Virus record (IMG/VR): IMGVR_UViG_3300042885_000259
Coordinates: 1-28,600 of that record
Reading direction: 5' to 3' (one strand)
DNA: 28,600 nt
DNA from: a virus
Shown here: one piece after another, positions 1 to 28,600 of the stretch
Position numbering within the stretch: position 1 is the stretch's first letter
Layout of the letters: every line of letters starts with the position of its first letter
Notes under the pieces: model-generated
What the model was told of the DNA's origin: nothing
The model's database searches: none
What the model saw: the letters and a program-made list of their open reading frames with translations, nothing else
Position numbers and translations under genes: made by a program

Positions 1-844
1 TATTTAAGTTGTTGAATAACCTACCTTGCATATCCACTGGAGATTGCATGTACTCAGCCACCCAGATATCCCGAGCCGTTCGGAGCCTCTTATCGTGGTA
101 CTCCTCGGTGGTCATCACTGCCTCGCAGAACGATCTATCTTGGTCATCGAGCGCAGATACCACTAACGATTCCTCGTACACGCCAGATTCCATCGCCACC
201 CCTATTACATCTTGAACTGACCAGCGAGTACCGATGTCGATACGAGCGCAACCAGATTCAAAGCGACTATCGTGAGTCGATTGCTTCCATTGTTGAATAC
301 GCTCGTTGGTCGTGTCGCTGAGCGCATCCTCTATCCCTCGGTAAAGGTCATCGGTAATAGCCACCTTTGTTGCTCCGAAGCCAATGATAGTACCCCCAAC
401 GCCAGCGCCAAAGTAACCTACTTGCTTGGAGTGATTTGTGTTCCAGCCTTGCAGATTCTTTTTGTCATCAGAAAGCCTAACGTCAGTGAAACAAGTGGAG
501 TACTTATCGGACTTGATTATCGCTCTTACATCGTATGCGAACTTGAGATAGAGCGTTGCAGTACATGTGTTCCTCATCACCGATTCGGCTGGATTGCGTC
601 CCAGAGTCCAAGCGCAAAAAAGCGAAGTGATGTAACTCTTTCCAGCCCTTGGAGGCATCGACACTGATAGCGATTTGATTGTTCCCTCCTCGACCTTTTG
701 GAACGCCACTGCGATGTCCTTTAGGAATGGTCGTGACTCATAGAACTCGGAGTCGTAGTACAAACAGAACTGCCAGAAATCACGCCTAGCCAGTTCTTGT
801 CTGAACATATTTTTTACATACGATTTGCGAGCCTCTACGTCCAT
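1..844 (-). CDS. terL: Phage terminase large subunit, 3' end cut by the window edge
   Basis: ATP-driven DNA-packaging motor that pumps the genome into the prohead and cuts the concatemer. I translated this by hand: it opens with ATG at 842-844 and stays open for 281 codons to the window edge. The ATPase motifs are clear: Walker A PPRAGKS at residues 64-70, a Walker B strand VAITDDL at 161-167, and the IGTRWS motif around 205-209. Near the edge, the EYMQSPVDMQGRLF segment (264-277) matches the conserved Q-x-P...G-x-LF motif that links the ATPase to the C-terminal nuclease. The nuclease domain lies outside the window, so the protein is partial, not broken. It starts 2 bp after the small terminase stop. 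A plus-strand reading frame across 272-667 is only its shadow. Confidence 0.95.
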   Translation of the reverse strand, partial: MDVEARKSYVKNMFRQELARRDFWQFCLYYDSEFYESRPFLKDIAVAFQKVEEGTIKSLSVSMPPRAGKSYITSLFCAWTLGRNPAESVMRNTCTATLYLKFAYDVRAIIKSDKYSTCFTDVRLSDDKKNLQGWNTNHSKQVGYFGAGVGGTIIGFGATKVAITDDLYRGIEDALSDTTNERIQQWKQSTHDSRFESGCARIDIGTRWSVQDVIGVAMESGVYEESLVVSALDDQDRSFCEAVMTTEEYHDKRLRTARDIWVAEYMQSPVDMQGRLFNNLN

Positions 845-846
845 GA

Positions 847-1248
847 TTAGTCGTTAAGTAAGTCCATCAATTCAGCCGTTGACATGCCAGATAAGTCTGG
901 ATTCGTGTGCTTGATTTCAACCTCAGAGCGCTCAACATAGCCCCTACTTTTTGCCTTGCATTTGAGGTAGAAGATAACACATGCCACATTACCCTCGTAG
1001 ATCAATTCATGCAGTTTGGATTCCACGAAATCGATTGCGATATTCTCGATGTCCTCGACCTCATTTTTATATTCGATGTCCTTTGCCAGCCACTTGTAAT
1101 GCGTGCTTCTGGAGATACCAACTTTCTTGATGGCTTGCGAGATTATCCCCAGCGATGAAGTCAGCGCCGAGATCATCGCCTTTTTTTTCACTTCAGTAGC
1201 CAGCGCCTCTTTTTTTAGTGTGTCCCCTTTTGTCTCTTTGCGTTCCAT
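847..1248 (-). CDS. terS: Probable phage terminase small subunit
   Basis: A 133-aa protein immediately upstream of the large terminase. It most likely recognises the packaging site and loads the large subunit. An N-terminal helix-turn-helix is visible at about residues 35-56 (IISQAIKKVGISRSTHYKWL), the usual DNA-binding module of terminase small subunits. The middle (about 65-100) is predicted helical, and a short tail (PDLSGMSTAELMDLLND) resembles the C-terminal segment that contacts the large subunit in this family. The ATG at 1248 follows an A-rich leader. The call rests mainly on the HTH, the length and the position; a different small HTH protein is possible but less likely. Confidence 0.78.
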   Translation of the reverse strand: MERKETKGDTLKKEALATEVKKKAMISALTSSLGIISQAIKKVGISRSTHYKWLAKDIEYKNEVEDIENIAIDFVESKLHELIYEGNVACVIFYLKCKAKSRGYVERSEVEIKHTNPDLSGMSTAELMDLLND

Positions 1249-1260
1249 ATTCAGTTCATT

Positions 1261-1512
1261 TTATGCGTTAATAAAGTAGATAACTACCAGTGTACCAGTA
1301 ATATATCCAATTGACAGAGCGAAAGCCATCTGTATACGCTCAGTCCAGTCAGTTGCCTCCACTATGTATTTGATGAAGGGGAGTCCCAGAAATGGAGAAA
1401 TGCCAGCAAAGAATATCATGCCAGCCAGATTCCGTTCTGTTACAAAAGTAATATAAAACGTGCTACAAATCTCAATGACCAGAGCCGAAAGGAATAATAC
1501 AAAGTACTTCAT
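1261..1512 (-). CDS. Small three-helix membrane protein, function unknown
   Basis: An 83-aa hydrophobic protein with three predicted transmembrane helices at about residues 3-22, 29-51 and 62-82, separated by short charged loops (TERN; EATDWTER). I do not recognise the family with confidence. Its ATG overlaps the TGA of the upstream kinase gene (ATGA overlap), so the two are translationally coupled, and it is followed 12 bp later by the small terminase. Small membrane proteins of this size occur in many phage modification or early regions; this one is not in the lysis cassette, so a holin role is less likely. It could be a host-membrane-directed or superinfection protein, but nothing in the sequence decides this. 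Confidence 0.75.
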   Translation of the reverse strand: MKYFVLFLSALVIEICSTFYITFVTERNLAGMIFFAGISPFLGLPFIKYIVEATDWTERIQMAFALSIGYITGTLVVIYFINA

Positions 1513-2009
1513 ATCCGTTCCCTTATGAGTTTGCTTAATACCTCCATCGCCTTGGCTGAGTCAGTGACTGTAAAGTCGCCTTCCTTCATTGGGATATTAC
1601 CCACTCGAGTGGTGATTGATTTTAATTGGCGCTCAGATTGATTAGAGCCTCTCTTCACTCTTCCAGCTAACCCATCACCCATTATCTTGATGATAGTCGG
1701 CTCAGCGCTCTCTAATGCCCTCCTATTTGTAAACCTATCTCCCTCCATGATTATTACTTTACCTTGGTTGAGTTCTAAGAATCCATCGAGATCAGTGATG
1801 ACACTCATTGAAAGTCGGTCAGAGCCTTCGAAAGTTGAGCCATCGTATTTCCCCACTACAATAACAGATTCAGAGCAGTGCCAATAGAACTTGCCGTACT
1901 TCCGTTTGTTGGTGCATCCAAAGGTGCTGATGATGGACTTCATGAGCCATGTCTTCCCCACCCCAGCGCATCCGATTACCAGAAAGTTATTGTTAGTTCC
2001 GTTTTCCAT
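1509..2009 (-). CDS. P-loop kinase, 5-hydroxymethyl-dU DNA kinase-like
   Basis: A 166-aa P-loop NTPase. Walker A is GCAGVGKT at residues 13-20, and a Walker B-like strand VIIMEGD lies at 85-91. The segment GKYDGSTFEGSDRLSMSV (53-70) and the LID-like region with RVKRGSNQSERQLKSITTR (117-135) resemble phage nucleic-acid kinases associated with base hypermodification, including those that phosphorylate 5-hydroxymethyluracil in DNA. I chose ATG 2009: translation from there begins just before the P-loop strand, while codons upstream lie inside the preceding gene. The same frame stays open upstream to 2084. It overlaps the helical-domain gene by 17 bp; in known 5-hmdU DNA kinases I recall the helical and kinase domains as one polypeptide, so this may be a split kinase. 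A generic nucleotide kinase is the main alternative. Confidence 0.72.
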   Translation of the reverse strand: MENGTNNNFLVIGCAGVGKTWLMKSIISTFGCTNKRKYGKFYWHCSESVIVVGKYDGSTFEGSDRLSMSVITDLDGFLELNQGKVIIMEGDRFTNRRALESAEPTIIKIMGDGLAGRVKRGSNQSERQLKSITTRVGNIPMKEGDFTVTDSAKAMEVLSKLIRERI

Positions 2010-2898
2010 TTGATTGTTTTTTCTCAGATAAGAATTTGTGATTATAAGTTTCCTCTCGGAATTGCCATAAGGGAGTCCAGTCAACTCCAGAGGTAATGGC
2101 TGAAGTCAGTTTGGAAAGTTCCTTACCAGAGCGCTCGATGTAGTACCCTACATACCTCTTGCCGAGTCGATATTTCTTGTAAGCGCATAAGGTCGTCTCG
2201 ATGTTCCAGATGTTCTTGTGGTCGATTTCCATTAGCTGGATAGCCTCATAGATTTGAGTGAATTTACCTTGCAGAAGTTTCACCTCATCGCCGTTGATTT
2301 TTTTATCAGTGCCATGCGTGAAAAGTTCATTCAAGTCGAAAGCCAGTACCAATCCATTGCGACATGATTCCGCCTCTTTCAAGTCCAAGTGAGTTGGCTG
2401 AATTGCCAGATCAGTGAGTACATTGACCATCTCCAGATAAATGAAAAGAGTGAATCTACCAAAGGTGAATATCTCGGAAGCCTTGTTGTAAACCTTATTG
2501 TAGTTTTCACCAGAGGTGGAGGTGCATAGGGATCTAAAAAAGTCGTGTTGAGTTCTGTTCCCTATCATCCGTTTGTAAGATACGAAAGCATCTACAAATT
2601 GATTTGAGGATTTCACTCGAAGCCTATCAGTCTGGAAGATTAACGGCGTCTTGTTTTTGTCCCACCAGATTTGTAGTCGGTCCAAATCGACATTCTCGAA
2701 ATCTGGAAATTCATTGTAGATGTAGTAAGTGGTCGTTGCCGAGTAGGAGCATGCGTAAAGGAACGCCATCCAGTACCTTTGCTCGATATTCAATTCAAAT
2801 CGATTGCAGAGGTATCGTAAGGTATCATTCGCTGGATCAATGTCCCGAGCCAGTGAACTCCTTTTGTGATATTCAAGGTATTTTTCTAAGTTGTCCAT
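1993..2898 (-). CDS. Helical protein of the aGPT-PPlase2 / HMUDK_hel type, hypermodification-associated
   Basis: A 301-aa, largely alpha-helical protein. It carries the signature segments of the family first named alpha-glutamyl/putrescinyl thymine pyrophosphorylase clade 2 and later the helical domain of 5-hmdU DNA kinases: an EQRYWMAFLYACSYSATTTYY stretch near residues 39-59, WWDKNKTPLIFQTDR near 78-92, FGRFTLFIYLE near 146-156, and SCRNGLVLAF near 178-187. Members are found in phage clusters that decorate thymine. It is followed by the P-loop kinase with a 17-bp overlap, consistent with one functional unit. Assignment is from remembered family motifs; an amino acid:DNA transferase role, described for relatives, is an alternative to being a kinase accessory domain. 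The final codons include an A6 run (2017-2022) next to the frame change. Confidence 0.6.
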   Translation of the reverse strand: MDNLEKYLEYHKRSSLARDIDPANDTLRYLCNRFELNIEQRYWMAFLYACSYSATTTYYIYNEFPDFENVDLDRLQIWWDKNKTPLIFQTDRLRVKSSNQFVDAFVSYKRMIGNRTQHDFFRSLCTSTSGENYNKVYNKASEIFTFGRFTLFIYLEMVNVLTDLAIQPTHLDLKEAESCRNGLVLAFDLNELFTHGTDKKINGDEVKLLQGKFTQIYEAIQLMEIDHKNIWNIETTLCAYKKYRLGKRYVGYYIERSGKELSKLTSAITSGVDWTPLWQFREETYNHKFLSEKKQSNGKRN

Positions 2899-3317
2899 TT
2901 GCGCATCTTTGTACCCTTATTCCGAGTAAAACATATTCCATCCAATTTCATTCCGCACGCTTCGTAAAATAAGTTGGCTGAGGTATTGGTATCGTTGCAT
3001 TTGATTGTTAGCTTCTTGCCTTCTCGTTGTGCCTTAGACATCATCGCCGTTACGATAAACTTCCCTACCCCTTTACCCTTGAAATCCTCCCTTACGGCTA
3101 TTTCCTCAATTACATAAGAATTGGCTCTTGGTGACCATTTGTAGTGACAGAAAGCGATGTCATCAATAACCATGAACTTGTTATTGCTCGTCTTTTTGAG
3201 ATAGTTCTGCCAGACCATAAACAAGTCAAAACTGCCTATGTGTTCCTTCTCCTTTTTGTAGATTTCTTTTATCCATGAAGCATCGCTCTCGGATGCCGAT
3301 CTAATTATTAATTCCAT
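2886..3317 (-). CDS. GNAT-family N-acetyltransferase
   Basis: A 143-aa single-domain GNAT enzyme that would transfer an acyl group from acyl-CoA to an amine. The acetyl-CoA pyrophosphate loop is KGKGVG at residues 80-85, preceded by the beta-4 strand VIEEIAVRED and followed by the alpha-3 helix. The C-terminal NTSANLFYEACGMK segment (about 110-123) is the usual motif B region. It overlaps the amidotransferase upstream by 10 bp and the helical-domain gene downstream by 13 bp, so it belongs to the same operon. In phage base-hypermodification clusters, GNAT proteins are thought to modify the base itself or an amine already attached to it. That role here is inferred from context; antibiotic or protein acetylation cannot be excluded from sequence. 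Confidence 0.85.
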   Translation of the reverse strand: MELIIRSASESDASWIKEIYKKEKEHIGSFDLFMVWQNYLKKTSNNKFMVIDDIAFCHYKWSPRANSYVIEEIAVREDFKGKGVGKFIVTAMMSKAQREGKKLTIKCNDTNTSANLFYEACGMKLDGICFTRNKGTKMRKWTT

Positions 3318-3925
3318 TGAAGTAAAGTGTTAATTGGTACTTGTTCCGGAGTGCAACCATCAATTGCCCTTTTGAAAATATCTTGGGTGGAAGCGATGAA
3401 TACGGATTCCCCTACCTCCAGAAACCATAATGGTCGAAAGCCGTTAGTGAAAGCGTAAAGAGTCTCCCCCTTAATAATAACTCCAGAAAAAGAGCCGTTG
3501 TCCTTGACAAAGTTTAGGAGCGCTTGTGGATCTAAATTTGAAACCCTTAATGCGATTTCCCCATCATTTTCCGTAGTCATTTTTATTTGGTATTTTTCTT
3601 CCATTTGCGATTTCGTCCCCATGTCAATCACCCCATTAAAACATAAAGAAGTATCGCCGATTTCTATCGGTTGATTGTTCAAATGATTTTTAAAGTCGCC
3701 AGAAGTTGAGTACCGATTATGGTAAATTTGGACATTTGAAAGTGGAATTGCGATGTCGCTAAATTGATTTTGAAAGTACTTTTTTGTAACGATTTTTGAA
3801 TTTTCGAGGTACGAAATTCCAGTCGAATGCAGTCCCCGAATCCGAGATTGACGTAATAATTTGAACAATAAATACCAGTCATTTTCACTTGGTTTTTTAC
3901 TGAAATATCCGATTATTCCACACAT
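3308..3925 (-). CDS. Stand-alone class II glutamine amidotransferase (Ntn hydrolase)
   Basis: A 205-aa glutaminase domain that would release ammonia from glutamine. The start reads Met-Cys-Gly-Ile, so removal of Met leaves the N-terminal Cys nucleophile. Other family landmarks are present: RGLHSTGIS (30-38), HNRYSTSG (69-76), the oxyanion-hole FNG (96-98) and the NDGE segment (120-123). Family enzymes such as GlmS, PurF and AsnB carry a second synthase domain; here the chain ends after the glutaminase, so ammonia must pass to a separate partner. It is the first gene after the intergenic element at 3952-4077 and heads the GNAT/kinase/terminase block. A plausible use is amination of a modified base; nothing in the sequence names the acceptor. 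Confidence 0.86.
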   Translation of the reverse strand: MCGIIGYFSKKPSENDWYLLFKLLRQSRIRGLHSTGISYLENSKIVTKKYFQNQFSDIAIPLSNVQIYHNRYSTSGDFKNHLNNQPIEIGDTSLCFNGVIDMGTKSQMEEKYQIKMTTENDGEIALRVSNLDPQALLNFVKDNGSFSGVIIKGETLYAFTNGFRPLWFLEVGESVFIASTQDIFKRAIDGCTPEQVPINTLLQWN

Positions 3926-3951
3926 AATAATTTAATTTATACAAATTTTTA

Positions 3952-4077
3952 CCCCTTTGGAAACCCTTACTCCTAGGGCGTTTTGCACTTCGCCAAAAAA
4001 ACAACCTACCATCCCATCAATAACTAAAGTCGCTCTAAACGGCTTAAAATTGTGTTCTCGTTTATTTTGTGTTTTTG
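3952..4077 (-). promoter_or_regulatory. Intergenic element, copy A: two hairpins plus GAGTAAGGGTTTCC core
   Basis: This gap lies between the dioxygenase stop and the amidotransferase start. In minus-strand sense it carries, in order, ACACAA-type A-rich segments, TAAGCCG, a small hairpin (CGTT-TAG-AGCG; 4031-4041), a hairpin at 3977-3994 (GGCG...CGCC) whose loop contains AAGTGCA, then GAGTAAGGGTTTCCAAAGGGG ending 26 bp before the ATG. The same order occurs at 15472-15606 and 28468-28600. Hairpin 1 needs a G-U pair that exists only in minus-strand RNA. Candidates are a block promoter/leader, a terminator-antiterminator, or a binding site for a phage regulator. Confidence 0.75.
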
Positions 4078-4086
4078 TAATTTTGG

Positions 4087-4905
4087 TCATAAATTGTCCA
4101 ATTTTTCATCCAAATTATCGACATTTCTGAAGGCTTTTAAGGGATAAAATACCAGAGTATTTCGGTAGCCTTTTGGCTCGGTTGGAACGATGGGAGTGAC
4201 GCCATGCAGATTTCTCCACGCTGGATAAACTAACATGGAATTATCGTAAGATCCGAAAACTGCATCGTAATCTGGCACCGATAAATTGCCCCCTCGACTG
4301 CCTTCCCTTTTTGACAAAATTACATTTACGCAACCTTTCAAATTGGCATTGTCGATATGGTAGGAAGCACTGATATTGAAGTTGGAAATCGATGAAGTAA
4401 ACATCGTACCCAGCCTCCATTGTTTTGGAACGGCGTCCGTAATTATCTTGACTTGTTGTTCGTAAATGTGCGGAGTAAGATTCTTGATAAGTTCTTCGCA
4501 TTCCCTACAAACGACTAGCATCGCTTTGATGAATACTTCTGCAGATTTGACATCATGAACACTGCTACGAGTAGGATAAGCCCTCCTCATGTGAGGCTTT
4601 GGAGGTACAGAGCCAATGATTGTTGAGTATTGCTCAACACCAGAGCCACCATCTCGGCGAGCGTTGATTGCTGAGGATCTACTTAGCACTGACTTTGGTA
4701 CTCGCTTGGAGCGAAGTTCAGAATTGGCGATGTCCACGAACTTAGACAAAGTTGGATTGACTTTCCTTGTGTCCCTTATGTAGAAGCCTATTACCTCGCC
4801 ATCTACCTCCAGAAAACAATCTTCCACTACATTGGGTGGAATCATCTCACATACATCCCCTACCTTGCGAGAATGTTTTACTGGAATCAGTTTAATTGTT
4901 TTCAT
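4087..4905 (-). CDS. TET/JBP-like 2-oxoglutarate/Fe(II) dioxygenase, predicted DNA base hydroxylase
   Basis: A 272-aa protein whose C-terminal half has the double-stranded beta-helix pattern of TET/JBP-type oxygenases. Iron ligands: H183 and D185 in SYHIDNANLKG, and H234 in NLHGVTP. The 2-oxoglutarate-binding Arg is likely R248 in GYRNTLVFY. Between them sit the family's glycine-rich turn (GGNLSVPDYD, 205-214) and a turn before the distal His. Phage relatives hydroxylate 5-methylcytosine in DNA, and JBP enzymes hydroxylate thymine. No cytosine methyltransferase is in the window, whereas a 5-hmdU kinase-like pair is, so thymine is my preferred substrate (inference). It is the last gene of the replication block and overlaps the ParB-like gene by 14 bp. 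A small-molecule or protein hydroxylase remains possible. Confidence 0.72.
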   Translation of the reverse strand: MKTIKLIPVKHSRKVGDVCEMIPPNVVEDCFLEVDGEVIGFYIRDTRKVNPTLSKFVDIANSELRSKRVPKSVLSRSSAINARRDGGSGVEQYSTIIGSVPPKPHMRRAYPTRSSVHDVKSAEVFIKAMLVVCRECEELIKNLTPHIYEQQVKIITDAVPKQWRLGTMFTSSISNFNISASYHIDNANLKGCVNVILSKREGSRGGNLSVPDYDAVFGSYDNSMLVYPAWRNLHGVTPIVPTEPKGYRNTLVFYPLKAFRNVDNLDEKLDNL

Positions 4906-5461
4906 TGTGTCTCAGTGTGTTTTGTAGTTCGGTTAATAGATTACCCCCAATATACAATTTGAGTTCCCTACATCGCTTCTCAAGGTCCTTAGCGTTGTCG
5001 TATTGGTCAGAGTCAATAGTTATTTGAATTGCATGCTTTACCCCATCGGTCATAGATTCGATTTCCTTCCCCATCTCCTCGTAGTCCAGAGCCGAATAAT
5101 CAATTGCAGTTCTTCCGAGCCACTTGTTAACCACTTCGGAATTGAAGTTGAAGTCCAGCATGTCCCAATCCCATTCACCATAAGACAAATTATCTTTGAT
5201 TACCAGTTCCTTTTGCTTCTCTGGACTGAGGTCAACCATCATAGCTGGCACATCATCCAAGCCAAGTTCTACGCATGCTCGGTAGCGCATATTTCCGCAA
5301 AGGATATCCATCTCCTTATTGATTACTACGCATCGAACTCCCATCATTTGAGGAAATTCCAGAATTGAATTTTTCAAGGATTCGAATTTGTATTCATCGA
5401 TCAACCTTGGATTGATTGCATACGGCTTTAATTCTTTGAGTTTATAGATTTCAATTTTCAT
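4892..5461 (-). CDS. ParB-like N-terminal domain protein, first paralogue
   Basis: A 189-aa protein with a ParB/Srx-superfamily domain at about residues 1-110: NPR near 17-19, a helix ending SILEFPQMMG, ILCGNMRYRACVELG near 53-67 (the nucleotide-binding GGNMR-like motif), then LSPEKQKELVIKDN and YGEWDWDML. No helix-turn-helix DNA-binding domain follows, so this is not a chromosome-partition ParB. Superfamily members bind CTP or ATP, and some are serine kinases or nucleases. The C-terminal 50 residues (HAIQITIDSDQYDNAKDLEK...) resemble the end of the neighbouring paralogue at 5451-6092, indicating tandem duplication. It overlaps the dioxygenase by 14 bp. ParB-like proteins recur in phage DNA-modification loci; a targeting or nucleotide-dependent role is inference. 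Confidence 0.85.
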   Translation of the reverse strand: MKIEIYKLKELKPYAINPRLIDEYKFESLKNSILEFPQMMGVRCVVINKEMDILCGNMRYRACVELGLDDVPAMMVDLSPEKQKELVIKDNLSYGEWDWDMLDFNFNSEVVNKWLGRTAIDYSALDYEEMGKEIESMTDGVKHAIQITIDSDQYDNAKDLEKRCRELKLYIGGNLLTELQNTLRHNENN

Positions 5462-6092
5462 TTTGAAGTTGTTTAGTCATGGAGGCGATAAGAATATTGC
5501 CGATATTTATTTTCTTGCTCTTTAAGGCATTGACCAAATCGAACGCCTCCGAATAATCTCCCAGCATAAATTCAATTTGAATTACCTTCTTTTTAATTTT
5601 TTCACCAGAATCAGTGGGATCACTCGATGGAATTGGATCGTCGTCGAAATCATCCGATTGACCAATTGGCTCGTAAAAGTCCGTTGGTTGCCAGACATCC
5701 AATCCCCAGCCTCCTAATTCAACCTCATCAAAATTGTTGGCTAAGAAGTCCCAATCCCATTCACCAAAGTGAGCGTTATCCTTTACGATAAACTCCTCCT
5801 TTTGTTCCGGACTCAGTCCACGCATAATAATTATTGGCACTAACTTCAGACCAGCGTAGGACATTGCCTTAAATCGCATGTTACCACCCAGAATAACCAT
5901 CCCCTCGTCAACTACCAAAGGTCGAATGTTCGCCATCTCTGGAAAGTCCTTGAGTGAAGAAACCAGTTTGTTGAACTTAGCATCCCGAATTATCCTCGGA
6001 TTCTTTGCGTTCATTACAACTGAATTAATTTTTACCATTTCAATTTCTCCGAGTTCCTTCCCCCAGATTGATTGCTCTACTTTTTTTGCCAT
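5451..6092 (-). CDS. ParB-like N-terminal domain protein, second paralogue
   Basis: A 213-aa ParB/Srx-superfamily protein. NPRIIRDAKF near residues 31-40, VILGGNMRFKAMSYAG near 66-81, LSPEQKEEFIVKDN and FGEWDWDFL align with the paralogue at 4892-5461. It differs by a ~17-residue N-terminal extension and an acidic spacer (DDFDDDP and SSDPTDSGE, about 147-163) before the C-terminal region KKVIQIEFMLGDYSEAFDL, which also aligns with the paralogue. The linker and divergence suggest the two copies have specialised, perhaps as a heterodimer (inference). It overlaps the gene downstream by 11 bp and the GP88-like gene upstream by 16 bp. Confidence 0.86.
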   Translation of the reverse strand: MAKKVEQSIWGKELGEIEMVKINSVVMNAKNPRIIRDAKFNKLVSSLKDFPEMANIRPLVVDEGMVILGGNMRFKAMSYAGLKLVPIIIMRGLSPEQKEEFIVKDNAHFGEWDWDFLANNFDEVELGGWGLDVWQPTDFYEPIGQSDDFDDDPIPSSDPTDSGEKIKKKVIQIEFMLGDYSEAFDLVNALKSKKINIGNILIASMTKQLQNEN

Positions 6093-6751
6093 TGTGAAAA
6101 GTTTTTGTCCCCCATCTTTTTGATGAAGTGTTTGATATTATTACGATATAAGCCTACCTTATGATTCGGATGGATTGCAGATTGCTTGTCGTCCTCGCCG
6201 ATGTCGTTGTAGCCCTTAGCGATCATTTCATCGTAGTCGTGGAATACATCTGAGTGGCGATCCTTTTCGACATCAATCATCTTATCTTGCCTTCCTCCGT
6301 AGGAGTAGATTACGATAAAGTTTGGAGGTATCGATAGCCTCAATTTATATTTGAAAAGTTCCACCTCCTTGGTGTAAGTATAGAAAATTGTGTTTGGATT
6401 TTGCTTGGCTAGATAAAGCCAGTCTTGAGCGTATTGCTCTGAAAAGAAATCACCAGCATCGTGAATACGAATGAACTTGCGATTGTATTTTGGTTTTGAG
6501 ATTTCCTCGGTCATGAGGCTGAGCCACTTGGAGCGATTGAATAAAACTAATTCAAGTTTCTCCAGATGTGCTTTTTTTACATTTGAGAATTGGTAAGTCC
6601 CAGATTTGGCATAACAGAAAGCCCCACAGATTCCAGCGTTAGGACATGTATTGAACTTCTTGCCAGATGATAAAGTTACCCAATGTGCTGGAAGAGTCCA
6701 GCCGTAAATTCCACTCTTTCGTAAATCAGAATTTTGCGTTAAAAGTACCAT
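6077..6751 (-). CDS. GP88-family Cys-cluster phage protein, possible iron-sulfur or radical enzyme
   Basis: A 224-aa protein resembling the phage 'gene product 88' family. A compact cysteine cluster TCPNAGICGAFCYAKSG holds C36, C42 and C46 (C-x5-C-x3-C). This is followed by KFIRIHDAGDFFSEQYAQDW near residues 91-110 and TIFYTYTKEVELF near 120-132, the other conserved blocks I recall for the family. The cysteine spacing and the alternating strand/helix pattern are compatible with an Fe-S cluster in a TIM-barrel, loosely like radical SAM proteins, but the canonical CX3CX2C is absent. It sits directly before the ParB pair and the dioxygenase, so a step in base modification is plausible. Function is not established from sequence alone. 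Confidence 0.62.
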   Translation of the reverse strand: MVLLTQNSDLRKSGIYGWTLPAHWVTLSSGKKFNTCPNAGICGAFCYAKSGTYQFSNVKKAHLEKLELVLFNRSKWLSLMTEEISKPKYNRKFIRIHDAGDFFSEQYAQDWLYLAKQNPNTIFYTYTKEVELFKYKLRLSIPPNFIVIYSYGGRQDKMIDVEKDRHSDVFHDYDEMIAKGYNDIGEDDKQSAIHPNHKVGLYRNNIKHFIKKMGDKNFSQWQKK

Positions 6752-6976
6752 TTAGATAAGCCAGTTAATCAAAGAAAAAAGTCCGAAAATTACTCCAGTG
6801 ATTACGATTCTAACTATTGACATTGACCAGAGTTTGTCTTTAGCGATCCATGTGCCGATGCTTGGAGCATCAACCCAGAAAATAGCCAGAAGAATAATTC
6901 TGTCAGCCATAAAAGTTGCGAATACAAGTGGAAGCAGTAGTATGCCTATTGCTATTTTTAATTTGGATTGTTTCAT
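6752..6976 (-). CDS. Small two-helix membrane protein, function unknown
   Basis: A 74-aa protein with hydrophobic segments at about residues 7-32 and 53-73 around a polar stretch (DAPSIGTWIAKDKLW). I place the start at ATG 6976, with an A-rich leader. The frame stays open upstream to 7123, but those codons overlap the 35-aa membrane gene and look non-coding. The ATG overlaps the TGA of that gene. I do not recognise a family. The pair with 6973-7080 resembles two small membrane proteins made together; a membrane-directed early phage function is a guess. Confidence 0.65.
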   Translation of the reverse strand: MKQSKLKIAIGILLLPLVFATFMADRIILLAIFWVDAPSIGTWIAKDKLWSMSIVRIVITGVIFGLFSLINWLI

Positions 6977-7080
6977 TTTTCTATTTGTTTTAAGGTGGAA
7001 TAAATCATCATAGCGAGCATAATAATTATCACTCCGTAGTAGATTACGAATCCTAATTTGCGCTTGATATTTTCTTTCAT
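6973..7080 (-). CDS. Tiny single-helix membrane protein (35 aa)
   Basis: Found by hand reading. The ATG at 7078-7080 follows TTAAAAAAGCATA, which matches the A-rich AAAAAAGCAAA leader before many genes of this block. The 35-aa product has a basic N-terminus (MKENIKRK) and one hydrophobic helix at about residues 9-28, ending in a polar tail (STLKQIEK). Its TGA overlaps the next ATG (6974-6976). Leader, overlap and helix together support a real gene. Function unknown. Confidence 0.6.
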   Translation of the reverse strand: MKENIKRKLGFVIYYGVIIIMLAMMIYSTLKQIEK

Positions 7081-7095
7081 TATGCTTTTTTAAGA

Positions 7096-7180
7096 TGAAA
7101 TTAAGGGAGGTAGCTAAAAGCAATTTAAAGAATAGTCGAACATCCTTGTTTAGAATAAACTACCACCTCCCAGAATTTCA
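7096..7180 (-). repeat. Imperfect inverted repeat forming a long mRNA hairpin before a small membrane gene
   Basis: The arms are 7096-7113 (TGAAATT-AA-GGGAGG-TAG) and 7160-7180 (CTACCACCTCCC-AG-AATTTCA), about 16 pairs with one internal mismatch pair and a three-base bulge, around a 46-nt loop. In minus-strand mRNA it lies between the HTH gene and the ATG at 7080. The downstream arm ends 16 nt before that ATG, so the stem could block or expose its A-rich ribosome site. It also overlaps an 18-codon frame at 7125-7181, which I do not call a gene. Confidence 0.55.
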
Positions 7181-7217
7181 TTATGTAAAACTAATTATTA
7201 TTTCGACAATTCTATAA

Positions 7218-7442
7218 TTATTTGTTATTTTCCATGTACCTCCCTATTTTTTCTAGCGTTCCGGAGTGAAGTCCTTTTTTCTCTTCGCCAGAGTTTAGAT
7301 AAAGCCAGAGTTGATTCTGGTGGCATCCACACTGCTTCGCAAAGTAGTTTAGAGTTATGCCATGAAGTTCCATGTATTCGTTGATTAGCCGTCTTGCAGA
7401 ATCATTCATATTTGCAAGTTGCGATGGAGTTATTTTCACCAT
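7218..7442 (-). CDS. Small Cro/XRE-like helix-turn-helix protein
   Basis: A 74-aa protein with the layout of a lambda-repressor-like domain. Helix 1 is near residues 13-28, an HTH at about 29-50 includes LNYFAKQCGCHQNQLWLYLNSG, and a closing helix SGTLEKIGRYMEN lies at the C-terminus. It would bind DNA as a small transcription regulator, perhaps of early genes or the intergenic elements, though no operator can be assigned. The gene follows the DUF3127 SSB-like gene after 2 bp and has its own A/T-rich leader. It is too short to be a CI-type repressor with a protease domain, and no integrase is seen, so it does not by itself indicate a temperate phage. Confidence 0.72.
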   Translation of the reverse strand: MVKITPSQLANMNDSARRLINEYMELHGITLNYFAKQCGCHQNQLWLYLNSGEEKKGLHSGTLEKIGRYMENNK

Positions 7443-7444
7443 AA

Positions 7445-7807
7445 TTAAAAAGGTGAATCATCATCGTCCTCAGTCATACTACGGATTGCATCCTCTTGGA
7501 AGTTTGCTTCAATATTCCCCATCGGTTTTTGAGTGTTCCGATATTGAACTGACCAGATTTCCAGCGTAGCAAAGTACTTGATTTCGCCTTGAGGTGATTT
7601 CCATTCACGACCTCGAATGTTAATACTTGCTTCGACATCTTCCCCAACTTTCAAATTGTCAGCCAGATCAACTTTGTCTTGCGTCAGTTGGAACGGAATG
7701 AACTGAGGAAATTTATCCTCAGTTTTTAATACTAATTCACGACTTCTAAATTTGTCGCTAACCACTTTTGTTTGTCCAATAAAATGAACTTTTCCAGATA
7801 CTTTCAT
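7445..7807 (-). CDS. DUF3127-family single-stranded DNA-binding-like protein
   Basis: A 120-aa protein matching the DUF3127 family, common in Bacteroidetes and their phages and likely an OB-fold SSB analogue. Landmarks: GKVHFIGQTKVVSDKFRSRE (5-24), PQFIPFQLTQDKVDL (34-48), VGEDVEASINIRGREW (54-69) and KSPQGEIKYFATLEIW. The C-terminus is acidic and ends in DDDDSPF, like the SSB tip that docks partner proteins; the helicase at 9879-10820 ends in DCPF and may share that docking mode. Immediately downstream of the nuclease-ERF gene, it would coat ssDNA during recombination and replication. The ATG at 7807 follows AAAAAAAACAATT. Confidence 0.82.
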   Translation of the reverse strand: MKVSGKVHFIGQTKVVSDKFRSRELVLKTEDKFPQFIPFQLTQDKVDLADNLKVGEDVEASINIRGREWKSPQGEIKYFATLEIWSVQYRNTQKPMGNIEANFQEDAIRSMTEDDDDSPF

Positions 7808-7818
7808 AATTGTTTTTT

Positions 7819-8985
7819 TTACTTGTTAATCATTTGAATTGTTGATAATTGCTCTTTTGTTAAGGCATACATTTTCGTTGCCCATGCTTCGTTAATTACT
7901 TCGCCGTTGTGTTCTTTACGAGCGTTGATTGCTCCGCATAACTTTAGGAAGTCCTTCTCCGATATTGTTGGCTTTTGAGTAGCTGGAGGTGGTGGTGTAG
8001 ATTTCTTCGTTTGTTCACCAGATGCGTCCAAATCTGCGTCCGTAATTAACGTGAGAATCGAAGCCAGTGAGTACCTCCTCAAGTAAGAAATCGCACTCCC
8101 CAAAACTTGGAAGTCATTCATTCCTTTCAGCGCCACCCCTTGCGGAATATCGACTACGCTCTCCAGCGTTTGACCAGTTTCGATGTGGAATACAATCGTC
8201 TTGATTGAACTTCCCATTAGTGGCTGAGTATAGCCTAGTCCATGCTTTGCCAGAATCGGATTAATCACTTGGATAATTTTCGTTAGGTCGGCATAGGTGT
8301 AGCCGTAGCCTTGCGTTGCTTTGTGGATCACTGGCACCTCTTGTTGGAAGCCAGCCAGAGCCGTCCATAAATTCGACTCTAATCGAATCGGTTGATAATT
8401 TGACGTAGGCTGAAACTCCAGCCCCATGTCCTCTCGTACTTCATCGTACTGCTTTTTTGTTGCACTCATATTTATTTGTTTAAGATTACTAATTAAGTCA
8501 TCCGTTGTTATCAGATGAGCCAGTTTGATGGAGTAGGTATCGGATTTGAACACCCAGCCCCCTCCATCGCTATCGCCAATTTTATTTAGCTTTGCTTCCT
8601 CGAAAAAAGTTTCCTTATCGAGCCAGCCTACCAGCCATGCAGTAGACATATCCTCCAGTACATAAACCCAGAAGTACATGAAAGTCGCTTGCTTGGTATT
8701 GTGCGCTGAAATATTGGCGTTATGCTCCTTCCTTGGAGGCTTATTTACTCGGATTGTTTTGACATCGATAGTAACGTCACCAGATTTCAAATCGTAGTCC
8801 CGACATCCAACATATTCCGTAGGAACGCCAGATGAAACCAGATGGTCTAGTAGGACTATTTCACCGATGGCTCCGTACATTTGGCTATCGCCTTTGGTAA
8901 TAGAATTTCGTAGACTACTGAAGTCATATAATTTTTCGGCACGCATCAATTGACTTGATTGCACCTTCATTTCGATTACATTCAT
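7819..8985 (-). CDS. erf: PD-(D/E)XK nuclease-like domain fused to ERF single-strand annealing protein
   Basis: A 388-aa, two-part protein. Residues 1-172 look like a restriction-type nuclease fold: GAIGEIVLLDHL near 38-49 with E42, then CRDYDLKSGDVTIDVKT near 61-77 with D74-x-K76. Residues 173-388 are an ERF-family annealing protein: YTYADLTKIIQVINPILAKHG near 229-249 and DFQVLGSAISYLRRYSLASI near 291-310, then a DADLDASGE acidic turn and a Pro-rich linker (PPPPATQKP). ERF proteins anneal complementary strands during phage recombination. The junction lies at an in-frame ATG (8469) preceded by an A-rich leader (AAACAAATAAAT), so a shorter ERF-only product may also be made. Neighbours NinG, SSB and exonuclease fit one recombination module. 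Confidence 0.85.
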   Translation of the reverse strand: MNVIEMKVQSSQLMRAEKLYDFSSLRNSITKGDSQMYGAIGEIVLLDHLVSSGVPTEYVGCRDYDLKSGDVTIDVKTIRVNKPPRKEHNANISAHNTKQATFMYFWVYVLEDMSTAWLVGWLDKETFFEEAKLNKIGDSDGGGWVFKSDTYSIKLAHLITTDDLISNLKQINMSATKKQYDEVREDMGLEFQPTSNYQPIRLESNLWTALAGFQQEVPVIHKATQGYGYTYADLTKIIQVINPILAKHGLGYTQPLMGSSIKTIVFHIETGQTLESVVDIPQGVALKGMNDFQVLGSAISYLRRYSLASILTLITDADLDASGEQTKKSTPPPPATQKPTISEKDFLKLCGAINARKEHNGEVINEAWATKMYALTKEQLSTIQMINK

Positions 8986-9020
8986 ATTTGCTTTTTTTAG
9001 TTGTTCGACTTATGTTAAAG

Positions 9021-9572
9021 TTAAGAATTATTTCGATATAATCGACATTTTTCTTTGTAGATTTCGATTATTTCTCGAAGTTCAGATTTGGTAAATTTGC
9101 GTGTTTGATGAGCCACTTCGGATAGGTTAAAAACTTCCTCGCCGATCCGTTGCACCAGCCCTATTTGATAGTTCAGTAGATTCCCATGCAGATGCCTATT
9201 GCAGTAAACACATTGACCATGACAATTGCGTTCGTCAAAGGTCACTGCCTTGTGTCCTCCGCTGGAGTAATAATGTCCAGCATCGAATTTGCCTTGCAGA
9301 AGTTTTCCACATGAAACGCATTCCTTTCCAGCATCCCTTAAACGAATGAAAGTATTGAAGATCGCTTGCGCCTTCTTGGTAAGCGACTGAACTGTCTCAA
9401 GGTCAAATTTCCATTGATTGAGCCGTTCTTTGCTTTTTTTGGCTTGCATATCTTGTTGCTCTTGAACTTTCAGCATTGCTTCGGACGCTAGACACCTTTT
9501 GTCCCAGCAGTGTCGTTCTAATGTGCTATGCCTTGGTATGAAAGGCTTTTTGCAGTGTCTACATTTCTTCAT
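9021..9572 (-). CDS. ninG: NinG/Rap-type recombination endonuclease
   Basis: A 183-aa protein matching phage lambda NinG (Rap), a structure-specific nuclease that cuts branched recombination intermediates. The N-terminus has a treble-clef-like set (MKKCRHCKKPF ... RHCWDKRC). A central coiled helix follows. The C-terminal half holds the HNH-like core: CVSCGKLL near 86-93, DAGHYYSSGGH near 98-108, ERNCHGQCVYCNRHLHGN near 114-131, and QIGLVQRIG. All expected Cys and His ligands are present, so it should be active. It lies between the coiled-coil protein and the nuclease-ERF gene in the replication/recombination block. The ATG at 9572 is preceded by an A/T-rich leader. Confidence 0.9.
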   Translation of the reverse strand: MKKCRHCKKPFIPRHSTLERHCWDKRCLASEAMLKVQEQQDMQAKKSKERLNQWKFDLETVQSLTKKAQAIFNTFIRLRDAGKECVSCGKLLQGKFDAGHYYSSGGHKAVTFDERNCHGQCVYCNRHLHGNLLNYQIGLVQRIGEEVFNLSEVAHQTRKFTKSELREIIEIYKEKCRLYRNNS

Positions 9573-9573
9573 T

Positions 9574-9876
9574 CTACAAATTTACCCTATTTATTAGTTC
9601 GGCGTTTGTTTTTTTCAATTCAGCGATTTCAACCAGAAGTTCAGCATTGAGCCGTTCCAATTGGTAGTTGCGTCTGGAGTCTGAACGCCATGACTTTTCC
9701 AGCCAGTAGAAGCATTCAAGCGACTCCAGTAAATCAACCTCAGTGCGCTTCATTGAAGCAATTAAATCGACCTTATGTGAATGTGTTTTTTCTATCTCCT
9801 CTCGGGAGTTTTTGACCTTCCAGTAGACAAGGTTTAACACTGCCTTTCTACCAATCAAATAAAGTTCTACATCCAT
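9574..9876 (-). CDS. Coiled-coil protein beside the helicase, function unknown
   Basis: A 100-aa protein, hydrophobic near the start (MDVELYLIGRKAVLNLVYWK) and then strongly helical. The C-terminal 35 residues form a leucine-rich coiled coil (QLERLNAELLVEIAELKKTN). I prefer ATG 9876, two bases after the helicase stop; the frame also allows ATG 9891, inside the helicase gene. Position between helicase and NinG suggests an accessory replication or recombination factor such as a loader or spacer, but no family is recognised. Confidence 0.65.
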   Translation of the reverse strand: MDVELYLIGRKAVLNLVYWKVKNSREEIEKTHSHKVDLIASMKRTEVDLLESLECFYWLEKSWRSDSRRNYQLERLNAELLVEIAELKKTNAELINRVNL

Positions 9877-9878
9877 AG

Positions 9879-10820
9879 CTAAAAGGGACAATCGTTAGTA
9901 CTATTCGGCTCGGTGAAATCCCTCAATTCAATAACCTTTTGAACTGGAATATTGGAGATCCTTCGTGGTCGAAATTCAGCCAGAGCATCGAAGCCAGCTA
10001 TCTTGAATCCCAGTCCAGAATTAAACTCGCAAAGTACTGGATCATTGAGTCCAGTATTCCTTCCTCCAGTTTCCACATCCTTCACCTTTTCAATATCAAC
10101 CATCGTGTAATACTTCATCGTTTCGTGCTTGACTAATCGGTGGATCACCATCATGTCATCGCATCGGTTTAGGAACGGCTTGCCCCCTTCGATTGATGCC
10201 TTGAGTGGTGGTCGTAAATGCCCCTTCCAGTCACCATCGGTGTAGAGATTTCCTTGCCTACCAGATTCCGAATTGGGATGAGTGTTGATGTATATCGTCA
10301 TGCCAGATTGATTTGCGAATTGCCTCGCTTCGTTTAGGAATTTGTAGTTGCCTTCATGAGTCATTTCTCTGTCCAGAGCCGTATACGGATCTATCAAGCC
10401 AGCAGAAGCATCCGAGTCGGTAAATAATTTGATTAGTTCCTTTGGCTTGTAGAGTTTTGAATTGTCTACGAAATCAAAAAATTGCTCGATGAACATTGAG
10501 TAAGATTGAATTTCCGTTTCGGTCAGTTGCTTGAAAGGAATGCCAGCGTACATTTGTACCATGTCCCTAAGGATTTGTCCATGATTATTTTCGCCACTCC
10601 AAATGATGAATTTCATGTCGTGCTTGAGAGCCAAAACTAGAAAGTACCAGTTGATGAAATAGGACTTACCGACATTGTCATGCCCCAGAATTATTACCAG
10701 TTGACTAGGCTTGAATCGGATGTAGTCATCGAGTTCAGTACCGATGCCTAAGCCGTTCTTGATTTTACCAGATTTGTAGTCCAGTAAATACTGCATCGCA
10801 GTTCCTTTTTTGAGGATCAT
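9879..10820 (-). CDS. Phage replicative helicase-like RecA-fold ATPase
   Basis: A 313-aa DnaB/RecA-fold ATPase, probably the replicative helicase. Walker A is GHDNVGKS at residues 46-53, a Walker-B-like GLIDPYTALD at 141-150, and the catalytic-Glu-type IIWSGENN at 72-79. The THPNSESGRQGN and FLNRCDDMMVIHR segments match the sensor and DNA-loop region of DnaB-type enzymes. It lacks the N-terminal DnaB primase-binding domain, being shorter than the ~450-aa bacterial enzyme, as in many small phage helicases. The C-terminus (STNDCPF) is acidic and aromatic. It overlaps the initiator gene by ATGA at 10817-10820, so initiator and helicase are coupled, as in lambda O/P-like arrangements. Confidence 0.83.
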   Translation of the reverse strand: MILKKGTAMQYLLDYKSGKIKNGLGIGTELDDYIRFKPSQLVIILGHDNVGKSYFINWYFLVLALKHDMKFIIWSGENNHGQILRDMVQMYAGIPFKQLTETEIQSYSMFIEQFFDFVDNSKLYKPKELIKLFTDSDASAGLIDPYTALDREMTHEGNYKFLNEARQFANQSGMTIYINTHPNSESGRQGNLYTDGDWKGHLRPPLKASIEGGKPFLNRCDDMMVIHRLVKHETMKYYTMVDIEKVKDVETGGRNTGLNDPVLCEFNSGLGFKIAGFDALAEFRPRRISNIPVQKVIELRDFTEPNSTNDCPF

Positions 10821-11482
10821 GATTTCTTGATTTTAGCCATTACATTATTCATAAGATCATCACCAGATTGAGCATCGCTGGAGGCAAATTTTATATCATT
10901 TTTTTTCCAGTTAGCCAGCCTCCGAGATACATCGAATGCAGTTTCCTTCTCCCAGCGTAATTTGTTGTCCTTGGTAGTCTCGGTCCAGTAGAGGTAGAAG
11001 TCGTTGCATAAGTCCCTCCCAAATTTCTCCACGAATGGAGCGACCAGAAGTTGAAAGGCTACCTTCTTTTCCTTATTATCTTTCTTATCTTTATTGTTTG
11101 GGTTCGTCTGCGTTTCGTCAGCGTTTCGTTTGCGTTTCGTCTGCGTTTCGTTTCCGTTTTCATCGGACTGATAATCATCATATTTACAGATAGTTATCCG
11201 TGTCGTTTTCGTTTCGTTTTTGATTACAATCATGTTATCTTTTTCAAGCAACTTCAGAAACCTCCTCGCCTTACTTTTGTCACATCCCCAGCGCTGAGCC
11301 AGAGTCTCTAAAGAGCGCAGTGACTCACCTCTTTTGCAAGTGAATAACATGCCTCCGATTTCAATCTTTTGCTCGGAATAATTCGCCAGAGAAATCAAGT
11401 CAATCCAGCATCGAAATTTCCATGCATCTTTGAAGATCCAGTGTTCTAATACCGACCTATTTATTTTTACATATCCGCTCAT
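10817..11482 (-). CDS. Replication initiator, winged-helix, O/DnaD-like
   Basis: A 221-aa protein with an N-terminal winged-helix domain: VKINRSVLEHWIFKDAWKFR near residues 5-24 and the HTH LETLAQRWGCDKSKARRFLKLLEKD (split here as about 58-73 and 74-82), then a beta wing (MIVIKNETKTTRITI). Phage initiators of this type bind origin iterons. A low-complexity Lys/Asn/Thr linker (about 109-141) follows, then a helical C-terminal domain (AFQLLVAPFVEKFGRD...) that likely contacts the helicase. The linker DNA is an 11-bp tandem repeat (11110-11153), out of step with codons. The ATG at 11482 follows AAAAAGCAAAGT. It overlaps both neighbours by 4 bp. Primase-type activity is not evident. Confidence 0.78.
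   Translation of the reverse strand: MSGYVKINRSVLEHWIFKDAWKFRCWIDLISLANYSEQKIEIGGMLFTCKRGESLRSLETLAQRWGCDKSKARRFLKLLEKDNMIVIKNETKTTRITICKYDDYQSDENGNETQTKRKRNADETQTNPNNKDKKDNKEKKVAFQLLVAPFVEKFGRDLCNDFYLYWTETTKDNKLRWEKETAFDVSRRLANWKKNDIKFASSDAQSGDDLMNNVMAKIKKS
11110..11153. repeat. Four 11-bp tandem iterons, candidate replication origin
   Basis: The plus strand shows four head-to-tail units of GCGTTTCGTNN: 11110-11120, 11121-11131, 11132-11142 and 11143-11153. A degenerate unit lies on each side (11099-11109 and 11154-11164). Eleven bases is about one helical turn and not a codon multiple, so the repeat is kept at the DNA level. The left flank, about 11070-11100, is A/T-rich (TTATTATC, TTATCTTTATT) and could melt. 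An iteron array inside the initiator gene beside A/T-rich DNA is the layout of lambda-type origins. Confidence 0.62.
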
Positions 11483-11718
11483 ACTTTGCTTTTTATTATT
11501 ATGTGAGTAACGCCATCAATTTCCTTCTCAACCCAGTGCGCCTTCTCAACGAAGTCGAGGTGGTATTGATACCTTTGTTTGATGTAAGTTTTATACGCCG
11601 TGCCATCGGCATTGAATTGTTGACCAGTGCGAGCCAGTTCAACGATCTCTGCCAGCATGCCAGATAGAGTCTTAAATTCCATGAACTCAGCCTCGATTAC
11701 AATACGCTTCATTTTCAT
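11479..11718 (-). CDS. Small conserved-looking early protein, function unknown
   Basis: A 79-aa protein, mixed alpha/beta, ending with a likely beta hairpin (HWVEKEIDGVTHIIIKS). I recognise no motif. It begins ATG AAA ATG AAG at 11718 after CAAGCAAAC, the A-rich leader seen at other early starts, and its stop overlaps the initiator ATG by 4 bp, so it is translationally coupled to the replication genes. It may be a small replication accessory, but that is only proximity. Confidence 0.6.
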   Translation of the reverse strand: MKMKRIVIEAEFMEFKTLSGMLAEIVELARTGQQFNADGTAYKTYIKQRYQYHLDFVEKAHWVEKEIDGVTHIIIKSKV

Positions 11719-11858
11719 GTTTGCTTGATGGTAAAGTGACCAGAGTTATAGAAGCCAGAAGCCCTTAGTTGCCGTTCTTTCCAGCGACATAGAGCGTAGT
11801 TTGGGAGGTAGTAGGATTCCGCCTCTACCCCCCCTAGATGATAAGTTAATTTATACAT
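11715..11858 (-). CDS. 47-aa protein, short gene missed by length cut-offs
   Basis: Found by reading the 11719-11850 gap. ATG 11856-11858 opens a 47-codon frame ending in TGA at 11715-11717, overlapping the next ATG (ATGA) and overlapping the upstream gene's stop by 8 bp, the normal junctions in this block. The product, with MYKLTYHLGGVEAESYYLP at its start and FYNSGHFTIKQ near its end, is rich in Tyr and basic residues. It resembles short proteins I recall from other Bacteroidetes phages, but no function is known. Its codons cover a GC-rich imperfect hairpin (11804-11832, GGGAGGTAG / CTACCCCCC). Confidence 0.7.
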   Translation of the reverse strand: MYKLTYHLGGVEAESYYLPNYALCRWKERQLRASGFYNSGHFTIKQT

Positions 11859-12147
11859 TTTTTGGGATCATAAAATTATTAAAAAATTCCATCTTTGGCT
11901 CCCCCACTGCACGACCTTTTTCATTTTTAAAAACTGCCTCCTTGACCTTGATGCCATCGACATAAAATTTGAAGATCACCACATCGTCAAGTACGATTTT
12001 TTTGGTGTTGATTTCCACAAATAAATGCGAATTGTTAGCGCCGTTTCCTACCAGTATTTCTATACCAGAATCGTCCTTTGCGCCAAAGGATTTGCTACTG
12101 CCGTAAATACATGCAGTTACTTTGTTCCATATTGGATAGCTTCTCAT
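11851..12147 (-). CDS. 98-aa beta-rich protein, function unknown
   Basis: No family recognised. The sequence alternates short hydrophobic strands and turns (IEILVGNGANNSHLFVEI, KKIVLDDVVIFKFYVDGIKV), suggesting a compact beta-sheet fold, with a basic, amphipathic end (MEFFNNFMIPKN). The ATG at 12147 overlaps the TGA of the small gene at 12144-12317, and its TAA overlaps the next small gene. It belongs to the early small-gene run between the exonuclease and the initiator. Confidence 0.6.
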   Translation of the reverse strand: MRSYPIWNKVTACIYGSSKSFGAKDDSGIEILVGNGANNSHLFVEINTKKIVLDDVVIFKFYVDGIKVKEAVFKNEKGRAVGEPKMEFFNNFMIPKNV

Positions 12148-12317
12148 AACTTAGATTTGATTGTTAAATAACGAATGTAAAGGTCAGTATTAAAAGAGCC
12201 ACCCTTGGACTCTGCAATTGCGTTCCCACTCCAGAAGCGAATGTATTGAACGATGTTAAGTTGAAGTGGAAGTGGAAGCATCTCTGCTTCCGTCTCCGTT
12301 GTTTTCTTTCTTGCCAT
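12144..12317 (-). CDS. 57-aa protein, short gene in an apparent 180-bp gap
   Basis: Reading the gap between 12148 and 12327 shows ATG 12315-12317 and an open frame of 57 codons to TGA at 12144-12146, which overlaps the next ATG by ATGA. The leader is TTAAATAATCTATC. The product has a basic start (MARKKTTETEAEM), then a hydrophobic/aromatic stretch (LQLNIVQYIRFWSGN) and ends in YLTIKSKL. I do not recognise it. Junction style, matched to its neighbours, is the main support. Confidence 0.65.
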   Translation of the reverse strand: MARKKTTETEAEMLPLPLQLNIVQYIRFWSGNAIAESKGGSFNTDLYIRYLTIKSKL

Positions 12318-12327
12318 GATAGATTAT

Positions 12328-13044
12328 TTAGATTTGATTGTAAAGTTCGTCATATTTGTCCCTAGCTAGTTCTATTCGCTTTTGAATTGCCTCGATCATT
12401 TCCTCGTCACGAGCCACCTCAAATATCTTGACTCTGTTAGCCACTGGAATGTGGTCGAATACCATTTCCTTGTTAATGATTTCAGAAGCCATCTCCTCCA
12501 CCTCGAATTGTTCCTTGATGGCATTCTCTGGCTTGTCCATTAACCTAAACCAGAGGCGCTGAATTTCTTGTTGGCGAATATGCTCTGGAGTAGTCGTGAG
12601 CGTGTAAACCAGTTTTGCGGATTCCAATCCAGAAAGCCAGAGGTACGCTTGGAGTTGATAGATGTAAGCCTTGTTTTTGATTTCGGTGTCCCAGAAAGGA
12701 AAGGTATTTGCTGACCAGCTATTTTTTACATCGACTACGATTCCGTCGTGGATCAAGTCTGGCTCGCCAGAGCAATAGTTATTCATTAGCCGTTGTTTGA
12801 TGTCGTCAATTGGAAAAGAGCCACCAACAACTGTGCGGTACATTTCAAGTCCCTCAGCCTCGTTTAAAATACCCTTCTCCATGTGCTTAGAAGTTACATA
12901 CTCTTCGATTCCGTATTTGTTGGAAAGAACTGCTTTGCGGATAATGCCGAGTGAGGTGTCCCCCCACTCAGCGCCTTTTGTTCTACCTCCAGTCATCAAG
13001 TCCCCAATGGATGATGCTCGTACTAAATATTCGTGATTTTTCAT
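12328..13044 (-). CDS. YqaJ/lambda-type PD-(D/E)XK exonuclease
   Basis: A 238-aa nuclease that likely resects dsDNA ends to give 3' ssDNA for the annealing protein. The fold markers are the N-terminal RASSIGDLMTGG (9-20), KGILNEAEGLEMY (57-69, with E62), the active-site core SGEPDLIHDGIVVDVKNSW (92-110; D96, D105, K107), and QLQAYLWLSG (about 130-139). All PD-(D/E)XK residues are intact. Together with the ERF protein (7819-8985), the DUF3127 SSB-like protein and NinG, it forms a Red-like recombination set, though separated by the replication genes. It starts at ATG 13044 after AATTAAGAC. Confidence 0.85.
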   Translation of the reverse strand: MKNHEYLVRASSIGDLMTGGRTKGAEWGDTSLGIIRKAVLSNKYGIEEYVTSKHMEKGILNEAEGLEMYRTVVGGSFPIDDIKQRLMNNYCSGEPDLIHDGIVVDVKNSWSANTFPFWDTEIKNKAYIYQLQAYLWLSGLESAKLVYTLTTTPEHIRQQEIQRLWFRLMDKPENAIKEQFEVEEMASEIINKEMVFDHIPVANRVKIFEVARDEEMIEAIQKRIELARDKYDELYNQI

Positions 13045-13047
13045 GTC

Positions 13048-13317
13048 TTAATTTTTTTGCGTTAAATAATCTCTAATTAATTCTAATTTTGTTTTCAAGG
13101 TGGAAGCATCGCCACTGATTCCAAAGTACTTTTTTACATCGGTAATCTTCCAGAATCGGTGAGGCTTGATGCCCTTCGAATAAAGGCTTACATCACGAAT
13201 CGAAAGGATCAGATTATAGTAAGCAATTGGAGTAGGAACGCCGTTGATATTGGTCATGCGTTCGGAGTCGTTCATCTGCTCCCAGAATGGACACTCAGTG
13301 TTGAATTTAATTTTCAT
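13048..13317 (-). CDS. 89-aa early protein next to the exonuclease, function unknown
   Basis: No known motif. The chain has an N-terminal MKIKFNTECPFWEQMNDSER, then PIAYYNLILSIRDVSLYSKG, RFWKITDVKKYFGISG and a helical end (LKTKLELIRDYL). The DVKKYFGISGDASTL segment could be a short helix-turn-helix. The start is ATG 13317, preceded by TTAAAAAAAAGCGAAA, a good example of the block's A-rich leader. It ends 3 bp before the exonuclease ATG and so is co-transcribed and probably co-translated with it. Confidence 0.65.
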   Translation of the reverse strand: MKIKFNTECPFWEQMNDSERMTNINGVPTPIAYYNLILSIRDVSLYSKGIKPHRFWKITDVKKYFGISGDASTLKTKLELIRDYLTQKN

Positions 13318-13340
13318 TTTCGCTTTTTTTTAAGTAATAA

Positions 13341-13802
13341 TTAACAATCAATTGATTCACGACATTCACCACAAATATCGCTGAAGTTGTGTTCTTCTTC
13401 CGTTTGGGATTTGTCACAAGTTTCGCATTGGTATTGCTCCTCAGAAGCCTCCTCTGGCTGAGCCAGAAGTAAGTCCTCAGCATAAACATCTACCCAGTGG
13501 TTGATGCAGTTGCGAATCTCTCTACCATCGTAGCCTACTGATTGAGCGCTAATTTCGTTCCGGTCCAATTGAAATTCTATGTCATCGAAATCAACCATTT
13601 GGTCAAAATTTTCTTCGATAGTTTCCTTGATTGCCTCGCCTAAATCTTGCTTCCAAGTTTTGCTCAGCGAGTTAGGAACGGCGATGGAGTTTAGGATGTT
13701 TAGAACATCTTGTACGGAGTAAAGCGAGCCACTCATTAGGCTCGGATTTTGTTGGATTGAAGTCAGTTGTTCAATCGCTTGTTGTAAAGTTACATTTTTC
13801 AT
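13341..13802 (-). CDS. Acidic early protein with C-terminal zinc-finger-like Cys pairs
   Basis: A 153-aa acidic protein. Residues 1-110 are helical without a clear family. The last ~30 residues hold two Cys pairs, CETC near 126-129 and CGEC near 144-147, separated by 14 residues with an EEHNFSD turn, which fits a single zinc ribbon. One more Cys ends the protein. The start at ATG 13802 is preceded by CTAAAAAAAAGCAAA. It sits in the early run after 13814-14176. It could bind nucleic acid or a host protein; nothing more can be said. Confidence 0.65.
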   Translation of the reverse strand: MKNVTLQQAIEQLTSIQQNPSLMSGSLYSVQDVLNILNSIAVPNSLSKTWKQDLGEAIKETIEENFDQMVDFDDIEFQLDRNEISAQSVGYDGREIRNCINHWVDVYAEDLLLAQPEEASEEQYQCETCDKSQTEEEHNFSDICGECRESIDC

Positions 13803-13813
13803 TTTGCTTTTTT

Positions 13814-14176
13814 TTAGTTGTTATTTATAAATCGTTCGTAATAAGTATTTACTGCTTCAGTGAGTTCAGAAACCCAGATCGCTAGCATTTCTGGAGTAGG
13901 ATTGAAGGATCCAGTTTGTTCAATTTCATCGTCACCAATGAGGCGATAGAAAGTAATGTTGTCAATACGGCTGATTACGATTTCATCGTTGTAACCAGAG
14001 TCAACTACATAGCCACCCTCAGCGACCTCACAATACTCTGAATGAACATAGGTAAACAGATTGCACTTGTACCATGTCGTTTGTCCTTCAGAGGCGTCCC
14101 AGATAAACTCAGCAACGTAGTCGTGCTGAGATTTGTTAGGACTTTTTTCGATTTCAATTTCTTTAAGAATTTTCAT
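13814..14176 (-). CDS. 120-aa early protein, function unknown; start corrected to 14176
   Basis: I place the start at ATG 14174-14176, giving 120 aa beginning MKILKEIEIEKSPNKSQHDY. It is preceded by TTAAAAAAAAGCAAA, identical in style to the next two genes. The frame remains open upstream to 14350, but those codons lie over 14196-14450 and look like shadow translation. The protein is acidic with many aromatic residues (TTWYKCNLFTYVHSEY) and a likely helical end (LAIWVSELTEAVNTYY). No family recognised. Confidence 0.65.
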   Translation of the reverse strand: MKILKEIEIEKSPNKSQHDYVAEFIWDASEGQTTWYKCNLFTYVHSEYCEVAEGGYVVDSGYNDEIVISRIDNITFYRLIGDDEIEQTGSFNPTPEMLAIWVSELTEAVNTYYERFINNN

Positions 14177-14195
14177 TTTGCTTTTTTTTAAATTA

Positions 14196-14450
14196 TTAAC
14201 AAGATACTTCACAAAGTTGCTGAGCCATAACGTAGTCAGCAAACATCCCCAGCATAAATCTATCGTAAACTTCTCTGGTAATAATACCTTTTGCCAGATT
14301 GTCCGAGTACATACTCCAGTGAGTTTGGGAAAGCCACCCAGCCACCTCATCTATGCCGATGAGGAGGTAGAGGTGTGGATATTCATTTTCAAATTTAGTG
14401 ACGAAATCTTGCACCTTGCAGAAATCAATCGGTTGAGTTAAATGCTTCAT
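14196..14450 (-). CDS. 84-aa early protein, function unknown
   Basis: A mainly helical 84-aa protein (QDFVTKFENEYPHLYLLIGIDEVAGW near residues 14-39, split by a turn at HLY; then MFADYVMAQQL), ending with CEVSC. No domain recognised. The start at ATG 14450 has the leader CAAGCAAATAAATTATAACT, and the upstream gene ends 2 bp before. It belongs to the run of small genes expressed first after the 15323 promoter, a usual position for host-takeover proteins (inference). Confidence 0.6.
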   Translation of the reverse strand: MKHLTQPIDFCKVQDFVTKFENEYPHLYLLIGIDEVAGWLSQTHWSMYSDNLAKGIITREVYDRFMLGMFADYVMAQQLCEVSC

Positions 14451-14452
14451 AG

Positions 14453-14710
14453 TTATAATTTATTTGCTTGTTTTAATAATTCAACTTCTGTCCAGTCGAA
14501 AGGCTTAATGCCCACTGCCTCTAAAGTATTTTTTACTACCACCCACTCTACTGAGTAGCGATTCATCATGGATATTTGAAATTCTTTCCAGTCCTTTGGA
14601 TCAACTTCTGGTCCGTTACTTTCGATGCAATATGCTTCGTGGGCTTTAACTTGCTTCCACGCTCTTGCCTCGATCATTTTCAATTCATTAATTAATTTTG
14701 CTTTAGTCAT
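14453..14710 (-). CDS. 85-aa helical early protein, function unknown
   Basis: An 85-aa protein, helical at both ends (KAKLINELKMIEARAWKQVK near residues 3-22; WTEVELLKQANKL at the end) with a Trp/Pro-rich middle (VDPKDWKEF). No known family. The ATG at 14710 follows AACTAGAAAAG, and the gene starts 12 bp after the 14723-14875 stop. Grouped by position with the early small genes. Confidence 0.6.
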   Translation of the reverse strand: MTKAKLINELKMIEARAWKQVKAHEAYCIESNGPEVDPKDWKEFQISMMNRYSVEWVVVKNTLEAVGIKPFDWTEVELLKQANKL

Positions 14711-14722
14711 CTTTTCTAGTTT

Positions 14723-14875
14723 TTAATAGTTTTCATAAATTTCATTTTCATCATCTTCAATTTGGTAACCCATTTCGCTGAGCCACTCATTAAAAGTCAT
14801 TCGGTCATCTGGATGAACTTTGCGATTCCAGTCTTGACATCTTTGGCGTTCTTTTGCTTCGTCTAATTTGTTCAT
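14723..14875 (-). CDS. 50-aa acidic protein, short gene in an apparent gap
   Basis: Found by reading 14711-14879. ATG 14873-14875 opens a 50-codon frame to TAA at 14723-14725. The N-terminal half is basic and polar (MNKLDEAKERQRCQDWNRK), and the second half is acidic (NEWLSEMGYQIEDDENEI). The start lies 4 bp after the upstream stop and the gene fills the gap exactly between its neighbours, which supports it. No family recognised. Confidence 0.65.
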   Translation of the reverse strand: MNKLDEAKERQRCQDWNRKVHPDDRMTFNEWLSEMGYQIEDDENEIYENY

Positions 14876-14879
14876 GGTA

Positions 14880-15005
14880 TTAAAGGTTTAAGAGATTATG
14901 TAATTTAATTCTAAGTGAGATCGTCTTTGCAGAGCGATGACCAAATTTTGCAGTTGCGATTTCTAACTGACTTTTTGTTTTCTGGATTCTGATTTCTTTT
15001 TTCAT
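14880..15005 (-). CDS. First gene after the early leader: 41-aa basic peptide
   Basis: I start this at ATG 15003-15005, preceded by CCTTAAAAGCAAAATC, the block's leader motif, giving a 41-aa product that begins MKKEIRIQKTKSQLEIATAK and is rich in Lys, Arg and Ser/Thr. An in-frame ATG at 15041 or GTG at 15107 would lengthen it, but those codons run into the hairpins at 15050-15081. Small basic peptides at the head of early transcripts may target host polymerase or ribosomes, but no motif shows this here. Confidence 0.55.
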   Translation of the reverse strand: MKKEIRIQKTKSQLEIATAKFGHRSAKTISLRIKLHNLLNL

Positions 15006-15322
15006 GATTTTGCTTTTAAGGATTTTTAAATAGTTCGACATTTTTATAACGCCAAAAGGCGATGCCGTTTCTGACATCGCCCTAAGACAATTTTTTTGGT
15101 TAGCCACCCTTTTTTAAAATTTTCGGCTCGTATTAAATACGCATGGAAAAAATTAACGGCTTTTTCTTTTTTTAGTCGCAGACAATTTTTTGTACCCCCA
15201 GTTTTGATAACCACTTTTTTAACTACTGTGAGCCGAAGCCGTTTTCGTATCTTACCTATCAAAGAAAGTTGGATTGAGATTGTTGCGAGATTTCAAAGAA
15301 CTGATTGCCCCTTTGGACATCA
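15006..15322 (-). ncRNA. Structured 5' leader of the early/replication transcript, no gene seen
   Basis: About 310 nt between the promoter-like box and the first early ATG. In minus-strand RNA I see an 8-bp long-range stem TTCGGCTC (15230-15237) with GAGCCGAA (15122-15129); a 5-bp hairpin CGTAT/ATACG (15129-15141); a perfect 7-bp hairpin GGCGATG/CATCGCC (15058-15081, 10-nt loop); and an overlapping alternative CGCC-TTTT-GGCG (15050-15061) that uses the same CGCC. The last two exclude each other, as in an attenuator. A direct repeat AGACAATTTTTT recurs at 15085 and 15182. A 72-codon frame with TTG start (15044-15262) is probably incidental. Confidence 0.5.
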
Positions 15323-15330
15323 CAAATGTA
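15323..15330 (-). promoter_or_regulatory. Bacteroidetes-type -7 box TACATTTG before the early leader
   Basis: The minus strand reads TACATTTG here, a full match to the Bacteroidetes sigma-A -7 consensus TANNTTTG, embedded in A/T-rich DNA (ATTAAATTAAATTTAA upstream). I see no strong TTTG -33 element; the nearest candidate is GTTTAT about 22 bp upstream. Transcription would start near 15315 and run through the structured leader into the early genes. This is the only clear match I found in the non-coding parts of the window. Confidence 0.6.
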
Positions 15331-15381
15331 TTAAATTTAATTTAATATAAACTGAACTATTTTGAAAATAAATTGAAAATA

Positions 15382-15406
15382 CTTTGGTAGCCCTTACTCT
15401 GCCTCG
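15382..15406 (-). repeat. Partial second copy of the intergenic-element core
   Basis: Minus-strand CGAGGCAGAGTAAGGGCTAC followed by CAAAG repeats the 3' core of the full element at 15472-15606 with only small changes (GGGCTACC for GGGTTTCC). It lacks both hairpins and is preceded by a run of ten T residues. It lies about 52 bp upstream of the TACATTTG box. A free-standing core suggests this segment has a function of its own, for example as a protein-binding site. Confidence 0.6.
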
Positions 15407-15471
15407 AAAAAAAAAATGAAAATAATTTTTATTTGTGGAAATCAGCCCAAATGAGTTATATTGAAAATTGT

Positions 15472-15606
15472 CCCCTTGGAAACCCTTACTCTGCCTCGAG
15501 AATGCACTTCTCGACTTTTAGAACACCCAGTACCATAATGTAGGTAAAGTCCGTTAAAACGGCTTAAATTGTGTAATTCGTGTGTCCAGTAAATTGTGTT
15601 TTGAGG
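15472..15606 (-). promoter_or_regulatory. Intergenic element, copy B: between lysis genes and early block
   Basis: It starts 14 bp after the lysis-enzyme stop. In minus-strand sense it contains AAAACACAATT, TTAAGCCG with hairpin CCGTT-TT-AACGG (15551-15562), a perfect 7-bp hairpin TCGAGAA-GTGCA-TTCTCGA (15496-15514), then GAGTAAGGGTTTCC and AAGGGG. Compared with copies A and C, the stems differ in sequence but remain paired, and the loop GTGCA is kept. It could end the late transcript, begin the early one, or both. Confidence 0.75.
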
Positions 15607-15619
15607 CTTTTTTTATCGC

Positions 15620-16192
15620 TTAAAATTCTTTCAATAAGCAGTATGAAACCACTTTTTGAGGCTGAACTAAGTCGATAATTTGTACATATTTTGGAGTATT
15701 ATTTACAACTTGACACCCCAGCGACCAGCCACCGATGATCTCTTTTATCTCCTTATTTGCCAAATTATAGGTATTTGCATGGAAGTTAATACCACATAAA
15801 ACTGGATGAGAAATCCCCTCTTCGACCAATTTATCTTTGTCGCCATCCCGAGAAATCAAGAATGGTCGTACTTGTCGAAGCGCTCGCATCTTCCCTCGAT
15901 GGAGTCCATATTTCCAAACATCGTAATACCATTCGTTTGTTTTTATCACTGCTACGCCATCTTTATTATACGAATCGTACTTCATTAAACCATTAACTCC
16001 AGCGTTAGTTGTTCCGGAAGTAACGAGGATAAACTTGTCATTATTGAACAAATAAAACTTATCATCGAATACATTGAAGGCATCATTTTCAGATTGCACC
16101 CCCAGAATCCAGTAACCAGTTGGAAGAGATTTGAATGATTTTAGGCTCTTTACTTTATTCAGTAACTGAGCATCCGTATAATTTTTAACCAT
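15620..16192 (-). CDS. Lysis enzyme, murein-hydrolase-like with H...SxGC signature
   Basis: A 190-aa protein at the end of the late block, directly after holin and a membrane-anchored protein, so most likely the endolysin. The C-terminal half has CGINFHANTYN (133-143, H138) and GGWSLGCQVV (154-163, S157 and C160). This resembles the His...Ser-x-Gly-Cys arrangement of L,D-transpeptidase-like (YkuD-type) catalytic domains and of phage lysis proteins with an 'INIH...WSxGCQV' pattern. The N-terminal region (1-100) is beta-rich with no clear cell-wall-binding repeat. No signal peptide is seen, which agrees with holin-dependent release. It overlaps the preceding gene by 8 bp. The exact bond cut is not known. 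Confidence 0.68.
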   Translation of the reverse strand: MVKNYTDAQLLNKVKSLKSFKSLPTGYWILGVQSENDAFNVFDDKFYLFNNDKFILVTSGTTNAGVNGLMKYDSYNKDGVAVIKTNEWYYDVWKYGLHRGKMRALRQVRPFLISRDGDKDKLVEEGISHPVLCGINFHANTYNLANKEIKEIIGGWSLGCQVVNNTPKYVQIIDLVQPQKVVSYCLLKEF

Positions 16193-16484
16193 TTTTCTTG
16201 CGTTTAAAGTAGTGATTAATGAAAGATAATAATACCAGAGCGATCACAGAAACTGCAACAATCTTATGAATTGGATCGCCAGATTCATAATTCTTCACCT
16301 CCTTTTGCACCCTTTCAATTGTCCGCTCGATGAATACTGAATCTTGAATAACCAGATGCTCGTCGATTTGCTTGACGCTATGAACATAACTAGTATCGAT
16401 TATTGTGTCTGCCAGAATGTTGTAATCAGCCCCCCAGCAATAGCCAGAAGCCATGAAAAGAATTGAAAAAACTATTGATTTCAT
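16185..16484 (-). CDS. Lysis-cassette membrane protein, possible spanin-like
   Basis: A 99-aa protein with an N-terminal signal-like segment (MKSIVFSILFMASGYCWGAD, with a Cys at residue 16 that is not a clear lipobox). A polar, partly coiled middle follows (residues 30-70, including FIERTIERVQKEVKNYE), then a C-terminal transmembrane helix at about 74-92 and a basic tail (HYFKRKKNG). Placed between holin and endolysin, it could act as a spanin-type or holin-accessory protein. It is also like small proteins of unknown role in Bacteroidetes phage lysis cassettes. Topology is predicted only. Confidence 0.65.
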   Translation of the reverse strand: MKSIVFSILFMASGYCWGADYNILADTIIDTSYVHSVKQIDEHLVIQDSVFIERTIERVQKEVKNYESGDPIHKIVAVSVIALVLLSFINHYFKRKKNG

Positions 16485-16485
16485 A

Positions 16486-16803
16486 CTAAGGTTTTTTAGT
16501 GAAAAATGTTTTTATGTAAGCGATAACCATTGCATACACATCCCCAATAAAGTCGTCCATCTTTTGAGTAATCTCATTAGTGAGCCACCCCACTGAAAAG
16601 GAAACCAGAATAATTATCTTTGGCGATAGCGATGAATAATACATTTCGATGATACCAGTGGCTGAGTAGGTAAGAATACCAGCCACAATACAACCAATCA
16701 AAACTGTCATCTTATTCAACTTTGATTTTATGCCCTTTAGGAGCGCTCCAGCCACTCCAATCCCCACTGCCATTAAGTCGCTATAATCTCCGTTCCACTT
16801 CAT
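16486..16803 (-). CDS. Phage holin, LydA-like
   Basis: A 105-aa membrane protein with hydrophobic segments at about residues 10-24, 33-53 and 62-75, an amphipathic C-terminal region and a basic end (FFTKKP). Length, charge pattern and the gene order holin, small membrane protein, endolysin match the LydA/holin class 3 group in phages. It would form inner-membrane holes at the end of infection to release the lysis enzyme. It follows the 16807 gene by 3 bp. The family label is from resemblance; the lysis role is well supported by context. Confidence 0.75.
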   Translation of the reverse strand: MKWNGDYSDLMAVGIGVAGALLKGIKSKLNKMTVLIGCIVAGILTYSATGIIEMYYSSLSPKIIILVSFSVGWLTNEITQKMDDFIGDVYAMVIAYIKTFFTKKP

Positions 16804-16806
16804 ATC

Positions 16807-17241
16807 TTAGGCTTTTATACGTGGATCAAATGGATCAGATGGATCAGTTGGCTGAGGTCTTGACCCTACCATCGTTACTCCAGTAACCAGCGCCATTCGG
16901 TTAATTACTACATCGAACTCAACTGGCTCTTTTTCCCATTCAAACCTTGCCATACCTTGACCAGTTTTTTGAGGCTCCATATCAGAAACCAGAGTCCCGT
17001 CCCTTAGGATTTCCTCAGAGAATCTGTTGATTGAGATTAAAGCCGAATTTTCAAGTAGAAGCATCAAGTTGTTAACCATTAATTTACCTTCTACCTCAGT
17101 TACATCAGTAATTATTCTGGAGGTAAGAGGGATAAACACCATTCGTAATAAAGTTCGGTCGCCAGAATCTGCGTCTTCATTATAACAAGAAATTTGAATG
17201 TAATTTCCATTTAATTGAAATAGATAAAAGTTTACTACCAT
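16807..17241 (-). CDS. Late structural-block protein, function unknown
   Basis: A 144-aa protein between the Cys-rich tail protein and the holin. It is beta-rich (VNFYLFQLNGNYIQISCYN; LMVNNLMLLLENSALISI), suggesting a small tail or baseplate component. The C-terminus has a short repeat PTDPSDPFDPR, encoded by three GGATCA-type DNA repeats at about 16822-16846. No known family. It may be a tail accessory or decoration protein; position is the only guide. Confidence 0.55.
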   Translation of the reverse strand: MVVNFYLFQLNGNYIQISCYNEDADSGDRTLLRMVFIPLTSRIITDVTEVEGKLMVNNLMLLLENSALISINRFSEEILRDGTLVSDMEPQKTGQGMARFEWEKEPVEFDVVINRMALVTGVTMVGSRPQPTDPSDPFDPRIKA

Positions 17242-17247
17242 TGTCGT

Positions 17248-18729
17248 TTATTTAAAATTGTTAATATTATTTTTCACTTTGTCCCCCACTTTCGCCACTA
17301 GACTTGCCTTCCGGCTCCAGTCGAAGTAAGTGATGTCTGCACTTTCCTCTAGAATCACTGGAAGATCGTTGTAAAGGTACGAATGATTGTGATAATTATA
17401 GTCGCTGATAAACAGATTATTTTCATGCAGTAAGTACAATTCTACCAGAGGCTTGATGATACATTCATCCAGAGGATCCGTTGAGATTTCATAGGTATTC
17501 AAATTTTCTCTGAAAACAGATTTCATTTCCCGATTACCATAAATGATATTATCGATTTCGGTATTCGGTTGACGCTTCCCAATCATCCCAGAGAATCGTA
17601 AAGTACCTTGCATATTGGTATCGGTAAAGTCGATGTTTTCCTTGTAGAAGTAGGAATTAAATACGGCTCTTACCCTTGCCGTGTACATAGCATTTTGGAT
17701 TGAGTAAGGCATCAATTTATAATTTCCCCAAAGGACACTACCAACGATTCCAGCGATGTTGTATTCGATTTCAATAGTATAACATCCAGCGCCATCAGAA
17801 GCCAGCACATCGCCCCAATTTACCTCTGCGTAATAAGCATTGGATTCCCTAACTATCGGAAGTACATTGAGTGGATATAAAGTAGCTTCGCCTTCCTTCT
17901 TAAGAACAATATTGGCTGAGCCAGAAGCATCGACCTTTATCCACGCTGGAGTGATGTCATTCTCCCATGAATTGGAGGATTGACTTCCGAGTACCAGTTG
18001 CTCGCAACAACAATCTTGATTACCTCTGTCATCCTCGATATTATCGTCTGGAAGCGTAACTACTTCGTACTGCTTGAAGATTCTATCCTCATGGAAGCAT
18101 CGTGGATCCAAAGGACAATCAATCTCTTGTGATTGAACTGATACCATAGGTTTTTTAAATACTTGCCAATCGCCTATCGGACAAAATAAGTCGCCACCAT
18201 TTAAAGCCCATATATTACCTTCATTATCTCTAATCTCCCAATGACCTCCAGTGAAGTCCATTGTGTAGTCGATAGTTTGTTGGTTGTTTGGATTTGTCCA
18301 AGAAAAAGTGTACGAGCCGTCACCAACTTTTGTTGTCTCAATCAGTACGCATACGTCTTGTCCCAAGAACAAAAAACACCAGATTAATCGAATACAACAT
18401 TCGCCATAAGTACCAGCGCATGCGCTTGTAGTAAACTCATCAAAATATCCACCTTCTGCCCAGACTGGCATACTTCCCAGAGGTGGACATCCACCTAATG
18501 AATTTTTCCAAAAAGTCGCCAAAGGATAAGTTGGAAATCCAAGCCCCCCAACAGAAACCTCCCACTGACCTAAGCCAGTTGGATTGTGATAAAGGTAGAA
18601 GTCTTCCCCTTCGTAATTCCAGTAATAATAATTGGATCCGTTAAAAGTCCCAATAGCATTAACTTGGATAGTCGTAGAAGTTGGCTGACTTACTGAACTG
18701 AGAGTAATCGTTACGCATGCGCATCCCAT
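17248..18729 (-). CDS. Cys-rich tail/baseplate protein with duplicated adhesin-like domains
   Basis: A 493-aa late protein. The N-terminal ~200 residues hold two similar units. Each has a Y/F-x-W start (YYYWNYEGEDFYLYHN near 33-48; YTFSWTNPNNQQ near 140-151), a central GQWEV / GHWEI strand, and a CP...G...W end (CPPLGSMPVW near 81-90; CPIGDWQVF near 183-191), with Cys residues placed alike. Such repeated domains occur in surface or receptor-binding proteins of Bacteroidetes phages. The middle (about 235-245) has a Cys cluster (NQDCCCEQL), and the C-terminal half (250-493) is beta-rich and ends with ITYFDWSRKASLVAKVG. I infer a tail tip or adhesion protein. Confidence 0.62.
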   Translation of the reverse strand: MGCACVTITLSSVSQPTSTTIQVNAIGTFNGSNYYYWNYEGEDFYLYHNPTGLGQWEVSVGGLGFPTYPLATFWKNSLGGCPPLGSMPVWAEGGYFDEFTTSACAGTYGECCIRLIWCFLFLGQDVCVLIETTKVGDGSYTFSWTNPNNQQTIDYTMDFTGGHWEIRDNEGNIWALNGGDLFCPIGDWQVFKKPMVSVQSQEIDCPLDPRCFHEDRIFKQYEVVTLPDDNIEDDRGNQDCCCEQLVLGSQSSNSWENDITPAWIKVDASGSANIVLKKEGEATLYPLNVLPIVRESNAYYAEVNWGDVLASDGAGCYTIEIEYNIAGIVGSVLWGNYKLMPYSIQNAMYTARVRAVFNSYFYKENIDFTDTNMQGTLRFSGMIGKRQPNTEIDNIIYGNREMKSVFRENLNTYEISTDPLDECIIKPLVELYLLHENNLFISDYNYHNHSYLYNDLPVILEESADITYFDWSRKASLVAKVGDKVKNNINNFK

Positions 18730-18733
18730 AATC

Positions 18734-19351
18734 TTAGACTTTAGAAATTGTTACTATTAGCGATGGAGTCGCTGGATGTGGTACAACTACATTTGCCACC
18801 TCAGCCAAAAGTTGTATTGCTACATCGGTTACGCTCCACATTATTTGTATTTCATCGTTTGCATTACATGATAGAAACCAGTTCCATGAAGCAACTGACT
18901 TATTGCTATTCGCCACCACATTTAGATGAGTATTTGATTGTGGAACATCGACTCCATTTTTACGAAGCCAGATTGAAACTTGTTGTGATGAGCCACCAGT
19001 GGTACGGCTAATTTGCGCCGAAAATTGAATGTTAAAATAACCTTGTTTCGTAGGCTTGATTTTGGTTGGAAGCGATGAGCCATCTAATACCACTGAGATA
19101 CCATTTCCAATTACAGACGAATTTAGTTGCATCGCCTTCACCAGATTTGCCCCAGATTGAATCTGATTTGTGGTATCGTAGAAGTCTCCGAACGGCGTAT
19201 TAAACTCCGAAAGAGCATCCGTTAAAAGAAGTTTTTTTGACACCCAGTTACCAGCAGTAACCTCCGTATCTGTGTCAATAAAAATGTTGTTATTTCTGAT
19301 TTCGCCTCCCACTACTTGGTCGACATAATCGTGGATTTTTTCATTTGCCAT
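18734..19351 (-). CDS. Tail fibre-like protein with jelly-roll-type C-terminal domain
   Basis: A 205-aa protein. Residues 1-55 are a polar attachment region (MANEKIHDYVDQVVGGEIR...). The rest forms a predicted beta-sandwich of the type found in phage fibre heads and C1q/TNF-like lectin folds: FYDTTNQIQSGANLVKAMQL (57-76), QGYFNIQFSAQISRT (103-117), VSIWLRKNGVDVPQSNTHLN (124-143), then SWNWFLSCNANDEIQIMWS (154-172). This strand order (YFNIQFSAQ... WLRKNG ... DEIQIMWS) is typical of such heads. It lies beside other tail proteins, so receptor binding or capsid decoration is plausible. Confidence 0.62.
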   Translation of the reverse strand: MANEKIHDYVDQVVGGEIRNNNIFIDTDTEVTAGNWVSKKLLLTDALSEFNTPFGDFYDTTNQIQSGANLVKAMQLNSSVIGNGISVVLDGSSLPTKIKPTKQGYFNIQFSAQISRTTGGSSQQVSIWLRKNGVDVPQSNTHLNVVANSNKSVASWNWFLSCNANDEIQIMWSVTDVAIQLLAEVANVVVPHPATPSLIVTISKV

Positions 19352-19352
19352 G

Positions 19353-21668
19353 TTAGTATGATTTTTGTTTAATTGTTCCGTCAGTTTTCATTTTCAAAGT
19401 ATTATCTGTTTTCAGTTTTCCTACCAGAGCGCCTTCCCCACATCCCTTAATTTTGGTCGTTATTTTTACGCCGTTTGCCAGATTCACTTTGCTGGAGTCG
19501 AAGTAGCATTCCATCACTGCAATATGTGGCGCTGGATTTGTTATCGCCATCAGAAGCCCAGATATTGGCGTCAAAGGATTTGCTGAATTATTGTCGAATG
19601 GCACTGTGGTTGATACCAGCCAGCGTGGTGAACTTTCAGTAGGCTCGACTGTAATCATACCCCATACTTTTGCACCCCATGGCGCTAAGTCCAAGTTGGT
19701 ATGCGTAGCAATTATTCGGTGAAGTTCAGAGTCAATAACCACAGAAACCAGAGCGCCAGTGGAGTCACGATAAAGGTCGATTTCTTGAAAGATATTAGGA
19801 TCTGAATCGTAGTCCTTGATTCTTATCGCATCATCGAATACGAAAGCCTCGCCATCCTTCACTAATTCAAGGTGGAGTCGTAGATTCCAATCGCCAGTGG
19901 ATCCATACGGATACCAGTTACGATTTTGATTAGGATAGAAGTCGCTATCGGCATTCAGTTGTTGAAGCCAGTATTCCCATCGGTAGATGAAAGGAAAGTA
20001 GATTCGTACCCCATATGCCATCGGTATGTCGTAAGATGGCTCTAGAGTAAATGCAGAGTCCCTTTTTACGCTCGTAGATGGCATTATACTCAAAACTGGC
20101 TGAGTAAGATTAAGAACATATCTACCAGCCACTAGAGGCACGCTATTGAAGTTGTAATTTACAGAGGTAAGAGTGAAGGTATCGCCAGATACAGTGTTGT
20201 GCGCCTCCAAGCGAGCCGTCATACTTTCGTAGACTTGATTCTCTTCCAGTCGGAAGTGACCAATAAATGCGAGATCATCCTCAATATTGGCTTGGTAGCC
20301 ATCAGCCGAATCGATGGAATTATCCCAATTTTCAGAGTGGTCTACAAAGATATTTTGAGTCATTTTTATCAGACCTCCAATTGGTGGATTCGACACTAAC
20401 TGACCATTGAATACCAGTAGATTGACTGAGCCAATTTTCACCCACATGTAGAAAGTCCTATCGCCTTCCGCTCGAGTGTTCATAAAGGCATCGAAATTAC
20501 CCATTGGAATGAAGGTTATATCGATAGTCCAAGTAGTGCCAGTCAGCGAGTAGGAATCAACTTGCAAGTCCCACCAAGCGCCATCTGGATTGATGGGTGA
20601 TGATTGTGGAAAAACGAACAAAGGAGTCGATGGAATACACATTCCAAAAATTGATTGCGATGGGATTTGATTCTTGTAGTAATCTTCATCGCCAGATACA
20701 TAACACCCCCCAATTGCGACATCGCCGAAAGGTAAAGTACCATCCACAATAATTTGCGCTGAAGTAGGAGTATCGAAAGCCAGTTCTGAGATTCCTTGCA
20801 CCAAAGTTGAATCGACTATTCCAATGTTATAAGCCTCGTCAAACCAGCCAGTATTAGCATCGTCAGTTAGAAAAAATACATTCCGGTTGAAAGGTTGTCC
20901 CAGAAGCCTAGCGTACTCAAATCGGTCGTGGATTTTTAAGCATTGATTAAAGTTAAACCAGCCTTCGTTATAGATGCCAGAATTGATTATAGTGAAGTTA
21001 ATATAATATACAGAGCCTAAGCCAATTTGATAGCCCACTGAAGTAGGAGATTCATTAGTGAATAAAATATTACATTCGACCTCGAATTGACCAGAGTGTT
21101 TACCCACTGCCTCGCCTTGCAGAAAAGTACCAGCAACTGGATAAGGAAAGCCAGCGACATCCCTAACATTGAAACGGAAAACTGTTGCCTCACCATCAAT
21201 TAAAGAGTACTCGCTACCAGCCGTACCAGATGCCACATGATTCATCGTTACAACGATTTCCTCAGCCCTATAATCAGTCATTGGACATACGGCAAGAATC
21301 TCTTGATTAGCCATATTTATTTGCACTGAAGTAGCGATGTCATCGACCTTCAAAACAGAGTAATTTGTACCAGTGATAGAGATCACTACTGCACCATCGA
21401 TAGTGATTAAATTACCGAGTGAATCGTACTTCCGAAATTGAATTACATCACCAACATTGAAACCCTCTTTAAACCAGTTTCCATTTGCCCATGTGCAAGT
21501 GTTCTCGAAGAAGTTTAGCATGAGTACATTCTGAGGATTTGACACCACTAGAATTTGCTCCAGTACCTTATATTTTACGAGTGTTTTGTCCCCAGCATTA
21601 CTTTGGTAAAAAGGAAGCGAGTTACCGAATACATCCGAGTATTCCTTACTTAGAATCGTTATTGGCAT
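19353..21668 (-). CDS. Large tail/baseplate structural protein
   Basis: A 771-aa protein starting MPITILSKEYSDVFGNSLPF. I use ATG 21668; the frame is open to 21740, but those codons overlap the 74-aa gene and look like shadow translation. The chain is nearly all beta strand with repeated short immunoglobulin-like stretches, no transmembrane helix, and ends in a charged repeat (LKTDNTLKMKTDGTIKQK). It lies between the hub-like protein and the tail fibre, so it is probably a baseplate or central fibre component. No catalytic motif stands out. It overlaps the upstream gene by 23 bp. Confidence 0.65.
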   Translation of the reverse strand: MPITILSKEYSDVFGNSLPFYQSNAGDKTLVKYKVLEQILVVSNPQNVLMLNFFENTCTWANGNWFKEGFNVGDVIQFRKYDSLGNLITIDGAVVISITGTNYSVLKVDDIATSVQINMANQEILAVCPMTDYRAEEIVVTMNHVASGTAGSEYSLIDGEATVFRFNVRDVAGFPYPVAGTFLQGEAVGKHSGQFEVECNILFTNESPTSVGYQIGLGSVYYINFTIINSGIYNEGWFNFNQCLKIHDRFEYARLLGQPFNRNVFFLTDDANTGWFDEAYNIGIVDSTLVQGISELAFDTPTSAQIIVDGTLPFGDVAIGGCYVSGDEDYYKNQIPSQSIFGMCIPSTPLFVFPQSSPINPDGAWWDLQVDSYSLTGTTWTIDITFIPMGNFDAFMNTRAEGDRTFYMWVKIGSVNLLVFNGQLVSNPPIGGLIKMTQNIFVDHSENWDNSIDSADGYQANIEDDLAFIGHFRLEENQVYESMTARLEAHNTVSGDTFTLTSVNYNFNSVPLVAGRYVLNLTQPVLSIMPSTSVKRDSAFTLEPSYDIPMAYGVRIYFPFIYRWEYWLQQLNADSDFYPNQNRNWYPYGSTGDWNLRLHLELVKDGEAFVFDDAIRIKDYDSDPNIFQEIDLYRDSTGALVSVVIDSELHRIIATHTNLDLAPWGAKVWGMITVEPTESSPRWLVSTTVPFDNNSANPLTPISGLLMAITNPAPHIAVMECYFDSSKVNLANGVKITTKIKGCGEGALVGKLKTDNTLKMKTDGTIKQKSY

Positions 21669-21870
21669 ATTTACTGAGTAGAGCGTTAATACTAGCGAAA
21701 TCTTTCGTCTCAACGTGCTTTGGAATAGCTGAGAGATCATTCATTATTTTTTCCTTTTGAGTAGCGTAGGAATCTGGAATTTGTGCCAGAGCCTTGGAGT
21801 GTAATTCCATCATGGCATTCATGCTATTTTTCAAGTCACTAACCACCTTCATCGTATCTGCGTTCATCAT
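21646..21870 (-). CDS. Small helical tail-region protein, function unknown
   Basis: A 74-aa, Met- and Ala-rich helical protein (MNADTMKVVSDLKNSMNAMM near the start; KEKIMNDLSAI in the middle) with no recognised domain. It sits between the hub-like and large baseplate proteins and overlaps the latter by 23 bp. The ATG-ATG start at 21870 follows the hub stop by 2 bp. It may be a small assembly factor; the context is the only support. Confidence 0.6.
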   Translation of the reverse strand: MMNADTMKVVSDLKNSMNAMMELHSKALAQIPDSYATQKEKIMNDLSAIPKHVETKDFASINALLSKYANNDSK

Positions 21871-21872
21871 AA

Positions 21873-23591
21873 TTATTGATTTATGTAAATTATGTTTACC
21901 CTCCCTACTGCGTAATTATTTTTCGTTCGGTAAGTCACCTCTGCGAACGCCGTTTCATCAATATATTTTATGCTCAAAATTTCGGAAGTTACGCCGTCAA
22001 TATCAGCAAAATTATTTTCCAGTAAAGTTACGAAATCTTGTGATGAAATTCGTATTCTCGCATTTTGTTTTATTATCCAGCCGTTCACATCGATGGCATT
22101 GATTGAGTGGTATCGCTCCCAGAGGGATTTGGCGCTAACCATGTCCAAAAATAGTGGGGATTGTTTTCCGTTCGGTCCATAAAGAGCCTTCGTAACAGAA
22201 AAGTATTGCTGGCTTATTTTTAGGCAGTCTTTTCGATCACCAATTTGCTGAGCATAATTCGTTCCTCCTCCGAATATTCCAGTGAGAGCATCGACTAATT
22301 CCATCGTCAATTTGGCGAGTTCTTCCACCCATGTTAATTTGGATTTCCTTGCACCCATAGCGAATGGAATATCCACTTGGCTGAGTCCTTTGATGCTAAC
22401 CAAATCTGCGTTGGTGGCTCCCAGAGGCTCAGTGCTTAATTCAACATCGTGCTTGTCGTACATGATTCCATCCAGCGTGTGCAAATCGTTGTAGTCCAGA
22501 GCATATTTTATGTAGTAACGCTTCCAGACATCTTCCGTATTATACGAGTACTCTTCATCTCGGTCGCCTTGAAGATTCAGCGCTGGAGATAATTGTGTAG
22601 AAACCAGAGTTGACCAGTAGTCCCAGCGTTCCAATCTTACGACTCCATTAACGACCTTCATTTTAGCGTTGAACATCGTCTCCATAGCATCGATGAACTG
22701 CCCCAAAGTTGGAGTGGTATCGGATGCACTAGGAACGCCTTTGTTGAAGGGAGTTAACCAGAGTTCCGGTCGGACATCGAAAATAGAAGTCCTTGCCTTC
22801 ATCAATGGAACTGGCAAACAAGTCCAATTTGGCTCGTTGTCGAAAATTGTTGACTCAAAGGAGTAACCAAGATATGCACATCCTTTTGTTAATAACTCCT
22901 TGAAGTAGATTCCTTTGAGATTTCTTTTCGGTGGAAATAACAGAAAAAATAGCTGAGTAGCCATCTCCACAACTGCCACCAAAATAAGCGCAAAAATAAG
23001 GATCCTTGCAAGTGTTTTTAATACCAGCGCTAAGACATCACCCCAGTCAATTGAAGGAAAGCCTAAATTTGGCGTCAAGGCTTGTACCAGTTCTACGATT
23101 GCATCGCCTACTGCCTTGCCAGCCTCAATTAATTCCTTGGTCATAACGTAGCCACAAATAATCATTGGGATCGCTTGCTCGACTGCAGTAGGAGAAATCA
23201 AGAAATATGGTACATTCACATTGTTGAAAGCCACCCCATTAGAGAGCATCAACTCCCATGAAGTTCCATCGGCTTTATCCTTGAAATCGTCGAAGCCTTT
23301 ACGCCTTTTTAATTTAACTTCTACCTCGCTTTGCTTTACGCTGAAGCCATCCAGAAAGTCAACATAATATTCGATTGTTACGCCAGATGACAATTCCACT
23401 CGGTACGGCATCCCCTCAAAAATTGATGAGGTAGAAATATGCGCCATCACCATGTTGAAAGCCTCCCTCGGTAAGATTACAGAGTCAGTCGATAAACTCA
23501 GTACTTGAGGATTCCCAGTGAAGTCGGATTGAATACCAATCTCGGTACGATTCCTTGGAGTAATTTCAATATCATTTAGAAAGTGCCTCAT
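21873..23591 (-). CDS. Distal tail/hub-like protein with an internal hydrophobic helix region
   Basis: A 572-aa protein directly after the tape measure, the position of the distal tail (Dit) or tail-associated hub protein in siphoviruses. The N-terminal part is beta-rich (FLNDIEITPRNRTEIGIQSD). An unusual hydrophobic stretch at about residues 188-218 (LARILIFALILVAVVEMATQ) is preceded by ALVLKT and followed by FFLLFPPKR, consistent with one or two membrane-spanning helices that might insert in a host membrane during DNA entry. The remainder has a mixed fold ending in a beta-rich segment. It overlaps the tape-measure stop by ATGA. No enzymatic motif is apparent. Confidence 0.7.
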   Translation of the reverse strand: MRHFLNDIEITPRNRTEIGIQSDFTGNPQVLSLSTDSVILPREAFNMVMAHISTSSIFEGMPYRVELSSGVTIEYYVDFLDGFSVKQSEVEVKLKRRKGFDDFKDKADGTSWELMLSNGVAFNNVNVPYFLISPTAVEQAIPMIICGYVMTKELIEAGKAVGDAIVELVQALTPNLGFPSIDWGDVLALVLKTLARILIFALILVAVVEMATQLFFLLFPPKRNLKGIYFKELLTKGCAYLGYSFESTIFDNEPNWTCLPVPLMKARTSIFDVRPELWLTPFNKGVPSASDTTPTLGQFIDAMETMFNAKMKVVNGVVRLERWDYWSTLVSTQLSPALNLQGDRDEEYSYNTEDVWKRYYIKYALDYNDLHTLDGIMYDKHDVELSTEPLGATNADLVSIKGLSQVDIPFAMGARKSKLTWVEELAKLTMELVDALTGIFGGGTNYAQQIGDRKDCLKISQQYFSVTKALYGPNGKQSPLFLDMVSAKSLWERYHSINAIDVNGWIIKQNARIRISSQDFVTLLENNFADIDGVTSEILSIKYIDETAFAEVTYRTKNNYAVGRVNIIYINQ

Positions 23592-26500
23592 TTTCGTATT
23601 TTAAAGCGATTATATGTCGTTTCGTTGCCCTTCGTGGTAGATTGTACCACTTCCATAATTGAAGCCGTTATCTCTCCTAATTCGATGTTAGTTTCCGGCT
23701 TGTTTTTAATTATGGTTTTTAAGTCCTTAATTTCATTCACCAGAATAGCCAAATCGAGCGCTGAGCCAGATTGATTTGATTGACCAATTTTCCCAGCCCG
23801 ATAGTTGGTAGCCATATTTGCTAACTCCGTATTGGTAAGGTCGCCTATTTGTTCGTTTAAACTTTTCGGTACGACTCTTTCGTTAGGGTGCAAGATAGCA
23901 TGGAAGCCACCTCGACCATCAACACCCCTACCAGAAGTACCAGTGTCCTCAGTTCCTTCCTCGAATGCTGGAATCGTCTTGATAAAGGCTTGCAGTAGAG
24001 TTATATCTTTTATCGTGTCTGCCAGAGGATTTTTTGACTTGGCATCCACTTTGGATTGATAAGTTGAGTAAGCAGTTTTTGCGAGTTCTAAGTACGCTTG
24101 CTTCTTCTCTTCCATCGCCTTCTTTTTGTTCGCCTCATTGATTATTTTTTGTTGCTCGGCTAGAGATTGTTGCGCATTAATATTACCCTCCTCAGCCAGT
24201 TTTTGGTAGTAGGCATAGGCTTGATTTGCTAATTCAAGTTCCTTCTCAATTTGCGCTATTTTCTTATTTGATTGCGCTATGAAAAAGTCAGCAGAAGCCT
24301 CCACTACGGCGTCCATGTCCTTACGCCTTTGTTGTGCTTTTTCAAGTTCATCCTCAGCCTTGTCGATGGCGTCTTTTGCATCTTTATCGGCTATTGCTTG
24401 GCGCTCGTTTACACCCTCCTCATAGGCTACATTTCGCTTCTCATTGTAGTCGTCTATTTTTTCGTTCTTATCCTTTTCAATTTGAACTTCGGCGTCCGCA
24501 CCATTTTGTACGATCACTGCAATTTCGAGTTCTTCATCCTTCACTCGCTTGACATTATCGTCTGCCAATTTTTGTTGCTGGAGTGCGTATTCTGCATCGA
24601 GTTTTTTCTTCGCTTCATCCATTTTGGTAAGGCTACCAGCGACCTCATCACCAGAGGCAATATCCTTGACCATCTTAGCACGATCCTTCGTATATTTGTC
24701 AACTTTGGAAGCGTAGTCATCTTTTAATTTTTGTTCCTCCAGAGCCTTTTCCTCGGCATATTTTCGCTTGACCTCAGAGATTTCGAAATCAGTTTGTGCA
24801 ACTTGCTCCTCCTTGAGTGAATCGTATAAGTCAATGATTGCTCTTTCAGTTGCGTCAAACATTTCCCCAGCCACCATATCTGGAAAGGCATCTTTACCAG
24901 CCAGAGCCAGTTGTTTTGTAGCCAGAACGATGTTGTTGATTTGCGCCTCAATTCCACTTTCCTTCACTCCAAAATTAGCCTTTGCTTTTAACGCTCTGAG
25001 TTGTTCCTCCAGCGCTATTCTTTTTTCAACATAGGAATTAAATGTAGCCAGTTCAAGTTCATAATCTTGCACCTCTTTTGGCTTAGTGGTGCCAGTGCCA
25101 GTGCCAGTGCCACCACTACCACTACCACTACCACTAGGCGTAGGAGTAACTGGCTTGGTCAGTGCGACTTTTACTTGCATCGCTAAGTAATCTGCTTTGT
25201 ATTTTTCGTAGAGTTCTTTTGCAGTAGTTTTTTGTCGTTGCATGGCATTGGAAATCTCAATTAATTCGTTCTCGGAAGTCGCTCCAAAGTGGTCGAGTAA
25301 AGAGTCCAGAAGCCAGCCAGCCGTTGAGGTATTATCTTGGTAGTATTGAAGGTCAGCAAGTGCCTTGTCAGCCTCCATTTGAACTTCAGCAAATTGTCTA
25401 CCAGAAACCTCGTATTTAGTTCGTACTAATTCCATTTCAGCCTTAGCCTCCAGTTGTTTCATTAATTGACCATAAGCCGTAGTCACTTGGTCTACGAAAG
25501 CCTTTTCATCACCTAAATTTTTCAGAGTAGTTCCGTACCTACCATTGATTTCGTCAATTAATTTTGTTCGTTCAACCGAGCCGTTATTTGTATTTTTTAA
25601 GGCATCAAATAAGTTCGTCATTTCCTCAGCCTCGATGGAAGTTTTGTTAGCAACTTCTGCCGTAGCGTTCGCCAGTTCCTCAGCATTATTGGTAGCAATA
25701 GCCTCAATATCTGCGATCCTTTTGTATTCAAAATACAAGTTAGCCAGCAACAAAATTGCGATTCCAGCGATGTTGTTTTGAATTGCTTGACCAACTTTAG
25801 TTGCCATCGCTGAGAGTCCTTGCATAGCGCCTTTAAGAACTCCTACGCTTCGGATTGTTGACACAAATGATGAAGCCATCAATTTGTTAACGGCGATGGT
25901 CGAAAGCGTGATAACCTTGTAGTAAACGAAAGCCTTTGTAATCAATACAATCGTGTTCAGAATTGGCACCATGTTAACGGCTAGAAAGTCAAAAGTCTCC
26001 TTTAAACTCCTTGATGCCCCACTAGCATCGTTGACATCCAAAATATACCCCTCCATAGCTGAAGTCATCCTATCGAACGCTCCTCCAACTGTGTCCTTCA
26101 TTGTTCGGTACATTTCACTTACTGCGCCGTCAGCGTTAACATAAGTCTCGGATAACTCACTAACTTTTTCCATGTTATTACCTAAGATCAATAAGGAAGT
26201 CTGCGCAGTTCTACCCACTTCATCGAAAGCATCAGTTAAATTAATTCCTCCCTCTACGACTTGAGCCAGAGCCTCTTTTACTGGCTTACCAGTTAGAGCC
26301 ATATCAGTCAAAATACGTCTTAATGATGTTCCGGCTTGACTACCTTTTACCCCTTGATTTGCGAGTACTCCGAGCATCCCAGCCGTCTCCTCCAAAGTTA
26401 CTCCAGCAGATTGCGCAACGGGTCCAACATATTTAATCGCCTCAGCAAATTTCTCCATGTCGAGCGCAGTAGTGGAGAATGATTTCGCCATAACATCCGT

Positions 26501-27547
26501 AACATGTGTCATTTGACTTGCGTCCAGTTGATACATTCGAAGCACCCCTCCAGCAACTTCTGCGGATCGTCCTAGAGATACGTTCGAAGCACCAGCCAAT
26601 TTCAATACACCCTCAGACATCTTGACAATTTGTGGCTCGGTGAAACCTAGTTTTGCGAGTTCCACTTGAAGGTCACCAACTTCACCAGCCGTGTAGGAAG
26701 TTGATTCTCCTAATTTCCTTTGAACTGCTTGAAGTTTACCAGTTGTTGCAGTTGTTGTACCAAGTACGGAGGCGAGTGTTGCATTTGCATTATCAAAACT
26801 TAATACGGCATCCTTAACAAAACTTGCTATTTGTGAAGTTCCAAATGCTATTCCTAGTGCGCCGAATGCACTATTTAAGCCACTTAGAGCGCTCTGATAA
26901 TTACCTACATTACGGAAGTTATCTCCGACTTGCTTGTCCAGTTTTTTAAGTTGAGCATCGCCCTCCCTTGCCTTTTGAGTTACTTCACCAAAGGAGCGAG
27001 CCAGCGCCCTATATCTATCGCTACCCTTTTGACCATTCTTCTCCATCACCAGCATCTGCGCTCCGAGTTCCTTAGATTGATTTTTAAGCGCTCTCGTTTC
27101 CCTTTCCAGAGTTTTGTAGGCTGAGGCTTGGTCTTGTAGTGCTTTTGTTGTCTTAGCCATCGCTCGTGCCTTTGCTTCCTCGTCCTTCGATTGTTGTTGA
27201 GTAAGGCGTAAATTTTGTTGTTCAGTTTTCGACTTCTGTTGATTCGCTTTTTCAAGTTCTTGCGTAGCCTTTGCAGATTGCTGGATTGCTTTTTGTCGAA
27301 GCGCCTCCACTTTTGCAGATTCTTGCGCCAGTTTATTTGCCTTCTCAGACATCGCAATAAATTCCTTTATATTTTTAGTTGAGTCAAATTTTGATTGACC
27401 TATCGTGGATTTCAAAGTGGAAGCAGTTTTCTTAAATTCTGCATTAATTTTACCCAAAGAAACAATTGTCTCCTCAGCCGATTTGCGTATATTTTTAAAT
27501 ATATCCTCGGAAGTAAATAGATCCCTTGCGCTAATTTTCTTCGCCAT
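23588..27547 (-). CDS. Tail tape measure protein
   Basis: A 1319-aa tape measure. Residues 1-210 are a long Gln/Lys/Ala coiled coil. Residues about 240-420 carry the PhageMin_Tail-type core (QVELAKLGFTEPQIVKMSEG; FAEAIKYVGPVAQSAGVTLEE; GTSLRRILTDMALTG). About 530-620 are hydrophobic helices (VNMVPILNTIVLITKAFVYY; IAGIAILLLANLYFEYK), and about 815-830 are a Gly/Ser/Thr linker. Long charged coiled coils follow to residue ~1170. At about 0.15 nm per residue, a tail near 200 nm is expected, which fits a long-tailed siphovirus. It lies between the presumed chaperone and the hub protein. Confidence 0.93.
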   Translation of the reverse strand: MAKKISARDLFTSEDIFKNIRKSAEETIVSLGKINAEFKKTASTLKSTIGQSKFDSTKNIKEFIAMSEKANKLAQESAKVEALRQKAIQQSAKATQELEKANQQKSKTEQQNLRLTQQQSKDEEAKARAMAKTTKALQDQASAYKTLERETRALKNQSKELGAQMLVMEKNGQKGSDRYRALARSFGEVTQKAREGDAQLKKLDKQVGDNFRNVGNYQSALSGLNSAFGALGIAFGTSQIASFVKDAVLSFDNANATLASVLGTTTATTGKLQAVQRKLGESTSYTAGEVGDLQVELAKLGFTEPQIVKMSEGVLKLAGASNVSLGRSAEVAGGVLRMYQLDASQMTHVTDVMAKSFSTTALDMEKFAEAIKYVGPVAQSAGVTLEETAGMLGVLANQGVKGSQAGTSLRRILTDMALTGKPVKEALAQVVEGGINLTDAFDEVGRTAQTSLLILGNNMEKVSELSETYVNADGAVSEMYRTMKDTVGGAFDRMTSAMEGYILDVNDASGASRSLKETFDFLAVNMVPILNTIVLITKAFVYYKVITLSTIAVNKLMASSFVSTIRSVGVLKGAMQGLSAMATKVGQAIQNNIAGIAILLLANLYFEYKRIADIEAIATNNAEELANATAEVANKTSIEAEEMTNLFDALKNTNNGSVERTKLIDEINGRYGTTLKNLGDEKAFVDQVTTAYGQLMKQLEAKAEMELVRTKYEVSGRQFAEVQMEADKALADLQYYQDNTSTAGWLLDSLLDHFGATSENELIEISNAMQRQKTTAKELYEKYKADYLAMQVKVALTKPVTPTPSGSGSGSGGTGTGTGTTKPKEVQDYELELATFNSYVEKRIALEEQLRALKAKANFGVKESGIEAQINNIVLATKQLALAGKDAFPDMVAGEMFDATERAIIDLYDSLKEEQVAQTDFEISEVKRKYAEEKALEEQKLKDDYASKVDKYTKDRAKMVKDIASGDEVAGSLTKMDEAKKKLDAEYALQQQKLADDNVKRVKDEELEIAVIVQNGADAEVQIEKDKNEKIDDYNEKRNVAYEEGVNERQAIADKDAKDAIDKAEDELEKAQQRRKDMDAVVEASADFFIAQSNKKIAQIEKELELANQAYAYYQKLAEEGNINAQQSLAEQQKIINEANKKKAMEEKKQAYLELAKTAYSTYQSKVDAKSKNPLADTIKDITLLQAFIKTIPAFEEGTEDTGTSGRGVDGRGGFHAILHPNERVVPKSLNEQIGDLTNTELANMATNYRAGKIGQSNQSGSALDLAILVNEIKDLKTIIKNKPETNIELGEITASIMEVVQSTTKGNETTYNRFKIRK
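25089..25136. repeat. Short tandem repeats encoding a Gly/Ser/Thr linker in the tape measure
   Basis: The plus strand reads GTGCCA units (about four, 25089-25111) followed by CCACTA units (about four, 25112-25136). On the coding strand they give alternating Gly-Thr and Gly-Ser (GSGSGSGGTGTGTGTT). Such six-base repeats can slip in replication, changing the linker by two residues at a time without a frameshift. The linker separates the membrane-like part from the coiled-coil part of the tape measure. Confidence 0.75.
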
Positions 27548-27550
27548 CTG

Positions 27551-28009
27551 TTAAGAATTTAATTTATTATACTTTTCAATTTCGTTCAGAAGTACAAAAT
27601 ACTCCTTTACGCTTATTTGTTTTGGATTGAGCCACGATCCAACCCACTTGGAAATATGAACTAAAGATTGCTCAATGTTAGAGCCAGAGCCACTTTTAGA
27701 AACCTTTGTCATATCAATCAATTTTCGTTCTTCAATTTCCAGTAAAGTTAGGTTAAATTTATCCTCCGTAGTTACTAAGTCGCATTGAATCTCCGCCTTT
27801 TTTTTCATTACCTCCAGAAGTCTAGCATAGGTCTTATCTAAGCCCATTTGAGATAGATAGCTATCGAATACCTCATCCCATGCTTGGTCATCGCTCTCAT
27901 CGTCCCCTACGCCATTTATTCGGCATGCAGTCAAGTCACCCCCTACGCATTTCATCCAGTTGGCTAAAGGCATATCATTTATTGAGTTGTAGTAATTCTC
28001 TGAGTTCAT
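27551..28009 (-). CDS. Probable tape-measure chaperone / tail assembly protein
   Basis: A 152-aa protein just upstream of the tape measure, where tail-assembly chaperones are encoded. It is acidic at the start and helical toward the end (EQSLVHISKWVGSWLNPKQ; ISVKEYFVLLNEIEKYNKL), like other small helical tape-measure chaperones in Bacteroidetes phages. I use ATG 28009; a TTG six bases upstream and an in-frame ATG at 27973, two bases past the upstream stop, are alternatives. I see no clear slippery frameshift site, so the usual G/GT-type frameshift is not supported here. Role inferred from position. Confidence 0.55.
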   Translation of the reverse strand: MNSENYYNSINDMPLANWMKCVGGDLTACRINGVGDDESDDQAWDEVFDSYLSQMGLDKTYARLLEVMKKKAEIQCDLVTTEDKFNLTLLEIEERKLIDMTKVSKSGSGSNIEQSLVHISKWVGSWLNPKQISVKEYFVLLNEIEKYNKLNS

Positions 28010-28448
28010 TTTCAAATCTTCTTTTAAATTCAGTTCGGAGGCGATTAAGATTAGTTGGAGTTAAGGCGATAATATTTTCCCCATACTTCCAGAATAAATT
28101 TTCTTTTTCACCTTTGTTATTTATCTTAATCGGATTCGCATCGACCTCGATATAATTTTTGTAAACATAAATAATAAAACTTTTGTAGAAGTCGCCAGTG
28201 TCAAATAATGTGTACGGAGTCCCCTCTTTTTTTTTCGGATTTATACTGGCAGTCATCTGAGAATAGCGACCAATAATATCTCCATCGCCATCAATTCCCT
28301 TTTTGAAAAGTTGGTCTTGACGGATCAAATCAAGAGTCCATTCTCTGAAAATTCTGTCGTTAAAAACTTTGCGCCAGAGGTATTCATCTTTCAACATTTT
28401 GTACCTATTTAGCACCATTCCTAGTGCCGTTTCCATCAAATCTGCCAT
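27975..28448 (-). CDS. Conserved-looking phage structural or morphogenesis protein
   Basis: A 157-aa protein, first gene after intergenic element C. The segments LFKKGIDGDGDIIGRYSQMT near residues 47-66, TLFDTGDFYKSFIIYVYKNY near 79-98 and FWKYGENIIALTPTNLNRLR near 117-136 resemble a protein I recall in many Bacteroidetes phages between head-tail and tail genes, of unproven role, possibly a tail completion or connector protein. The ATG at 28448 is preceded by a start-stop dipeptide ATG-TAA 10 bases upstream. The gene overlaps the next by 35 bp. Confidence 0.6.
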   Translation of the reverse strand: MADLMETALGMVLNRYKMLKDEYLWRKVFNDRIFREWTLDLIRQDQLFKKGIDGDGDIIGRYSQMTASINPKKKEGTPYTLFDTGDFYKSFIIYVYKNYIEVDANPIKINNKGEKENLFWKYGENIIALTPTNLNRLRTEFKRRFENELRELLQLNK

Positions 28449-28467
28449 CGTCTTACATTTTTTTTTG

Positions 28468-28600
28468 CCCTTTGGAAACCCTTACTCTGCTCGGATTCTG
28501 CACTTCGCCGAAAAGATGACATACGAGTTGTTAAACAATTAAACTCGCTCTAAACGGCTTATTTTGCTCCTCAGAGGATTTTGTTAATTTGTGTTTTTAT
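28468..28600 (-). promoter_or_regulatory. Intergenic element, copy C: before the tail gene block
   Basis: The third copy reaches the window edge. In minus-strand sense: AAAAACACAAATT, ATAAGCCG, hairpin CGTT-TAG-AGCG (28546-28556), an extra A/T stem (TTGTTTAACAA), hairpin TCGG...CCGA (28491-28511) with GAAGTGCA in its loop, and GAGTAAGGGTTTCC then AAAGGG ending 19 bp before the ATG at 28448. Together with copies A and B it marks the head of a transcription block. There is no gene in this stretch. Confidence 0.75.

Follow-up and report, generated by a model that had tools for sequence, protein, structure and literature searches.

A conserved phage gene cassette predicted to hypermodify thymine in DNA by way of a TET/JBP-like dioxygenase, an ADDT transferase and a stand-alone glutaminase

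A phage locus that places a TET/JBP-type Fe(II)/2-oxoglutarate dioxygenase next to the terminase genes raises the question of which DNA base is modified and what group is finally placed on it. We analysed such a locus in a 28,600-nucleotide stretch of viral DNA (IMG/VR record IMGVR_UViG_3300042885_000259, positions 1 to 28,600; hereafter the window). As the initial annotation had described, nine adjacent genes occupy positions 1509-6751; all are intact, lie on the minus strand at the positions first assigned to them, and are joined by 4-17 nt overlaps throughout, bar a single 6-nt gap. The claimed adjacency to terminase was likewise confirmed: the terminase genes (2-1248, minus strand) adjoin the cassette as its constant downstream neighbour, the large subunit TerL (2-844, truncated by the contig end) matching phrog_38 (E=4.8e-41) and the small subunit TerS (847-1248) being assigned by position and conservation. 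Our reading, to which we give a probability of about 0.7, is that the cassette encodes a post-replicative thymine-hypermodification system, in which thymine would be converted to 5-hydroxymethyl-dU (5-hmdU), then to 5-phosphomethyl-dU (5-PmdU), then to an amine that is acylated. What the analysis shows is the identity of the genes, the invariance of their catalytic residues, the folds of their products and the conservation of their linkage; the chemistry itself is a prediction.

The dioxygenase (4087-4905, minus strand, 272 aa) carries H183-x-D185, H234 and R248 exactly where they had been reported, and none of these residues varied across 23 diverse sequences that we aligned. Its match to Pfam Tet_JBP (31.9 bits, E=9.1e-8) just missed the curated cut-off of 34.9; proteins in the same slot of related loci exceeded it (90.8 bits for L016 and 83.7 bits for L173), and the TET family profile retrieved human TET2 chains from the PDB (E=5e-6). 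The label 'Queuine tRNA-ribosyltransferase' on phage TETs is a misannotation, as the TET catalytic residues are present in those proteins. Judged by its family and by the swap evidence given below, the enzyme would act on thymine in phage DNA, hydroxylating its methyl group to yield 5-hmdU and standing in for the nucleotide-level dUMP hydroxymethylase of M6/ViI-type systems.

The second step, phosphorylation of the hydroxymethyl group to 5-PmdU, would fall to a small P-loop protein (1509-2009, minus strand, 166 aa), predicted to be a 5-hmdU DNA kinase, whose gene probably starts at 2009 rather than 2084. Its Walker A motif (GCAGVGKTW) and E89-G90-x-R92 (EGDR) were invariant in 24 sequences, and the folds nearest to its AlphaFold2 model (pLDDT 85.6) were guanylate, CMP, shikimate and nicotinamide-riboside kinases, with TM-scores of only ~0.5. 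The Walker A motif and kinase-type fold mark it as a P-loop protein of nucleotide-kinase fold. Of the 5-hmdU kinase families, neither HMUD2 nor HMUDK_HMUD1 was matched: a profile scan of 1509-2009 and 1993-2898 gave no match at E<=1 to these profiles or to HMUDK_hel, all evaluated against L048 and Kuttervirus CBA120 as strongly matching positive controls for 5-hmdU kinase profiles, and the match of the P-loop protein to Ploopntkinase3 was weak (16 bits against a cut-off of 27). Its position outside the recognised 5-hmdU kinase families, together with the TM-scores, counts against the proposed pathway.

The neighbouring gene (1993-2898, minus strand, 301 aa) had been taken for the helical partner of the kinase, which proved wrong. 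In the profile scan it matched instead ADDT, an amino acid:DNA transferase (PF18724, 77.7 bits against a cut-off of 26.2, E=1.4e-21); of the two family placements first proposed, that of 4087-4905 in Tet_JBP stood and that of 1993-2898 in HMUDK_hel was ruled out. The only specific PDB matches to its AlphaFold2 model (pLDDT 94.8) were 8z2n and 8z2m (probability 1.00, ~13% identity), the 5-PmdU glycinyltransferase gp46/PUGT of Pseudomonas phage PaMx11; the TM-scores to PUGT were moderate (0.57-0.63), which together with the low identity counts against the proposed pathway. On this model, ADDT would displace the phosphate of 5-PmdU in DNA with an amine, assisted by the glutaminase. The initially suggested order of hydroxylation, phosphorylation, nitrogen-linked displacement and acylation is well supported as a prediction, with ADDT as the displacing enzyme and its fold match to a 5-PmdU enzyme; the helical-partner role falls away.

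The remaining enzymes were identified much as initially annotated. A stand-alone class II (Ntn) glutamine amidotransferase/glutaminase (GAT; 3308-3925, minus strand) matched PurF-type glutaminase (E=6.7e-13) and a PHROG profile (E=2.1e-14); its GATase_6 score was 22.2 against a cut-off of 27, which its relatives exceed. The catalytic and glutamine-site residues C2, R71, N97, G98 and D121 align with B. subtilis PurF and were invariant in 20 sequences. A GNAT acetyltransferase (2886-3317, minus strand; Acetyltransf_1, E=2e-10) is predicted to perform an optional final acylation.

Co-occurrence of these genes in other phage genomes, for which a search had been proposed, was followed in 60 loci retrieved by ADDT alone. 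GAT stood beside ADDT in 60/60 loci, TET was present in 57, ParB in 52 and GNAT in 45; the absence of GNAT from the other 15 fits a role as an optional cap. The order ParB-TET-GAT-(GNAT)-ADDT-kinase was found in 45 loci, many of them from uncultured phages (46 if a locus with two ParB genes is included), and the conserved cassette is ParB, TET, GAT, optional GNAT, ADDT and P-loop kinase, followed by TerS/TerL. It is very improbable that TET and kinase form the front end to some other product and that unrelated moron genes have gathered around them by chance next to the terminase. Cargo does accumulate in phage loci beside terminase, and the GP88, TM and small ORFs are variable here; however, the order is constant across TETs that share only ~20-24% identity, the co-occurrence counts of GAT and TET already contradict chance, reading frames overlap, and kinase and ADDT are fused as a single ORF in L012/L013. 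The recurrent gene order is more than chance.

The choice of target base is informed by the three ADDT loci without TET, which carry instead a TS-family enzyme and HMUDK_hel / 5-hmdU kinases. TS-family matches were found in 0/47 TET+ADDT records versus 3/3 HMUDK-bearing records (L048, L172 and L167), and no TS-family dUMP hydroxymethylase was found within the window. In the ADDT tree, TS-type (L048, L172) and TET-type (L173, L174, L177) cassettes were sister groups, all with GAT. A C5-cytosine methylase was detected in 2/47 TET+ADDT records and was absent from the other 45 and from the window, an absence that is not absolute because the window and most of its relatives are fragments. The swap between TET and TS-family enzymes and the absence of the methylase from 45/47 records point to thymine as the target. 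The same chemistry might act on cytosine, with a host or missing phage C5-methylase making 5mC, TET converting it to 5hmC, and the kinase, ADDT and GNAT decorating the product. The two methylase-bearing records speak for this, as do the consecutive methylase, TET and kinase genes of Methylophilales phage Melnitz, and phage TETs active on 5mC were reportedly described by Burke in 2021. We nevertheless consider it improbable, given the missing methylase, an ADDT clade that is also found together with genes of the TS family and for 5-hmdU kinases, and an ADDT fold that matches a 5-PmdU enzyme. The Melnitz locus, in which TET and a homologous kinase accompany a C5-cytosine methylase, still counts against the thymine pathway, as it implies that relatives of both the kinase and TET can work on 5-methylcytosine too.

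Within the thymine pathway, the likeliest amine, at somewhat short of even odds, is glutamine-derived ammonia, since this ADDT clade is never without a glutaminase that looks functional; ammonia may here take the place of the amino acid as donor, giving 5-aminomethyl-dU in one step. Where GNAT is present, the new amine would then be acylated, for example to 5-acetamidomethyl-dU. It is possible, if short of probable, that ADDT adds a free amino acid in M6/ViI-like fashion, which the glutaminase would later trim as a gamma-glutamyl amidase or deamidase without supplying ammonia; this would be a sub-version of the thymine pathway and not an alternative to it. PUGT uses glycine, stand-alone class II glutaminases such as EgtC and Dug3 can act as amidohydrolases, and an amidoligase is also present in L048 and L167. 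Conversely, the window cassette has no amidoligase, its GAT retains the glutamine-site residues, and GAT adjoins ADDT in TET- and TS-type pathways with or without GNAT or amidoligase. CmoY-type phage hypermodification offers a precedent for glutamine-derived ammonia, though one that is itself only suggested (PMC12783734). A pattern search found no viral relatives of the L167 ADDT. A GAT-ADDT fusion was sought and was absent among 164 ADDT ORFs, which counts against the proposed pathway.

The sister phage L009 carries a different block at this place, which we count in favour of the thymine pathway. Its nucleotide homology to the window reaches 4122, at the TET end, stops, and restarts at 1994, at the kinase; between the same TET and kinase, GAT-GNAT-ADDT is cleanly exchanged for a PLP enzyme and another ADDT. 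The PLP enzyme had no PDB sequence match and only a weak PALP match. We tentatively propose direct amination, in which ammonia from GAT would allow ADDT to turn 5-PmdU into 5-aminomethyl-dU without an amino-acid intermediate, GNAT would acylate the product, and the module would be interchangeable between TET- and dUMP-hydroxymethylase-started pathways and swappable for a PLP module.

Both claimed ParB-like proteins are ParB_N (PF02195): the core neighbour of TET (5451-6092, minus strand, E=6.6e-6) and a second copy (4892-5461, minus strand, E=8.5e-8). Apart from L012/L013, only the phage group to which the window belongs has paired ParB genes, and we weakly infer that ParB probably helps to bring TET to phage DNA. 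The GP88-like Cys-cluster protein (6077-6751, minus strand) was recovered as PF17338 (E=1.8e-46), with no solved-structure relative found; TET is often missing where its close relatives occur (L183-L185, L187 and L188), and a role as a pathway enzyme was rejected. A 3-TM protein had been counted among the nine genes, but both 3-TM proteins lie outside 1509-6751 (1261-1512, minus strand, and 6752-7123); the former shows three hydrophobic segments, is restricted to close relatives and is not fixed in position. The ninth gene is instead a 52-aa ORF (3932-4090, minus strand), without a family match in Pfam and PHROG profile scans and, among the loci, shared with L006 alone, which is the same virus. 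The conserved system does not include the second ParB, GP88, the 52-aa ORF or the 3-TM proteins, all of which we class as accessory.

The adjacent terminase would then package the modified DNA, which would resist host restriction, making the cassette a new version of the known phage trick of disguising DNA. If this is true, TET-mediated oxygenation of thymine and nucleotide-level hydroxymethylation are interchangeable entries to one amine-hypermodification pathway, a large environmental phage group with T-derived bases would be defined, and a compact four-enzyme set would equip DNA with an amine, either primary or acylated. What is new here is that the glutaminase is obligate, which hints at ammonia as the donor; naming it as the partner of the transferase makes the question of donor chemistry testable by reconstitution.

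Known systems include the TET-ADDT-P-loop kinase loci of actinobacteriophages. Among these, genes gp1-gp6 of Mycobacterium phage LilMcDreamy resemble the window in layout, with a ParB-annotated gp1, TET (E=0.002), ADDT (47.3 bits, cut-off 26.2) and Ploopntkinase3 (E=1e-71) consecutive before terminase. The combination initially called unfamiliar is to this extent already present in mycobacteriophages, and the glutaminase-GNAT-ADDT block is what is new; LilMcDreamy lacks the glutaminase, has an Asp/Asn-hydroxylase-like gene in place of GNAT, and its kinase is from a recognised family. A computational prediction of this general TET-ADDT-kinase system was reportedly made by Iyer et al. in 2013. 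PaMx11 gp46/PUGT shares the predicted substrate of the window ADDT but uses glycine as donor, and the PaMx11 phage family is not known to have an accompanying glutaminase. Melnitz (HhaI methylase-TET-gp7-kinase) has a TET (43 bits) and a homologous kinase (E=2e-8); the locus is probably a 5mC route, because the methylase is present and no recognisable ADDT or glutaminase adjoins TET and kinase. A literature search found no paper on Cr30 DNA modification. M6/ViI-type systems, built from a dUMP hydroxymethylase, a 5-hmdU DNA kinase, an amino-acid transferase and tailoring enzymes, have the transferase family in common with the window (195 bits for CBA120 ADDT); there, 5-hmdU is phosphorylated in DNA before alkylamine substitution (PMC6449724). 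In the window, by contrast, the hydroxymethyl group is predicted to arise when TET oxidises thymine within DNA, with no TS-family enzyme acting on dUMP, and the kinase shows no profile relationship to HMUD2/HMUDK. The CmoA-CmoX-CmoY 5-carboxymethylcytosine system differs in its carboxymethyl-C handle, its ATP-dependent ligase and its lack of TET, yet it too transfers an amine onto a DNA base, and its glutaminase-domain homologues have been suggested to use glutamine-derived ammonia (PMC12783734).

Nearly all genes of the 28.6-kb virus record lie on the minus strand, and the nine adjacent genes placed at 1509-6751 by the initial annotation were confirmed, being joined by overlaps of 4-17 nt and a single 6-nt gap. 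In order of transcription they encode the Cys-cluster protein GP88 (6077-6751), ParB1 (5451-6092), ParB2 (4892-5461), a TET/JBP-type dioxygenase (TET; 4087-4905), a 52-aa ORF, a stand-alone class II glutaminase (GAT; 3308-3925), a GNAT acetyltransferase (2886-3317), an amino acid:DNA transferase (ADDT, PF18724; 1993-2898) and a P-loop kinase-fold protein (KIN; 1509-2009), followed downstream by a 3-TM protein, TerS and TerL. The 52-aa ORF between TET and GAT (3932-4090), which overlaps the TET stop by 4 nt, was seen in this virus only.

The window TET falls a little below the Tet_JBP cut-off (E=9.1e-8), which same-slot proteins of relatives pass, and the residues proposed from first reading (H183, D185, H234 and R248) proved invariant in the alignment. 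Some phage TETs, such as NC_020847.1 17129-17914, are misannotated as 'queuine tRNA-ribosyltransferase' (phrog_6059). The supposed helical partner of a 5-hmdU kinase is instead the ADDT (77.7 bits; cut-off 26.2); among solved structures its model (pLDDT 94.8) had a single specific match, the 5-phosphomethyl-2'-deoxyuridine glycinyltransferase gp46/PUGT (8z2n, 8z2m). GAT matches the glutaminase domains of PurF/GlmS, with C2, R71, N97-G98 and D121 invariant. Profile search placed KIN in no confident Pfam family; the nearest folds to its model (pLDDT 85.6) are guanylate, CMP, shikimate and nicotinamide-riboside kinases.

Of 168 loci surveyed for architecture, 60 ADDT-query loci had enough flanking DNA for counting; these are not independent, many being akin and a few contigs retrieved twice. 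GAT was present in 60/60, TET in 57/60, ParB in 52/60 and GNAT in 45/60, while the window-type kinase family occurred in 51 and a different small P-loop protein in 5 more. ParB-TET-GAT-GNAT-ADDT-KIN was the commonest order (39 loci), alternatives being ParB-KINb-GAT-ADDT-TET and GAT-ADDT-TET-KIN; L012/L013 carry an ADDT-kinase fusion. GP88, the second ParB, the 52-aa ORF and the TM proteins were limited to close relatives or shifted in position. In a tree of 64 ADDTs (<90% identity), 57 fell in two GAT-bearing clades.

Three ADDT loci lack TET, namely L048, L172 and L171, the last an overlapping copy of L048. In these, as in L167 (on a contig of a Sulfuricaulis MAG), GAT and ADDT are accompanied by HMUDK_hel and a thymidylate synthase (TS)-family enzyme, with HMUD2 also in L048 and L172. 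TS-family genes occurred in 0/47 TET+ADDT records versus 3/3 HMUDK records (exact test ~5e-5, relatedness ignored), C5-cytosine methylases were found in 2 of those 47, and the ADDTs of L048/L172 (TS) and L173/L174/L177 (TET) form sister groups. TET thus stands in for the dUMP hydroxymethylase upstream of a shared transferase in the pathway, an argument for thymine as the target. Phage Melnitz, with a related kinase and TET alongside a C5-methylase, is a counter-example. An Amidoligase_2 protein adjoining GAT and ADDT in L048 (8281-9156), with a homologue in L167 (9104-9934), suggests a putative extra amide-forming step in TS-type loci.

What the data show is which genes are present, their catalytic residues and folds, and how they are linked and swapped; the pathway itself is predicted, and in it TET would convert T to 5-hmdU, the kinase would yield 5-phosphomethyl-dU (5-PmdU), ADDT would displace the phosphate with an amine and GNAT, where present, would acylate the product. 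In phages M6, ViI and W-14, a DNA kinase phosphorylates the 5-hmdU of the phage DNA, and amine substitution follows (PMC6449724). Because GAT keeps its glutamine-site residues and always accompanies this ADDT clade, whatever the oxidant, ammonia is favoured as the amine donor (probability roughly 0.4) over a nearly as probable alternative in which GAT would trim an amino acid already attached to DNA. Glutamine-derived ammonia has been suggested for another phage hypermodification enzyme (PMC12783734).

The collinear sister phage L009 shares nucleotide identity with the window through GP88-ParB-ParB-TET up to 4122, where it is lost until 1994, in the kinase; within this interval, in place of GAT-GNAT-ADDT, L009 encodes a PLP-type enzyme plus an ADDT that has diverged to 32% identity. 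A shared front end and kinase around an exchanged transfer/tailoring block would be expected were 5-PmdU a common intermediate. The PLP fold-II-like enzyme replacing GAT and GNAT (L009:8782-9792) matches PALP weakly (E=0.002) and phrog_3650 at E=9e-82. In another sister phage (L181; GP88 88% identical), the slot flanked by ParB1 and TerS holds no TET-to-kinase module but DpdA-like, YhhQ-like, QueD, QueE and FolE genes for 7-deazaguanine (1674-4577); this site ahead of terminase trades entire predicted base-modification systems. GP88, which carries a C-x5-C-x3-C cluster and a RIHDAGDFF motif and for which no solved relative was found, is 94% identical to its L009 copy (adjoining genes, 44-82%), an excess that may reflect either recent transfer or strong constraint. 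L010 and L186 hold, in this order, ParB, a 301-aa gene without family match (L010:2825-3730; L186:3302-4207), TET and terminase; judged by eye from its sequence, this gene resembles a glycosyltransferase, possibly marking a base J-like phage locus combining TET with glycosylation.

TET-ADDT-kinase loci were reportedly predicted by Iyer et al. in 2013, and those of mycobacteriophages such as LilMcDreamy lie ahead of terminase, like that of the window. In Caulobacter phage Cr30 (NC_025422.1 51788-60681), which has been cultured, a protein labelled 'SNF2 DNA repair' scores 74 bits against Tet_JBP, and one labelled 'terminase small subunit' is a homologue of the kinase. Four features are new as far as can be told: a glutaminase that is obligate, a GNAT that is optional, the substitution of TET for TS around a single transferase clade, and the exchange of a module seen in sister phages.
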